From contig CP046866.1 in assembly GCA_009789175.1 (NCBI GenBank), positions 496,001-560,000 on the forward strand: a stretch of 64,000 bases of DNA, read 5' to 3'. Positions 1 to 64,000 of the stretch are shown here, one piece after another. The stretch comes from Salinibaculum litoreum (GTDB lineage: Archaea > Halobacteriota > Halobacteria > Halobacteriales > Haloarculaceae). The number at the start of each line of letters is the position of its first letter. The first letter of the stretch is position 1. Position numbers and translations under genes: made by a program. The notes under the pieces were generated by a model. The model saw only the letters and a program-made list of their open reading frames with translations, searched no databases and was not told the origin of the DNA.

Positions 1-3371
<3,371 letters not shown>

Positions 3372-3505
3372 TAGTTGTTTGAAAGTCAGAAGCAAGTGTG
3401 TTGAAAACTTCGCCACCCTTGCTCGTATTAATAAGATCTCGTCGAGACTGATTTATGTCGAGCGGCATGACTTCGGAGTCTGTCGATACGACGGTGATGG
3501 CCATA

Positions 3506-4846
3506 TCAGTGCATGTCGGGACACTGTACAATCTCGTTGAGGGGCGGTGACTGCTGGCCGACAGCGGTGCCTTCTCCGATAAAAGACTCGGGGGAAACTG
3601 CCTGCTGCATCGCTTTGAGCGCGCTCTGCAGTTTCCCGCTCGTCGACCGGAGGAGTTCGTCGTCGGGCCAGGAGTGGACCCGCAGGCCATCGAAGCGCTT
3701 CGCTACTTGCTGGACGGTAGTGAGCTGGTCCAGCGCGTAATCGATCCAGTAGTCGTGGTCGGCTTGCATTCGTTTGAGTTCCGCCGCTACGTCGTCGTAG
3801 CCAGCCTGCTTGGCGGCTGCCAGACACTGCTGGAAGTTCTTGCCTCGCGGGTTGATCGGCTCGTGGAAGACGACTATCTCCCCGAGCGCCCGGAAGTAAC
3901 TTAGGAGTTCGTGGAAGTCGCCCTCGTCCATCGTCGGATAAGTTGGTGACATCGAAATATAGACCGGCACGCCGGCCTTCCGGAGACGGTCCAGTGCCTC
4001 CCAGCGGGCCATCGGCGATGGGGCGTTAGGCTCCATCGCCCGCACGAGTGGCGTTTCGAAGGAGGGTATCGACGAGCCAACGGTGACTCGGTCGCTGGCC
4101 GTCTGGAAGAGGTCGATGTCACGCACGACTGCGGGACTGCGTGTGAGAATCCGAACCGGAATGTTGTGACTGACGAGTTCGGCCACGACGCCGCGGGTGA
4201 TCTGGGCGGCCCGGCGGTCCTGATAGCAATCGGTCCCGCTGGAGAGCATCACAACGCCTCGACCACGCTTGGTCTGCTTTCGCTCGCTGGGGTCGCGCTT
4301 TTCAAGCAGGTTCCCCAGGCGCTCGGGCAGGTCGTCACGATAGAGCAAGTAGCTCCCCCAGTCGGACTGTGGGTCTTCGACGTCGGCCTGCTCGGCAAGC
4401 ATCTGATCACGGCCGTCGATCGCGGGCGTCGTCGGAACGTAACAGAACTCACAGCCGTGTTTGCAGCCGGTCACTACGTTGACGACGTGATCGCAGAGAC
4501 TCTTCGTATGGAGGTGGGATTCGCTTATCACCGATTTTGTAGGGTCTGTGTTGACGCGCACGCCACCCTCCGTAGTGCCCTGGTGGTCCATCGCACAGTC
4601 CCAGCACAACAGATTCCCCTCGCTGTCCGCGCCGAAGCGGCCGTTGAGTTCGTTCTCGCACTCCGTACACAGCAAGCCGGCCTGCCAGAGGTCCAGCCGG
4701 TCGGTGGGGTCGCCGTACTGGCGATCGAGGTCCCGCAGCGTGTCCAACGTCGGCTGGTTGTCGAAGCTCGCAACCTCAGTCCCGTCGTCAACGACGGTAA
4801 ACGTGCGGTCGAACCAGCTGTCGCCGGTCGCCCAAGCCAGGTGCAT
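3506..4846 (-). CDS. Radical SAM protein with N-terminal zinc ribbon (paralogue 1)
   Basis: This 446-residue protein carries the radical-SAM cluster motif CKHGCEFC (CX3CX2C) at about residues 128-135, in the context GCKHGCEFCYVPTTP. The region before it has two CX2C pairs (CTEC and CWDC), which look like a zinc ribbon. Later conserved pieces include SSGTDCYQD, ISMSPTYPT and FHEPINPRG. The fold resembles SplB-like or Gp37/Gp68-like radical SAM enzymes that cleave S-adenosylmethionine to start radical chemistry; the substrate is unknown. A paralogue lies 136 bp away on the opposite strand and shares long blocks such as DPTK-LSES and HEPINPRG but lacks the zinc-ribbon region. Next to a TcmP-like gene and a PLD-helicase, a role in nucleic-acid modification or defence is an inference. 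Confidence 0.82.
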   Translation of the reverse strand: MHLAWATGDSWFDRTFTVVDDGTEVASFDNQPTLDTLRDLDRQYGDPTDRLDLWQAGLLCTECENELNGRFGADSEGNLLCWDCAMDHQGTTEGGVRVNTDPTKSVISESHLHTKSLCDHVVNVVTGCKHGCEFCYVPTTPAIDGRDQMLAEQADVEDPQSDWGSYLLYRDDLPERLGNLLEKRDPSERKQTKRGRGVVMLSSGTDCYQDRRAAQITRGVVAELVSHNIPVRILTRSPAVVRDIDLFQTASDRVTVGSSIPSFETPLVRAMEPNAPSPMARWEALDRLRKAGVPVYISMSPTYPTMDEGDFHELLSYFRALGEIVVFHEPINPRGKNFQQCLAAAKQAGYDDVAAELKRMQADHDYWIDYALDQLTTVQQVAKRFDGLRVHSWPDDELLRSTSGKLQSALKAMQQAVSPESFIGEGTAVGQQSPPLNEIVQCPDMH

Positions 4847-4982
4847 AGGGATCGCCCTACTGAACGTTTAGACTGTCACTCAAAAGATGTAATCCATGTA
4901 GAGTGAAAGTGAAAGTGGAGCAGACAGCGTCTTGGCACAGCTTCTTTGGGCCTCGCCCAGAATGCTCAACATAAGATACCAC

Positions 4983-6029
4983 ATGTCCGACAAGCACGAC
5001 GGGTTACGGACCGGTGAGGACCCGACAAAGGCGATTCTCAGCGAGTCTGGACTCAACAGCAAGCACCTCTGTGACTACGTGGTCAATGTCGCCACCGGCT
5101 GTCGCCACGGCTGTAAGTTCTGTTACGTCCCCTCGACGCCGAACATCCGCACGCGACCGGACATGCTCGAAGAGGAAGTCGACGTGGAGAACGGCCAGAA
5201 AGAGTGGGGATCATACGTTCTCTATCGGGATGGCCTCGGAGAGCGGCTGGACACTCATCTGGATCGAAAACGGACCTGGAGAGAGACACGGCGCGGTCAG
5301 GGCGTCGTCGGAGTGTCCTTCTCGACGGACTGCTACATGGACGGACGGGCCGGGGCGATTACGCGCAACGTCGTCGAGGCGCTGACCAGTCACGAGAAGT
5401 ACACCCGCGTGCTGACGCGCAATCCAATCCTGGCCCTGCAGGATCTGGATGTCTTCCAGGAGGGCGGCAAATACGTGACCATCGGCTCGTCGATTCCGTG
5501 TCTGGACGCCGACCAGGTAGGTGCCATTGAGTCGAGTGCGCCTGCGCCAGAGCTTCGCTTGCGTGGACTGCAAGAGTTCAACGATCATGGCATCCAGACG
5601 TTCGTGAGTATGAGTCCGACCTATCCCACCCAGGACAAGGCCGATCTGCGGGCGCAGATGGAGGAAATCGCCGTCTGTGACCCAGCAGTGATCTTCCACG
5701 AGCCGATCAACCCTCGCGGTGGAAACTTCGAGATGACCGTACAGGCGGCGCGTGATGCTGGCGAAGACGAGTTGGCTGCGTCATTGGATGCTCTTCGGGA
5801 CCGAGAACAATGGATCGAGTACGCGACCAACCATCTCCAGTGGATGCAGGAACTGGGACGGGAGCTGGAGTTGCCGGTACACCTATGGCCGGACAAACAA
5901 CTGATCAAGTACGTCACCGAGGAAGAGGCGGCGTGGTTGCAGTCGTGGCGTGATCGACAATCACCCGAAGAGTTCGCCGAGCGAGAGGTTCCTAGTGGAA
6001 CACCACCTTCCATTCCCTTAAGACCCTAA
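4983..6029 (+). CDS. Radical SAM protein (paralogue 2)
   Basis: I chose the ATG that opens with MSDKHDG, giving 348 residues; in-frame ATGs lie 21 and 51 bp upstream and cannot be excluded. The cluster motif is CRHGCKFC (CX3CX2C), followed by YVPSTPNI. The SFSTDCYMD, SMSPTYPTQ and IFHEPINPRGGNF blocks match the divergent neighbour almost one for one, so the two are paralogues. This copy starts directly at the DPTKAILSES block and has no zinc-ribbon extension. It is followed on the same strand, after 116 bp, by the TcmP-like gene. Known pairs of CX3CX2C radical-SAM-like proteins with TcmP suggest these two act together; the reaction is not known. Confidence 0.82.
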   Translation: MSDKHDGLRTGEDPTKAILSESGLNSKHLCDYVVNVATGCRHGCKFCYVPSTPNIRTRPDMLEEEVDVENGQKEWGSYVLYRDGLGERLDTHLDRKRTWRETRRGQGVVGVSFSTDCYMDGRAGAITRNVVEALTSHEKYTRVLTRNPILALQDLDVFQEGGKYVTIGSSIPCLDADQVGAIESSAPAPELRLRGLQEFNDHGIQTFVSMSPTYPTQDKADLRAQMEEIAVCDPAVIFHEPINPRGGNFEMTVQAARDAGEDELAASLDALRDREQWIEYATNHLQWMQELGRELELPVHLWPDKQLIKYVTEEEAAWLQSWRDRQSPEEFAEREVPSGTPPSIPLRP

Positions 6030-6105
6030 TGCTACTGACACCCGATAATAACGATCAAGAGGGTATCCCTTACCTCATATACCATCTCTCAGACTATTCG
6101 GCAGA

Positions 6106-6115
6106 ATAAAATATT
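6106..6115 (+). promoter_or_regulatory. Candidate TATA box for the TcmP-like gene
   Basis: An AT-only stretch (ataaaatatt) is centred about 35 bp upstream of the ATG at 6146, which would place transcription start about 10 nt before the start codon. This spacing fits haloarchaeal short-leader transcripts. It supports choosing ATG 6146 over an upstream TTG at 6131 and suggests the TcmP gene can be transcribed independently of the radical-SAM gene. Confidence 0.45.
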
Positions 6116-6145
6116 GTAAGCTACAATCTGTTGCTGCCCTTACTC

Positions 6146-7309
6146 ATGCCACTGCCTGACGATGCTGATGATAAATGGATCTATAAACCTCATACAGCAG
6201 CTAAGCATGAAGTATTGCAGAAGTATCTACACCCTTGGACAAATAAATTGACGAGTTACAACAAATCAGCACATCAACCAAATAAAGTACGTGTCGTCGA
6301 CTGCTTTGCAGGGCGTGGAAACTATACGAAAGCCGAAGGGACTGACCCGTTGAATCTTGAGTTCGTGGACTCCCCAACAGAATATCCAGGATCACCACAG
6401 CTTATCTTAGATCGGCTGACTGATCGGTCGAACCAATATGATACAGCTGAGTGCGTCTTTATTGAGGCAAATAAAAACAACTACCAAACACTTGACGAGA
6501 CAATTCAGCAAACAACAGGCTATGATAGCCAGATTTCGGTAGACTGTAAGCACGGGAAATTCCAGAACAAGGTCCTTAATGTGGTCGAGAGTACAGATGG
6601 CAGTGACTGCCCGACGTTCTTTTTTATTGACCCGTTTGGTTTCAAAAGCCTGGATTACGACGTAATCACCGAGATCGGCTCAACACCACAGTTCGAATTT
6701 CTCATTACTTTCATGTCGAGAGATATGAATCGGTTCCTTGAGTCTGAAGACCATGAAAACGCGCTCAATGGAGTGTTCGGACACAATCACTGGCGGGATG
6801 AGATAGAAACCTACGATCCGACAAACTGGGAGCCACTTGTCGAGTATTACACCGAGCAGCTGGAGGAAAATGGCCCTAAAGAAACGTTCGAATACAAGAT
6901 TACAGAACCAGAAACTACCCAGACGGTCTACTATCTGGTATTCGGGACGAATCACCCGAATGGGCTCAAAACTATGCGGGAAGTGATGAGCTACTGTGGG
7001 ACAGGAAAGTTCGCATATGCTCCAAAGCAGCCCGAATACGACCGAGAACAGGCTCGTCTCTTTGGTGGAGGCACGAAGGATTTCCTCCTAGATCGGTTTG
7101 GGGAATACATTATCACGTTTGACAAACTTGTTGAGACCTGTACGGAGGAGCGTCGCTATGCGGATGCGACCGAATCTGATTATCGGGACGCACTTCGTGA
7201 ACTTGAGGAAGAGGGAAAGGTGGATATCCAACGAATTACGTCGGAGAATACTGGGATTCAAGGAAGTGATTTGATTGACTTCCATGATTCCGATAAATTT
7301 GGTGGATAG
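6146..7309 (+). CDS. tcmP: Three-Cys-motif partner protein TcmP-like (methyltransferase fold)
   Basis: The 387-residue product opens with DKWIYKPHTAAKHEVLQ-type sequence, then VVDCFAGRGNY (SAM-binding motif I-like, about residues 50-60) and TFFFIDPFGFK (motif IV-like, DPFG, about 160-170), followed by FEFLITFMSRDMNRF. These are hallmarks of the TcmP family, described as partners of a CX3CX2C three-Cys-motif, radical-SAM-like protein. The DPFG sits where adenine methyltransferases have DPPY/NPPF, so nucleic-acid methyl transfer is possible but unproven. The C-terminal 80 residues look like a winged helix (FDKLVETCTEERRYADATESDYRDALRELEEEGKV has that pattern in pieces). The gene is visibly more AT-rich than the helicase and radical-SAM genes, which hints at separate acquisition. 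Confidence 0.8.
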   Translation: MPLPDDADDKWIYKPHTAAKHEVLQKYLHPWTNKLTSYNKSAHQPNKVRVVDCFAGRGNYTKAEGTDPLNLEFVDSPTEYPGSPQLILDRLTDRSNQYDTAECVFIEANKNNYQTLDETIQQTTGYDSQISVDCKHGKFQNKVLNVVESTDGSDCPTFFFIDPFGFKSLDYDVITEIGSTPQFEFLITFMSRDMNRFLESEDHENALNGVFGHNHWRDEIETYDPTNWEPLVEYYTEQLEENGPKETFEYKITEPETTQTVYYLVFGTNHPNGLKTMREVMSYCGTGKFAYAPKQPEYDREQARLFGGGTKDFLLDRFGEYIITFDKLVETCTEERRYADATESDYRDALRELEEEGKVDIQRITSENTGIQGSDLIDFHDSDKFGG

Positions 7310-7713
7310 GTATTGCATGGTTTAGCGCCCAGCGGTCCGTTTAGTTCTCCCCAGTCGCTGGGCTGAAGCAACCTGCAGCAATTGTCGGACGATATGCCGG
7401 ACGACAGAGGTCTTGGCCCATGAGGACCATAGGACAGAGACCTACACTACTGTGGAGAGTGTGGTCTGTTGCTCTCGACCAACGAATACGAGACCTAGAA
7501 AGAGGTTACCGGCAGGTGATATGGGCGGTTTAGAAGCACGGAGCGGTGAATATTGAAGGACGTTACGGCTCTCATTTAGACTTTGGTGGCCGGGAATTTA
7601 CTCAGCGAATGGCTCCGCCAATCCTCTCAGTGCCCCGGTACAGGGGGCTGGAAGGTCCGATATCGGTCAACCTTGTGAGAATTTTTCGCGGATGACGAAC
7701 CAGTACGGCAGTA
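7310..7713. other. Intergenic region with no convincing gene
   Basis: About 400 bp separates the TcmP stop from the convergent regulator. It begins with a short dyad (gcccagcg ... cgctgggc, about 7326-7364) that could terminate TcmP transcription. The longest candidate is about 37 codons from an ATG near 7420 with no recognisable features. The region is probably decayed sequence. Confidence 0.4.
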
Positions 7714-7953
7714 TTAAGAAGGTGGAGGTATCTCCTCTTCGTCAATCTCTCCAGACAGATACGAACGTCCCTTCTCGGAGATCGCGTAGTATGCCCCATT
7801 CGTTTGTTCGATCAATCCCGCCTCAACGAGTTTCGAAATTCGACGAGAGACCCAGTTGCGTGTATAATCGAGGTTCACTGCAATGACAGCAGGCGAGAGA
7901 ATCAGATCAGACTCCTCTAAGAGTTCGAGGATCCGGTCGTCGGTCTGATTCAT
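7714..7953 (-). CDS. Small winged-helix regulator (phiH1-repressor-like)
   Basis: Starting at MNQTDDRILEL gives 79 residues; a start 30 bp upstream is possible but adds atypical sequence. The product is a single winged helix: DDRILELLEESDLILSP-type helix 1, a recognition region NWVSRRISKLVEAGLIE, then a wing with YYAISEKGRSYLSGE. It matches the small haloarchaeal PhiH1-type repressors common in plasmids and proviruses. It is convergent with TcmP and divergent from the DUF7344-like gene, so it may control the latter. Target operator unknown. Confidence 0.75.
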   Translation of the reverse strand: MNQTDDRILELLEESDLILSPAVIAVNLDYTRNWVSRRISKLVEAGLIEQTNGAYYAISEKGRSYLSGEIDEEEIPPPS

Positions 7954-8108
7954 CCACGGGACTCTCGGCCGCACACCGCTCACTTCTCTCCCTGAATAAA
8001 ACCGCTACTGAAGCGGATTTTACCATACAATTTTACGTGTTTGGTAATACACGATTTAATGTATGAACGCGAAGCAAAGCGATACGAGTCACACCAAGAT
8101 GTCCAAGC

Positions 8109-8495
8109 ATGGGTGACGACAGACTCGAGGCGTCGCTGTCTGGAATGTACCATGCGCTTCGTGCAACGCGGCGACGTCGGGTCGTGAGGAACCTCAGCGA
8201 GGAAGATGAAAATTCCATCTCGGTCCGACTGCTGGCCAAAGAAATTGCTGCACAGGAACACAGCATTCCTCAACAGCGCGCGACCGGTGAACCGTACCGG
8301 AACGTGTACAACGCTCTTTCACAGACACATCTGCCAGCACTTTCGAAGGCTGGGATCATCATCTATGACCCCGATAGACAGAATGTTCTACCGGGGCCAA
8401 ATCTCGAACTAGCTGCGCTGCTCGTTGATATCACTCGCCCGACGATAACGCTACTGTACGAAGACCCGGACGACGACTTACTCTGGTCAGAGTAA
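8109..8495 (+). CDS. DUF7344-like haloarchaeal winged-helix protein
   Basis: This 128-residue acidic protein has the pattern of haloarchaeal DUF7344 proteins: an N-terminal helix (YHALRATRRRRVVRNL), a middle NVYNALSQTHLPALSKAGII stretch ending in YDPDRQNV, and a short C-terminal tail. The HLPxLxxxGxIxYD signature is typical of a DNA-binding winged helix. It stands alone between the divergent phiH1-like regulator and the Cas4-like nuclease, 82 bp upstream of the latter and on the same strand. I infer a regulatory role in this accessory segment, without evidence for a target. Confidence 0.7.
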   Translation: MGDDRLEASLSGMYHALRATRRRRVVRNLSEEDENSISVRLLAKEIAAQEHSIPQQRATGEPYRNVYNALSQTHLPALSKAGIIIYDPDRQNVLPGPNLELAALLVDITRPTITLLYEDPDDDLLWSE

Positions 8496-8577
8496 GAACC
8501 ACAATGAGCGATTGAGCAAGTAGGTAGCCGTCGTTTCGAGAGATACCGCCGGAGAACGAGACCGGAGCCAAACGACA

Positions 8578-9651
8578 ATGATTACTGAGACACACTCACC
8601 GGAGTCTGATTCGCCAGATATTACGAGATATCTGGGCCAACTCTCGGCACAAAGCTTCCGCCAGTGGTATCGAGAGCGGGAGTATCGACAAAATATCGAG
8701 AACGGAAAGCCCTATTTCAACGGCGCAGCATCTGTCCCGGACCCAGAGCAACACAGTCCGAGTCAACTGCTGCAGTGTCATCGGAAAACCGTCTACCGCC
8801 AGGAGAATGCACCAGAGGAGAATTCAGACCCAGCTGGGATTTTCTGGTTCGGAACTCGTTTTGAGGAGGATATCATCTTTCCATTCTTCCGCGAGGTACT
8901 CACAGAGGACGGTACATACGTCCGGAATTCTGTCTGGGTCGATTATACGATCCAAACAGACGCTGGAGACATCTGCATCAAGGGGTCGACAGATCCCCTG
9001 ATTGTTGATGCTGATGCTGTCCCGATTCTCCCGACGGAGATCAAGACCAAAGCTTCACTCGAGAATGTGGATTCGCCAAACCGCCATCATCGCGCACAGT
9101 TCCACGCGTACATGCACGGGCTCTGTGAGAAATACGATATCGAGTTGAATGGAGGTGTCATTCTCTATGGTTCCCGAGAATCACTCGACGTGCAGAGTTT
9201 CTACGTCGAGTTTGACCAAGACTTCTGGGACGAGACAGTGACTGAGTGGGCCCGATCGCATACCGAGTACCGCCTGAAAGACACGCTTCCGCCAGCGGAT
9301 CCGGAATACAGCTGGGAATGCAAATTCTGTGACTACAGACAACGATGCGGGAAGGGAAATTCAGAGCACACCGATCGCGGACCACGTGGATTTCTACAGG
9401 GCGTCGAAGATTATCCTCGAGAGAAGGTCATTGGGTACCTGGAAGGGCATCCGCAAGAGAGGTTAACTCCCTCACTGGCTAGCCAGTATCCAGATCTGGT
9501 CGATGTTCACGGAGTCCGTGACTGGTACTGCAAAAGCTGTGAGTCGGAACTAAACTCAGTCGATCACATCGGGTTAGAGGAAGTGTCTGCTTTGGGAGGA
9601 TGTGCAACAACCCGAAGCAGACAGCGAAATAGAGGAAGAGCACCTGCTTAA
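8578..9651 (+). CDS. Cas4/RecB-like PD-(D/E)XK nuclease, C-terminus replaced by IS
   Basis: The product resembles Cas4-type nucleases: an early cysteine in LLQCHRKTVYRQ, an acidic pocket with GSTDPLIVD, the catalytic EIKTKAS (E-x-K), HRAQFHAYMHGL, and a cysteine cluster CKFCDYRQRCG that with the first Cys could bind an Fe-S cluster. Such enzymes cut or resect DNA ends. A further pair, YCKSCE, near residue 321 looks like the start of a zinc ribbon. Native sequence stops at about residue 326, where ISH3 copy A begins at 9557; the last 30 or so codons are read from IS DNA. The lost 3' part is not found to the right of the IS. The gene is not next to any CRISPR array or other cas gene, so a CRISPR adaptation role is not supported. 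Confidence 0.75.
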   Translation: MITETHSPESDSPDITRYLGQLSAQSFRQWYREREYRQNIENGKPYFNGAASVPDPEQHSPSQLLQCHRKTVYRQENAPEENSDPAGIFWFGTRFEEDIIFPFFREVLTEDGTYVRNSVWVDYTIQTDAGDICIKGSTDPLIVDADAVPILPTEIKTKASLENVDSPNRHHRAQFHAYMHGLCEKYDIELNGGVILYGSRESLDVQSFYVEFDQDFWDETVTEWARSHTEYRLKDTLPPADPEYSWECKFCDYRQRCGKGNSEHTDRGPRGFLQGVEDYPREKVIGYLEGHPQERLTPSLASQYPDLVDVHGVRDWYCKSCESELNSVDHIGLEEVSALGGCATTRSRQRNRGRAPA

Positions 9652-10747
9652 TTTTGTCGTCAACAGCCTCGACGAAGAGCTTGCGATAGACCTCGGTGAT
9701 GACGTCAAGGTCACGACAGAGACGTTGTACGAGGTCCTCGCCGGCGCCAGCGCCGGCGGGACCTCAATCAACCACGTCTGCGAAACGACCGGCGACTCGC
9801 CACACGCCAATACCGTCCGGGGACATCTCACCGAGCAGTTTGAGCTTGACTCGGTTGAGGCAGTTGGGGACACGCTCCTGCAGCGAGATGCGCTTGCGAC
9901 ACTTCCAGATCGACCGGTGGAGGTCTGTGCAGACCTCCACCTCGATCCCTACTACGGCGACGAAGACGAGACAGAGGCGCTGTACTTCTCGCAGGCGAAA
10001 CGAGGAACCACAACGTTTCATGCGTACGCGACGCTGTACGTACGAGTACGCAACAAACGATACACGCTGGCGGTGCGCCAGCTCGTCGCTGGCGACACCA
10101 CCAGCGATGTCCTCGCTGAGTTTCTCGAACTGCTCGACGGCCTTGACCTCAGCGTCAAGGCCGTCTACCTTGATCGTGGATTCTACAACAGCACCTGTCT
10201 CGGACTGCTGTACGCCCACAACTACGCCTATGCAATGCCGATTGTCAAGTGGGGCGAGACGATTCAAAACGAACTCAACAGGGGCTGGAGCCGCGAGATC
10301 GAGCACGATCTCGCCGGCGAGGTAACGTTCCCTGTGTTCATCGATTGTGTGTACCAGCAAGGGCGGTACGATGAACACGGAGTGGCGCGTCACGGCTACG
10401 CCGCTGACGCGCCGTTCATCGACACACCACGAGATGCTCGAGAGCACTACAGCAAGCGTTTCGGCATCGAGTCAAGCTACCGATTAGCCAAGCAGAGCCT
10501 CGCGTTCACCAGTTCTCAAGACGCTGGCCTGCGGCTAGTGATGTTTGTCGTGAGTCTGTTGCTGCAGAACAGCTGGCGGTATCTGCATTGGAGGTACGTG
10601 GCGGCGCCCCGCCGCGGGGGGCGCCGCCTCTGGAGATGGCCGTTCGCGGAGTTTTGTGAGATGGTGTTGCGGGCCGCTTGGACAGCGCTTGGTGTGCGTA
10701 GAGCAGTCCCAGCGAACCAGTCACTCGACGACCGGTTCTTCCGGTAG
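9602..10747 (+). CDS. ISH3-family DDE transposase (copy A)
   Basis: A 381-residue transposase with a GTG start just inside the left end. Candidate catalytic acids are the D in CADLHLDPYYGDE (about residue 110), the D in YLDRGFYN (about 195) and the E in RFGIESSYRLAK (about 290), an order and spacing typical of the IS4-like RNase H fold. The YR signature after the E (ESSYRLAK) supports this. It catalyses cut-and-paste movement through the 15-bp ends. The protein is identical in all three copies, so spread was recent. Confidence 0.9.
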   Translation: MQQPEADSEIEEEHLLNFVVNSLDEELAIDLGDDVKVTTETLYEVLAGASAGGTSINHVCETTGDSPHANTVRGHLTEQFELDSVEAVGDTLLQRDALATLPDRPVEVCADLHLDPYYGDEDETEALYFSQAKRGTTTFHAYATLYVRVRNKRYTLAVRQLVAGDTTSDVLAEFLELLDGLDLSVKAVYLDRGFYNSTCLGLLYAHNYAYAMPIVKWGETIQNELNRGWSREIEHDLAGEVTFPVFIDCVYQQGRYDEHGVARHGYAADAPFIDTPRDAREHYSKRFGIESSYRLAKQSLAFTSSQDAGLRLVMFVVSLLLQNSWRYLHWRYVAAPRRGGRRLWRWPFAEFCEMVLRAAWTALGVRRAVPANQSLDDRFFR

Positions 10748-10792
10748 CTGTCCACCGATCCGGACAGCGGTCGTGAGTGGCGACACTGTCGC

Positions 10793-10815
10793 GTCGGCGG
10801 CGATCCGCCGCCGAC
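10793..10815 (+). terminator. GC-rich hairpin in ISH3 tail (possible terminator)
   Basis: A 9-bp stem (gtcggcggc / gccgccgac) with a 5-nt loop follows the transposase stop by 45 bp and recurs in every copy. A smaller dyad (ctgtcc ... ggacag) lies just upstream. These could end transposase transcription or shield the IS from outside transcription. No U-tract follows, so the terminator call is tentative. Confidence 0.35.
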
Positions 10816-10970
10816 AGCGACGGTCCATGCCGAAGATCCCGCTCACTAGCGCTTCGAAGACGCTCCACGACCAGTTCAATCTGATTCACCGCCATCAGAC
10901 GAGGTTACGCGGCTGTCGATGTGATCGACTGAGTCTGCAAATCGCCTTAGCTGGAGAGTTCCTTCCAGGG

Positions 10971-11120
10971 TTAACCGCTGACGTAGGGGAGTTTAACGTG
11001 AGTTCGGTAGTCGTCTTTGTTATTCGGGGTTTTGGCTTCGCAGAAGACAACGCATGGGATTTGAATGTTTCCGACGGCATTCTGGAACTGGGAGCTAGAC
11101 GGGTCCAGATGAAGAGACAA
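10971..11120 (-). CDS. Small ORF (49 aa, TTG start) or gene remnant
   Basis: Read from TTG at 11120, this frame gives 49 residues with a well-mixed composition (includes NIQIPCVVFCEAKTPNN and ends KLPYVSG), unlike the odd composition of the alternative frames here. The frame has no ATG, and a stop lies three codons upstream of the TTG. A TATA-like cttaaaat lies about 50 bp upstream. It ends 39 bp from the right end of ISH3 copy A. It may be a true small gene or the 3' part of a gene damaged by rearrangement at the IS. No function is recognisable. Confidence 0.3.
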   Translation of the reverse strand: MSLHLDPSSSQFQNAVGNIQIPCVVFCEAKTPNNKDDYRTHVKLPYVSG

Positions 11121-11267
11121 GTGAGATTATCAACACAATCTTCATTAGAGGAGTATGCCACACCCCACTCTGATTTTAAGAACCCGACACTTCAAGTCAC
11201 CAAAACTAAACTAAGGTCGGCAGAGTAGTCACTGTAGAATCCTGGGCTACACTGATAGAGAACTCGT

Positions 11268-12848
11268 TTACTTGGAATCGAAGGCAGATGATCCGTCTTC
11301 GACCACACGATGAATCTGTTCGATTTTATCTAATTCGTGAGCCTTAGGCCAAGTGCGATAGTATTGTTTTGCATCATCTGACTCCTCACAATTGCGACAC
11401 CGGTATCGGTGCACCTGCCTGCCCTTGAGGGTAACCTGGCCGTCCTTGACGAGTGGTGCACCGCACTCATGAACCAGCTTTGCCGGTTTACTACCCTCTA
11501 CAACTGGGAATAGACCGTATTTCTCTAAGAGATCATCCAGATCTATCGTGTCTTCCTGTGTGGAATGGCGTTTGTCTTTTTCCTCAATGATTTCCTGCGC
11601 TCGGTGGAAGATATCCTCACTGACATCAACTTCTGCATCTTCGGCGGCTTTGAGGATGTTCAAGTCTGGCTCACTGAGGTTGTTCTCGTACGAGGTTTCC
11701 TTTATTTGCTCTTCTGGTATTCTAGGTCTCCCAATGTACACAGAGTTCTGCAGCAACGTTTTCACGTTATGACCATCAAGCACGTCTGGTCCATACTCCT
11801 CATCTATGTATCTCTCAGTTTTATTGTAGTTTTCACACTGAACGAATTTCCTGAAAAGGTCTCTGACTATCTGCTTTTCTTCAGGATTTACACTGAGCCA
11901 GTCATCCTCAGTTTCGGAGTATCCTAGTGGGACCTTCGTGTAATATGATTTCCACTTTTTGTCTTTGAGGAACTTCCGAATGCGTTCGTCGCTGGCTTTG
12001 GCCGTCCGAATCTGGTTTTGTACCTCTGCCATGAGCGACATCAATGTCGTGTGTAACAACCCCCTCATTTCTCCAACGTCCTTCTCACCAGCTGGAGTGA
12101 GGATGGTGACGCCACACTCAGACTGGAGTATATAAATGAAATAGAGAGTCTGCGGTGTGTTTCGACCAATTCTATCTATCTTTTCAACGAGTAGCAGGTC
12201 AATGTCTTCTTTGAGGCAAATGTCAAACACCTCTTGAATCCCATCACGCTCGAAGTTTGTCCCGGTCTCAGCTTTGTCAGTAATCGGTTCGTATGGGAGC
12301 TCAATCCCCTCTTGTTCCGCTTTCGTTTCGAGTTTCTGTATCTGTCCATTGATACTCCCTTTCTCAACATCGGTCTCAGTATCGTCACTGTCCTCGTTTT
12401 CAGTCTCATCGTTGGCAGTCTGACTTTCACTGCTGACACGAGCGTATATCAGGCCTTTAGGCCGGTCGTCTGTAGTGTCATAATCGTCTTTGTCCCGTTC
12501 CGTATCCGTCGTCTCTTCCTCTGAATCGTTTGAATCGTCGTCTGGCTCGTCAGATGAGGTTGGTTTCCCAACGTTTGGTTCGTCAGATGGCTGTTTTGGA
12601 GAGCTTTGATCATCAACGTACCTGTCGATCCCAACCTGTGTACCATCTGTCTGGAGGAGTAGCGCCGCCAAGATTAGTAGACCACGTATCTGATGTTTTA
12701 AGTTCTGGCCCAGAATTAAAGGCAAACCTGAGATACGCTGTCGCAAGGGCCAACGTATCTTAGGTTTACCTTTAGTGATGGGCCAAAACCAGGCTAACTT
12801 CTCAGTGGATTCCTCAGACTGGCCACAGATCGTGGCAGAACAACTCAT
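11268..12848 (-). CDS. Large serine recombinase with unusual N-terminal extension
   Basis: The 526-residue protein has a resolvase-type catalytic domain starting at GLIYARVSSESQ (nucleophile Ser near residue 139), then LLVEKIDRIGRN and an EMRGLLHTTLMSLMAEVQN-type long helix in pieces, a recombinase domain (GYSETEDDWLSVNPEE, LLQNSVYIGRPR) and a C-terminal zinc ribbon (HECGAPL ... CRNCEE). It should cut and rejoin DNA at paired sites. About 130 residues precede the catalytic domain: 70 basic/hydrophobic residues encoded by a dyad-rich stretch, then a very acidic linker. The start overlaps the stop of the upstream tyrosine recombinase (ATGA), so the two appear translationally coupled. Confidence 0.85.
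   Translation of the reverse strand: MSCSATICGQSEESTEKLAWFWPITKGKPKIRWPLRQRISGLPLILGQNLKHQIRGLLILAALLLQTDGTQVGIDRYVDDQSSPKQPSDEPNVGKPTSSDEPDDDSNDSEEETTDTERDKDDYDTTDDRPKGLIYARVSSESQTANDETENEDSDDTETDVEKGSINGQIQKLETKAEQEGIELPYEPITDKAETGTNFERDGIQEVFDICLKEDIDLLLVEKIDRIGRNTPQTLYFIYILQSECGVTILTPAGEKDVGEMRGLLHTTLMSLMAEVQNQIRTAKASDERIRKFLKDKKWKSYYTKVPLGYSETEDDWLSVNPEEKQIVRDLFRKFVQCENYNKTERYIDEEYGPDVLDGHNVKTLLQNSVYIGRPRIPEEQIKETSYENNLSEPDLNILKAAEDAEVDVSEDIFHRAQEIIEEKDKRHSTQEDTIDLDDLLEKYGLFPVVEGSKPAKLVHECGAPLVKDGQVTLKGRQVHRYRCRNCEESDDAKQYYRTWPKAHELDKIEQIHRVVEDGSSAFDSK
12718..12773. repeat. Inverted repeat inside the 5' end of the serine recombinase gene
   Basis: Two 20-bp arms (aaaggcaaacctgagatacg and cgtatcttaggtttaccttt) pair at 18 of 20 positions around a 16-nt loop. 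A third, direct copy of the core (cgtatctgatgtttta) lies at 12685-12700. A 13-bp palindrome (ttctggcccagaa) lies at 12703-12715. Repeated half-sites next to a recombinase gene suggest binding or crossover sites, but this is untested. Confidence 0.6.
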
Positions 12849-13966
12849 AGGAATCCACCTCCATCTTGGTTCTCGCGAAGTTCTTCGAGAAGTTTCTGTC
12901 TGACCTGTCTCTTTTCTTCTTCGTCACGCTCGTCGTAGTGCTTCTCAATAACTGGTTCGCTGACATCACATCGGCCGCTTATGACTTTGACTGATGCTCC
13001 CTGCCGAAGTTTCGACGAGATATAGCCGTGACGGAGAGCATAGGGAGGACAACTGGAAGGGCACTTGGACGCACTCCCTTGAGACTGTGCGGCGTCACAA
13101 GAATCGACGTCCCGACCGTGCGGACACTCTTTTGATAGGACGCAGGGCCTGCTGAAGCGATAGACATCTTTCCGTATGACCGATTGGGATAGCCGTCCCT
13201 GACTTGAGGTCAAGAAGGGTTCTCGGCCATTTTCTGTCACTATATCGATCCGACTATTCTCAATATAGTCTTGGAAAATCTGCGCGACATCTTCCGAGAC
13301 GTAGATTTCTGTCTCACCATCAGCCCCATTCTTGAGTGTCGTTTCATCGGGTCGATGTCGTAGATGTATGTATGGATCTTCGCGTTCCAACTTGAGGTCG
13401 CAAAGGTCGAGGCCATAGAGGCCACCCGGTCGTCGTCCGGTGTGGGCAAAGAAGGTCCAGATTACGTGAGATCGACTCGCGTATTCATACTTCTCAAGAT
13501 AATCAAGGATCTCCGTGACTCGGTCGGAGTCGATCTCGATGTCTCTAACTCCGTCTTTATTACCGAGTTCAGGAATATTGACTTTCTCACTGCTGCCCGA
13601 AGGAACACCTTCGATATCTTCCAGAAAGCTAAGGAAAGATCTGAATAGGTACATATCGTCACGCATCGTCTTATTCGAAAGTGGTTCGTCACAACCAACT
13701 GATTCTCGTCGACGGTACTTCGCGAAGTCGTTGATCGTTCGTCCATCCAGCTCATTCAGATTGGTGATGCCGCGGTCCTCACAGAAATCATCGAAGTGTT
13801 GCAGTTTTCTCCTATACTCCGAGCGAGTCTGGATGGTGAGTTCTGTTTCCCGGTACTCAAGGTACCGATCAATGGCTTCAGATGGACAAATAGGTTTGAG
13901 AGAATCACTGACTTCCTCCAGAAGTTCATCTAATTCCCCCGGAATTTCCCTCGTCGATAGAATCAT
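12845..13966 (-). CDS. Tyrosine recombinase/integrase (haloarchaeal type)
   Basis: This 373-residue integrase has an N-terminal SAM-like core-binding domain (about 30-135) and a catalytic domain with Arg I in HTGRRPGGLYGLDL and the terminal Tyr in EKHYDERDE. Before the second box lies a Cys-rich insertion (CVLSKECPHGRDVDSCD ... CPSSC) seen in many haloarchaeal integrases. The HxxR box reads YALRHG, so the usual first His is Tyr here; the interrupted integrase at 17059-19449 keeps HALRRG. Activity may be altered. It is the first gene of a two-recombinase unit, overlapping the serine recombinase by 4 bp. Confidence 0.85.
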   Translation of the reverse strand: MILSTREIPGELDELLEEVSDSLKPICPSEAIDRYLEYRETELTIQTRSEYRRKLQHFDDFCEDRGITNLNELDGRTINDFAKYRRRESVGCDEPLSNKTMRDDMYLFRSFLSFLEDIEGVPSGSSEKVNIPELGNKDGVRDIEIDSDRVTEILDYLEKYEYASRSHVIWTFFAHTGRRPGGLYGLDLCDLKLEREDPYIHLRHRPDETTLKNGADGETEIYVSEDVAQIFQDYIENSRIDIVTENGREPFLTSSQGRLSQSVIRKDVYRFSRPCVLSKECPHGRDVDSCDAAQSQGSASKCPSSCPPYALRHGYISSKLRQGASVKVISGRCDVSEPVIEKHYDERDEEEKRQVRQKLLEELRENQDGGGFL

Positions 13967-14456
13967 TGGAACAACACCTCAACAATCATACTAACCTTGC
14001 TGACCGAGCCCGATCGAGTCGAGCTAGAAGTACTTGCTAACTGTGCGACTTCTTGGTCTAGGTACGTACTTCTTACGTACATTCCGCCTAACTCGATAGA
14101 GAAAAACTAAGATGAGCGAATATGTGGAGTAAGAGCTTACTATTAGACCATGTCTTTTTATTTTATACGAGAATGCGACTCAGAAGAATATCTGATTAAA
14201 GTACTGCGCCGTACAGCGGTTTTATTCGGTATGTATATATACTGTTAAATGGGAAGATCCAAAAATAGCGAGACAGGCTAAGAAAATACTAGTATTGTCT
14301 GGCGATTAACCTACTCTACTTATATACTAAATAGACCGAATATAATCATGACTTTCGAGGGTATCGCGACATTTTCACAGAAGATCGGTTCCTATTGCGG
14401 TTTTCTGTCGTTATTTATATGTGGCTGTTTTACAAAGATGATTCCAACCTCGGTCT
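13967..14456. other. AT-rich divergent promoter region between recombinase unit and hypothetical gene
   Basis: About 490 bp is conspicuously AT-rich. It holds several TATA-like stretches (for example around 14235 and 14315-14330) and a near-direct repetition of acgtac-containing sequence around 14060-14080 (tacgtacttcttacgtacat). I see no convincing gene. The repeated tacgtac motif upstream of the tyrosine recombinase could be an operator. Confidence 0.4.
14414..14420 (+). promoter_or_regulatory. Candidate TATA box upstream of the 298-aa hypothetical gene
   Basis: A tttatat element is centred 40 bp before ATG 14457, predicting a short leader of about 15 nt. This supports the ATG at 14457 rather than alternative upstream frames. 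Confidence 0.4.
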
Positions 14457-15353
14457 ATGCCAACGAACTACCTCTCAACAGGGGAAACAAACGACGTCAA
14501 ACTTGCCGCAGGAGCTTCTCTTACCGAGCGAGTTCCTGCTACCATGTTCCCGCGAGAGAGTGGGCAAATACCCTCTTGGGAAGTTGCGGCGGATTTGTTT
14601 GTCAGCGAGCGCAGGGATAAGAACCAGGCGAATCTGAGATTCACCGATACATGGACGAATTCTGTCTGGCACCGGCTATACGAGGCTCACAAAGAGGCCT
14701 GCTTTGACGAGTGTACGAACTTCGCACTGCTCGAGTTTTCGGGTAGCTTTCTCTTTGAAGACTCTGACCAGCCGATTCCCCCTCTCAACTATTTTAGTCT
14801 ACTCCAGAAATCGAAAGCTGCTCGAAAGAAGCGCCTAGATCGAGTACTCCGAGAGTGGGGTGCTTCTTCTCACCGGATACGAGTGATAGGTTCCGATCCA
14901 AGAGTGAAGAGCGAGTTGAGCGAGCCATTACCCTACTATAATTACGATGGGCAGTTCGATCACTATCTCCGGTCACAGGACCACTCGATACTGGGCTATC
15001 CGCGACAATTTCTGGGTCTGTATCTGTCTGAAGACGTGCCAGCACAGGAGTTGTACAAGGTCGTTGAATCACACCAGAATAACTGTCCAATTGCGACGAC
15101 CGGGGAGATGATCAATGGGAGTCCAATCAACGAGAGTGTCGTCCGAAACTCCGTCTGGAAATACGATGGGCCACCACTCCAAGCCAAAGACGATCAGAGC
15201 CAAAACGTTGTAAAGATGTTAGCGCGACGGATTCCAACCCTCGCGGAAAAGATCGACAGTATTGATGAAATCCCTCTCCGAAGACAGAAGACTGCAACCG
15301 TGATCGAAGCAGGGAACTGGCAAGCTTGTCGGAAAAGCCGGGTAGAGGTGTAA
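14457..15353 (+). CDS. Hypothetical protein (298 aa) of the mobile segment
   Basis: I do not recognise this 298-residue soluble protein. It has no signal peptide, membrane helix or obvious metal motif. Visible features are a helical basic patch (LQKSKAARKKRLDRVLREWG, about 120-139), a tyrosine-rich stretch (PLPYYNYDGQFDHYL), and GYPRQFLGLYLSEDVPAQELYKV. The basic helix and its place beside two recombinases suggest DNA-related work such as replication or partitioning of a mobile element, but that is only context. Codon use is more AT-rich than in the core genes. It appears monocistronic. Confidence 0.6.
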   Translation: MPTNYLSTGETNDVKLAAGASLTERVPATMFPRESGQIPSWEVAADLFVSERRDKNQANLRFTDTWTNSVWHRLYEAHKEACFDECTNFALLEFSGSFLFEDSDQPIPPLNYFSLLQKSKAARKKRLDRVLREWGASSHRIRVIGSDPRVKSELSEPLPYYNYDGQFDHYLRSQDHSILGYPRQFLGLYLSEDVPAQELYKVVESHQNNCPIATTGEMINGSPINESVVRNSVWKYDGPPLQAKDDQSQNVVKMLARRIPTLAEKIDSIDEIPLRRQKTATVIEAGNWQACRKSRVEV

Positions 15354-15513
15354 ATACCTGAGTTTTAGCCATCTGAATGCTTCTAGTGACGGTAGGTGAT
15401 TACGCTGCCGGGCTCAACAATAGACGATCCAGTGCATCCTTGTATCTTATATTTTGTATTGAATTTTAAGTATTGGCCGCTATAGAGTCTACTCGTAAGA
15501 GGGAAGAATTCAG

Positions 15514-15798
15514 ATGTGCGCACAATATGAAGACCACGAGTCAGTTATGATTTTGGAGCCAGAGGAAGAGGGTGACTCTCTCAAAAAAATCGTCAGGACG
15601 ACCAGAACAGAAGATGGGGAAACAGTGGAGTACGTGTCACTCAAATCGGGTCATATTGAATCGACTGAAAATATGGAAGGAGAAAAAGTTCTAGTTCAGC
15701 GAATATCGGATTCCACGAGTCTCGGCTCACCAGAGTACATTGATGAACTCGCTGAGGGGCTTCTGGAGCTTAAAGAAAAAATCGACAACAATAGCTGA
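15514..15798 (+). CDS. Hypothetical acidic protein (94 aa)
   Basis: A 94-residue acidic protein (MCAQYEDHE ... LKEKIDNNS). The middle contains alternating charged and beta-prone residues (KKIVRTTRTEDGETVEYVSL, then GEKVLVQRIS), suggesting a small beta sheet, and it ends in a helix (IDELAEGLLELKEKI). It lies 160 bp downstream of the 298-residue gene on the same strand. No family recognised. Confidence 0.55.
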   Translation: MCAQYEDHESVMILEPEEEGDSLKKIVRTTRTEDGETVEYVSLKSGHIESTENMEGEKVLVQRISDSTSLGSPEYIDELAEGLLELKEKIDNNS

Positions 15799-16237
15799 TT
15801 TCATAGAGGCCACAAATTGTGGTCAGAAGGAGTCATAGCAATGGACGAAACCACGCATGAACTCTGGTGGTTCGTAGTCTCGTGTTCTCCCCATCTTTAC
15901 CAGGGCGAACAAGTCGAACTCTTCGAGAAACTCAAACAATAGACTATCTGTCTGTCAAGCGTCTCTCTGGACTGGTTATTCACTCACAGACTTCGTCCTC
16001 AAAGTATTTCGATTCGGCAAATCCGTTTTCGGAAAGGTGTGAGGCTGTCTTATCACTCATGTAGAATTGTGTTTCATGTTCTCCTGGAGTCCCGGTCAGC
16101 CCCCCTTCCGATGTGTGATATGACCCGTCCTTGAACCTGCCAACAACGTTGTGTAGTAGCTAAGAGTCTGTCATAGAAACACTCCCACGGTGTTGTTTCA
16201 TCGACATTTGTTTGAACCATCCGGTTAGTAGGCGTGC
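15799..16237. other. Gap with two possible tiny ORFs
   Basis: This stretch of about 440 bp holds two convergent short frames with natural-looking composition: a 33-codon ORF at 15841-15942 on the plus strand (opening MDETTHELWWFVVS) and a 26-codon ORF at 15980-16060 on the minus strand (opening MSDKTASHLSENGF). Neither has a recognisable family. They may be remnants of truncated genes or real small proteins. The rest shows no signal. Confidence 0.3.
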
Positions 16238-16858
16238 TTACTGGCTATCACCAGCGAGCGCTCTTCGGATTTGCCGAGTTTCGTCGACTGTTGGCATCGT
16301 AATACGGAATGTCGGGTTGTTAATGAACGCGTCGGCATTTTCGAGCGTGGTTGCGAGACTGGTTGTCATCGTCGCTGCAGACCGGCGCTCGCCGTCAACG
16401 ACCGTATACAAGCACCAGCCGGGGTCCTCGGGGTTTTGCTGCCAGCGGCAGTTCTGGATTCCTTCAGCGGTGAAGCCCTTCTCGATGAGGGTGATACGGT
16501 ACTCTCTGGCTGCGGATTCGGTGAGTGTCACACGTACGTAGGGCCGCGAATTTTGTGGATTCTGGACTGATGAAATCTCCGTGATGTCCTCTTGGGTAAC
16601 GAGCCTTGTGTTCCGGTATTCAGTACCGTTCGCAGTCTGTACTGGATAGCCAGCAACGATAGAGACAGTCTCGATATCATTGTCGGTCCCCGGTTCATCA
16701 CTGTTAGAGGACGTCTGGGTACCAGTAGACTCGGTTGGAGTCTCATCAGTTTCCTCAGCGTCTCGATCATTATTACCGGAACAACCAGCCACGCCCGCAA
16801 GGCCGACAGTACCGACTGCTGCCAGATACTCCCGGCGTGAGAAATCATTTCGATACAT
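16238..16858 (-). CDS. Tat-exported lipoprotein with SecD-head-like domain
   Basis: The 206-residue product opens with a twin-arginine signal (SRREYLAAVGTVGLAGVAGC) containing a lipobox ending in Cys. A Thr/Ser/Asp-rich linker follows, typical of haloarchaeal surface lipoproteins. The folded part (about 65-200) includes RPYVRVTLTESAAREYR, similar to the extracellular P1-head domains of SecD-type proteins (VxVxLTxxAAxxF). It should be anchored outside the cell. Two cysteines (QNCRW, GWCLY) could form a disulfide. The gene stands alone, and its role is unknown. Confidence 0.7.
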   Translation of the reverse strand: MYRNDFSRREYLAAVGTVGLAGVAGCSGNNDRDAEETDETPTESTGTQTSSNSDEPGTDNDIETVSIVAGYPVQTANGTEYRNTRLVTQEDITEISSVQNPQNSRPYVRVTLTESAAREYRITLIEKGFTAEGIQNCRWQQNPEDPGWCLYTVVDGERRSAATMTTSLATTLENADAFINNPTFRITMPTVDETRQIRRALAGDSQ

Positions 16859-17688
16859 GGGTCGTGTATCAGAAAAGAATGAAATAAATCCAATGATACT
16901 GTTTCGGGAGTCTTTGCTCTCTTGGTGTCGACGATCCCATCACTGTACCCTGGTTCCTTTTCGTCCCTCCAACAGTGGCTGTAGTGATGAGTAAGCCCTC
17001 TGTATCGAGCACTCACAGATGACTGGTACAGAGTTGGGAACGAGGCTATGACACGCTATCAGAGGGTATCAAGATATTGCCGGCGTTGCTCCATTTTCTC
17101 CTTCTCAGTGCGGTTATCGTAGTGTTTTTGGAGTATCTCCCGCGAGACGTTCGCTCTGTCACCCACTGCCTGGACTGGCCAATCTTCTGATAATGCAGCA
17201 GTTATACCACCCCGGCGGAGTGCGTGCGGACTCACTGAAGATGGACACTCCCATGGAACACGATTCTGCATCGCATCGCACTCCTCGATTTCGCGGCCAT
17301 GTGGACACTCGCCGGTTACGACACAGGATCGCGTATACCGATAGCAATCCCGTCGGAGCGTCGTCTTGGCCGCGCGACCTTGAGGTGTTGTTATCAAGGG
17401 CTCCCGACCATATTCGTCGGTGACAGCTGATCGGCGTTGCTCCAACCAAGCATCCAAAACGTCACAGACGTCCCCAGACAACGCGACGAACCGTTCTCCC
17501 TTGTCAGCGTTTTTTAGCGGCGTGTCAGTCTCCGGTCGGTGTACCAGATTGATCGACTGGTCCGTCCGGTTGTAGTCTGAACAATCCAAGGCGTGGACTG
17601 CCCCCAAGCGCATCATCGTATACCACATCAACGTCAACGCCACATGAGGACGGGTCGCATACTCGTACTTCCGGAGATAATCCAGTAT

Positions 17689-19063
17689 CAGTCGATCACA
17701 TCGGGTTAGAGGAAGTGTCTGCTTTGGGAGGATGTGCAACAACCCGAAGCAGACAGCGAAATAGAGGAAGAGCACCTGCTTAATTTTGTCGTCAACAGCC
17801 TCGACGAAGAGCTTGCGATAGACCTCGGTGATGACGTCAAGGTCACGACAGAGACGTTGTACGAGGTCCTCGCCGGCGCCAGCGCCGGCGGGACCTCAAT
17901 CAACCACGTCTGCGAAACGACCGGCGACTCGCCACACGCCAATACCGTCCGGGGACATCTCACCGAGCAGTTTGAGCTTGACTCGGTTGAGGCAGTTGGG
18001 GACACGCTCCTGCAGCGAGATGCGCTTGCGACACTTCCAGATCGACCGGTGGAGGTCTGTGCAGACCTCCACCTCGATCCCTACTACGGCGACGAAGACG
18101 AGACAGAGGCGCTGTACTTCTCGCAGGCGAAACGAGGAACCACAACGTTTCATGCGTACGCGACGCTGTACGTACGAGTACGCAACAAACGATACACGCT
18201 GGCGGTGCGCCAGCTCGTCGCTGGCGACACCACCAGCGATGTCCTCGCTGAGTTTCTCGAACTGCTCGACGGCCTTGACCTCAGCGTCAAGGCCGTCTAC
18301 CTTGATCGTGGATTCTACAACAGCACCTGTCTCGGACTGCTGTACGCCCACAACTACGCCTATGCAATGCCGATTGTCAAGTGGGGCGAGACGATTCAAA
18401 ACGAACTCAACAGGGGCTGGAGCCGCGAGATCGAGCACGATCTCGCCGGCGAGGTAACGTTCCCTGTGTTCATCGATTGTGTGTACCAGCAAGGGCGGTA
18501 CGATGAACACGGAGTGGCGCGTCACGGCTACGCCGCTGACGCGCCGTTCATCGACACACCACGAGATGCTCGAGAGCACTACAGCAAGCGTTTCGGCATC
18601 GAGTCAAGCTACCGATTAGCCAAGCAGAGCCTCGCGTTCACCAGTTCTCAAGACGCTGGCCTGCGGCTAGTGATGTTTGTCGTGAGTCTGTTGCTGCAGA
18701 ACAGCTGGCGGTATCTGCATTGGAGGTACGTGGCGGCGCCCCGCCGCGGGGGGCGCCGCCTCTGGAGATGGCCGTTCGCGGAGTTTTGTGAGATGGTGTT
18801 GCGGGCCGCTTGGACAGCGCTTGGTGTGCGTAGAGCAGTCCCAGCGAACCAGTCACTCGACGACCGGTTCTTCCGGTAGCTGTCCACCGATCCGGACAGC
18901 GGTCGTGAGTGGCGACACTGTCGCGTCGGCGGCGATCCGCCGCCGACAGCGACGGTCCATGCCGAAGATCCCGCTCACTAGCGCTTCGAAGACGCTCCAC
19001 GACCAGTTCAATCTGATTCACCGCCATCAGACGAGGTTACGCGGCTGTCGATGTGATCGACTG
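17689..19063 (+). mobile_element. ISH3-family insertion sequence, copy B (1375 bp)
   Basis: This copy has the same 15-bp inverted ends and length as copy A. It is flanked by a perfect 5-bp target duplication, agtat at 17684-17688 and 19064-19068, in line with the 5-bp duplications known for the ISH3 family. It is a simple insertion into the integrase gene and shows what an undisturbed copy looks like in this genome. Confidence 0.93.
17734..18879 (+). CDS. ISH3-family DDE transposase (copy B)
   Basis: Identical in sequence to the transposase of copy A (381 residues, GTG start). The candidate acids in DLHLDPYYGDE, YLDRGFYN and GIESSYRLAK are intact, so it is expected to be functional. With copy A it brackets 6.8 kb carrying both recombinase genes in direct orientation, so recombination between the two could delete that segment. 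Confidence 0.9.
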   Translation: MQQPEADSEIEEEHLLNFVVNSLDEELAIDLGDDVKVTTETLYEVLAGASAGGTSINHVCETTGDSPHANTVRGHLTEQFELDSVEAVGDTLLQRDALATLPDRPVEVCADLHLDPYYGDEDETEALYFSQAKRGTTTFHAYATLYVRVRNKRYTLAVRQLVAGDTTSDVLAEFLELLDGLDLSVKAVYLDRGFYNSTCLGLLYAHNYAYAMPIVKWGETIQNELNRGWSREIEHDLAGEVTFPVFIDCVYQQGRYDEHGVARHGYAADAPFIDTPRDAREHYSKRFGIESSYRLAKQSLAFTSSQDAGLRLVMFVVSLLLQNSWRYLHWRYVAAPRRGGRRLWRWPFAEFCEMVLRAAWTALGVRRAVPANQSLDDRFFR

Positions 19064-19551
19064 AGTATTGTCTTGGCACGCTCGGAGTCGAGCATTACGT
19101 CCCGAACGTTGTCGCCGTCAGTCAGCGTTGGCGAGAGCACCTTCGTATGCAGATCTCGTTCGACCGCGTCCATAGATTCGGCCCAATTGATGAACACGCG
19201 AATCGTGTCCATCTGGGTTTTCTCCGTGGCTGGTGCGAGATCGCCATCCATCCTCCGCCAGATACGGTATTCGTGCATCTGGCGGCCCGTCAGTTCGTTC
19301 ATGTTGTCTATCTCTTGCTCTTCACACCATCGGAGAAAGTGTCCGAGGCGGGAGCGATGCGAGTTGATCGTTGCTTCAGTGACGCTGCTTTCGCGGTCGG
19401 TCAGATACAATTCAAGCGCGCGTTCAGGCTCGAGTGGTTCCAGACTCATTGGGTGTTCCTACACGAACACCAGAAAGCGCCAAATCCTCATCCCCGTGAA
19501 TTTGAGTTGTTCACGGCCCAAAGGTCGATTCGTTCGCACAGTTGCCGAAAG

Positions 19552-19804
19552 CCCGGCACGCCCGTGCAATGCGAGTCGCGACTGAAACGAGCGACTCGAA
19601 AAGCGAACGAGGAACGAAGTGACTCGTGAGCAGGAGGAGCGAAGCGACGACTGAACCGGAACCGGGATTCGAACTACGCGAGACTCACTGCGTTCGTCTC
19701 GCCATCGAGTTCGAATCCCGGCACGCCCGCTCGCTCACTCCGTTCGCTCGCGGGCGTCCCGTAGTTCGCAAACGTCCCGCGTTTGCTCACTCCCGGCACG
19801 CCCG
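19552..19804. repeat. tRNA-3'-end-like repeats and hairpin at element boundary (att scar candidate)
   Basis: The 13-mer cccggcacgcccg occurs three times (19552-19564, 19717-19729, 19792-19804). The middle copy is preceded by gttcgaat, so together they resemble a tRNA T-loop plus acceptor strand (TTCGAATC then CCGG-CACGCCC-G). The 14-mer agttcgaatcccgg at 19708-19721 is matched by its exact complement at 19662-19675, with gcgagac/gtctcgc pairing inside, forming a long hairpin. No complete tRNA can be folded around these pieces. Adjacent to an integrase, they look like repeated attachment-site scars. Confidence 0.55.
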
Positions 19805-19860
19805 CTCATCTAGTTTGTACATTCACTCGAATACTACCTTCCGAAAATCGTCCGTCTCAT

Positions 19861-20889
19861 TCACTCTTCCATGGTATTCGACAGCACTGCCACCTCGCTG
19901 TCCGACATTGCGGTGTAGTACATCCGGACCTCGTAGAGACGGCCATCGAGATTTTGCCCGACGCTGTTCGGGTCCGAGTCAGCACCGAGGATGACCTCTC
20001 CGAGAGCGACGTTTCGGTCGAGTGTAGTCGAGTCGATGCGCGTTCCATTTCGATAGAGGACCATCTCGTCGCCGTCATAGGTGCCGACGAGCACCTGTGG
20101 CTCGTTGGCTGGCACGTCGCCTGTTTTCAGCTTCCCGTTGGGTGCCGATCTATAGCCGATATTGTACTCCATCTGGTGGGGGTCGCCGTGTTTCCCATCG
20201 GTCTCCATATACCAGGCGAAATTCGAGTCCTGATGTTCGATGAGGTTCTGGATGTTGGACCCGCCATGGTGCTCGTAGGTGATTGCGATGGTCATCTCGT
20301 CGATGCTGTCCGGTCCGACAAGTGTTAGATCGCCCACGTCGACGTGCGTTCCGAGCGAGCCGTCCATCTCCAGCGCGGTCCCGCTACCCGCACTGACGCG
20401 GGTCGCACCGCTGCCTTTGATTGTCCCGCTGTTACCGTTGCCAGACCCATCGACAACGGTATCGTTGGTGCTTTGATCAAAATTATAGTACGCGATGAGG
20501 TCGCCGACTTCCGAGCGCTCGTCGATCTCCTTATCGACAAGGACCGAGCGCTGTCTGTCTTTTGAGACGATTGTCACCTGGTCTCCTGGGGCTGTCGGCA
20601 AGAGTACTGACTGCCCGGCGCTGTTGCTCTCGATTGTGGCGACCTTGTCACCGTTCAGTTTTACGAGTACGTCCGTTCCAAGCACCTTCGGAACAATGCG
20701 CAGGCCTGCTGGCGTCTGTTCGTACTCGAAAGATGCCTCGGCTGTCGGTGTCCCTGCCCCTTCGAGGAAGGCAAACGACAGGACCACCAGAACGATTGCG
20801 ACGACAACGACGACCCCTACCAGAAGTATATTCCCGATGAGTGGTGTCACTGCACGACTGTCGTCGGCATCGAGGCCGTCACTTTCCAT
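19861..20889 (-). CDS. Type IV pilin with LamG/concanavalin-like domain (paralogue 1)
   Basis: The 342-residue protein starts with a class III (prepilin) signal: DDSRAVTPLIGNILLVG followed by a long hydrophobic helix (about residues 12-45). PibD-type peptidase would cut just before the hydrophobic segment. After a small beta domain (FEYEQTPAGLRIVPK), residues from about 135 form a LamG-like domain: LIAYYNFDQSTNDTVVDGSGNGN, ALEMDGSLGTHVDV, then VLVGTYDGDEMVLYRNG and DGRLYEVRMYYTAMSD. Such domains bind glycans or surfaces, so an adhesive pilus subunit is likely. It lies in tandem with a paralogue and marks the start of the core segment. Confidence 0.85.
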   Translation of the reverse strand: MESDGLDADDSRAVTPLIGNILLVGVVVVVAIVLVVLSFAFLEGAGTPTAEASFEYEQTPAGLRIVPKVLGTDVLVKLNGDKVATIESNSAGQSVLLPTAPGDQVTIVSKDRQRSVLVDKEIDERSEVGDLIAYYNFDQSTNDTVVDGSGNGNSGTIKGSGATRVSAGSGTALEMDGSLGTHVDVGDLTLVGPDSIDEMTIAITYEHHGGSNIQNLIEHQDSNFAWYMETDGKHGDPHQMEYNIGYRSAPNGKLKTGDVPANEPQVLVGTYDGDEMVLYRNGTRIDSTTLDRNVALGEVILGADSDPNSVGQNLDGRLYEVRMYYTAMSDSEVAVLSNTMEE

Positions 20890-20955
20890 TATTCGCAGAT
20901 GTTAGCAACAAAAGAAAAGATTATCGCTACCGGCGTCACTCCGTTCCTCTCGGGC

Positions 20956-21966
20956 TCAGTCCATCGTCTCCGTGACCACTCGAACCTGGTCGCCGTCGAA
21001 TGCAGTGTAATAGAGCCGGACTTCTGAGATTTCGCCATCGAGATAGTCACCATCAAACTCGGCGTCGCGAGCGATGTTCATATCTCCCATGCTAATCTTC
21101 CCGTTGAAATTCTCTGTCGCCTTTTTGTCCCCATCGACATAGAAGGTGTACTCCGAGCCGTCGTAGGTTCCGATTGCGACGTGTTCGGTCCCAGCCGAAA
21201 GCTCGCCGCCGGGAATCTGGCCGGTCTGTGACCCGCTGGAGCGGTCGACGTTGTAGACCGGTTCGTACCCGTCAGAGCCACTGCAGGGCGTATCGCCTCG
21301 TGAACACGGTTTGAGTTCGAGCAACCAGTTGTCGCTGCCGGAGATGTGTTCGACGAGTTCCTGCTTGGAGTCGTCGTCGTTCGTTTTGTAGGTGACTGCG
21401 ATGGTGAACTCGTCGACTGGCTCGGGCGAACTGATATCGGTCACCTCGACGTAATCGTCGTTCCCATCGAACTTGAGCGAACTTGCCCCCCACGTGGCTC
21501 CCTGTATGCTCCCATCGTTGCCGTTTCCTGACCGGTCGACAAGTGTTGACCCGCTCCCGCTCTCGAAATCGTACACTGCGACGAGGTCACCCACTTCTGA
21601 CCTGTCGTCGACTGCCTTATCAACGAGGACTGTCCGCTCGCCATCCGCCGAGACCACGGTGATTTCGTCGCCGGGTTTCGTCGGTAACAGGACCGACTGA
21701 CCGGCGCTGTCGGCACTGAATTCGGTGACTTGCTCACCGTTCAGTTTGACGATGACATCGGTCCCCAGTGCGGTCGGTATCATACGGAGACCTGCGGGCG
21801 TCTGCTCGTATTCGAAGGTCGCTTCTGCTGTTGGAGCGCCTGTCTGTTCGAGGAACGTAAACGAGAGCAGAACCAACACGACTGCAACGACGACAACGAC
21901 GCCAACGAGCAGGATGTTACCAATCAGCGGCGTAAGGCCCCTATCGGTGTCAGAGGGCAACTTCAT
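20956..21966 (-). CDS. Type IV pilin with LamG/concanavalin-like domain (paralogue 2)
   Basis: I chose the start MKLPSDTDRGLTPLIGN (336 residues) because it places the class III signal near the N-terminus as in the neighbour; a start 45 bp upstream adds an unlikely extension. The layout repeats paralogue 1: hydrophobic pilin helix, TPTAEATFEYEQ-like beta region, then a LamG domain (LVAVYDFESGSGSTLVD, SLKFDGNDDYVEV, HVAIGTYDGSEYTFYVDG, GEISEVRLYYTAFD). Two cysteines (KPCSRGDTPC) may form a disulfide absent from the neighbour. The pair probably arose by duplication and may build the same or alternative adhesive pili. Confidence 0.85.
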   Translation of the reverse strand: MKLPSDTDRGLTPLIGNILLVGVVVVVAVVLVLLSFTFLEQTGAPTAEATFEYEQTPAGLRMIPTALGTDVIVKLNGEQVTEFSADSAGQSVLLPTKPGDEITVVSADGERTVLVDKAVDDRSEVGDLVAVYDFESGSGSTLVDRSGNGNDGSIQGATWGASSLKFDGNDDYVEVTDISSPEPVDEFTIAVTYKTNDDDSKQELVEHISGSDNWLLELKPCSRGDTPCSGSDGYEPVYNVDRSSGSQTGQIPGGELSAGTEHVAIGTYDGSEYTFYVDGDKKATENFNGKISMGDMNIARDAEFDGDYLDGEISEVRLYYTAFDGDQVRVVTETMD

Positions 21967-22101
21967 TGCACCATACTTGGCGACCGCTCCAATATATCTA
22001 TTCGTCCGCACGAATTCTGAGCCGGGGAGGGGCGGGCGTCCGCGCGCTGGCCCCTACACTTATATCGCCCCACGACAGACTCCGGGACAGCGAGTACATC
22101 G

Positions 22102-22704
22102 ATGGACAGAGAGGAACGCGCGCAGTCGGGACTCGACAGGCTGATGTTGTTCGTGCTGGCGATAATCGTCGTCGTCGTGGCGATTCCGTTCGTGCTCGGC
22201 CTCGGCGGCGTCGACGTCCGCGCACCACAGAACGACACCGCGGATGCCACGAACCAGTCGACGGACCTCACCGTCTTGAGTGTCACCGGGGAGACGACCG
22301 ACGCAGGTGTCGGTGTCGTCCGCGTCGTCGTCACCAGAAACGGCAGCGGCGAGACCATCGACGCGACGACGGTGTCCGCGAGCTGGACCAACGGCGGCGG
22401 ATACGCGCTGGCCACGACCGAGAGCGCGAGCAACGGCTCCGACGGTGCATTCGGTGTCTCCGTCGATAGCCCCTCCGACTCGGGACGGCAACTCGCCAAG
22501 TTTGGCGACCGCGCGACCTATACGTTCGACCTCGGAGCCGACGACGTGGACGATGTCCCCGAGTTCGGACGCGAACTCCGGCCCACCGAGAGAGTCACAC
22601 TTCAGTTGACCACTGACGCCGGCAAGACCACTGCGGTAGTGCTGACGGTTCCCGAGAACATCGAGCCCGGAGAGACGGTCAATTTGCGAATCCGGCGGCG
22701 GTAG
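22102..22704 (+). CDS. Archaellin/pilin-like membrane-anchored protein
   Basis: A 200-residue protein with a short charged N-terminus (MDREERAQSGLDR), one hydrophobic helix (LMLFVLAIIVVVVAIPFVLG, about 14-33) and an extracellular beta-rich domain with several N-glycosylation-type sites (NDT, NQS, NGS). The pattern resembles divergent pilin or archaellin-like subunits, or a bitopic surface protein. It is transcribed away from the two LamG pilins, so all three may contribute to surface structures. Its last bases lie 12 bp from the convergent copA stop. Confidence 0.65.
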   Translation: MDREERAQSGLDRLMLFVLAIIVVVVAIPFVLGLGGVDVRAPQNDTADATNQSTDLTVLSVTGETTDAGVGVVRVVVTRNGSGETIDATTVSASWTNGGGYALATTESASNGSDGAFGVSVDSPSDSGRQLAKFGDRATYTFDLGADDVDDVPEFGRELRPTERVTLQLTTDAGKTTAVVLTVPENIEPGETVNLRIRRR

Positions 22705-22715
22705 CCGGGACGACT

Positions 22716-25313
22716 CTATCGGCCGAACAGCCGGTAGTCGTGGTCCGGGGTGTACTTTCTGAAGGCGAGACTGTTGGCCAGGACGGAGACACTCGACAGT
22801 GCCATCGCGCCCGCGGCCAGCACTGGCTGGAGCAGCCCCAGCGACGCCAGCGGAATCATCGCCGTGTTGTAGCCCAGCGCCCAGAAGAGGTTCTGTTTGA
22901 TTTTCGAGAGCGTGCCACTGGAGACCCGAATCGCCTTCACCACGTCGGCGGGGTCGTCCCGCATCAGCGTCACATCGGCGGCTTCGATAGCCACGTCGGT
23001 CCCGCTCCCGATGGCGGTGCCCACGTAGGAAGCCGCGAGCGCGGGCGCGTCGTTGACGCCGTCACCGACCATCATCGCCTGGCCACCGTCACCCTGGATG
23101 TCCTCGATAGCGTCTGCCTTCTCGTCGGGGAGGACGCTGGCTTTGACCCGCTCGGGGTCGATACCGACCTGCTTTGCGACGGCTTCCGCGGTGCGCTCGT
23201 TGTCGCCGGTAATCATCCAGACATCGAGGCCGCGCGCCTGGAGGGTCTCGACGGCGTCGGCCGCGGTCGGTTTGACGGTGTCGGCGTCGGCGACGACGCC
23301 CACGACGCGGTCTTCCAGTCCGACCAGCATCGCGGTCTTGCCCTCGCGTTCGAGGCGGTCCATGGCATCCTCGGCGGGAGCAGTGTCGATACCCTCGTCT
23401 TCCAGCAGTTTGCGGTTACCGACCAGTACCTCGCCGTGGTCGGTACTCGCGCGGACACCGTGGCCGGGGACGTTCTCGAAGGAGTCCGGTTCGGGCACCT
23501 CGATGCCACGCTCGCGTGCCCCCTCGACGATGGCTTCGGCAAGCGGGTGTTCGCTGTTGTACTCGGCGCTCGCTGCCAGTTCGAGGACGAACTCCTCCGA
23601 GCGGTCAGGAACGGCCACGCCACCGTCTGCTGCCGGCTCGTCGCCCGAGCCAGTGCCGCCGTCCGCCGCCGACTGGTCGATGACGACCACGTCGGTCAGT
23701 TCCATCTCGCCCTCGGTCAGCGTCCCCGTCTTGTCGAAGACGACGGTGTCCACGTCCCGGACGCGTTCGAGGATGTCCCCGCCTTTGAACAGAACGCCGT
23801 TGCGCGCGCCGATGGTGGTCCCGACCATCGTCGCTGCGGGCGTCGCCAGCCCCAGCGCACAGGGACAGGCGATGAGGACGGCGCTGGCGAAGACGACGAC
23901 CGCGAACTCGGCGACGCCGACTGTCGCGGGCCCACCGGCGGCAAGCCCCCACAGCGGGAGCGCGCCGACGATGCCAGCGAGCGCGTCGGGGAAGGCATAC
24001 CAGACGACCGCCCAGAACACGGCGTTTGCGATGACCGCCGGGACGAAATACGCGGAGATGCGGTCGGCGACGTTTTGAATCTCGGGCTGGCGGCTCTGTG
24101 CCGACCGGACGCGCTCGACGATTTGCTGGATGGCCGTCTCCTCGCCGACTTTCGTCGCCTCGATTTCGAGGACGCCGTTCTCGTTGATGGTCGAGCCGAT
24201 GACCTCGTCGCCCACGCCTTTCTCGACGGGCACGGACTCGCCGGTCACCATCGACTCGTCGACAGCGGAATCACCGTCGACGACGACACCGTCCGTGGGA
24301 ATCTGCTCGCCCGGTCGCACGCGCAGGTTGTCGCCCACCTCGACGTCCTCTAGCGGAATCTCTTCCTCAGTGCCGTCCTCGCGAATCACGGTCGCGGTAT
24401 CGGCCTCCAGTTCCAGCAGTTCGCGGATGGCGTCGGATGCCTGCCCTTTCGAGCGGGCTTCGAGGTAGTTACCGAGCGTGATGAACACGAGGATGAACGC
24501 GGCCGTATCGAAGTACAGCCCCGTGCTCGCGATGAGGTCCAGCAACGCCACCAGCGAGTAGACGTAGGCCGTCGACGAGCCCAGTGCGATGAGCACGTCC
24601 ATGTTCGCAGTCCGGTTGCGGACCAGTGCCGTGTGGGAGTTCTCGTAGAACTCGCGGCCGAGCAGGACCTGAACCGGCGTCGCGAAGAGAAACGCGACCC
24701 AGCCGATGTCGACGCCGAGGACTGTCTCCGGCAGCGTCCCCGGTGCCAGCAGTTCGGCGACCATCATTCCGAGTAGCGGAAGCGACAGGACCGCCCCGAA
24801 GATGGTCAACTTCCGGAGGCGACGCTGTTCGGCCGAGCGCGCAAAACCCTGCTCGTCGAGGTCCGAGTCGCTACTCTCCCCCTCTCCGTCGTCGGGACGA
24901 ACCGGCGTATAGCCCGCCCGCTCGATGGCATCGTAGAGAGCCGAGCGGGACGCGTCACGAGGGTTGTACTCGACGCGGGCCTCGTCGGTGGCGTAGTTCA
25001 CCTCCGCACTGAGAACGCCCTCGGTCGCTTCCAGCGTCTCCTCGTTGGTGTCGGCGCAGTTCGCACAGGACATATCCGAGATGGCGATGGTGACCGTCTC
25101 TGTGGCCATCTCGTAGCCGGCATCGGCGACTGCGTCGGCGATGTCTCCGAGCGTCACCGCATCCGGGTCGTACTCCACGCTGCCCTCGTCGGTGGCGTAG
25201 TTCGCATCGACTGCGTGGACGCCCGACAGCTCCCCGACGCTGTCCTCGATTGTGCCTGCGCAGTTGGCACAGCTCATCCCCCGCAGGTCCAGTCGCGCAG
25301 TCCGTGTACTCAT
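22716..25313 (-). CDS. copA: Copper-exporting P1B-type ATPase CopA
   Basis: The 865-residue pump has two N-terminal heavy-metal-binding domains, each with MSCANC (about residues 13-18 and 80-85), then the P-type ATPase core: a TGES actuator loop ([12 protein letters not shown]), the intramembrane copper site in [11 protein letters not shown], the phosphorylation loop [11 protein letters not shown] and the hinge [12 protein letters not shown]. It moves Cu(I) out of the cytoplasm using ATP. The gene begins about 100 bp from the stop of an Lrp-TRASH regulator that lies upstream on the same strand, an arrangement expected for copper-responsive control. The start at 25313 places the first metal-binding domain at the N-terminus, as usual. 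Confidence 0.95.
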
Positions 25314-25410
25314 ACGAGACTGTAGGGGATACTACTTCATTGCAGTTGTCGCTTCGAAACCAAAGCCACACAGCACCCAAAATACTTCTATCAAAACCAG
25401 AGCCCCTTGT

Positions 25411-26001
25411 CTAGGCACCTTCACTAAGGCGCTGGTACTCCTCGACGAAGTTGGCGCGGCAGGAGCCACAACAGAAATGATAGACCTCCCCGTCGAGGGT
25501 TTCGGTCTCACCTTCGGTATCCACGGTGTTGCCACACTCCGCACACTCGGCAGCGAGTTCGGCACCGGCAATCCGCGGGGACCACTCCGAGTCCCCGAGC
25601 AGTCGCACGTCGTAGTCCCGGATGTCGTCCATCTCGGCGGCGTCGGCGACGAGCGTGCCGACTTCGCCGCTGGGTGCGGTCGCGGTGAACACGACTCTGT
25701 CGTCGACGGTCCGGAAGACGTACTCGACGGCGTCCAGGCCGGCCAGCCCCTCACGCACGTCTGTGGCAGCGCCGGGGCTGGTGTCGACGACCACGAGGAC
25801 TGGAACGCCCTCTTCGAGCATCGAGCGGTCCAAATCAACGGTGAACCGCCGAATGAGGCCGATGTCCTGAAGCCGGTCGACGCGGTCGGAGACGGCCGGC
25901 GGCGAGAGGTCGACCGCCTCGGCGATGTCGCTGTACGGGCGTCGGGCATCCTCTAGGAGCAGTCGGAGAATCTCGCGGTCAGTATCGTCGAGCCCTCGCA
26001 T
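25411..26001 (-). CDS. Lrp-type regulator with TRASH metal-sensing domain (copper response)
   Basis: Starting at MRGLDDTDREIL gives 196 residues; an ATG 18 bp upstream is possible. It has an AsnC/Lrp helix-turn-helix (about 1-60, YSDIAEAVDLSPPAVSDRVD), an effector region, and a C-terminal TRASH domain with CAECG ... HFCCGSC that can bind Cu(I). A similar Halobacterium protein (VNG1179C) is needed for induction of the copper ATPase gene yvgX. Being immediately upstream of copA on the same strand, it is very probably that pump's regulator. Confidence 0.87.
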   Translation of the reverse strand: MRGLDDTDREILRLLLEDARRPYSDIAEAVDLSPPAVSDRVDRLQDIGLIRRFTVDLDRSMLEEGVPVLVVVDTSPGAATDVREGLAGLDAVEYVFRTVDDRVVFTATAPSGEVGTLVADAAEMDDIRDYDVRLLGDSEWSPRIAGAELAAECAECGNTVDTEGETETLDGEVYHFCCGSCRANFVEEYQRLSEGA

Positions 26002-26099
26002 GTATCCATGCTGAGGCATCTGGGGAACAAACGCCTTTTGCCCGTGCTTGCTGCCGTCGTCCGCGTGCTCGTTTCAGTCCCGTCACGTTCCTGGCGCGG

Positions 26100-26789
26100 T
26101 TAGACGGCGCTGTCTGCTTCACTGCGGTCCGTAGCCTCGTCGACGCGGATGGCACCGGCGATGGCATCCGGCAGCGAGACGGTGTTGTCATCGGCAAGCC
26201 TGACGGTGACCATCCCGATAGGGGCCACCTCCTCGACGACCAGTTGCGTCCCCGGCGTAATGCCGTGGTCTTCGAGATAGGCCAGCTCCTCGGAGTCGCG
26301 GTCACGGACACGCTGGACGATGACGCGGTCCCCCTCGACGTGCTCCGAGAGCGTCTCGCCGGCCGATTCCTCGACAGGGTCCAGTGACTCCGTCGGGATG
26401 GGGTCCCCGTGGGGGTCGACATCCGGGTCGTCGAGTACGTCCGCGACACGGCGCTCGAACTCCTCGCTGATGTGGTGTTCGAGGCGGTCCGCTTCGTCGT
26501 GGACCTCTCCCCAGTCGTAGCCCAGTTGCTCGGCGAGATACGTTTCCAGCAGGCGATGATGGCGGATAATCTCCAGTGCGACCGTCTCTCCCTCCGTGGT
26601 CAGGGTCACCCCCTTGTACTTCTCGCGCTCGACGAGCTCCCGCTCCTCTAACTTCTCCATCATACTGGTGGCCGTCGGCGGTGTCACGTCCAGCGTCTCT
26701 GCGATACTCGACGTGGAAACCGGCCCGTCCCCCTTGCACTGGAGCTCATAGACCGTCTTCAGATAATCCTCCATCTTCGCACTCAACAT
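26100..26789 (-). CDS. DtxR-family metal-dependent repressor with FeoA-like domain
   Basis: The 229-residue protein has the DtxR/MntR layout: a winged helix (MEDYLKTVYELQ, SSIAETLDVTPPTATSMME), a dimerisation and metal-binding part with HHRLLETYLAEQLG and EVHDEADRLEHHIS, then a C-terminal SH3/FeoA-like domain (LSEHVEGDRVIVQRV ... LVVEEVAPIGMVTVRL). It should bind operators when loaded with Fe(II) or Mn(II). Haloarchaea use such factors (Idr1/Idr2 types) to control iron uptake and storage. It sits between the copper regulator and a second DtxR-type gene; its targets are not visible here. Confidence 0.9.
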   Translation of the reverse strand: MLSAKMEDYLKTVYELQCKGDGPVSTSSIAETLDVTPPTATSMMEKLEERELVEREKYKGVTLTTEGETVALEIIRHHRLLETYLAEQLGYDWGEVHDEADRLEHHISEEFERRVADVLDDPDVDPHGDPIPTESLDPVEESAGETLSEHVEGDRVIVQRVRDRDSEELAYLEDHGITPGTQLVVEEVAPIGMVTVRLADDNTVSLPDAIAGAIRVDEATDRSEADSAV

Positions 26790-26839
26790 GCTGTTGTTTA
26801 GATGCGTCTAAATCAAAAGTGTGTCGTCGCCCGGTCGTC

Positions 26840-26983
26840 TCAGGTATCGTCGGACTGCTGAGATGGGAGCAAGCCGTATCTGGTCAACAGGATGAGCAGG
26901 CCGTAGCCGATGGCACCGATGACGAACACTGTTGCCGGAATCAGAAACGGCCCGAACGCCTCGACCAGCGGGTCGACGAGCAT
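26840..26983 (-). CDS. 47-aa single-helix membrane peptide coupled to the SirR-like gene
   Basis: The peptide opens MLVDPLVEAFGPFLIP and is mostly one hydrophobic helix (PATVFVIGAIGYGLLILLT) with a short polar tail ending QQSDDT. Its ATG shares a base with the stop of the upstream SirR-like gene (TGATG), the classic sign of translational coupling. It is too short to be a transporter alone; it may be a subunit or modulator of a metal transport system controlled by the regulator. No family assigned. Confidence 0.65.
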   Translation of the reverse strand: MLVDPLVEAFGPFLIPATVFVIGAIGYGLLILLTRYGLLPSQQSDDT

Positions 26984-27417
26984 CAGTCAGCCGCGTCGGC
27001 TTCCAGTTCGAGCAGACCACAGACATCGTCCTCGGGGCTGAAACAGTCCGGACACTGTGGCGCGCGGTCGATGATGGTGTCCAGTCGCTCGGCGACCGTC
27101 TCGTCGATGACCGGCTCTAGCTGGTCGGCCTCCTCGCGGAAGTCCTCTACTTCGAGAACCTCGATGAGGAACCGCTCGATGATACAGTAGTTCTGGAGTG
27201 CGTCGCGTGCTCGCTTGATGCCGTCCTCTGTCAGGTCGACGCCTTTGTACTTCTCGTGACTGCACAGGCCTTGGTCTTCGAGTTTGCCAATCATCTCGTT
27301 GGCGCTGGCGGGACTCACATCCAGGTTGTCCGCGATACTCCCCGTCGATGCAGGCCCGTCTTCGACCTCCTGAATTAGATAAATCGCTCGCAGGTACTGG
27401 TCTGCCGTGTTCATCAA
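26983..27417 (-). CDS. sirR: SirR/DtxR-type metal-dependent regulator (short form)
   Basis: A 144-residue DtxR-type regulator lacking the SH3-like domain of its neighbour. The winged helix covers STGSIADNLDVSPASANEM and GLCSHEKYKGVDLTEDG; the metal-binding/dimer part follows (IIERFLIEVLEVEDFREEADQLE). The C-terminus has extra cysteines (PQCPDCFSPEDDVCG) that could bind metal or a thiol partner. Haloarchaeal SirR proteins are linked to Mn and Fe transport control. Two ATGs lie at the start (MM); either may be used. The next ORF overlaps its stop. Confidence 0.85.
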   Translation of the reverse strand: MMNTADQYLRAIYLIQEVEDGPASTGSIADNLDVSPASANEMIGKLEDQGLCSHEKYKGVDLTEDGIKRARDALQNYCIIERFLIEVLEVEDFREEADQLEPVIDETVAERLDTIIDRAPQCPDCFSPEDDVCGLLELEADAAD

Positions 27418-27451
27418 CGGACCCCCCGCCGGACTGACTGTAGTCTCACAC

Positions 27452-27928
27452 TCATGTTCCCTTCTCCATCAGGTCGGTTACCTCTTCGACGCCTTCTTCC
27501 TCCTCGCTGCGAATCTCCCTGAGGACCGATAGGAGTCGGTCGCGGTCGATGCTGAACGACGCCTCGGACTCCTCGACCGCTTTGATGAGGTCGTCGTAGA
27601 ACTTGTAGGCCGTCTCCTCGTTACAGAGCTGGTCGTAGAGGACGCCGTCGAAGTCCTTGTCGGATTCGTACTGGGCTTCGACCAACTGTTTCACCTCGTC
27701 GAACGGAATCGTGTCGGCTTCGAGGTCCTCGACCAGCGAGTCCAGCTGCTCGCGGTGTGTCGCTGACTCCGCGGCGGCCTCCCGCAGGAGTGCCCGGACG
27801 TTGTCGTCCAGGTCCGCGGTGTCGGCGTGTTTCGCGGCCCGAGCTTCGACCACCTCTTCGAGGACGACCCCTATCTGGAGGAGTCGCGCCAGCTGGTGGT
27901 CCGAAGCCACCGGCTGCTGGACGCTCAC
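27452..27928 (-). CDS. Ferritin-like four-helix-bundle protein
   Basis: From the GTG that opens MSVQQPVASDHQLARLLQ the product has 158 residues; another GTG three codons upstream is equally in frame. The sequence is almost all helical, with acidic pairs typical of ferritin-like di-iron proteins (EEVVEARAAKHA, ESATHREQLDSL, NEETAYKFYDDLIKAVEES). These lie at plausible carboxylate-ligand positions, but a full ExxH set is only partly visible, so catalytic iron oxidation is uncertain. Its place beside the SirR and DtxR genes suggests a role in iron storage or oxidative stress. Confidence 0.7.
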   Translation of the reverse strand: MSVQQPVASDHQLARLLQIGVVLEEVVEARAAKHADTADLDDNVRALLREAAAESATHREQLDSLVEDLEADTIPFDEVKQLVEAQYESDKDFDGVLYDQLCNEETAYKFYDDLIKAVEESEASFSIDRDRLLSVLREIRSEEEEGVEEVTDLMEKGT

Positions 27929-27990
27929 AGCGACCACCGGAGCTGGTATTCCGCACTCATATCCACTCGTGGGGGAGGCGGGAACTTAAA

Positions 27991-28005
27991 CCCGCTGTCA
28001 GCGGG
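27991..28005. promoter_or_regulatory. Palindrome upstream of uspA
   Basis: A 6-bp dyad (cccgct-gtc-agcggg) lies about 40 bp upstream of the UspA start and just downstream of a ttaaa-containing stretch. It could be an operator or a small hairpin in the divergent region between the ferritin-like and UspA genes. Confidence 0.3.
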
Positions 28006-28042
28006 CGCGTAGACTTATCACCGTACTTGTCGTAGTTCACCC

Positions 28043-28459
28043 ATGTCTCGCCTTCTGGTTCCGATGGACAACACGGAGATGGGTGAGCGGGCACTCCGCC
28101 ACGCCTTGGAGTTTCACCCCGATGCGGAGATTACGGTCTTGCACGTCGTCGGGAACCCCTCGACGATGCTCGGCCCAGCGACGACACTCGCTCTGGAGGA
28201 CGATGTCGGCGACGCCGCGGACGAAGCTGCCACACCTGTCTTCGAGACCGCTGCCCGGATTGCGGCCGAGTACGACCGCTCGGTGGACACTGTCGTCGAC
28301 GTGGGCCACCCCGTCGCCGCTGTTCTCGATGCCGCTGAGGAGGCTGACCTCGTCGTCATCGGTGCCCACAGCGGCGGGCTGGCCGACCGACTGTTCGTGG
28401 GCAACGTCTCCGAAAAGATAGTCCGTCAGTCTCCGGTTCCCGTCACCGTCGTCCGCTGA
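28043..28459 (+). CDS. Universal stress protein, UspA family
   Basis: A 138-residue protein with the UspA alpha/beta fold: N-terminal LLVPMDNTEMGERALRHAL, ITVLHVV as beta strand 2, and the ATP-binding loop GAHSGGLADRLFVGNVSEKIVRQSPVPVTVV, which has the G-x2-x9-G(S/N) pattern that holds nucleotide phosphates. It probably binds ATP and dimerises under stress. It is a single gene, transcribed away from the iron cluster. Confidence 0.9.
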   Translation: MSRLLVPMDNTEMGERALRHALEFHPDAEITVLHVVGNPSTMLGPATTLALEDDVGDAADEAATPVFETAARIAAEYDRSVDTVVDVGHPVAAVLDAAEEADLVVIGAHSGGLADRLFVGNVSEKIVRQSPVPVTVVR

Positions 28460-28555
28460 ATTCCGTCGCGGTCACAGAACGCGCTTTTATCGCTGTTCGG
28501 GACAGAAACACGGAGTTATTCGGCACTCAAAAATGAGATTCTCGGCGGAATCTCC

Positions 28556-29776
28556 CTATTCTCGCAGTCTCGTCGCGACCTTCTCTTCGAGGTCGTCTCG
28601 GAGTTCGTCGACGGCGACCTCTTCGAGGACGGGCACGAAGAAGCCCTCAACGAGCAGGTTCTTGGCGACCTCTTCGTCGATACTCCGGGAGGTCATGTAG
28701 AACAGGTCTTCTTCGTCGACCTGTCCGACCGTCGCGGAGTGGGAGGCTTCGGTATCGTGGTTGTTGATGATGAGCTTCGGGGAGGCGTCTGCCTCGCTCT
28801 CGTCGCTCAACATGAGGGTGTTCTCGCGCTGGTACGACGAGGTGTTCCAAGCCTCGCGGCCGACATCCTGAACGCCTTCGTAGACCGAGCGGGCGCTGTC
28901 TTTCAGCACGCCGCGGGTCACGAGGTCGGCCGTGGTGTTTTCCTCTTCGTGCCAGACACGGGAGCCGAGGTCGAAGTGCTGGTCCTCGTGGCCGAAGAAG
29001 GCACCCACAATCTGGGACTCCGAGGAGTCCCCGAGCAGGCGCGTCTCGACGCTTGTTTTGGTCAGTCGCGAGCCGAGGTTCCCCTCGATCCAGTCGACGC
29101 TGCTGTACCGGCTGGTGTGGCCCCGTTTGACCTGGAAGTTGTAGGTCTCCTCCGAGAGGTTCTGGAGCGCACCGTACTGGATGGAGGCGTTCTCGCCAGC
29201 GATTGCCTCGACGACACCGCTGTAGTAGCGACCTTCTTCGACGGGCTTTGCGTCGTCGCCGGTCGCCTGCCGTTCGAGAATCGTCACCGACGAGGACTCC
29301 TCGGCGATGACGAGCGTGTAGTTAAACAGTGACCGGGAGTTCATCGTCGTTCGAACCTTCACGTCCTCGGCGTCGACACCCTCGGGGACGTAGACGACTG
29401 TTCCGGCGCTGAAAAGCGCCGTCGACAGTGCTGTCAGGAAGTCCCGCTGGGGGTCGACGACGCTCCCGAAGTGCTCCTCGATGAGGTCGCCGTGCTCGGC
29501 GAGTGCCTCCGACCACTCCAGTACGTCGACGCCCTCGGCGGTAACGCGGTCTTTCTCCTGGGCGTAGTCCAGGGGGTCGACCAGCGTCTCGTAGTCGAGC
29601 GCATCGAGGTTCGTCCACTCGCGGCCCGGCGTCGTGATGACATCGGGCATGTCGAGGTCGTCGAGTGCCTCGAAGGCGTCGAGACGAGTCTCCGTGAGCC
29701 ACTCTGGCTCGTCGAGGTCCTCGCTGATCTGCTCTACCTGATCCGCTGTGAGTTCTGCGTGTACCTGTGTACTCAT
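28556..29776 (-). CDS. sufD: Fe-S cluster assembly scaffold protein SufD
   Basis: A 406-residue SufB/SufD-family protein. The beta-helix core appears around GTVVYVPEGVDAEDV, SSVTILERQATGDD, RVWHEEENTTADL and HDTEASHSATVGQVDEEDLFYMTSRSI. The conserved His of the SufBD interface lies in NNHDTEASHSATVG. It works with SufB and the ATPase SufC to assemble Fe-S clusters under iron limitation or oxidative stress. It is last in the sufC-sufB-sufD operon, its ATG one base after the SufB stop, which implies tight coupling. Confidence 0.93.
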   Translation of the reverse strand: MSTQVHAELTADQVEQISEDLDEPEWLTETRLDAFEALDDLDMPDVITTPGREWTNLDALDYETLVDPLDYAQEKDRVTAEGVDVLEWSEALAEHGDLIEEHFGSVVDPQRDFLTALSTALFSAGTVVYVPEGVDAEDVKVRTTMNSRSLFNYTLVIAEESSSVTILERQATGDDAKPVEEGRYYSGVVEAIAGENASIQYGALQNLSEETYNFQVKRGHTSRYSSVDWIEGNLGSRLTKTSVETRLLGDSSESQIVGAFFGHEDQHFDLGSRVWHEEENTTADLVTRGVLKDSARSVYEGVQDVGREAWNTSSYQRENTLMLSDESEADASPKLIINNHDTEASHSATVGQVDEEDLFYMTSRSIDEEVAKNLLVEGFFVPVLEEVAVDELRDDLEEKVATRLRE

Positions 29777-29777
29777 A

Positions 29778-31208
29778 CTATCCGAGGCTCCCCTCCATCT
29801 CGAGTTCGATGAGTCGGTTCATTTCGACGGCGTACTCGATGGGCAGTTCCTCCGTGAGCGGTTCGATGAAGCCAGCGACGATCATCTGCTTTGCGTCGTC
29901 GTCGTCCAGTCCACGGCTCTGGAGGTAGAAGACGTCCTCGTCGCCGATTTTGCCGACAGTCGCCTCGTGGGCCACGTCGACTTTCTGCTCCTGAATCTCC
30001 ATGTACGGCATCGTGTCCGACGTGGAGTCGTTGTCGAACATCAGCGCGTCACACTCGACGGATGTCGAGGCGTTCTCGGCGCCGTCTGCGATATGGACGA
30101 GGCCACGGTAGTTGGTGCGGCCGCCGTCCTTGGAGATAGATTTGGATTCGATGGTCGACTTCGTGTCCGGCGCGTTGTGGTACACCTTCGCACCGGTGTC
30201 GATGTTCTGTCCTTCGCCAGCCATGGCGATGGTAATGTGGTTGTCCGTCGCGCCCGGTCCTTTGAGGATAGTCGAGGGGTACAACATTGTGGCCTTCGAC
30301 CCCATCGACCCGGAGACCCACTCCATTGTGGCGTCTTCCTCTGCGATGGCGCGCTTGGTGTTGAGGTTGTAGGTGTTCTTCGACCAGTTCTGCACGGTCG
30401 AGTACTGGACGTGAGCGCCTTCCTTGACGAAGACCTCGACGCCGCCGGAGTGGAGGTTGAACTCCGAGTACTTCGGGGCGGAACAGCCCTCGATGTAGTG
30501 GACCTCGGAGTTCTCCTCCGCGACGATGAGCGTGTGCTCGAACTGGCCCATACCGTCGGAGTTCATCCGGAAGTATGCCTGCACGGGCATCTCGACGTTC
30601 GTGTCCTCGGGAACATAGACAAAGGACCCACCCGACCAGATGGCGCCGTGGAGTGCGGCGAACTTGTTGTCGCTCGGGGGCACGGCCTTCGTCATGAAGT
30701 ACTCTCTGACGATGTCTTCGTGCTCACGGACAGCCTTGTCCATGTCACAGAAGATGACGCCCTTGTCCTCCCACTGCTCTTTCATGTTCTGGTAGACAAT
30801 CTCGGACTCGTACTGAGCGCCGACGCCGGAGAGAGCGTTTTTCTCCGCTTCCGGGATGCCCAGTTTGTCGAAGGTGTCCTGAATCTCTTCGGGGAGGTCT
30901 TCCCAGTTCTCCGCACCGCCACGGGTCTCGATGTCCGGGCGGATGTATGGGACGATTTCGTCAACGTCGACATCCGAGAGGTCCGGTGCACCCGGCCAGT
31001 CCTCGGGCATCGGCATCTCCTGGAACTGCTCCAGCGCGCGGAGACGCCGCTCTAGCATCCACTCGGGTTCGTCCTTGTCCTCGGAGATGACCCGGATGGT
31101 CTCCTCGTCGAGGCCCTTCTCCGCCTGGAAGGCCGAATTCTCCTCTTTTTTGAACTCGAAGCGCTTCTCCGTGTCTGTCTCTTTGAGATGGTCTTGGTCT
31201 GAACTCAT
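29778..31208 (-). CDS. sufB: Fe-S cluster assembly scaffold protein SufB
   Basis: The 476-residue protein is the length and type of archaeal SufB. Characteristic segments are DEPEWMLERRLRALE near the N-terminus, GGSFVYVPEDTNVEMPVQAYFRMN, HYIEGCSAPKYSEFNLHSGGVEVF (with the conserved Cys of the scaffold core) and VDVAHEATVGKIGDEDVFYLQSRGL near the end. It forms the SufBC2D scaffold on which clusters are built. It lies 10 bp after sufC and one base before sufD, all in one operon. Confidence 0.95.
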   Translation of the reverse strand: MSSDQDHLKETDTEKRFEFKKEENSAFQAEKGLDEETIRVISEDKDEPEWMLERRLRALEQFQEMPMPEDWPGAPDLSDVDVDEIVPYIRPDIETRGGAENWEDLPEEIQDTFDKLGIPEAEKNALSGVGAQYESEIVYQNMKEQWEDKGVIFCDMDKAVREHEDIVREYFMTKAVPPSDNKFAALHGAIWSGGSFVYVPEDTNVEMPVQAYFRMNSDGMGQFEHTLIVAEENSEVHYIEGCSAPKYSEFNLHSGGVEVFVKEGAHVQYSTVQNWSKNTYNLNTKRAIAEEDATMEWVSGSMGSKATMLYPSTILKGPGATDNHITIAMAGEGQNIDTGAKVYHNAPDTKSTIESKSISKDGGRTNYRGLVHIADGAENASTSVECDALMFDNDSTSDTMPYMEIQEQKVDVAHEATVGKIGDEDVFYLQSRGLDDDDAKQMIVAGFIEPLTEELPIEYAVEMNRLIELEMEGSLG

Positions 31209-31218
31209 AGTTTCTCAC

Positions 31219-32139
31219 TCATGCCGTGGCTTCCTCGCGGACCCAGTCGTAGCCCTTGTCTTCCAGTTCCGCGGCCAGGGACGCGTCGTCGCTTTTGACG
31301 ATTTTGCCGTCCATCATCACGTGGACGTGGTCGGGCTCGACGTAGTCGAGAATCCGCTGGTAGTGGGTAATCTGGAGAATGCCCGCGTTCTGCTCGTCGC
31401 GAAGGGCGTTGATGCCCTTCGAGACATCCTGCAGGCGGTCGATGTCGAGTCCGGAGTCGATTTCGTCCAGCACCGCAATCTCGGGTTCGAGTATCGCGGC
31501 CTGCAGGACCTCGTTTTGCTTTTTCTCGCCGCCGGAAAAGCCCACGTTCAGGTACCGGTTGGCGAATTTCTCGTCCATGTCCAGCACTTCCATCTTCTCC
31601 TGGAGAATCTGCTGGAACTCCGCGACGCCGATTTCGCCCTCGTCGGCCGGGCCTTCCATCGGCGAGGTGTCGTATCCTGCGGCGTCCTCGTTGGTCGCCT
31701 CGGCCTCGTCTGCTTCTTCTTCTTCTTCCTCGTCCTCGAACAGCTCTTCGCGCTCTTCGAGCTTTGCGTTGAGTGCCGTCCGGAGGAAGTTCACCATCGT
31801 GACACCCTCGATTTCGGCGGGGTACTGGAAACCGAGGAAGATACCCAGTGCGGCCCGCTCGTTCGCTTCGAGGTCCAGCAGGTCCCACGTCTCCAGGTCT
31901 TCGGGAATCTCCTCGTCGAACTCGTCACCATCGAGGTGCAGCAACACGTCGCCACCGGTGACTTCGTAGGCAGGGTGGCCGGCGATGACTTTCGCCAGCG
32001 TGGACTTTCCGCTGCCGTTTGGCCCCATCAGCGCGTGAATCTCGTCGCTCTGTACTTCCAGATCAACGCCTCGAAGAATCTGCTCGCCGTCCTCTTCGGC
32101 GACTTTCGCTTGGAGGTTGTCGATTTCCAGTGTAGCCAT
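31219..32139 (-). CDS. sufC: Fe-S assembly ATPase SufC
   Basis: The 306-residue ABC ATPase has Walker [10 protein letters not shown] (about residues 39-47), the Q-loop region with [13 protein letters not shown], the signature SGGEKKQNE, and Walker [13 protein letters not shown] followed by ITHYQRIL. It hydrolyses ATP to drive structural change in the SufB-SufD scaffold. Between the Q-loop and the signature is a 30-residue very acidic insert ([19 protein letters not shown]), which I take to be a haloarchaeal adaptation. It is the first gene of the suf operon. Confidence 0.95.
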
Positions 32140-32343
32140 AGTTGTCTTAGGTCAACCGAAAAAAGGGCAGTCTCACCCATAATACTTTCGCAATCTCTTG
32201 GTCGAGTTTTCACCATCTACAAATTATTTTCTTCATTGGGAAAGAGGTCCGGTATATCGATTGCCGCTAGACAGGGCACGCTCAGTCCCGTAGATTCGTC
32301 TGCAGCGGCGTGTCTGTACGAGGAGATTGTCGGGATAGACCTG
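32140..32343. promoter_or_regulatory. Region upstream of suf operon and downstream of polB
   Basis: About 200 bp holds the suf promoter on the minus strand: a TATA-like element (ataatact on the plus strand at 32179-32186) lies about 45 bp upstream of the sufC ATG. Further upstream an AT-rich run (acaaattattttc, about 32219-32231) may be a second promoter element or the end of the polB transcript. No gene is visible. Confidence 0.4.
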
Positions 32344-35300
32344 TTACATATACTGGCCGAGGCCCGTCTGTTCCTGTCCGGACCGGACCTCTTCCCAGGA
32401 GATACCCAGGGCTTCGATGATGCGCTCGATAGGCCCTTTCAGGGTCTTTTCCAGCATCTTGTCCCAGTCCACCTCGAAAGCCTCGGGAACCTCGTCGGCG
32501 TACTCGAAGCAGATGACATCGGGGTCGCGCTTGAACTCCCCATACAGTGGGTCCTCGGAGGGGTCCAGACCCATCTCCGCTTCCACCTGCTTGAAGAAGT
32601 CCGGGTGGACCTTCTCCAGATAGAGGCGCTTGGGCTTCGAGCCACGCTGGAAGTTCGTTCCCAGCAGCAGGTTGGCGTACTTCGCGCCTCTGACCTGTGC
32701 GGTGTCGGTGTCGTAGCTATCCAGTTTCTTCCCGATACCGCCGGGGATGCCAACGTCGTCCAGTGAGACGTTGCCCGCACGGAAGTCCTCGATGACCTCG
32801 TGGAGATAGGACTCGACGGTCTCGATGTCCGTCCCGGTCACTATCATGTCGATGACCTCCTTCTGGACTTCCTTGGTGATGGGCGCGATATCGGAGCGCT
32901 GGTACTCGAAGCCCGTGATGTCGATGTCGTCGACGTCTTTGCCCTCCTTCCAGACGATGTGGCCCGCGTAGCGTTTCTTCTTGCCCGCCTGGAAGAAGCG
33001 ACGGTAGAGTTTCTCGAACTCGATTTCGAAGCGGTGTTGTTCGGCGTTCAACTGCTCCAGTGCGAACTCATCATAGGAACTGTTGATGACCGCCTCCAGT
33101 TCGAACCCTTTCTGGATGGTCGCTGCAATCGTTGCCAGTTCATCGTCGTCCATCTCCGGGTGCTTCTCGCGCATCTCGTCGGTAACTTCGACATCCCCGT
33201 CGACATCTTCCGGTCCGATATCACCGACCTCCAGCATCACTGAGTCAGTGTCCCCGTAGACGACTTCGTACCCCTCGTTCTGGACGACTTCGTCCGTGTA
33301 TTCGATAACCTCGCGTCCAGTGGCGGTCACAGCGGCCCCCATCTCCTTGTCGTAGAGCCTGAATCGGTCCCAGCCAAGCACGCCATACAGCGACTGACCG
33401 ACGAACTGGAATTTGCCGTTCCGGCCTGCGAGGAGCGTGTGGTTGTCTTCGACTGTGACACAGTAGACCCCGCTATCGGCCTGACTTCGGTCGGCACTGC
33501 GGTGCATTCGGAGGGTGTTCTTCGCGTCCTCGTTTCCGTAAATCCGCCACGACTCACTATTTCGGTTGTAATGTGCAGTCACTCCGAGGTGTGCACAGAG
33601 GCGAAGAACGTCGTCCCGGAGTTTGTCGCTGGAAGTGGTATACCGCCACGAGTTCGGCTGGCGGTCACCGTCCCCGTCAATAAGGGTGTCGAGGAACCGA
33701 CACTTCTGTTCGTCGCTCACGTCGAATACGAACTCCGGAATTTGCTTTTCGAAACTATCGCCGCCACAGAGATTCGTGAGGACTGTTCCGAGGAGACGAG
33801 ACGTGAACTGGTAACTCCGGTCATCGACGAAATAGTCGAACTCCATCCGGTCGAGCAACGCTCCGATACGGCTGTGGTCGCTCTCGCCACCGTCAGCGAC
33901 CGCCGGTGCCTCCTGCGCTATCTTGACAGTCGTTGCCGACCCGCGCAACTTCTCGCCGAACTCTTTCGTCTCCGAGGTGTAGACGTTGCCCTCGGTGATG
34001 TACCACGCCAGTAGTTCGAGGAAGTCGTCACCGTCGTAGACGCGTGGAATCCACTTCCGACCGGATTCTGCGTGGATGTACGTCCGCTCTGCGATTTCCT
34101 CGATATACTCGCGGTGTTCCTCGAACTCCCCGGGACCGAAGACGTATCCCTCCTCACCGATGTCGTTTTTCAAGACTGTGTCCGGATAGTAGCCGATTTC
34201 CGCCGCGAATGTGTGGCCATGAACCGACGGGCGTACCCAGACTTCGTAGTCGTCCACGTACTGGGTCAGGTCCACCTCGTCGAGTGACTCCCCGTCGGGT
34301 CCGTCCCAGTCGTGGGGGAGTTCGTAGTTCGTCGCCCGGTCCAGGGCCCCTGCCTCTTCGAAATACCAACCATCCTGGGTAATACCGTTTGTCTCGTTCT
34401 TCCGGACGAGCATCCGGTGGTTCGGTGTCACGTTGAAGTCGATTTTGCTGGTCTCGATATCGACCAGTTCGCCGTCGTAGTCCGGATAGGCGTGCGTCTC
34501 GACAACTGGCTTCACTTCCATCTCCATCGTCTCCGGGTCCAGCGAGTACACCTCATCGCCCACGCCGAGGTCACGAATGTTCTGGACGCCGTCGGGCGTC
34601 AACACTTCCGTGTCCGGTGTAAAGCAGTTCATAATAACCTTGACAGCTGCTTGCTGTCGGTCGTACTGCTCGTATTCCTGGTCTTCGGGACTGAATTCGT
34701 TTCTCTGCGCCTTCTTCTCTTCGCGCTCTGTCAGAAGTTCGTCAACCATCTCTCGGATGACGCCGTCCGGTTCCTTGCGGAAGTGCGTGCCGTTGGGGGC
34801 GCGGTAGGTGTCGCCGTCGTAGGCGTCGGGGTCGACTTTTGTCTCCGGTGAGGCGTTGGTCGTCACCATACACATCGGGTACAGCGACTTCAGGTCCAGC
34901 ACGCTGACGTTCTCGCGGACGCCGGTGATGGGGTCGAAAACGGCTCCGCCTTCGTACTCTTCGCCCTCCTGAGCTCCCTTCGAGGGCAGTGCGAAGTTGC
35001 CGTGGAGTTTGTGCAAGACGTACATGTCGACGGCATCGCCGGGCGTGGTGGCGTCCTCGATTTTGCAGCCGACGAACTGTCGCACCTCGTCCCAGAAGTC
35101 GACGATGTCCTGCTCGTGGTCCAACTCGACACAGAGTTCCACGTCGCGGAGGTTGTACTCCAGTAGTTGCTCCGGGTCCTGCTCCCAGAGGTCGCCGATG
35201 TCTCCAGTATAGCGTTCCTTGCCGACGCCGAGTTCCGTCTCTCCGACGGCGTCCAGCCGATAGGATTCGAGTTCAGTGAACTTCGTCCGCTGGTAGGCAT

Positions 35301-36372
35301 AGAGCAAGTCGAAGACGACCCGCCCTTTCACGTCCGGTCCCTGCCAGTCCGACCGCCAGACCTCGTCGACGCGGGAGAGGCGGTCAATCGAGAGGTCGTG
35401 GTCTGTCGCCGGGTCCAGTTCTTCCAGCCTGTCCAGCAGGTACGGGGCGTCGAAGTCGGTGAAGTTCCAGCCCGTCAGCAAGTCCGCATCAGTCTCCTCG
35501 ATGTAGGCAATGAAGGCGTCCAGCATCGCCTCCTCGGTATCGAACTTTCGGACATCGGCCTCGAAGTCCTCGCCGATGGGGTCGTACTCGGCGAGGGCCT
35601 CGGGTCCCTCGATACCCGCTGGGGGGTCGAACAGCCAGACGATGTATTCGTCGCGGTAGGAGTCATGCGAGGTGAGACAGATGATTGGCTCCTCGCCGTC
35701 CTCGGGAAAGCCCGAGCGGTCGTCGACCTCGATATCGAAGGTGTTCACCCGTAGCGGGGCCTCGACATCGACCGGTTCGACTTCGTCGTGGTGGACTTTC
35801 AGCGTCGTCCGGTCGCTTCCGTCATCGATTGCTCGGGCGGGGACGCGGATGCCGCTGGTGACGTCTTTGTCGATGAGAAACCGGTTCGGAAAGAGAATGT
35901 CTGCCTCGTAGTGGTCGAACTCGTCACGAACCTGGCCCACGTCACGGGGCGTCTGGCCGAACATTTTGACCAGGCGTTCCCCTCGAATCGATTCGTAGGG
36001 CTCGCCGTCGTCGTCGGTCTCCTCCCAGCCGGTAATCCGCTCGTACTCCATCAGCCGGCCCTCGGAGACGTTCTCGGCCGGGGCATAGAAGTACGGCCGG
36101 AAGTCGTGGACGCGGACGTGGACCACCTCGTGGTCGGCAGTCCGGCCGAACACGTGGATAATCGGGCGTTCGTCGTCGCCGTTTCCGTCGATAGTGTAAT
36201 CGACTTGCGTAACGACCAGTTCGATGGTGTCCTCGACTTCGGGGAACAGTTGCTCGGTCGTGTCGACGTAGGTAACGTCGTCGCTCCCGCCGTTGCCCGC
36301 AACGGCCTGTGCTTCCTCGGCAACCGGTCTGCTCTTCTTGTCCTCGAAGTCCCCGAGTTCGAACTGGTCCAT
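32344..36372 (-). CDS. polB: Family B DNA polymerase (PolB) with in-frame intein
   Basis: The 1342-residue precursor consists of about 931 residues of replicative polymerase and a 411-residue intein. Exonuclease motifs are visible as NTFDIEVDDRS (Exo I, about 210-220), GWNFTDFDAPYLLDRL (Exo II) and the EYNLRDVELC region (Exo III). Polymerase motifs are VLDLKSLYPMC (motif A), KVIMN-SLYGVLG (motif B, split by the intein) and VVYGDTDSVM (motif C, catalytic Asp pair). Splicing is needed to restore motif B. It is probably the main replicative family B enzyme with PolD, as in other haloarchaea. It is monocistronic. Confidence 0.95.
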   Translation of the reverse strand: MDQFELGDFEDKKSRPVAEEAQAVAGNGGSDDVTYVDTTEQLFPEVEDTIELVVTQVDYTIDGNGDDERPIIHVFGRTADHEVVHVRVHDFRPYFYAPAENVSEGRLMEYERITGWEETDDDGEPYESIRGERLVKMFGQTPRDVGQVRDEFDHYEADILFPNRFLIDKDVTSGIRVPARAIDDGSDRTTLKVHHDEVEPVDVEAPLRVNTFDIEVDDRSGFPEDGEEPIICLTSHDSYRDEYIVWLFDPPAGIEGPEALAEYDPIGEDFEADVRKFDTEEAMLDAFIAYIEETDADLLTGWNFTDFDAPYLLDRLEELDPATDHDLSIDRLSRVDEVWRSDWQGPDVKGRVVFDLLYAYQRTKFTELESYRLDAVGETELGVGKERYTGDIGDLWEQDPEQLLEYNLRDVELCVELDHEQDIVDFWDEVRQFVGCKIEDATTPGDAVDMYVLHKLHGNFALPSKGAQEGEEYEGGAVFDPITGVRENVSVLDLKSLYPMCMVTTNASPETKVDPDAYDGDTYRAPNGTHFRKEPDGVIREMVDELLTEREEKKAQRNEFSPEDQEYEQYDRQQAAVKVIMNCFTPDTEVLTPDGVQNIRDLGVGDEVYSLDPETMEMEVKPVVETHAYPDYDGELVDIETSKIDFNVTPNHRMLVRKNETNGITQDGWYFEEAGALDRATNYELPHDWDGPDGESLDEVDLTQYVDDYEVWVRPSVHGHTFAAEIGYYPDTVLKNDIGEEGYVFGPGEFEEHREYIEEIAERTYIHAESGRKWIPRVYDGDDFLELLAWYITEGNVYTSETKEFGEKLRGSATTVKIAQEAPAVADGGESDHSRIGALLDRMEFDYFVDDRSYQFTSRLLGTVLTNLCGGDSFEKQIPEFVFDVSDEQKCRFLDTLIDGDGDRQPNSWRYTTSSDKLRDDVLRLCAHLGVTAHYNRNSESWRIYGNEDAKNTLRMHRSADRSQADSGVYCVTVEDNHTLLAGRNGKFQFVGQSLYGVLGWDRFRLYDKEMGAAVTATGREVIEYTDEVVQNEGYEVVYGDTDSVMLEVGDIGPEDVDGDVEVTDEMREKHPEMDDDELATIAATIQKGFELEAVINSSYDEFALEQLNAEQHRFEIEFEKLYRRFFQAGKKKRYAGHIVWKEGKDVDDIDITGFEYQRSDIAPITKEVQKEVIDMIVTGTDIETVESYLHEVIEDFRAGNVSLDDVGIPGGIGKKLDSYDTDTAQVRGAKYANLLLGTNFQRGSKPKRLYLEKVHPDFFKQVEAEMGLDPSEDPLYGEFKRDPDVICFEYADEVPEAFEVDWDKMLEKTLKGPIERIIEALGISWEEVRSGQEQTGLGQYM
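33394..34626 (-). other. PolB intein (residues 583-993) with LAGLIDADG homing endonuclease
   Basis: The intein starts at Cys583 (CFTPDTEVLT) and ends at Gln993 (KFQFVGQ), directly before Ser994 of SLYG. Splicing block A (CFTPDTEV) and block B (DFNVTPNHRMLV, with a TxxH) are intact. Endonuclease blocks C and E read LLAWYITEGNV and FLDTLIDGDGDR, a dodecapeptide pair with likely catalytic acids. The C-terminal splice residues are Gly-Gln instead of the usual His-Asn; Gln at this position is known in some working inteins but changes the cyclisation chemistry. The insertion site in motif B is one used by several archaeal polymerase inteins. Confidence 0.9.
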
Positions 36373-36530
36373 GGTCGCTATCGCCCCTTCGAGACAGGTC
36401 CCTAAAATCCCGACGGTCTCCCCGGTTGACCGCCGTCCGCAATCAGGGTGACCACGCCCCCCTGCCGTAGCCAGCGCTTACCGCTGCCGGAAAGTATTTG
36501 GTACGCTCTCTCATACCACCTGCTGTCGCA

Positions 36531-36722
36531 ATGACCGAAGGCACGGAAGGGACGGATGTCGGGCGCAGTGACAGTGAATCGAGCCAGCCGCTGGGCGAAC
36601 CCGAGGCTATCGCGGCTGTTGGGGCCTACGAGGAAGGTGGGGACGTGGTGTTGTACGATACGGAGAACCCGCTCGCGTGGATGCAGTCCGCCGAGACAGT
36701 CGACGTGACTGAAATGGTGTAA
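36531..36722 (+). CDS. Small conserved-looking haloarchaeal protein (63 aa)
   Basis: The start MTEGTEGTD gives 63 residues. The second half (AIAAVGAYEEGGDVVLYDTENPLAWMQS) has the look of a small globular or beta-hairpin unit and resembles short haloarchaeal proteins found near replication or repair genes. No catalytic motif. It lies 158 bp from the divergent polB and 61 bp upstream of the next plus-strand gene, so they may share a transcript. Confidence 0.65.
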   Translation: MTEGTEGTDVGRSDSESSQPLGEPEAIAAVGAYEEGGDVVLYDTENPLAWMQSAETVDVTEMV

Positions 36723-36783
36723 GTGCCGGTGTGAGGGTACAGGGACCGAACTGCATTTTGCGCTTGGTAGCCAACGACCGGTC

Positions 36784-37680
36784 ATGTTCGACCGCAGCGA
36801 CGATGCCGACGGCGACTCCGAGCCGTTCTCGGGGTACGGCGACCTCTCGGAGGAGTACCAGGAGCCTGACCCCGAATCCGACCTGGACTTGGGACCTGAC
36901 GTTCCGAGAGCGCCGAAGGCACCGAGAGCACCGGAGGCGTCAGGCCTGCCGGACAACGATGTCGACCCGGCTGTCAGCACCCGCTTCTGGGCGCTCGTTG
37001 CCATCTTCAACGTCGGTCTCCTCGTCGCTGCACTCGGTGTGATGTACATCGTCTTTCTGGAGAACTTCACGGTCGGCGGCCGCCTCGGGGCTGCCGGCGG
37101 TATCATCCTCGCCTACGGTCTCTACCAGTACCGCAAGAGCAAGCGCATCGTCGAGGAAAAACTGGACGACTCGGGGGCCGACGACGAGACAGAGCTGTCG
37201 GAGACTGCGGATAGTTCTGACACAGACCAGTCCACGCTCCCCCGCGGGCGGATGCGAACCGTCGAAGACGCGGATGGCACGCGGTATCTCCTGCTCAAGG
37301 AATCCGGCGAGTCGAGCCTTGTGCAGGACCCCGACACCGGGGAAACAACCCACTTGCCAAACGACGAGTTCGATGTCATCGAGGGCGAATCCCCGCTGGA
37401 GACCGCAAGCAGTGCCGTCCCGGACGCGGTTCGCACGCTCGTTACTGCCGCCCACGACGAGCAAGCGCTGGGTCTCCTGCTTGAAATCGAGACTCGCGGC
37501 CCGATCGACGTACGGACGCTCACCGCAGCGTACGACCTCTGTGAGAGTGACCTGCACGGCATGCTCGCGGAGTTCCGCGCTGCCGGCCTGCTCGAAGAAG
37601 CCGACATCGGCGGTGAGCGTGGCTATGACACAACCGACGATGCGGATGCGGCACTTGCCGCGCTCGTCGACCGCCAGTGA
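36784..37680 (+). CDS. Two-part membrane and winged-helix protein upstream of rad50
   Basis: The 298-residue product has two regions. Residues about 1-115 contain an acidic tail and two membrane helices (RFWALVAIFNVGLLVAALGVMYIV and LGAAGGIILAYGLYQY). After an acidic linker, residues from about 159 begin MRTVEDADGTRYLLLKESGESSLV, a small beta domain, then a C-terminal winged-helix-like part (LLLEIETRGPIDVRTLT ... LAEFRAAGLLEEADIGG). From memory, other haloarchaea encode these two pieces as separate neighbouring genes, so this may be a fusion. It is convergent with rad50. Function unknown. Confidence 0.65.
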   Translation: MFDRSDDADGDSEPFSGYGDLSEEYQEPDPESDLDLGPDVPRAPKAPRAPEASGLPDNDVDPAVSTRFWALVAIFNVGLLVAALGVMYIVFLENFTVGGRLGAAGGIILAYGLYQYRKSKRIVEEKLDDSGADDETELSETADSSDTDQSTLPRGRMRTVEDADGTRYLLLKESGESSLVQDPDTGETTHLPNDEFDVIEGESPLETASSAVPDAVRTLVTAAHDEQALGLLLEIETRGPIDVRTLTAAYDLCESDLHGMLAEFRAAGLLEEADIGGERGYDTTDDADAALAALVDRQ

Positions 37681-37715
37681 CCTGGTGACAAGTCGCGCCT
37701 GAGATAGCCCGCGTG

Positions 37716-40397
37716 TCAGTCGCCGGCTTCGACCAGCAGGCTGGCGTCGGCTGTCTCCGCCCGCTCGACCGTCGAGCGGTTGGTCGTCGCGTTCTTCCGG
37801 ACGGTCAGCAGGTCGTCGGCCGCGCCGACGAGTTCTTCGTCGTGGCTGACGACGAGTATCTGTTCGACCCCCAGCGACCGCATCTCTTCGACGAGTTCGA
37901 CCAGCTGTGAGACGTGGCCCGAGTCGAGAAAGACAGTCGGCTCGTCGAGGATGAGCGGCGGCATCGGTGCTGTGCCCTCGATTCCCTCGGCGAGCAGCCG
38001 GTAGATGGCACACCGCAGGCTGAGGTTGAACAGCGCGCGCTCCCCGCCGGAGAGCTGGTCGGGTTCCAGCGTCTCGCCGTCTTTCTGATAGACTGTCAGC
38101 CGGTACTCCCCGTCGAGTTCGATACGGGAGTAGGAATCGTTCTCGTAGACCAGTTCGAACGTCTCGTTGAGCATCCGTTCCAGGCTCTCGACGTTGCGCT
38201 GGCGCAGTTCCGCCCGGAGCTGTCCGTACATCTCCTCCAGTTGTTCGGCCTCCTCGTACAGCGAGTCGAGGTGGTCGACTGTCGACGAGACCTGGTCCCG
38301 GCGGTCCCGCAGTGTCTCCAGGTCCTCGATTTCGGCCTTCAGACCGCCAATCCGTGTCTGGAGCTGGTTTTTCTCGGCTTCGAGCTCGTCCAGTTTCTCA
38401 CCGACCTGTTCCAGGTACGCCTCCGCGCGTTCCTTTTCGCCACGGGCCTCCTCGATGCGCTCCTCGTCGAAGGCTTCTGCCAGTTCCCCGCGCCGTTCGC
38501 GCTTGTCCGTGAGGTGGTCGCGGCGCTCGTCGTTGCGGTCGGCCAGTTCCCTCCGGCGCTCACGGATGTCCTCGATGCGGTCGTCGTACTCGTCGACTTC
38601 CTCGACTGCCGCCGCCAGTGCGTCGAGTTGCTCGATGCGTCCAGTCAGAGCGGCCTTCTCCTGATTGCACTCCGCTATCCCTTCCTGGCAGGCAGCAGCT
38701 TCCTCGCGTGCCGTCTCGGCGCGCTCCCGACACGCCGCTGCCTTCTCGGCCAACTCCGCCGCTTCTTCGCGCAACTCCTCGGCGGTCGTTTCCTTCTCGT
38801 CGAGTGCCGACTCGCGTTCCTCGACCAGTTGCTGGAGGCTCTCGCGGTCGTGTTCCAGTTGCTGAATAGTCGACTCCTGCTCGGCCAGTTGTTCCAGCCG
38901 TTCCAGGCGCTCGGAGAGTTCCGACTCCCGCTCGCGCAGTGTATCGAGGTCCTCCTCTAACTGTTCGACGGCGTTCTGCCGGTCGTCGATGGACTCGACG
39001 TGGGGTGACTCCTCGACTGGCTGGCCACACTCGGGACAGTTCCCCGCCTCCAGCAGTGACTGTGCTTCGGCGAGTCGCTCCTCGGCGTTCGAAAGTTGTT
39101 CCTCGGTGCTCGCCCGCTCCTCGCGGATATCCGCAAGCTCCTCGGCGACCTCCGACTGGCGTGTCCCGGCTTCGCCCTCGTCGACGGCCGCCTGCTCGAA
39201 GGCCTCGCGGTGGTCCGCAATCTCGGCAGCCAGGTCGGCCAGTTCCTCGCGCTTCTCGGCGACGAGGTCCCGGCCCTCCGCAACTTCCTGTGCCAGAGTT
39301 TCGGCCTTCTCGCGTTTCTCGTCTGCCTGCGTGTCGAGTTCCTCTGCGCGCTCGGTTTCGTTCTCGGCTTCGCCGTCGTGTTCCTGCTTCTCGACGCTCA
39401 GTTCGCGGATACGCTCGGTGACTTCCTCGACCTCGCTATCCAGGTCGTCGATACGAGCCTCGATTGCGTCGGGGTCGGCACTGTCGAGGTCCGTTTCCTC
39501 GAGCAGTTCCGCTCTGCGCTCGCTTGCACTCTCGCGTTGCTCACGGAGGTCTGCCAGTTTCTCGGCGAGTTCCTCGCGCTCGCGCTCGTCGCTCTCGATT
39601 TTCGCCCGTAGCTCTTCGATGTCCTCGTTCAGTTCGGCCAGTTCGGCCTGCTTCTCCTCGTATTCCTCCAGTACGGATTCTGCTTCCGAGAGTGTCTGCT
39701 GGGCGTTGTCACGATTCTCCTCGAAGCGCTCGGTGTCCTCGTTTACTTCGCCAAGCGTGGACTGGAGGGCGTTCAGTTGCTCGTGGAGGTCCTTCTCCTC
39801 TTTCTCGGCAATCTGGTCTTCGATTTCCGCAAGTGCGCCCTGTTTGTCGTCGCGGACGCGACCGACGCCCACGCGGGCCTTGCTCGCGCGGTCCCGATAC
39901 TCCTCCAGTTTGCCGAGTTGGAGCAGGTCATCGAGCATGTCCTGGCGGTCCGACGGGGAGGCGTTGATGAGTTTGTTCACCTCGCCCTGGCGGACGTATG
40001 CGCAGTTGACGAAGGCGTCGTGGTCCATCCGGAGCAGTTCGGTCACACGGCGGCGCACCTCGCGAGCACCCTCGTAGGTACCCTCGGGCCCCTCCAGTAC
40101 GCATTTGGTGGTCACTGCGCCGTCGTCACGAGCGCTGAGTCGGCGCTCGACGTGATAGGACTTGTCGGCGTGGGTGAACCACAGTTCGACGACGGCCCCC
40201 TCAGCTCCGATAGTCACCACCTCATCGAGTGTCTTATCGAGCGTCTTCGACCCGTAGAGCGCGAAGAAACACGCCTCCAGTAGCGAGGATTTCCCACTGC
40301 CGTTCAGGCCGTGAATGACCGTGACACCCGGTGATAGCGAGACATCCACGTCGTCGTAGCATTTGAACTGCTCCAGCCGAACGCGGTCGAACCTCAT
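37716..40397 (-). CDS. rad50: DNA double-strand break repair ATPase Rad50
   Basis: The 893-residue SMC-like protein has Walker [14 protein letters not shown] near residue 30, two long coiled coils around a zinc hook [11 protein letters not shown] (about 437-447), the ABC signature [14 protein letters not shown] and Walker [15 protein letters not shown]. With Mre11 it recognises and processes double-strand breaks. Its ATG overlaps the stop of mre11 by 4 bp, so the pair is an operon. The coiled-coil part is extremely Glu-rich, as expected for a halophile. Confidence 0.95.
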
Positions 40398-41821
40398 AGG
40401 TAATCCTCCATCGTGACTTGCCCGTCGTCATCAGATGCTGCCCCGTCACCGGCATCTGTCGCTGTGCCGGTGTCGCCGCCATCACCCGTCTCGACTCCGC
40501 CGCCGTCATTCGACCCGCCTCCGTCGCTCTCACCGGCTATCTCAGTCTCGCCACCGCTCTGGCCCGGGGGCGAAGCCGAGTCGTCGACACCAGAATCCAC
40601 GCCGGTCGCCCCCCCGGAGTCCTCTCCTCCGTCGTCACTGGCGGCGTCGTCGCTTCCGGCCCCCATCGCTTCCGGGTCCTCAGCGCTCTCGAAGGCCCCG
40701 GCATCCGCGTTCTCGGCGAACTCCTGAACGCGGTCCTCGACAGCGTCGGCGACGTTCGAATCCGCAACCTTGCTCGCGCGGATGGTCTCGTCTATGTCCC
40801 GCGCTGCGGGGCTGAGTCCGAGGTCACGGATGCGCTCGCGGACCGCCTCGTCGGGGTCGGCAAAGCTCACCTCGACCTCGCTTTCGTCGGTCAGTTCGCG
40901 GTGGTCCGAGACCCGGGCCACGAGCGCGCCCTGCTCGTCGGCGTACTCCTCGATGCTCGCCGGCGTCACGGGGTCGCCCTCGCCCTCGATGGAGACCGAG
41001 ACGACGGCATCTTCGAGGTCGTACTGCCCGACGCGCTCGCGGACTCGCTCGATACCTTCGCCCTCTCCGAGTTCGACATCGACGAAGACGAACGAGCGGG
41101 TATCCAGTCCGCGGCGGCGCACGTCCACGCCGTCGGCCCCACTGTCCCCGTCATCGAAGACGACGACGTTGTAGCCGCGCTCGTCGCGTTCGTCGGCACT
41201 CGCCCGCTCCGTCGAGCCGCAGTACGTCAGCCACGCCTCGTGTGGCTCCTCGACGAACTTCGTCCGGGGCGTGTGGTCGTCGCCGAGAAGCACGGCGTCG
41301 AACTCGACGTTTGCCTCGGTCAGAACCTCCTGTGCATCCCAGTCGCCGTGGGGAAACGGCTGGAAGAGACCGTGCGAGACGAGCACGGCGTAGTCGGCGT
41401 CGTGGGAGCCGAAATCGTAATCGAGGTCCGGGCGCTTCGCACGGGGAACGAAATCCAGCCCGTAGAAGGCGACCCCGTCCCGTTCCACGGGCTCGGCACC
41501 GAGTCTCGTGGCCAGCCCCAGGGACTCGTAGAGGTCGAGCCACTGGGCGTCGCGTTTGGCCTCGTGGTTGCCGACGACGGCAAGAAAGGGGATGTCAGCG
41601 TCGTCCAGGGTTCGGAGTACGTCCATCGCACCCATGATGTCGGGCAGGGTCGGCCGGCGGTCGTGAAAGAGGTCGCCGGCGTGGACGACGGCAGCGACAT
41701 CGTCGTCGATGGCGTCCTCGGCGACCTGCCGGAACCCGTCGAGAAAGTCCTCCCGTCGCTCGGGCTGATGATACTGCTGGTAGCCGAGGTGGGTGTCCCC
41801 CGTGTGGATGACCCTGGTCAT
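40394..41821 (-). CDS. mre11: DNA double-strand break repair nuclease Mre11
   Basis: Starting at [14 protein letters not shown] gives 475 residues; an ATG 18 bp upstream is less likely because the phosphoesterase motif normally opens the protein. Metal-binding motifs are [26 protein letters not shown] and VLVSHGLF, typical of the Mre11 two-metal nuclease. The C-terminal 80 residues are a Gly/Ser/Asp-rich, probably disordered tail ending VTMEDYL, a possible partner-binding peptide. It precedes and overlaps rad50. Confidence 0.95.
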
Positions 41822-41896
41822 TGCACGGGGATAGAACACCTCCCCGTTTATGCGTTGTCAGAGCGCGGTGAAAGTGGTCCGTGGACAAACAGTCCG

Positions 41897-42163
41897 TTAC
41901 TCGATTGTGAGCGTGTAGATGCGCTTGCGCGCGTCGGCAAAGGAGAACCGCGAGGTGACGACGCCGACCTCTTCCAGTCGGCTCAGCGCGTAGCGAACTG
42001 TCCGGGGTGGCAGCATCGTCTCGTCGGCTAGCTGGCTCTGCGTGAGCGTGTCGTTGTACTCCAACACCTTGGCGACCAGTTTCGCGCTCGGGGGGAGGTC
42101 CTCGACCGCTTCCCAGCCGTCCTCGCCGTCCGCTTCCGGGGAGGCTGTCTCTGTGGCACTCAT
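41897..42163 (-). CDS. Small winged-helix transcriptional regulator (MarR/TrmB-like)
   Basis: An 88-residue acidic protein consisting mainly of one winged helix: LPPSAKLVAKVLEYNDTLTQ, SQLADETMLPPRTVRYALSRLEEVGVV, then a wing RFSFADARKRIYTLTIE. Short one-domain regulators of this type are common in haloarchaea. It lies 75 bp upstream of mre11 on the same strand and is divergent from pan, so it might control either. The promoter includes a ttattat element about 38 bp before the ATG. Confidence 0.8.
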   Translation of the reverse strand: MSATETASPEADGEDGWEAVEDLPPSAKLVAKVLEYNDTLTQSQLADETMLPPRTVRYALSRLEEVGVVTSRFSFADARKRIYTLTIE

Positions 42164-42321
42164 TGTACTTCCCAGTGGGACATACAGACTGATAATAATT
42201 CCTATTCAGATTTATAACTGAGGAGAATCTGGTTGCCGGTTCCGAAACACCCTGGCAAACGGTGCCTATTGGCAGCGATTATCACACAGCTTGCACGGGG
42301 TTTCAGGGTTTGGTAACGACC

Positions 42322-42338
42322 CGAAACCTCTTATTATA
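42322..42338 (+). promoter_or_regulatory. BRE/TATA promoter of the PAN gene
   Basis: A purine-rich BRE-like cgaaacc (42322-42328) is followed by ttattata (42331-42338), whose centre is 25 bp upstream of the ATG at 42360. This predicts an essentially leaderless mRNA, the common haloarchaeal pattern, and fixes the start codon. Confidence 0.7.
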
Positions 42339-42359
42339 CGAAACGCTAGAAGGGGTGTA

Positions 42360-43571
42360 ATGACCGATACTGTGGACGACGTCGACCTGCCGTACGACGA
42401 AGACGTCTCCCAGCAGGAGAAGATCGAGGCGTTGCAGGAGCGCCTCGAAGTCCTCGAAGCACAGAACGAGGAGATGCGTGACAAACTGCTGGACGCCAAC
42501 GCGGAGAACAACAAGTACCAGCAGAAACTCGAGCGCCTGACCCACGAGAACAAGAAGCTCAAACAGTCGCCACTGTTCGTGGCGACGGTACAGGAAGTCA
42601 CCAGCGAAGGTGTTATCATCAAGCAACACGGCAACAATCAGGAGGCACTCACCGAGGTCACCGACGAGATGCGGGAAGACCTCGAACCCGACTCACGGGT
42701 TGCAGTGAACAACTCCCTCTCTATCGTCAAATCGCTTGACGATGAGACGGACGTGCGCGCTCGCGTGATGCAGGTCGACGCGTCCCCGGAGGTCACCTAC
42801 CAGGACATCGGCGGCATCAAAGACCAGATAGAGGAGGTCCGCGAGACTGTCGAGATGCCGCTGAAAAACCCCGACATGTTCGAAGATGTCGGCATCGACC
42901 CGCCATCGGGCGTGCTGTTGCACGGCCCGCCCGGCACCGGGAAGACGATGCTCGCGAAAGCCGTCGCCAACCAGACCGACGCCACCTTCATCAAGATGGC
43001 CGGGTCGGAACTGGTCCATAAGTTCATCGGCGAGGGCGCAAAGCTCGTCCGCGACCTCTTCGAGCTGGCACGCCAGCACGAACCCGCCGTCATCTTCATC
43101 GACGAAATCGACGCCATCGCCGCCAAGCGGACCGACTCCAAGACCTCCGGCGACGCGGAGGTCCAGCGGACGATGATGCAACTGCTCAGCGAGATGGACG
43201 GCTTCGAGGACCGCGGCGAGATTCGTATTATCGCCGCGACTAACCGCTTCGACATGCTCGACCGTGCCATTCTCCGGCCCGGCCGCTTCGACCGCCTCAT
43301 CGAAGTGCCCAAGCCCGACGAGACGGGTCGCGAGCAGATATTCAAAATCCACACCCGCAACATGAACATCGCGGACGACGTGGACTTCGGGATGCTGGCA
43401 GAGATGGCACAGGAGTCCTCCGGTGCCGACGTGAAAGCCATCTGTACCGAGGCCGGGATGTTCGCCATCCGCGAGGACCGCACCGAGGTCCGCATGGTCG
43501 ACTTCGAGGAGGCCTACGACAAGATGGAGCAGGACGACGAGGAAGCCGACGTGTCCCGGACCTTCGCCTGA
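42360..43571 (+). CDS. pan: Proteasome-activating nucleotidase (PAN)
   Basis: The start MTDTVDDVDLPYDEDVS (403 residues) is set by the promoter; the 23 upstream codons in frame are not part of the gene. The protein has an N-terminal coiled coil (about 18-70), an OB-like domain and an AAA+ module with Walker A GPPGTGKT, Walker B IFIDEIDAIAAKR and arginine-finger region NRFDMLDRAILRPGRFDR. It unfolds substrates for the 20S proteasome. The C-terminus is RTFA; the usual HbYX docking motif has Phe in place of Tyr and Thr before it, so docking may differ from canonical PAN. Confidence 0.93.
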   Translation: MTDTVDDVDLPYDEDVSQQEKIEALQERLEVLEAQNEEMRDKLLDANAENNKYQQKLERLTHENKKLKQSPLFVATVQEVTSEGVIIKQHGNNQEALTEVTDEMREDLEPDSRVAVNNSLSIVKSLDDETDVRARVMQVDASPEVTYQDIGGIKDQIEEVRETVEMPLKNPDMFEDVGIDPPSGVLLHGPPGTGKTMLAKAVANQTDATFIKMAGSELVHKFIGEGAKLVRDLFELARQHEPAVIFIDEIDAIAAKRTDSKTSGDAEVQRTMMQLLSEMDGFEDRGEIRIIAATNRFDMLDRAILRPGRFDRLIEVPKPDETGREQIFKIHTRNMNIADDVDFGMLAEMAQESSGADVKAICTEAGMFAIREDRTEVRMVDFEEAYDKMEQDDEEADVSRTFA

Positions 43572-43599
43572 GCAGGCTTTCGACCACCGATTCGTTTTC

Positions 43600-44643
43600 T
43601 CACTCCGGCTCCGGCCGCCGGCGCGCTCGTTGCTCCGCGAGCAACCGCTTGAGCACGCTTCCCGGTCCACCGTCCAGTGGCCACTCCTGTTGTCGCCACG
43701 ATGGCGGCTCCGGTTCGAACTCGGGACAGGAGCCGGCACACTCCCCCTGTGTCTGGTGACAGCCCTTGGCGGAACAGTAGGGGCGAGCTACGGCAGGCGT
43801 GGGATGGACCTCGAAATAGCGACAGTCCGGCCGCATCGAGTCGACGTACGCACGCCAGCCCCGTTCGTAGGCTCGCTCGGCGATTTCGAGGCGCTTGTTG
43901 GCTTTTTCGCTGGGGTCGAGATAGGTAAAGCGCGCAGCGGACGCGTCGTGGTCACCACCACTCGGACGCTCCTCGATGCGTGTCCCGGGGTCGTCGACGG
44001 CTAGCGTCCGGGGTTGCCACGTCGCCTCGACAGCGCTTGCGCCCCGACGTTCGGGGTCGACTGTCAGGATACCCGCCTCGACGGGAATCCCCTCGAAGAG
44101 GGCGGGTGTGACCGCCTCGCCCGTGTCGCGGGTCGCGACCCACACCTCGTCAGCGAGAGAGAGCGCCACGTCACGTTCGAGTTGCGGGGCGAGGCTGCGG
44201 GCTGCACTGGCGGTCAGGTCCGGTTTGTTCTCGATAGCGACGACCCGGTCCACCCAGTCGGGGTAGGTCCACTTCCGGCGTAGTTCGATGCGGTTGCCGT
44301 TGGTGCGTGTCTCGACGACGCCGCGGTCGGCCGCACGATGGACGGCTTCCCGGACGTATCGCCACGGATACCCCGGGTCCGGAAGCGCGTCGCGATACCA
44401 CGCCCACTCCGCGGGCGCGTTGCGGACGACGTGTAGCAGGTCCGAATCGAGCCCCTGGGTACCAAAACGTGCGCGGGCCGCGAGCCCATCCGGGTCACAG
44501 ACCAGGACGACAGTGTCCCACCGGCGGTACTTCGTGCCGAGTTGCCGGGCGACGACGACCGGACGCTCGCGGTCGCCGTCGGGTGGCCAGTGTCGCTCGG
44601 CCCACTGACAGACGGCGAGTTCGAAGTGGAACTCCGCGTTCAC
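43600..44643 (-). CDS. Conserved haloarchaeal protein, DUF5787-like
   Basis: I chose GTG at 44643 (MNAEFHFELAVCQWAERHW), giving 347 residues; further upstream codons run antisense through grpE and have no sense as protein. The product has a PD-(D/E)XK-like look in ELAVCQWAER ... KYRRWDTVVLVCD and in VVAIENKPDL (E-x-K), and a C-terminal Cys cluster (CSAKGCHQTQGECAGSCPEFE) that may bind metal. Such proteins are widespread in haloarchaea; a nuclease-like fold is an inference. It is divergent from grpE with 73 bp between starts. Confidence 0.7.
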   Translation of the reverse strand: MNAEFHFELAVCQWAERHWPPDGDRERPVVVARQLGTKYRRWDTVVLVCDPDGLAARARFGTQGLDSDLLHVVRNAPAEWAWYRDALPDPGYPWRYVREAVHRAADRGVVETRTNGNRIELRRKWTYPDWVDRVVAIENKPDLTASAARSLAPQLERDVALSLADEVWVATRDTGEAVTPALFEGIPVEAGILTVDPERRGASAVEATWQPRTLAVDDPGTRIEERPSGGDHDASAARFTYLDPSEKANKRLEIAERAYERGWRAYVDSMRPDCRYFEVHPTPAVARPYCSAKGCHQTQGECAGSCPEFEPEPPSWRQQEWPLDGGPGSVLKRLLAEQRARRRPEPE

Positions 44644-44716
44644 TGCCTGTGGCAAGCGGGTCGGGAGGCAAGAAGCTACCGGGCGGCTTTTAGGCGCGTG
44701 CCTCCATCCTCCGGGT

Positions 44717-45493
44717 ATGAGCGAGCAGGACGCGACGGAAGAGGAGTCCCCGGACGAACACGGCGAGACTGGCGAGGATGCCGGGGCCGACGGAGTGGAC
44801 TCGTCCGACTCCGACGACCTCGACGAGTTCGCCGAAGCACCTGATGGCGACGCCGATGCGGCGCTGTCGGCCATCATCGGCTCCACACAGGATGTCGACG
44901 AGACCGACGCCGGCGATTCCCTCTTCGACGACGAGGCGGTCACAGTCGAGGACGACCTGCTCGACCGCATCGAACGGGCATCGCCGGAGACGACGGCTCA
45001 GGCCGTCGCGATGCTTCAGTCCCGCGTCGAAACCCTCGAATCCGAACTCGCCGACCGTGAGGAAGACATCGACGACCTCGAATCGCGGCTCGCACGCAAG
45101 CAGGCCGACTTCCAGAACTACAAGAAACGCCAGCAAAAGCGCATGGAAGAGGAGAAACAGCGCGCGACGGAAGACCTCGTCTCCCGGCTGGTCGACGTGC
45201 GCGACAACCTCAAACGCGCACTGGACCAGGAGGAGGGCACCGATATCCGCGGCGGCGTCGAGTCTACGCTCAAGCAGTTCGACGACGAACTCGACAAGGA
45301 GAACGTCACGCCCGTCGAACCCGAACCCGGCGACGAAGTCGACCCGCAGCGCCACGAAGCGCTGGCGACCATCGCCTCCGACCAGCCAGAGGGGACCGTT
45401 GCACAGGTCCATCGCGACGGCTACGAGATGGCTGGCAAGGTCATCCGCACCGCACAGGTTGCCGTCAGTGACGGCTCCGGACACGAGGAGTAA
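44717..45493 (+). CDS. grpE: Nucleotide exchange factor GrpE
   Basis: The 258-residue protein has a long acidic, disordered N-terminus (about 1-85), then the GrpE coiled coil (LQSRVETLESELADREEDIDD, KQADFQNYKKRQQKRMEEEK) and the C-terminal beta domain with the conserved HEALATIASDQPEGTVAQVHRDGYEMAGKVIR. It speeds ADP release from DnaK and acts as a thermosensor. The N-terminal extension is longer than in bacteria, as is usual in haloarchaea. dnaK lies 2 kb downstream on the same strand. Confidence 0.93.
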   Translation: MSEQDATEEESPDEHGETGEDAGADGVDSSDSDDLDEFAEAPDGDADAALSAIIGSTQDVDETDAGDSLFDDEAVTVEDDLLDRIERASPETTAQAVAMLQSRVETLESELADREEDIDDLESRLARKQADFQNYKKRQQKRMEEEKQRATEDLVSRLVDVRDNLKRALDQEEGTDIRGGVESTLKQFDDELDKENVTPVEPEPGDEVDPQRHEALATIASDQPEGTVAQVHRDGYEMAGKVIRTAQVAVSDGSGHEE

Positions 45494-45555
45494 CTCGACA
45501 GTCGGCCGAACTGGTCGTCCGGTACACATTTTGTACGGCCCGTCGAAGCGCCGGC

Positions 45556-46917
45556 ATGGTCTCCAGTTCCCGGCTAGCCCTCCCTCTGGTCGTCGGTCTC
45601 CTCCTCGTTGGCCCGCTCGTTGTCGGGCCGGCGTCCGGTGCGCCCCCGCCGAGACCGGTCTGTGCGCCCTGTGGTGACGCCCTCGAAGACCGGGCGGCCG
45701 AACACGGCCTTTCGCTTGCGGTCACGAACAGCACTGCGACCGTCGTCGTTCACGACAACACCACGGCGACGTGGGTCGTCCGGAATACGATACGGGACGA
45801 CGAGACGCTCACACGACTGCGACAAAACGAAACGCTCCGACGGACGCTCGTCGAGGCCCGGTACTTTGGCCCCGACCTCCGGTCTGTCACCGTCTCCGAG
45901 GACGGCGTCCTGATAGCCCGTTACGTCCAGTACGACTTTGCAACGCGTTCCGTCGGCGACACACTTCGCGTCGATGCGTTCTCCCAGTCCTACGGCTACA
46001 GAAACCTCGACGGACTCGGCGCTGACCGACTCGTCGTCGAAGCCCCAAACGGGACCGCGGTCAGAAGCTCCGTCCCCGGTAGTGAAGTCACCGCTGACCG
46101 CTCGAAACTTGTGTTGACCTCGTATGACCGCGGTGGATTCGTCACCTTCGTCCCCCGGGAGCGACCGGTCGGCTCGGTCTGGAGTTGGCTCGCCGTCGCT
46201 GACCTCGTCGGGCCGGTCATCCTGTTGAACGGTCTCGTCGCCGTCGTCCTGCCGGCGGGACTGCTGGCTGGTGCCGTTGGTGCGACCGGAAACCTCCTGC
46301 GAAAAGCGACCGAACACAGTCCCTGGGCCGTCGACCGGCCCGCTCGTATCCTGTTTGCTGGCGGTGGAACTGCGCTCTTGCTCTCGCTTGCCGGCGGACT
46401 CCTCGGGGCTCTCGGGACGACCAAAGTGCTCCTCTTTGGCTGTGGCGCCGGGACGCTCGCCCTCGGCGTCCTGACGGCGGGTCGGAGTCGCGACCGACTC
46501 GGCTTTCGGCACGTCCTCGCAGGGGCCGCTGTCGGGACCGGGATAGCAGTCGTCGCGGCGATGCAGGCCGGGTCGCTGTTCTACGGTCGCGTCCCGTGGA
46601 TCGGAATCCGGCCACGGCTCCCGCTGTTCCTTGCCGTGTTCGCGTTTCTGCCTGCCGGCTTCGCCGTTGGACACGGCAGGCGATTGCGTGCGGGGCTGAC
46701 AATCGCGGCCGGCGTCGCGGTGTCGAGTGTCCTCACAACACCGCTGGCGACACCGGTCCGAGTCGTACCGCTTGCGGTCCAGCTTCTCTCCGCCATCGGG
46801 GACAGCGTCGGCATCCTCGTCGTCGGCGTGCCGCTGCTCCTCTTTGGCACTGCACTCGCAGGGAAACAACCCGCCGCTGCTGTCAGCGGTGCGACCGCGC
46901 AATCCGACGACGAGTGA
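45556..46917 (+). CDS. Secreted-domain and polytopic membrane protein
   Basis: The 453-residue protein starts with a Sec-type signal (LALPLVVGLLLVGPLVVGPASG), followed by a 190-residue external domain with many NxT sites and CAPCGD, which could bind metal or form a disulfide. The second half has about eight membrane helices beginning at WLAVADLVGPVILLNGL. No family recognised. It lies 62 bp after grpE and just before the DCC-type gene, so it may belong to the stress locus, but evidence is positional only. Confidence 0.6.
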   Translation: MVSSSRLALPLVVGLLLVGPLVVGPASGAPPPRPVCAPCGDALEDRAAEHGLSLAVTNSTATVVVHDNTTATWVVRNTIRDDETLTRLRQNETLRRTLVEARYFGPDLRSVTVSEDGVLIARYVQYDFATRSVGDTLRVDAFSQSYGYRNLDGLGADRLVVEAPNGTAVRSSVPGSEVTADRSKLVLTSYDRGGFVTFVPRERPVGSVWSWLAVADLVGPVILLNGLVAVVLPAGLLAGAVGATGNLLRKATEHSPWAVDRPARILFAGGGTALLLSLAGGLLGALGTTKVLLFGCGAGTLALGVLTAGRSRDRLGFRHVLAGAAVGTGIAVVAAMQAGSLFYGRVPWIGIRPRLPLFLAVFAFLPAGFAVGHGRRLRAGLTIAAGVAVSSVLTTPLATPVRVVPLAVQLLSAIGDSVGILVVGVPLLLFGTALAGKQPAAAVSGATAQSDDE

Positions 46918-46976
46918 CAGCCGCCCCCGAAACAGGTTGGGGGAACGTACAGGAGTCTCGCAGACGTACTCCCGGT

Positions 46977-47345
46977 ATGGACACACCGACACTCGTCTAC
47001 GACGACGACTGTGGTTTCTGTACGTGGTGTGCCAGACGCATCGCCGAGCAGTCTGACGTGACACTGGTCGGCTTCTCCGACCTCGACGCGGAGACGCGCG
47101 AGCGCCTGCCCGAGAACTACGAGGAGTGTGCGCATCTGGTGACTGCCGAGGCAGTGTACTCCTGTGGTAAGTCCATCGAGGAAGCGATTCTCCAGTCAGA
47201 AGTCGGCGGGGACCTGCGGCCGGTCGTGGACCTGTTCCGCCAGTTCGAGAACTACGGTACGTTCAGGGAGCGTGCCTACCGTGCCGTGGCGGACAGGCGT
47301 GACCTGTTCGGGAAGGTCGTCTCGTCGGACCCGCCGGCGCGATAA
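46977..47345 (+). CDS. DCC1-like thiol-disulfide oxidoreductase (DUF393)
   Basis: Starting at MDTPTLVYDDDCGFC gives 122 residues. The N-terminus carries the DCC-family motif DDDCGFCTWC (DxxCxxC), like a thioredoxin-type active site, and the second half has RQFENYGTFRERAYRAVADRR, typical of the family. It probably transfers electrons to or from protein or small thiols. It lies between a membrane protein and dnaK, 59 bp from the former, in a stress-related neighbourhood. Confidence 0.85.
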   Translation: MDTPTLVYDDDCGFCTWCARRIAEQSDVTLVGFSDLDAETRERLPENYEECAHLVTAEAVYSCGKSIEEAILQSEVGGDLRPVVDLFRQFENYGTFRERAYRAVADRRDLFGKVVSSDPPAR

Positions 47346-47471
47346 CGGCGGCGCGGTCGAGGGGTCTGATTGCGGTCGACTTATACGATGTGGTCAGAAA
47401 CCAGGGGGCAGAGCCAAAACCGCAAGCAGGAACGGGGATACCTTTGCGCCGTCCCTGACGTATCTAGCAAC

Positions 47472-47477
47472 TTTTAA
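47472..47477 (+). promoter_or_regulatory. Candidate TATA box of dnaK
   Basis: A ttttaa element lies about 30 bp before the dnaK ATG, predicting a transcript start a few bases upstream of the start codon. The 160-bp region before it has no gene and probably carries heat-responsive elements that I cannot define from sequence alone. Confidence 0.45.
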
Positions 47478-47505
47478 CCGATTCTGGCGGGTATAGCCTG
47501 ACAAC

Positions 47506-49434
47506 ATGGCAAGCAACAAGATTCTCGGCATCGACCTTGGGACCACGAACAGTGCGTTCGCGGTCATGGAAGGCGGTGACCCCGAGATTATCGTCAACAG
47601 CGAGGGTGACCGTACGACTCCGTCCGTGGTCGCGTTCGACGAGGGCGAACAGCTGGTAGGCAAGCCCGCGAAAAACCAGGCCGTCCAGAACCCTGACAAC
47701 ACAATCGAGTCCATCAAGCGGCACATGGGCGAGGACGACTACACCGTCGAGATGGAGGGCGAGGAGTACACGCCCGAGCAGGTCTCGGCGATGACGCTCC
47801 AGAAAATCAAACGCGACGCCGAGGACTACCTCGGCGACGAGGTGGAGAAAGCCGTCATCACGGTCCCCGCCTACTTCTCTGACCGGCAGCGCCAGGCCAC
47901 CAAAGACGCCGGCGAGATTGCCGGCTTCGAGGTCGAACGCATCATCAACGAGCCCACGGCTGCGGCGATGGCCTACGGGCTCGACGACGAGTCCGACCAG
48001 ACCGTCCTCGTCTACGACCTCGGTGGGGGAACCTTCGACGTCTCGATTCTGGAACTCGGCGGCGGCGTCTACGAAGTGGTCGCCACCAACGGTGACAACG
48101 ACCTCGGTGGCGACGACTGGGACGCGGCCATCGTCGAGCACCTCGCAGACGAGTTCGAAGCCGAGCACGGTATCGACCTCCGCGAGGACCGCCAGGCGCT
48201 CCAGCGGCTGTACGACGCCGCCGAGGAGGCGAAAATCGAGCTTTCGAACCGCAAGGAGACGACCATCACGCTGCCCTTTATCGCTTCTGACGACGATGGT
48301 CCGAAAGACCTCGACACCTCCCTGACGCGGGCGAAGTTCGAATCGCTGACTTCGGATCTGGTCGAGCGGACTGTCGGCCCGACCGAGCAGGCACTCTCCG
48401 ACGCCGGCTACAGCAAGTCAGATATCGACGAAGTCATCCTCGTCGGTGGCTCGACCCGGATGCCGCAGGTTCAGGAGAAAGTCGAGGAGCTCGCCGGCCA
48501 GGAACCCAAGAAAAACGTCAACCCCGACGAGGCCGTCGCGCTGGGTGCCGCCATCCAGGGTGGCGTCCTCTCCGGCGATGTCGACGACATCGTGCTCGTG
48601 GACGTGACGCCGCTGTCGCTGGGTGTCGAGGTCAAGGGCGGACTCTTCGAGCGCCTCATCGAGAAAAACACCACTATCCCGACCGAGGAGTCGAAAATCT
48701 TCACGACCGCCCAGGACAACCAGACGCAGGTCCAGATTCGTGTCTTCCAGGGCGAGCGTGAGATCGCAAACGAGAACGAACTACTCGGGGAGTTCTCGCT
48801 GACCGGCATTCCGCCGTCACCCGCCGGCGTGCCCCAGATTGAGGTCACTTTCGCCCTCGACGAGAACGGCATCGTCAACGTTTCAGCCGAGGACAAGGGC
48901 TCGGGCAACGAGGAACAGATTACCATCGAAGGTGGCGCTGGGCTCTCGGACGACCAGATCGAGCAGATGCAGGAGGAAGCCGAGCAACACGCCGAGGAAG
49001 ACGAGAAGCGCCGCGAGCGCATCGAGGCCCGCAACCAGGCCGAGTCGACCATCCAGCGTGCCGAGACGCTGCTCGACGAGAACGAAGAAAACGTCGACGA
49101 GGACCTTCAGGCCGACATCGAGGACGCAATCGGCGAAGTCGAGGACGTGCTCGAACAGGAGGAACCCACGAAAGAGGAAATCGAGCAGGCCACGGAGTAC
49201 CTCGCCGAGGAACTCCAGGAAATCGGCAAGCAGGTCTACCAGCAACAGGCTGCCGAGGGCGCTGCTGGCGCTGGCGCAGCAGGTGCCGGCGCAGCCGGAG
49301 CCGGTCCCGGCGCTGGCGCAGGCGCTGGTCCCGGTGCCGGAGCCGCGGGCGCTGGCCCCGGCGCTGGGGCGGGCGAGGAGGAGTACGTCGACGCCGACTT
49401 CGAAGACGTGGACGACGAAGAGAGCGACGAATAA
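47506..49434 (+). CDS. dnaK: Molecular chaperone DnaK (Hsp70)
   Basis: The 642-residue Hsp70 has the nucleotide-binding domain motifs [30 protein letters not shown] and [14 protein letters not shown], the linker region [13 protein letters not shown] and the substrate-binding domain. The C-terminus is a long Gly/Ala/Pro repeat tract ([15 protein letters not shown] type, about 580-620) ending in the acidic [16 protein letters not shown]. It folds and protects cytoplasmic proteins together with DnaJ (81 bp downstream) and GrpE (2 kb upstream). A second, more divergent Hsp70 lies at 62399. Confidence 0.96.
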
Positions 49435-49515
49435 CGGTCTCCGCTGGTGACAACGCGGCGGTAGTCACCGAGCCGGGCCGTTGAAGTATCCCACCCGATA
49501 ACACCGGAGCAACCG

Positions 49516-50667
49516 ATGACTGAGGACTTCTACGATATTCTGGGTGTCTCGCGTGACGCCTCCGAGGAGGAAATCGAGGAGGCGTACCGTGAGGCTGTCC
49601 GGCAGTATCACCCGGACGTGAGTGACGACCCCGACGCCGAGGAGAAATTCAAGAAAGCAAAGCAGGCCAAGGAGGTGCTGACCGACGACGAGAAGCGCCA
49701 GATGTACGACCGGATGGGCCACGAGCAGTTCGTCGAGGCCGACAAACGCGGTGCGACCGACAGCGGCGGCCGCGGCGGCATGGGCGGGATGGGTGGCATG
49801 GGCGGTGCCGGTGAAGGCCCCTTCGGCGATATGCAGGACATCTTCGACCAGTTCTTCGGCGGCGGCAGCGGCGGCCGGAACCGCCCGCGACAGGGCCAGG
49901 ACCTGAAAACCGGGCTGGAAATCGACCTCGAAGACGCCTACCACGGCGTCGAAAAGGAGATGAGTGTCCGCCGGCCCGAGCAGTGCAGCGACTGCAACGG
50001 CGAGGGGCACCCGCCCGGCACTGACTCCCGGACCTGTCCGGAGTGCAACGGCCAGGGCCAGACAACGAGCGTCCAGCAGACACCCTTCGGCCGGATGCAA
50101 CAGCGACAGACCTGCCGCCGCTGTGAGGGCCAGGGGACCATCTTCGAGGAAACCTGTTCGACCTGTGGCGGCAACGGTGTCATCCGCAACGACACGACCC
50201 TCACCGTGGAGGTGCCGGCCGGTATCCGCGACGGCCAGACCCTGCGGATGGACGGCGAGGGCGCACCCGGCGAGCGCGGCGCACGCAACGGCGACCTGCT
50301 CGTCGAGGTTTCCGTCGCAGAACACCCGGATTTCGAACGGAAGGGCGACGACCTCTATACGACGGAACCGGTCTCGTTCCCGCAGGTGGTCTTTGGCGAC
50401 ACGGTCGAAGTCGAGACGTTCGACGGCCCCGTCGAGATGGACGTGCCCGCCGGAACCCAGAGCGGCGAGCGGTTCCGTCTGCAAAACAAGGGGATGCCCC
50501 GCCTCCAGCGCCGTGGGAACGGTGACCTGTACGTGCAGGCCCAAGTCGTCACCCCGGAGTCACTCAACGAGTCCCAGAAGGAGGCGCTCGAGCAGTTCGC
50601 GGAGGCCAGCGACGAGGAAATCAGCGTCGACCAGAGCTTCTTCGACAAAATCCGGGACTCGCTGTAG
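49516..50667 (+). CDS. dnaJ: Co-chaperone DnaJ (Hsp40)
   Basis: The 383-residue protein has a J domain (DFYDILGVSRDASEEEIEEAYR, with HPD in RQYHPDVSD), a Gly/Phe-rich and Gly/Met-rich linker, four CXXCXGXG zinc motifs (CSDCNGEG, CPECNGQG, CRRCEGQG, CSTCGGNG) and two C-terminal beta domains. It delivers clients to DnaK and stimulates its ATPase. It directly follows dnaK on the same strand. Confidence 0.96.
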   Translation: MTEDFYDILGVSRDASEEEIEEAYREAVRQYHPDVSDDPDAEEKFKKAKQAKEVLTDDEKRQMYDRMGHEQFVEADKRGATDSGGRGGMGGMGGMGGAGEGPFGDMQDIFDQFFGGGSGGRNRPRQGQDLKTGLEIDLEDAYHGVEKEMSVRRPEQCSDCNGEGHPPGTDSRTCPECNGQGQTTSVQQTPFGRMQQRQTCRRCEGQGTIFEETCSTCGGNGVIRNDTTLTVEVPAGIRDGQTLRMDGEGAPGERGARNGDLLVEVSVAEHPDFERKGDDLYTTEPVSFPQVVFGDTVEVETFDGPVEMDVPAGTQSGERFRLQNKGMPRLQRRGNGDLYVQAQVVTPESLNESQKEALEQFAEASDEEISVDQSFFDKIRDSL

Positions 50668-50698
50668 CGCCGTCAAGCGGGTCCGTGACCCGGCGCAA

Positions 50699-51094
50699 TC
50701 AGTCACTCGCCCGGGAGCGGACGATGAGGTAGGCGTGATTCATTGCCCAGACGAGCAGGAAGGCACCGACACTCGCCCAGAACGCCGATAGCGACAGCGT
50801 CTCCGTTCCGATGACGTAGACCCCGGTGTACTCGATGGTCACGACCAGACAGGCACCTAGCACCCAGGCGACCGCACGCCAGTGGTCCTCGATTGTCGTT
50901 TTGTACTCGTCGAAGGCTGTTGGGACCCCGATAGCGAGCATCATCAGGAGGAGAAAGTCACCTCCCTCCGTGCCACTCCAGACGTGGAAGGCGTAGGCGG
51001 TCGGCACCGCAATCAGGATGGCCACGTAGATGGTCACGTTGCGCGTCGTCGTGGCTCGCTGGCGGAGGGTATCCAGGCGGGATGCGGCGGTCAT
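50699..51094 (-). CDS. Small four-helix membrane protein
   Basis: A 131-residue protein with four hydrophobic helices: ATTTRNVTIYVAILIAVPTAYAF, FLLLMMLAIGVPTAFDEY, VAWVLGACLVVTIEYTGVYVIG and LSAFWASVGAFLLVWAMNHAYLIV. Cytoplasmic ends are short. There are no transport or enzyme signatures. It lies 31 bp from the convergent dnaJ stop. Function unknown; it looks like a conserved haloarchaeal membrane protein. Confidence 0.65.
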   Translation of the reverse strand: MTAASRLDTLRQRATTTRNVTIYVAILIAVPTAYAFHVWSGTEGGDFLLLMMLAIGVPTAFDEYKTTIEDHWRAVAWVLGACLVVTIEYTGVYVIGTETLSLSAFWASVGAFLLVWAMNHAYLIVRSRASD

Positions 51095-51208
51095 ACTCGA
51101 TGTTACTCGCCGGCGACACTTAAACGAGAGAGCACAGTTGCCGAGCTAGCAACTGCGCCGCATACGCTCGTGCGACGGGCTTTTCGCTTCCCGCCCTAAC
51201 TCCCGCAT

Positions 51209-51964
51209 ATGGAGACGCTTGCAGATATCGTCGCGGCCGGTCGCGACCGCGAGGGGGCTGTACTCACTGCCAGCGGTCGGAGCACGCCCTACACCTACGG
51301 AGAGTTCGCGACGAACGCGTGGAAAGCCGGGAACCTCCTCCGACACTATGGGGTCCGTCCGGACGCACGCCTCGCGCTCGTCGTCGGGCCCAAAGACCCC
51401 GGCGAGGCCGACGTACCCGGACGGCTGGGCACGGCGGCTGACCCGCTTTTGGCACTGCTTGGCACTGCTGCCCTCGGTGCGACGGTCGATATGACGCCCA
51501 CCGAACCGGTCGATGCGCGTGCTATCGTTCTCCCGGACGCCTGGCTCGACCGGTACGAAGTTGCCCCTGGCTGCTCCCGGCTGGCCTACGGTGGACCACC
51601 TGAGGAGTCAGGCGTTGCCCACTTCGAGCGGGAACTCTGGAGTGAGAACCCCATCGAACCGCCGGACCCAGTCGGCCCAGAAGACCCCGTTCTCAGCGTC
51701 GAGGGCACGACGTACACCCACGAACGACTGCTGGCTGCGGGCCAGTCGGTCGCAGAGGAACACGGACTCACCGCGGCGGAAAGTGTGGGGCTGGACGCGT
51801 CCCTGACCAGTCCCGGGGCAGTCGCTGCCGGCGTCGTCGCTCCCCTCGCCGTGGGTGCGACGATTCGAGTCGGCGACGGGGTGGCCGTCGACGGGGAGGC
51901 GGCCTACGTCGTCCGCGATGGCGGAAGCGGTGACGGGGTCATCGACCCGAAGGCAGTGCTGTAG
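51209..51964 (+). CDS. Acyl-adenylate ligase N-domain-like protein (short)
   Basis: The 251-residue product resembles the N-terminal part of AMP-dependent acyl-CoA synthetases: TLADIVAAGRDREGAVL, YTYGEFATNAWKAGNLLRHYGV, LALLGTAALGATVDMTP and a late EDPVLSVEGTTYTHERLLAAG. The catalytic P-loop and the C-terminal lid of the usual 500-650-residue enzymes are absent, so activation of an acid is unlikely. It may be a regulatory or binding relative conserved in haloarchaea. It is divergent from the small membrane protein. Confidence 0.65.
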   Translation: METLADIVAAGRDREGAVLTASGRSTPYTYGEFATNAWKAGNLLRHYGVRPDARLALVVGPKDPGEADVPGRLGTAADPLLALLGTAALGATVDMTPTEPVDARAIVLPDAWLDRYEVAPGCSRLAYGGPPEESGVAHFERELWSENPIEPPDPVGPEDPVLSVEGTTYTHERLLAAGQSVAEEHGLTAAESVGLDASLTSPGAVAAGVVAPLAVGATIRVGDGVAVDGEAAYVVRDGGSGDGVIDPKAVL

Positions 51965-52026
51965 CCGTCTTGCCTCCCTGCCTGTGCAGGCCGGGGAATC
52001 AATCCTGCGTGGCCGAAGATGTGGCT

Positions 52027-52185
52027 ATGGTCTGGGAATTCCAGTGCCCGACAAACGGCTGTGCCTACACTGCCAGTGACAACGAACAGAACCAGGTCAT
52101 CGAGAACGCCCAGCAGCACATGCGCGACAAACACGACAATATGCCGACACAGGACGATGTCGTGCGGTACGTCGTTGGCCCGTAG
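52027..52185 (+). CDS. Small DUF1059-like protein (52 aa)
   Basis: From MVWEFQCPTNGCAYTAS the protein has 52 residues. The pattern CPTNGCAYTASDNEQNQVIENAQQHMRDKH has Cys-x4-Cys and two His that could bind zinc (C2H2-like), typical of DUF1059 proteins. The 19 codons upstream in frame are not convincing. It ends RYVVGP. It stands alone 62 bp after the ligase-like gene. Confidence 0.75.
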   Translation: MVWEFQCPTNGCAYTASDNEQNQVIENAQQHMRDKHDNMPTQDDVVRYVVGP

Positions 52186-52209
52186 CTGCCTGGCCTGCTA
52201 CGAGTGCGA

Positions 52210-52401
52210 CTACGCGCCAGCGCGGTACTCGCCGTGTTTGACGCCCAGCACGAAGGCCACGGCAGCGAAGACGACCATCGAGGGTAGAACCATCATCAAC
52301 ACGGTATTCAGTGCCATCACGCCGGCGGAAGCGAGTCCACCGACGCCGACGGCGATGATTGCGACCAGTAGGCCACCAGCTGTCAGGAGGTCGAAGTCCA
52401 T
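52210..52401 (-). CDS. Small two-helix membrane protein (63 aa)
   Basis: The 63-residue protein has two hydrophobic helices (LLTAGGLLVAIIAVGVGGLASAG and LNTVLMMVLPSMVVFAAVAFVLG) and a short tail HGEYRAGA. It resembles small conserved haloarchaeal membrane proteins. The gene is convergent with the DUF1059-like gene and 56 bp from the next minus-strand gene upstream. Function unknown. Confidence 0.65.
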   Translation of the reverse strand: MDFDLLTAGGLLVAIIAVGVGGLASAGVMALNTVLMMVLPSMVVFAAVAFVLGVKHGEYRAGA

Positions 52402-52457
52402 ACGCGGTGCTCAGGACTGGACTCGCAAAAACGTTCAGGAACGGGCCGTCGTGGCCG

Positions 52458-53204
52458 CTATTCGCCAGTCGGGCGGACGAAGTCCGCGAGCGTCACCATA
52501 GTCCCGAGTATCCAGCCCAGCGGGACGGAAACGCCGAACCAGATGATGACGTGGGCGTACTCGTCGCGCTCGAAGTTCTCGACGAGGTAATCGACGACGC
52601 CGAACAGTTCCGGCCCCTCGAAGACGAACCAGCGAGCCAGCGAGTCACTCCGGTCGAGGACGACATCCGCAAGCGTCGTCGAGAACAACGCCGCGACCAC
52701 TGGCGGCAGGAAGATGGCCGTCATGGCGAAGGGGTAGGCAAACAGGACCGTCGTGAACCGGCCACCCAGCCGCCAGAAGCCATACGAGAGGGCTGACGCG
52801 AGGACGGCAACGCCGCTCGCGGCGACGATGGGTATCACCGCATCGAAGTACTCGGAGAACTGGAAATACGCGAGCGCGGACAGCGCACCCCAGAGAATGA
52901 CAAAGAGACCGACGACTCCGACGAATCCGAGTCGCACAGCGGTGAGGTTGACCCGGCGCGTCTGAAACCTGATGAAATACCCGAACAGGACCAGGGGATA
53001 GAGCAGGCCGATAACAGGCACGCCCAGCCCCGACCACAGCTTGTAGAGGAACAGCGACAGTCCTCCCTCGGGTTCCCACCTGCCGAGGACAGTCCCCTCG
53101 GCCCCCCGCTGGCGGGGGTAGACGACTTCCATCCACGTCTCGTGGAGCAACTTCAGGTCGATTTTGGCGGCGTCGACGACACTCTGCTCGGTCCCGGCGG
53201 ACAT
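52458..53204 (-). CDS. Polytopic membrane protein (248 aa)
   Basis: The protein has a soluble N-terminal region of about 70 residues (HETWMEVVYPRQRGAEGTVLGRW) followed by about five membrane helices: VPVIGLLYPLVLFGYFI, LGFVGVVGLFVILWGALSALAYF, VIPIVAASGVAVLASAL, TTVLFAYPFAMTAIFLPPVVAALF and the final IIWFGVSVPLGWILGTMVTL. No transporter signature is seen. It is monocistronic, 47 bp from the convergent-side aldo/keto reductase stop. Function unknown. Confidence 0.65.
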   Translation of the reverse strand: MSAGTEQSVVDAAKIDLKLLHETWMEVVYPRQRGAEGTVLGRWEPEGGLSLFLYKLWSGLGVPVIGLLYPLVLFGYFIRFQTRRVNLTAVRLGFVGVVGLFVILWGALSALAYFQFSEYFDAVIPIVAASGVAVLASALSYGFWRLGGRFTTVLFAYPFAMTAIFLPPVVAALFSTTLADVVLDRSDSLARWFVFEGPELFGVVDYLVENFERDEYAHVIIWFGVSVPLGWILGTMVTLADFVRPTGE

Positions 53205-53251
53205 TACCGCTCCGTTCGATTCCCCCCCGGTTTATTGTTTCGCCTCGCTCC

Positions 53252-54088
53252 TCACGACCACGTGTCGGGTGCGAAATCCGGGTGGACCTGTCTGTCCTGG
53301 CGGTCGATATCGTCGATGCGTGCTACGTCTTCTTCGTCGAGCTCGACTGTGAGACTCTCCCAGTTATCACGGATGTGGTCCTCGCTGGTCGCCTTCGGGA
53401 TTGCGGTGACTCCCTTCTCGCGGAGCCACGCGAGGCTGACCTGTGGCTCGCTGACGCCGTGTTTCTCGGCTATCTCGCTGAGCGTCGGGTCCTCGAGGAC
53501 ATCAGCCCGGGCCAGTGGCGAGTACGCGACCAGTTCCAGGTCGCTGTCCGCAGCGTAGTCCCGAAGCTCCTCTTGCTGGAGGAACGGATGCATCTCGACC
53601 TGATTGGCGAAGACAGGGGCGTCAAGCACTTCGCGGGCACGGTCCAGGTGCTCGGGTTCGAAATTCGAGACGCCGACGTTGCGAATCGTTCCCTCTTCGT
53701 AGAGTTCGTCGAAGGCCGCGAGGGTGTCCTCGGCGTCGTACTCGCCGGATGGCCAGTGGACGTACAGCAAGTCGACGTACTCGACGCCCAGTCGGTCCAG
53801 GCTGTCCCGTGTCGAGGAGAGCACGTCGTCGTAGTCCAGTCGGCTAATCCACACTTTCGTGGCGAGGAATATGTCCTCGCGGTCGACATCCGCGGCGGCG
53901 ATGCCCTCACCGACGGCCTCCTCGTTGCGATAGGCCTGTGCGGTGTCGATGTGGCGATAGCCCATCTCCAGTGCCGTACGGACTGACTCGACACACTGGT
54001 CGTGGTCTTCGTTCTCCCAGGTGCCGAGTCCGAGCATCGGCATGCCGTTGGCGGACGGGACGCTCTCGGGGGACAGGTCGTCACTCAT
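53252..54088 (-). CDS. Aldo/keto reductase
   Basis: A 278-residue NADPH-dependent reductase of the AKR superfamily. The catalytic tetrad is visible: Asp and Tyr in HIDTAQAYRNEEAVGEGI, Lys in FLATKVWISRLD and His in DLLYVHWPSGEYD. Later segments RNVGVSNFEPEHLDRAREVL, EMHPFLQQEELRDYA and TAIPKATSEDHIRDNWES form the cofactor site. It reduces carbonyl compounds; substrates cannot be told. It is the last gene of the core segment before the repeat-flanked stability modules. Confidence 0.93.
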   Translation of the reverse strand: MSDDLSPESVPSANGMPMLGLGTWENEDHDQCVESVRTALEMGYRHIDTAQAYRNEEAVGEGIAAADVDREDIFLATKVWISRLDYDDVLSSTRDSLDRLGVEYVDLLYVHWPSGEYDAEDTLAAFDELYEEGTIRNVGVSNFEPEHLDRAREVLDAPVFANQVEMHPFLQQEELRDYAADSDLELVAYSPLARADVLEDPTLSEIAEKHGVSEPQVSLAWLREKGVTAIPKATSEDHIRDNWESLTVELDEEDVARIDDIDRQDRQVHPDFAPDTWS

Positions 54089-54191
54089 ACACTCGGTGGT
54101 TGAGTACGCACCTCAAAAGGCGTTGTGACCTGCGCAAAACGTGTTCTTGGTGACAGACAATTTCCGGAGCCGCAACTACCACAATTCGGTT

Positions 54192-54240
54192 GTCGCCCCG
54201 AACACCACCGGGCAAGAAACTACTCGTAGGCTCGGCGAAT
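54192..54240. repeat. TA-cassette-flanking repeat, copy 1
   Basis: This stretch aligns with copies at 54990 and 55899. Shared blocks are a ccccgaacaccaccgggc-like opening, a gaaactactcgtag-like centre and ggctcgg-containing end. It is the most divergent copy. It can fold with ccgggc pairing to gctcgg around a centre containing ctactcgtag. It lies just downstream of the Doc module's last ORF. Confidence 0.55.
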
Positions 54241-54256
54241 GGGGAACATCAGAGGG

Positions 54257-54397
54257 TTACTCGTCTTCGAGGGCGTCGTAGATTTCGCGGTGCTCGTCCC
54301 GGTCGGATTTGGCAACGCGGAGTACGAGTTCGTGCCGGATGTCTTCCATCACGTCGTCGAGTGGAGTGCTTTCGCCCTGTTTCTCGTCCGTCGCCAT
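54257..54397 (-). CDS. 46-aa acidic ORF downstream of doc
   Basis: A frame of 46 residues from ATG (MATDEKQGESTPLDDVMEDIRHE) to a stop at 54257. It is highly charged and helical, with ELVLRVAKSDRDEHREIYDALEDE at the end. It starts 25 bp after the Doc stop, so both may be on one mRNA. In classic Phd-Doc pairs the antitoxin is upstream of the toxin, so calling it the antitoxin is speculative; the size and charge would fit. Confidence 0.55.
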   Translation of the reverse strand: MATDEKQGESTPLDDVMEDIRHELVLRVAKSDRDEHREIYDALEDE

Positions 54398-54422
54398 ACC
54401 TGTGTCTTGTCCGTCAGCGTGG

Positions 54423-54906
54423 TTAATCGTTCGGGTCCGACGACTCGTCTGTCAGTTGCCCGAGGCCGTGTCGAACCAGTTCGTCTCGCCACTGATTGAT
54501 CTCTTCGGCTAGGTCGATGTCCTCGGTGTTCGTTTGGAGGTAGTTGACGATTTGTTCTTCGCTCACCGTCCGTTCGTCCGTGCCGAACCGTTTCAGAATG
54601 TCCCGAATCTCGTCGTCGTAGTCGAACCGATATCCGTTGAGAAGGTAGAATACGACGACTGCGTTGAGCGCCGTCCGCTTGTTCCCGTCCACGAACGGGT
54701 GATTGGCAACGAGCAGTCGAAGCAGGTGATACGCTTTTTCGTGAATCGTGTTGGGAACCGAAACTCCCCTCCTCGACGAACTCAAGCGCGAACCCCACGT
54801 CCCCTCGACTCTGGACACCGGAGCTGGTATCCGGGTACTCTGACACGATGTCGCCATGGATGTCGATGACGTCCTCGACCGACGGATACCAGAGCGAGTC
54901 GCTCAT
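54423..54906 (-). pseudogene. doc: Doc/Fic-family toxin with frameshift
   Basis: The first half (MSDSLWYPSVEDVIDIHGDIV ... ALEFVEEG) and the second half (NTIHEKAYHLLRLLVANHPFVDGNKRTALNAVV) lie in different frames. They join naturally at about 54755-54770, where a run of four C on the plus strand (54766-54769) could hold one extra base. The Fic-type motif HPFVDGNKRTA is complete. Death-on-curing toxins transfer phosphate or AMP to EF-Tu-type targets. In this sequence a full product would need a frameshift, so the gene is either decayed, misread by sequencing, or subject to slippage. Confidence 0.8.
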
Positions 54907-54989
54907 TCGTTCGCGTCCACGGATGCCGGGAAAATGTAGCTTTCTACACGACGTTTCACTCGGCTGTCTATCGTGTTCAGTTCGAGAGT

Positions 54990-55043
54990 GTACGCCCGGA
55001 ATACTACTGGGCGAGGAACTACTAGTAGGTCCGGTGGAAGTGG
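54990..55043. repeat. TA-cassette-flanking repeat, copy 2
   Basis: This copy opens gtacgcccggaatactact, has gaggaactactagtaggt in the middle and ends ccggtggaagtgga. Against copy 3 it differs at only a few positions over about 53 bp. It separates the Doc module from the PIN module. The palindrome ctactagtag is perfect. Confidence 0.7.
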
Positions 55044-55081
55044 AATCGGCCCCGTCGGTTCGCCGCCGACAGACAGAACTG

Positions 55082-55573
55082 CTACTCGTCTACTTCTGAG
55101 AGAGCGCGTGAGTAGAGGTCGTCGGACATCCAGAACCCGGCCTCGCGGAGGGCATCGAGTTCCCGCTCCAAGTCCACCTCGTCGGTTTTCGCCCCACGGA
55201 GTAGAATGCCGATAACGCCAGTAACCTCCAAGTCGTGTCTCCGGGCGACGCGTCGTCCGTCCCGCTCGTCGAGCAAAACGAGGTCGGCATCGTGATCGAC
55301 TGCATAGCAGATCGCCGCTGTCTCCCCGAGATCGAGTTCGTGGAAGACTTCGACGAATAGGTCCGAGCGCTCCACCTCGGCGATATTCAAGAAATTGGCA
55401 TCGCGTAGCTCCCGGAGCGCCTCCAGTCCTTCCTCCCCTTCGGTAAGTTCGTTCCAGACCTGTTGTGGAACCGTAACCTCAGAGAACTGCGATTCGAGGA
55501 GCTCAAGCCGTTCGGTGAGTGCGAGGTTCAGAAGAGTCGAGGTGTCCGAGACGACGAGCCCACTATTCGGCAT
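55082..55573 (-). CDS. PIN-domain toxin (DUF3368-like)
   Basis: From ATG at 55573 (MPNSGLVVSDTSTLLNLALTE) the protein has 163 residues. It is a PIN-fold RNase with acidic residues in VVSDTSTLLNL, LGETAAICYA and LVLLDERDGRRVAR, matching VapC-like enzymes of the DUF3368 group, and ends DDLYSRALSEVDE. It would cut RNA when free. The start lies inside the last codons of the UPF0175 gene (11-bp overlap), giving a standard antitoxin-then-toxin pair. Confidence 0.87.
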   Translation of the reverse strand: MPNSGLVVSDTSTLLNLALTERLELLESQFSEVTVPQQVWNELTEGEEGLEALRELRDANFLNIAEVERSDLFVEVFHELDLGETAAICYAVDHDADLVLLDERDGRRVARRHDLEVTGVIGILLRGAKTDEVDLERELDALREAGFWMSDDLYSRALSEVDE

Positions 55574-55808
55574 AGTCGAGATCTTCTTCGAGTTCCCGCT
55601 CGCCATAGTGGCGGGGAATCTCACGCTCGCCGAGGAGTTCCTGAAACTCCCCTTTCGACATCTCCGCTAACGTACGGGCTTTGCCGAACGAGAGAACGTC
55701 ACGGGCGTACAGCGAGACCGCCAACTCCCGCTTCATCGCGGGCGAGCGCTCCCCTTCCGGGAGTTGTAACGCCTCGTAAACGTCGTCGTCGATCTCTATG
55801 GTCGCCAT
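55563..55808 (-). CDS. UPF0175-family antitoxin
   Basis: From ATG at 55808 (MATIEIDDDVYEALQLPEGE) the protein has 81 residues; codons further upstream are non-conserved. It is a ribbon-helix-like N-terminus followed by ELAVSLYARDVLSFGKARTLAEMSKGEFQELLGEREIPRHY, the UPF0175 signature. These proteins neutralise PIN toxins and usually repress their own operon. The gene precedes and overlaps the PIN gene. Confidence 0.87.
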   Translation of the reverse strand: MATIEIDDDVYEALQLPEGERSPAMKRELAVSLYARDVLSFGKARTLAEMSKGEFQELLGEREIPRHYGERELEEDLDYAE

Positions 55809-55898
55809 ACCTGAGATACGCGCACGCGATTCTTGAGTGTTTGGCCAGGGATTCCCGAGCGGACGGCGTGCAAAACAAGCGCTCGATACGGTCGAAAT

Positions 55899-55951
55899 GT
55901 ACGCTCGGAACACTACCGGGCGAGGATCTACTAGTAGGCTCGGTGGAAGTG
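55899..55951. repeat. TA-cassette-flanking repeat, copy 3
   Basis: This copy (gtacgctcggaacactaccg ... gaggatctactagtagg ... ctcggtggaagtg) is nearly the same as copy 2 and lies at the upstream end of the UPF0175-PIN module. accgggc and gctcggt can pair at either side of the ctactagtag palindrome, making a compact stem. After it comes a gene remnant and ISH3 copy C. Confidence 0.7.
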
Positions 55952-55997
55952 TCTTGGCTGATTTGAAGATTCAACGTCGTACAATCAGTATCCTCGA

Positions 55998-56040
55998 TCA
56001 AACCCACGGGTCGAGTTCCTCGCGTCCACCGAACGAATCT
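55998..56040 (-). pseudogene. 3' end of a gene cut off by ISH3 copy C
   Basis: Between repeat 3 and the IS end, one minus-strand frame reads DSFGGREELDPWV and stops at 55998. The composition is that of a real haloarchaeal protein tail. It would be the last codons of a gene whose body lay beyond the IS. The five bases on the two sides of the IS do not match, and the right flank does not continue this frame, so the body has been lost or moved. Confidence 0.35.
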
Positions 56041-57415
56041 CAGTCGATCACATCGACAGCCGCGTAACCTCGTCTGATGGCGGTGAATCAGATTGAACTG
56101 GTCGTGGAGCGTCTTCGAAGCGCTAGTGAGCGGGATCTTCGGCATGGACCGTCGCTGTCGGCGGCGGATCGCCGCCGACGCGACAGTGTCGCCACTCACG
56201 ACCGCTGTCCGGATCGGTGGACAGCTACCGGAAGAACCGGTCGTCGAGTGACTGGTTCGCTGGGACTGCTCTACGCACACCAAGCGCTGTCCAAGCGGCC
56301 CGCAACACCATCTCACAAAACTCCGCGAACGGCCATCTCCAGAGGCGGCGCCCCCCGCGGCGGGGCGCCGCCACGTACCTCCAATGCAGATACCGCCAGC
56401 TGTTCTGCAGCAACAGACTCACGACAAACATCACTAGCCGCAGGCCAGCGTCTTGAGAACTGGTGAACGCGAGGCTCTGCTTGGCTAATCGGTAGCTTGA
56501 CTCGATGCCGAAACGCTTGCTGTAGTGCTCTCGAGCATCTCGTGGTGTGTCGATGAACGGCGCGTCAGCGGCGTAGCCGTGACGCGCCACTCCGTGTTCA
56601 TCGTACCGCCCTTGCTGGTACACACAATCGATGAACACAGGGAACGTTACCTCGCCGGCGAGATCGTGCTCGATCTCGCGGCTCCAGCCCCTGTTGAGTT
56701 CGTTTTGAATCGTCTCGCCCCACTTGACAATCGGCATTGCATAGGCGTAGTTGTGGGCGTACAGCAGTCCGAGACAGGTGCTGTTGTAGAATCCACGATC
56801 AAGGTAGACGGCCTTGACGCTGAGGTCAAGGCCGTCGAGCAGTTCGAGAAACTCAGCGAGGACATCGCTGGTGGTGTCGCCAGCGACGAGCTGGCGCACC
56901 GCCAGCGTGTATCGTTTGTTGCGTACTCGTACGTACAGCGTCGCGTACGCATGAAACGTTGTGGTTCCTCGTTTCGCCTGCGAGAAGTACAGCGCCTCTG
57001 TCTCGTCTTCGTCGCCGTAGTAGGGATCGAGGTGGAGGTCTGCACAGACCTCCACCGGTCGATCTGGAAGTGTCGCAAGCGCATCTCGCTGCAGGAGCGT
57101 GTCCCCAACTGCCTCAACCGAGTCAAGCTCAAACTGCTCGGTGAGATGTCCCCGGACGGTATTGGCGTGTGGCGAGTCGCCGGTCGTTTCGCAGACGTGG
57201 TTGATTGAGGTCCCGCCGGCGCTGGCGCCGGCGAGGACCTCGTACAACGTCTCTGTCGTGACCTTGACGTCATCACCGAGGTCTATCGCAAGCTCTTCGT
57301 CGAGGCTGTTGACGACAAAATTAAGCAGGTGCTCTTCCTCTATTTCGCTGTCTGCTTCGGGTTGTTGCACATCCTCCCAAAGCAGACACTTCCTCTAACC
57401 CGATGTGATCGACTG
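56041..57415 (-). mobile_element. ISH3-family insertion sequence, copy C (1375 bp, inverted)
   Basis: Same length and ends as copies A and B but in the opposite orientation. Flanking five bases are aatct (left) and attct (right), not a duplication. It lies between the TA modules and the conjugation-like genes. Recombination between C and the inverted copies A or B would invert 37-46 kb of chromosome. Confidence 0.9.
56225..57370 (-). CDS. ISH3-family DDE transposase (copy C)
   Basis: Identical 381-residue transposase to copies A and B, on the minus strand. The candidate catalytic residues are intact (DLHLDPYYGDE, YLDRGFYN, GIESSYRLAK). All three genes are expected to be functional and able to act on one another's ends. 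Confidence 0.9.
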   Translation of the reverse strand: MQQPEADSEIEEEHLLNFVVNSLDEELAIDLGDDVKVTTETLYEVLAGASAGGTSINHVCETTGDSPHANTVRGHLTEQFELDSVEAVGDTLLQRDALATLPDRPVEVCADLHLDPYYGDEDETEALYFSQAKRGTTTFHAYATLYVRVRNKRYTLAVRQLVAGDTTSDVLAEFLELLDGLDLSVKAVYLDRGFYNSTCLGLLYAHNYAYAMPIVKWGETIQNELNRGWSREIEHDLAGEVTFPVFIDCVYQQGRYDEHGVARHGYAADAPFIDTPRDAREHYSKRFGIESSYRLAKQSLAFTSSQDAGLRLVMFVVSLLLQNSWRYLHWRYVAAPRRGGRRLWRWPFAEFCEMVLRAAWTALGVRRAVPANQSLDDRFFR

Positions 57416-57457
57416 ATTCTCTCCACACAGGTCCCGAGTAGGGAAACCAGCTGGATC

Positions 57458-59755
57458 ATGCTGGGGATTACGACAACCACACCACTCCCTGTTGAGGGAC
57501 CTATCGCTGCAACAGACGCCGGGTTGATAGATGCCTTCGCCACGATTCTCGTCACGGTTCAAGCGACGATTCTCGTCCTAGGGTTCATCGCACTGTTTGT
57601 CGGGTTCGGGCTGTACGTCCTAAAACCATCCGGAGCAGAGCGAGCGCAGGCCATCCTCTGGCGAGTTCCAATCATGCTCATCGGCGCATACGGCTTCATC
57701 TCGGTCTTTCGAGCCATCGGCTACATCCTGTTTAATTTCTCGCGTATCGACCGAGTCCCAACCGTATTCTTCGGCCCAGCTATTCTCACGTTTCCCGACC
57801 TCTCCCGATTCAGCACATTCGGCCGTGGCTTCAGCGTCACACCTACGACGGATACGGCGTACAATATTCTCCTCAACGGCCTCTTTCCCGCAGCCCAATT
57901 GACACTGTGGGCCATCGCTGTGACCATGCTAGTTGTTGGCGCTCTCACCTATGTCTTCGGTGACAAGAAGACTGGGCGCACGCGGTTCACGCGAGGTGGT
58001 ATCGCCTTTGCCGGTGCCTTACTCGTCCCCGCCATCTTGAGCGCGATTAGTTGGGTTATTCCAGAACTCGGCCCAGTCCAACTCATCGGTGGTGGCCCCT
58101 GGAGTGACATCGAAACAGCAGGCACGTTCGGTGAGCGGAACACGGACCTCCTATTGGCGCTTATTCGAGCAACAGACATGATTCTGCTGACGCTATTTGT
58201 CAGTGGATTTATAGCCCTGACTGACGCCCTCGTGAGATATATAACACGTGGCGAAATAGGCCAGTACAACGTCCCCCAAGTTGTCGGATTACTAATTGTC
58301 CTCTTTATCCCGTTGAGCATCCTCCGCGCCATCGTCGCCATCGTCCCTAGCATCAGTTCACTCCCAGGGACAGTCGTGACAGCCAACTACAGCGGGGGAG
58401 GTCTCGCCCTGGTTATCCCATTCGATGCCGCCGGCAACCTGACACCACGGATTGCACCGCTGGCACGGACACTGTCGAATTTTCTGAGCGTCGTCCAGGC
58501 AACATTACTGTTAGCCGGTATCCTGACCGCGTTCTACACCGTCGTCGTATATGCATTCGGCCAAGATACCGACGCCTTGTACCAGCGGGCTCGTGGCGTC
58601 GGTATTACACTAGTCACCGTCTACGCCTACTCGGCACTGTTCAAAGCTATTGGCTACGGAATTCCTGGAGCAACACTCGATAGTACCAGCCAGCAGCTGG
58701 CCATCATCTCAACTGTCACCTTCCCAGTTCAGTTTCTGCCCATCAGTCCAGGGCTCGGCATCTATACAGGAGTCGGCGAACGTCAATCCGTCATCGATGC
58801 ACTGAGTAACCTGTTCCTCATTAACCAACTGACACTATTCGTTCTTGCATGTGTCATGCTCATGTACGGCGTCGCCCAATTCGCTATTGGTCAGCAAGCA
58901 AGCGGGGAACACCCATCGATGGCAATCAGAGCTGCCAAGGTCGCCCTCATTGTCTTCATCATCAGCCCACTGCTGGAAGCCATCAGCTGGATAGCAACCG
59001 GGACAAGCGTTTCTAGCTCGTCTATTGACATCGCACTCGCCGGTAACGAGGTTGCGGTCGTATCACTCCCATCCATTGCACTCGTCGGTATTTCCGTCAA
59101 CACCGTGCTTGGTATCGGAGCGAACTACGACGCTAGTATACAAGCCGTAGAACGTGCCACAGGAATCTCGATAGCATCAGTCGCCACCATTGCCTTCGTG
59201 GGTATCATGTTCGGTCTGTTGCTATACTCCGATAATTTCAAACTCAGTGGCCGGAACGCAAAACTTAGCGAATACAGTCAACACCTTATCTGGGCGATGG
59301 GATTGTTGCTTATCATCACTTTCGCACTCCCGCCAGTACTGGCTACCGCTGGGTGGGTAGCAACGGGCGAACCAACAGAAACTGGCCAAGAGCTCTCTGG
59401 ATCGGGTACTACAGTCGAAACATTCAGCACGGACAATCACGGATGGAAAGCCGCTTCCGGGACACTCACCCGAACAGAAATAGAGGGTGACAACAAACTC
59501 CTCATTGATGGTGTCGGACGCAAAGAATACACCACACCAGAGTTAGGCGTCAACAAAAACGGCACCACAACTGTGGTAGTCATCACAACGAACACGACAG
59601 CGGCAATCACCATCCGGAACAACGGCGCAACCTACTCATCACAGACTGTCGACAGTGGTCAACACGCACTTCCCGTCCCAGACGGAGAACATACTATCAC
59701 TGTCGCTGGCACTAATGTCGCCGTCGACGACATCACTTATCGGGTCTACTTGTGA
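57458..59755 (+). CDS. Polytopic membrane protein of six VirB2/TrbC-like hairpins with external beta domain
   Basis: The start MLGITTTTPLP (765 residues) is the first ATG after the IS. The protein repeats one unit six times: a hydrophobic helix, a short basic/polar cytoplasmic loop, a second helix ending in a small-residue and aromatic motif. Second-helix ends are FRAIGYI (about 84), LSAISWV (194), LRAIVAI (289), FKAIGYG (395), LEAISWIATG (506) and LATAGWVATG (628). First-helix and loop parts include LYVLKPSGAERAQ, TYVFGDKKTGRTR, VRYITRGEIGQ, VYAFGQDTDALYQ and QFAIGQQASGEHP. The last unit is followed by a 125-residue external domain rich in Thr/Asn (about 640-765). The next gene encodes one such hairpin as a free pilin. 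I infer a membrane platform or pilus component; no family is known to me. Confidence 0.75.
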   Translation: MLGITTTTPLPVEGPIAATDAGLIDAFATILVTVQATILVLGFIALFVGFGLYVLKPSGAERAQAILWRVPIMLIGAYGFISVFRAIGYILFNFSRIDRVPTVFFGPAILTFPDLSRFSTFGRGFSVTPTTDTAYNILLNGLFPAAQLTLWAIAVTMLVVGALTYVFGDKKTGRTRFTRGGIAFAGALLVPAILSAISWVIPELGPVQLIGGGPWSDIETAGTFGERNTDLLLALIRATDMILLTLFVSGFIALTDALVRYITRGEIGQYNVPQVVGLLIVLFIPLSILRAIVAIVPSISSLPGTVVTANYSGGGLALVIPFDAAGNLTPRIAPLARTLSNFLSVVQATLLLAGILTAFYTVVVYAFGQDTDALYQRARGVGITLVTVYAYSALFKAIGYGIPGATLDSTSQQLAIISTVTFPVQFLPISPGLGIYTGVGERQSVIDALSNLFLINQLTLFVLACVMLMYGVAQFAIGQQASGEHPSMAIRAAKVALIVFIISPLLEAISWIATGTSVSSSSIDIALAGNEVAVVSLPSIALVGISVNTVLGIGANYDASIQAVERATGISIASVATIAFVGIMFGLLLYSDNFKLSGRNAKLSEYSQHLIWAMGLLLIITFALPPVLATAGWVATGEPTETGQELSGSGTTVETFSTDNHGWKAASGTLTRTEIEGDNKLLIDGVGRKEYTTPELGVNKNGTTTVVVITTNTTAAITIRNNGATYSSQTVDSGQHALPVPDGEHTITVAGTNVAVDDITYRVYL

Positions 59756-59869
59756 GGAACATCTCACTTCATTAGCACACAACACAAACGGTCCAACAAT
59801 CAAGAGCATATAATAACCATCAATGACCGTAAAGCACATTTAGTTGCAGTGTCCAGTAGCGACTATACG

Positions 59870-60286
59870 ATGGGTGGCGAATCGGCACAGACGACCGTCT
59901 CCAATACGTCCAACAGTATGTTTGCTAGCCGACTGCGCCTACACAGACTGAAGCGAGTCACGAGACGGGCCGGGGTTACGTTACTCCCCATTGGTATCAT
60001 CGCACTCGTCATCCTCGTTGAACCAGCCGCCGCTCAGACTGATGTCTCCGACCTTGAGATTTTCAACGTCATCGACCGAATGCACCGAGCTCTGCGAAAC
60101 ATCCTCTATCTCAGTACCCCGGCGGTATTTCTTATCGGCCTCGGTGCGTGGGCGCTAACCAAACGCAACTCCGGGTACGCCGCGATAGGGCAGAATATCG
60201 CCCTGAAGTCCCTCGCCGCATTCGGCATCGCACTCGGCATTGAGGTTTTCTTTCAGGCTGCCGCCTGGGTCGCAACAGCAGTTTGA
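59870..60286 (+). CDS. VirB2/TrbC-like pilin
   Basis: From ATG (MGGESAQTTVSNTSN) the product has 138 residues; a GTG 21 bp upstream is possible. It has a long basic N-terminus (RLHRLKRVTRRAG) and a signal helix TLLPIGIIALVILVEPAAAQ with a typical AxA site. The mature part is a short helix and a hairpin: NILYLSTPAVFLIGLGAWAL, a basic loop TKRNSGYAAIGQN, and IALKSLAAFGIALGIEVFFQ ending AAAWVATAV. This is the topology of conjugative-pilus subunits and of archaeal CedA1-like pilins. A TATA-like cata-taataac lies about 60 bp upstream. Confidence 0.75.
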   Translation: MGGESAQTTVSNTSNSMFASRLRLHRLKRVTRRAGVTLLPIGIIALVILVEPAAAQTDVSDLEIFNVIDRMHRALRNILYLSTPAVFLIGLGAWALTKRNSGYAAIGQNIALKSLAAFGIALGIEVFFQAAAWVATAV

Positions 60287-60491
60287 GAATTACAACGCGA
60301 CGATCAATATAGGGGCCTCAAATCCTCCCAAACACAACCATCAGCCTCACAGCCCACTCAGTAGAAGACCTCAAGAAGCGTAAGAAAGACAATTACGAAT
60401 CATCTGTCTGAGCATCAAAAGCTATCAAGAAGCGTTAGTGACTCATTAGACCGTAATGGTTTTGAGGATTGCCCCGCCACTTTCTCGTGCG

Positions 60492-60779
60492 ATGTCTAGC
60501 AGCGGCGGCGACGCGGTTAGCAACAGCAGTACAGCCAGCAAAAACGACACTACGGTCATCAATTCAGTAACGTGCATCAAGCACGAGAACGACGGTGTCC
60601 AAGGTGTCGGGACAATAGATAACGATGGAACAATTGCGTACCTCTTCAGGAAAGAACGCAGTGAAGAACCATTCATGGTTCTCGCTACGGATGCCCCACA
60701 AGGGTTTGTCCCTGAAGGAGCTCCAAGACACGATGTTCCTGAAGAAATACGCATTGAACAGGGGGCTCTCGCTAAGTGA
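60492..60779 (+). CDS. Hypothetical protein (95 aa)
   Basis: From MSSSGGDAVSNSSTASKND the frame has 95 residues. A Ser/Asn-rich start leads to a small beta-type region: NSVTCIKHENDGVQGVGTIDNDGTIAYLFRKER then EEPFMVLATDAPQGFVPEG. The minus-strand frame over the same bases is also open but looks less natural. It follows the pilin gene by 205 bp with no visible gene between. Function unknown. Confidence 0.45.
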   Translation: MSSSGGDAVSNSSTASKNDTTVINSVTCIKHENDGVQGVGTIDNDGTIAYLFRKERSEEPFMVLATDAPQGFVPEGAPRHDVPEEIRIEQGALAK

Positions 60780-60840
60780 ACTTACTGGCGAGACGCGAAC
60801 AACCAACGAACCCCGGCCAGGGTTATTGCTTGTTCCTGCC

Positions 60841-60886
60841 CAGCTACTTCTTTACAAGAGGTCTCACACCTCTTGTACCGTAGCTG
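60841..60886. repeat. Strong stem-loop (possible terminator or RNA structure)
   Basis: A 9-bp perfect inner stem (tacaagagg at 60853-60861 with cctcttgta at 60869-60877) has a 7-nt loop. An outer 6-bp pair (cagcta at 60841-60846 with tagctg at 60881-60886) extends it. It lies in a 270-bp gap after the 95-residue ORF. It could end transcription from the pilin unit or be a small structured RNA. Confidence 0.5.
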
Positions 60887-61046
60887 GCTCCTCCCAATTC
60901 CATCCACAAGATAACCACATAACGACCCGATTAGCATAACTTCCGTAACGACACATCATCAACACCTTTCAGAACGATACCACGGAGAGGCATTGCTGGT
61001 TTCGGAGCTAATTGTCACACGCCATCACAGCCAATATACGTGACAA

Positions 61047-61844
61047 ATGACTAGAGATTGTGGTCCTCGGAGCTGGTCCGAGCCGCCACAGCCCATTCGC
61101 TGTGCCAGTCGGACAACCGACCGCCCAGCAGAGTTACAGCGTCTCTATGAGCTCTTGGCCACCCTCAACGGCGTCGCCGGCCACCACTATCTTCGGAATT
61201 ACGACACCGACGCCTATCCCGACAGAGGCATCTATTTTGTCTTCTCCGCGGGGACGAACCTCGACCAGCCGCCCGAGACGTGGGAGTTGACACGCATCGG
61301 AACCATCGGCGTAAGCGAGGGCAGCACCGCGACCCTCTCACAACGACTCCGACAGCACCGCGGGACGGCATCCTCAAAGTACGGTCAGAATGGTGGGAAC
61401 CACCGTGGAAGCGTGTTCCGTCGCTGGGTTGGGGAAGCCTTCATCAATCGGATGGAAGCCATCGAAACCTACCCGTACTGGGGGGAGACCACCGCCGACC
61501 TCCCGGATGTCCAGCGGGTCCGCAGAGAGGAACACCAACTGGAACAGCAGGTATCAGCGTACATCCGCAATCTCCCGCTGCTCGTCGTCAATGTCCCTGG
61601 AGAGGCAACGAAGACCAGTGACAGAGCCTACATCGAGAAAAATCTCATCGGCCTGGTCTCCCAGCAGCGCCGACAGGCTGACATCTCGATAACTGGCTGG
61701 CTGGGAAACGACGCACGGCACGAGATTCGACGCTCCGGGCTGTGGAACGTCGCCCACATCAACGGCCTATACGACACCGGAGCGCTAGACCGTCTCGAAG
61801 CCTGCATCACCGAAAACCACAGCTCACCCGAGAATAACAACTGA
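61047..61844 (+). CDS. GIY-YIG-like nuclease-domain protein
   Basis: The 265-residue protein has a GIY-YIG-like arrangement: RGIYFVFSAG (GIY part, about 60-69), then RIGTIGVSEGSTATLSQRLRQHRG (YIG-like part with Arg/His in place of the usual RxxxH), FRRWVGEAFINR and ESR/E-region IEKNLIGLVSQQRR. These match the order of strands and catalytic residues of GIY-YIG nucleases, although the strict GIY-x10-YIG text is altered. It might cut DNA or RNA; in a conjugation-like setting, processing of transferred DNA is possible. The N-terminal 25 residues look non-native, so a later start may be used. Confidence 0.6.
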   Translation: MTRDCGPRSWSEPPQPIRCASRTTDRPAELQRLYELLATLNGVAGHHYLRNYDTDAYPDRGIYFVFSAGTNLDQPPETWELTRIGTIGVSEGSTATLSQRLRQHRGTASSKYGQNGGNHRGSVFRRWVGEAFINRMEAIETYPYWGETTADLPDVQRVRREEHQLEQQVSAYIRNLPLLVVNVPGEATKTSDRAYIEKNLIGLVSQQRRQADISITGWLGNDARHEIRRSGLWNVAHINGLYDTGALDRLEACITENHSSPENNN

Positions 61845-62014
61845 TACCACCACGAGCGACAGCCACGAGCAAGAGACGGCATAGCAGACAACCTCACCAG
61901 TGTTGGAAAGACAGCGTGGGAACACAATGGAGCAGTGGGTTCGTTCGTCATTTTACGAGCCCGTGTGGCGATGGATTTATACTATCGCTGACCATCAGCA
62001 CGTGTTAGGACAGC

Positions 62015-62335
62015 ATGGAACTGCGAGAGCACCTCACAACAGTCGTCAAGCGAGTTGATGACCGACTCCCTAAAAACTGTACGCGGGAGCACAGCGTCAT
62101 CCTCATCGCCAAGACGATACGGCGACCCCTAGCTGTCATGGTGGCTGGGTTCTGGTTGGCACTGGGGATACCGCTGGTACTCTCTCGGTTCCCATTAGCA
62201 TTCGCACCGATAGCGTGGCGGGTATTCCTCTGGGGCCTCGTGGTAGCACTCTTACTGACGGCATTCGTGTTGAGCCTCCAGGCTCTCATCATCAAAGCTC
62301 GGTATCGCATTCACAACCGGACGGTGCCACGATGA
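62015..62335 (+). CDS. Two-helix membrane protein (106 aa)
   Basis: The 106-residue protein has a charged N-terminus (MELREHLTTVVKRVDDRLPKN) and two helices (PLAVMVAGFWLALGIPLVLS and WRVFLWGLVVALLLTAFVLSLQ), ending in a basic tail IIKARYRIHNRTVPR. A hairpin with basic end is like the other small membrane proteins of this segment but lacks the pilin signal. It lies 63 bp before the Hsp70 gene and probably shares its transcript. Confidence 0.6.
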   Translation: MELREHLTTVVKRVDDRLPKNCTREHSVILIAKTIRRPLAVMVAGFWLALGIPLVLSRFPLAFAPIAWRVFLWGLVVALLLTAFVLSLQALIIKARYRIHNRTVPR

Positions 62336-62398
62336 CTGGCAGCCAATGTGGCCCCACACTACGGGGCAGCCAGCAAACGGACACAGGAGCAAGAACCT

Positions 62399-64000
62399 AT
62401 GACTGATGGACCAATCCTCGGTATCGACCTTGGGACGACCAACAGCGTGATGACCGTGTATCAGGAGGACGGCCCGAAAGTCGTCCTGAACTCCCGACGT
62501 GACCGCATTACGCCGTCAGTCGTCACCTATACTGATTCAGAGACGCTTATCGGGCAGCCAGCGGATAACGTTCGGAAGCGGTATCCCGGCAAGACACTGG
62601 AGCAGGTGAAAAAAGATATCGGCAAGGACTGGGAAGACGACCGCGACAAGCGAGACAAGTACACGATAGATGGGAAGATGTACTCGCCGGTCGATGTCTC
62701 TGAAGAGATTCTGCGGAAGCTCAAACGCGATGCTGAAGACTTCTTCCAGGACAGCATCTCACGGTGTATCATCACGGTCCCCGCAGGGTGGGGAAACGCA
62801 GAGCGTGAGGCAACGAAGATTGCCGCCGAGCGGGCTGGGTTCGAAGTCGAACGTCTACTGCATGAACCGAGTGCGGCGGCGATTGCATATGGTATCGACA
62901 TCTACGAGGAGCAGACACTGTTCGTCTACGATCTCGGTGGCGGAACCTTCGACGCGTCTGTCCTCGAGGTGGGCGGTGGTATCTGTGAGGCCAACGCGAC
63001 CGGAACAGCTGCTGTCGGCGGCAGCGACTGTGACGAGGCGCTCTACGAATTTGCGCTGGACGCCTTCGAGGAGGACCACGGCACGCGCCCCGCCGATGAT
63101 GACCACGAAGCCCGACAGCGGCTCCTCGAAGAGGTCCGCAAGAAGAAGCACGAGCTGTCGAACCGCGAGGAAGTGACCATCCGCATCCCGTTCTTCTGCG
63201 AAGACCAACAGGGTGAGCCACAGGACCTCGAAGTCGATGTGGACCGCGAGGAGTTCACAGGCCTCATCAGCGGCATCCTCTCGAAAACCCGGGAGAAGAC
63301 ACAGCAGGTCGTCGACGCCTCGGATTACGACTACCGTGATATCGACTCCGTCCTGTTAATTGGTGGCGCGACGCAAATGCCACAGGTTGATGACATCATC
63401 GACGGGATGTTCGAGTCGCCAGTCCAGGGTAACATCAACCCGGACGAAACGGTAGCACTCGGGGCAGGTATCCAAGCCGGCATCGAGAGCGGCTCGGTCA
63501 AGGATATGATGGTCATCGACGTGACGCCACTCTCATTCGGTATCAAGGTTAAAGGCGGACTGTTCGAGCGCGTCATCGAGCGGTCGACGCGCATCCCCAC
63601 GGAAGTGACACAGGACTTTACGACATCGGAGGACAACCAACGGCGTATCAGCGTCGAAGTCTATCAGGGCGAGCGCGAGATAGCCGACCACAATCACCAC
63701 GTCGGTGGGTTCGTCCTTAGCGGTATCCCGCCGGCTCCGGCTGGCGTCCCCAATATCAAGGTGCGGTTTAGCATCGACGACGACGGCATCATCTCTGTCG
63801 AAGCAGTGGACACCGGCACTGGAAACAGTCAGCACCTGGAAATCTCGGAAGGGCTCTCTCTGACCGGGCGGGAAATCGAACGACAGAAAGCAGAAGCCCG
63901 GCGACTCTCCGAGTACGACCAGAAGTATCGCCGGCACACGACCACCGTCAACCAAGCCGAGGAAGCCATCTCGCGTGCCCAGACGCTCATCAACAAGAAC
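62399..64000 (+). CDS. Accessory Hsp70 (DnaK-like), 3' end outside window
   Basis: From ATG ([21 protein letters not shown]) the frame is open to the window edge (534 codons). The nucleotide-binding domain is complete, with [26 protein letters not shown] and SVLLIGGATQMPQV, then [20 protein letters not shown] and the substrate domain (QGEREIADHNHHVGGFVLSG). It differs from the genome's DnaK at 47506 in many positions (for example PAGWGNAEREAT for [12 protein letters not shown], and HEPSAAAIAYGID for [13 protein letters not shown]), so it is a separate lineage, not a copy. Lying with pilin-like genes, it may serve the membrane system or protect transferred DNA or proteins; this is inference. 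Confidence 0.88.
   Translation, partial: MTDGPILGIDLGTTNSVMTVYQEDGPKVVLNSRRDRITPSVVTYTDSETLIGQPADNVRKRYPGKTLEQVKKDIGKDWEDDRDKRDKYTIDGKMYSPVDVSEEILRKLKRDAEDFFQDSISRCIITVPAGWGNAEREATKIAAERAGFEVERLLHEPSAAAIAYGIDIYEEQTLFVYDLGGGTFDASVLEVGGGICEANATGTAAVGGSDCDEALYEFALDAFEEDHGTRPADDDHEARQRLLEEVRKKKHELSNREEVTIRIPFFCEDQQGEPQDLEVDVDREEFTGLISGILSKTREKTQQVVDASDYDYRDIDSVLLIGGATQMPQVDDIIDGMFESPVQGNINPDETVALGAGIQAGIESGSVKDMMVIDVTPLSFGIKVKGGLFERVIERSTRIPTEVTQDFTTSEDNQRRISVEVYQGEREIADHNHHVGGFVLSGIPPAPAGVPNIKVRFSIDDDGIISVEAVDTGTGNSQHLEISEGLSLTGREIERQKAEARRLSEYDQKYRRHTTTVNQAEEAISRAQTLINKN

Follow-up and report, generated by a model that had tools for sequence, protein, structure and literature searches.

The question raised by this locus is how a haloarchaeal membrane protein came to resemble a string of pilins, and what such a protein might do beside a pilin gene. 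In the window, by which we mean the whole 64,000-nucleotide stretch of Salinibaculum litoreum DNA that was analysed, a gene encodes a membrane protein, P0001, which a sequence-only reading had described as six concatenated units of helix, basic loop and helix with an external beta domain, followed by a gene (P0002) for one free unit. The open reading frame, the motifs that end the six units and the AAAWVATAV of the next gene were all confirmed as written in the sequence; positions are collected in Table 1.

Table 1. Features discussed in the text; positions without a prefix are those of the window.
Feature	Position	Strand	Remark
IS element, transposase 56225-57370	56039..57417	-	outer limits are those common to the copies compared
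P0001, 765-residue membrane protein, six pilin-like hairpins and C-terminal beta-rich region	57458..59755	+	
Hairpin unit 1, ending AIGYI	57500..57748	+	
Hairpin unit 2, ending AISWV	57842..58093	+	
Hairpin unit 3, ending AIVAI	58124..58369	+	most diverged of the six
Hairpin unit 4, ending AIGYG	58448..58681	+	partner of unit 1
Hairpin unit 5, ending AISWIATG	58784..59041	+	partner of unit 2
Hairpin unit 6, ending AGWVATG	59123..59392	+	
P0001 C-terminal region, ~120 residues, probably extracellular and beta-rich	59393..59752	+	strands only in a low-confidence model
P0002, 145-residue TrbC/VirB2-like pilin, signal peptide (AAA before Q63), one hairpin	59849..60286	+	alternative start ATG at 59918
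VirB4 of the window genome	L006 10762-12870		Pfam P-loop_TraG, E 4.6e-11
587-residue protein of the window genome, C-terminus of two pilin-like hairpins	L093 9663-11426 (G000:C1 689663-691426)		
Small proteins of two tandem pilin-type hairpins, haloarchaeal T4SS loci	L055 7682-8245, L063 7157-7660, L061 6400-6906, L079 1240-1782, L081 2447-2947		

The proposed internal repeat of P0001 is real, since the two halves of the protein align in register and an HMM built from outside units matches it at six places. Residues 11-318 aligned with residues 319-650 with a score of 134, against a mean of 51.5 (sd 9.9, maximum 82) in 300 shuffles. When units were compared pairwise with shuffles that keep local hydropathy, six of 15 pairs reached a z of ~4 or more, the highest being units 2 and 5 (z 9.3), with 5.7 for units 1 and 4; unit 3 resembled the remaining units weakly. 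The HMM, for which eight units were taken from Halosimplex pelagicum and Halohasta litorea and none from the window, scored 54.7 bits on P0001 at six in-register places, compared with 7.5 for the best of 300 local shuffles; its matches were strong for units 2, 5 and 6, weaker for 4 and 1, and marginal for 3. P0001 consists of one three-hairpin block present twice (2 x 3), and duplication of this block accounts for the pairing of unit 1 with unit 4 and of unit 2 with unit 5.

The hairpins themselves are evident from hydropathy, which gave 12 helices in six pairs followed by a soluble C-terminal stretch of ~125 residues. The basic loop ascribed to every unit did not hold up outside units 2 and 6, the other loops being weakly charged. 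The linkers between hairpins are mostly acidic, and the trend to basic loops and acidic linkers is clearest in relatives of P0001. These charges suggest a topology with the N-terminus outside, the loops inside and the C-terminus outside. The external beta domain is likely; hhalign gave no support (probability 0.8%) for a shared origin with the beta domains found in the relatives. A match of G080 to this C-terminal region sits in a lipoprotein-like frame and was judged to be due to chance. An AF2 model of P0001 from a six-row alignment (mean pLDDT 31, pTM 0.22) was not used.

An IS element lies upstream of P0001, its end ~40 bp from the start codon. Truncation of P0001 by this element was considered and rejected, as the element stops short of the ATG and the relatives have N-terminal tails of a similar kind; the reading frame thus looks whole. 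The insertion may nevertheless have displaced the promoter, and it makes expression of P0001 in this strain uncertain. Copies of the same IS, identical in the flanks compared, lie in the window at 9602-10747, 17734-18879 and 56225-57370 and in L006 at 14029-15174, with additional copies in L094 (6143-7288) and L093 (13375-14520). Several other genes may be recorded here. Genes of the Fic family and of a DUF3368/PIN-like type (54423-54857 and 55082-55624) lie at the edge of the mobile region and are probably pieces of toxin-antitoxin systems. A 265-residue protein (61047-61844) shows weak GIY-YIG similarity, and its match to PDC-M57B, a candidate defence family of PADLOC, has an E of 3.6e-54. 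There are two Hsp70/DnaK genes (62348-64000 and 47506-49434), so that the region holds a second one besides that with a DnaJ-like neighbour, and both the N- and C-terminal domains of PCNA occur in one protein inside the mobile region (L005 13358-14716). A six-helix protein (L005 11222-12082) has GIGD and YTD motifs that by eye recall presenilin-type GxGD proteases; it gave no Pfam match.

The product of the next gene, P0002, had been taken for a VirB2/TrbC-type pilin with a signal peptide, and we agree: it is homologous to haloarchaeal pilins and has a two-helix hairpin after the signal peptide. A hydrophobic stretch (residues 43-61) and an AAA|Q site precede helices at 68-103 and 109-144; the true start may be the downstream ATG at 59918. 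With the pilin of H. litorea, P0002 shares 38% identity (E 2e-19). Its score against Pfam TrbC (15.4 bits) is under the cut-off of 27.9, and its aligned relative in L060 is above it at 28.9. Related pilins occur in 40 plasmid records, some of them named TrbC/VirB2 by NCBI. Compared with the PDB, the hairpin of P0002, predicted with moderate confidence, came closest to 8dfu, the conjugation pilin of Aeropyrum pernix (Z 8.2 over 78 residues, rmsd 3.4); hairpins give a Z of ~7 to many unrelated chains, and a score of this size does not on its own prove the relation.

The units of P0001 were also proposed to resemble such pilins, and profile-profile comparison and genome scans, in which pilins were the best non-self matches, uphold this. 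A profile of 16 units aligned with 12 pilins at an hhalign probability of 94.5% (P 8e-8, 82 columns). With a set of pilins from other plasmids, from which P0002 and the two relatives nearest to it were excluded, the units of P0001 alone gave 89.9% (P 1.7e-6) and those of other genomes 93.4% (P 2.5e-7). These probabilities are uncalibrated for membrane proteins, and controls were run for that reason: reversed alignments gave 0.4-0.7%, pairs of neighbouring helices from VirB6-like and A24 proteins ≤4.6%, and of 40 column shuffles one reached 44.7% and the rest ≤2.5%. In whole-genome scans with the unit profile, the best matches after its own members were TrbC-like pilins (G077, G372 and G004; E 4.5e-7 to 2.4e-6), followed by a second locus of the window genome; chance matches to transporters start near E 1e-4. 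Identity between units and pilins is low. Plain hmmsearch with the pilins of other plasmids found P0001 only at E 0.19, so that the relation is visible only with profiles on both sides, and the link between P0002 and the units likewise rests on profile-profile comparison because the unit profile scored P0002 not above shuffles by hmmsearch. Searches of PDB sequences with P0001, the pilin profile and the unit profile gave nothing relevant. At the profile level, then, the hairpin units are related to pilins.

Relatives of P0001 carry other numbers of hairpins. A 2382-residue protein of H. pelagicum (G093) carries 13 CARDB Ig-like domains besides its five hairpins, and one of 1868 residues in H. 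litorea (G372) has three hairpins and a similar Ig stalk. Both are encoded far from the VirB4 operons of their own genomes, and A24 prepilin-peptidase-like genes lie close to them (L007 6123-7244, L015 10770-11780). A shorter relative (847 residues; H. litorea and Halorubrum laminariae) combines a PQQ-type beta-propeller, a single hairpin and a C-terminal beta domain. When a unit profile (A4) was run over 391 genomes from the class and 142 from the family, such multi-hairpin proteins came up only in the window genome, G372 and G093. With the pilin profile, two-hairpin proteins of 166-191 residues emerge as well, near T4SS genes or pilins in several haloarchaea, and the 587-residue two-hairpin protein of the window genome has a propeller-like front part (by eye) and a ParA-like gene nearby. 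With these the module is used in one, two, three, five and six copies. Six is therefore not a required ring size, and the suggestion of a fixed ring of six finds no support: relatives have one, three or five hairpins, and the six of P0001 are 2 x 3. Searches with P0001 itself gave nothing significant in Pfam, PHROGs, NCBIfam or PDB sequences, nor among plasmids, phages and viral contigs; the five-hairpin relative had no match in the plasmid, phage and viral collections and the one-hairpin relative none among plasmids.

The two-gene order, which the sequence-only reading proposed to look for, recurs in other haloarchaea, with a one-hairpin gene directly before the pilin gene in L053, L054 and L056 (three genera), matching P0001 and P0002. 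In H. litorea (L050/L056) and Halorubrum laminariae (L053), the 847-residue one-hairpin protein and a 122-residue pilin are followed in the same direction by T4SS genes, encoding a 373-residue protein in the VirB3/PrgI position, a 952-residue VirB4 and a 2007-residue VirB6-like protein. In H. pelagicum (L054), three tandem one-hairpin genes of 78x residues precede the pilin. The labels VirB3/PrgI and VirB6-like reflect position, helices and mutual haloarchaeal homology, these proteins having no Pfam match. The window genome has VirB3-position, VirB4 and VirB6-like genes ~23 kb downstream (L006); its VirB4 is 47-49% identical to those of the other haloarchaeal operons, and its VirB6-like gene is interrupted in the 3' part by another copy of the IS that precedes P0001. 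As its T4SS genes are scattered and IS-interrupted, the system in this genome may be decaying. Plasmid records with a VirB4 relative number 273, and many are haloarchaeal. MOB-suite types haloarchaeal plasmids with VirB4 and TrbC-type genes as non-mobilizable, perhaps because archaeal relaxases go unrecognised.

The repeat, the relation to pilins, the slot before the pilin gene and the T4SS genes downstream together argue that P0001 probably serves a haloarchaeal conjugation-type T4SS as an accessory protein, made by joining VirB2/TrbC-type pilin hairpins, here a three-hairpin block used twice. Most likely it would be a membrane- or pilus-embedded scaffold that displays an outer adhesion domain. 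The hairpins would be embedded in the membrane, their loops facing inwards and the linkers and tail outwards. They may pack against one another and against pilin subunits at the pilus base or end, and the C-terminal domain would thereby be held on the cell surface for adhesion or contact with a mating partner; the relatives would display a beta-propeller or an extended Ig stalk in this way. It is possible, although we would not lean on it, that proteins of one to six covalently joined pilin modules replace pilin subunits at the tip or base as a pre-assembled pilus end, which would start or cap the pilus and offer the partner cell an adhesin in the form of a beta-propeller, Ig stalk or beta domain.

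It seems unlikely that the hairpins are only a multi-pass membrane anchor, descended from pilins and no longer assembling with them, in which more hairpins would mean a firmer hold. The freedom with which hairpin number (1, 3, 5 or 6) and outer domains vary would suit an anchor, as would the distance of the five- and three-hairpin genes from their VirB4 operons; yet the one-hairpin form stands constantly beside the pilin gene in three genera, and a single helix is enough for anchoring, as in Ig-like plasmid proteins with one C-terminal helix. Less probable still is a DNA channel or pilus base, a covalent ring that would export or import DNA in the manner of CedA/VirB6. CedA, whose N-terminal part is reported to share homology with the CedA1 pilin (PMC9905601), is like P0001 a larger membrane protein with a pilin-homologous region, and the 5-start protofilaments common to archaeal and bacterial conjugation pili (PMC9905601) would go with a relative of five hairpins. 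However, each operon has a separate VirB6-like gene, the unit profile matched the helix pairs of haloarchaeal VirB6-like proteins at ≤1.6%, and the one- and three-hairpin forms could not make the same ring alone. That P0001 is an ordinary transporter, or an unrelated, internally duplicated polytopic protein whose hairpins converged on those of pilins, could be argued from low identity, simple hairpins and the chance transporter matches, and is very improbable given the failure of the reversed, shuffled and membrane-hairpin controls, the rank of pilins above all other families in genome scans, the operon context and the lack of any significant match to known transporters when Pfam, NCBIfam and PDB sequences were searched.

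As a probable T4SS accessory protein built from pilin-type hairpins, P0001 has partial counterparts among described systems. The VirB2/TrbC pilins (PF04956, including archaeal CedA1 and TedC) are, like its units, two-helix hairpins with a short loop, and their genes adjoin VirB4/VirB6-type genes; P0002 is of this kind. They are single hairpins of ~80-120 residues, one per polypeptide, whereas P0001 has six joined, a C-terminal outer region and, unlike them, no obvious signal peptide. Ced, Ted and pT33-3 are, like the haloarchaeal loci, archaeal conjugation-type systems with VirB4-type parts, and Ced and Ted have VirB2- and VirB6-type parts too. In the available portions of PMC9905601 and PMC12857230, the Ced and Ted pilins are single-hairpin with no concatemer reported, and for pT33-3 only VirB4/VirD4-like proteins are described, again with no concatemer; the available text of a 2025 T4SS review covers archaeal systems with no haloarchaeal examples and no pilin fusions (PMC12857230). 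By analogy, CedA is a precedent for a pilin hairpin within a larger protein rather than for a string of hairpins. The sequence-only reading knew of no six-fold fusion, and our search of the open literature, as distinct from subscription papers, found no pilin concatemer, consistent with one new to described systems.

The haloarchaeal loci thus have a VirB2/VirB4/VirB6-type set together with fusions of the pilin module to surface domains, and in them the pilin hairpin is reused as a modular membrane part. The structure of the pilus end and cell-cell contact thereby become testable in culturable species.
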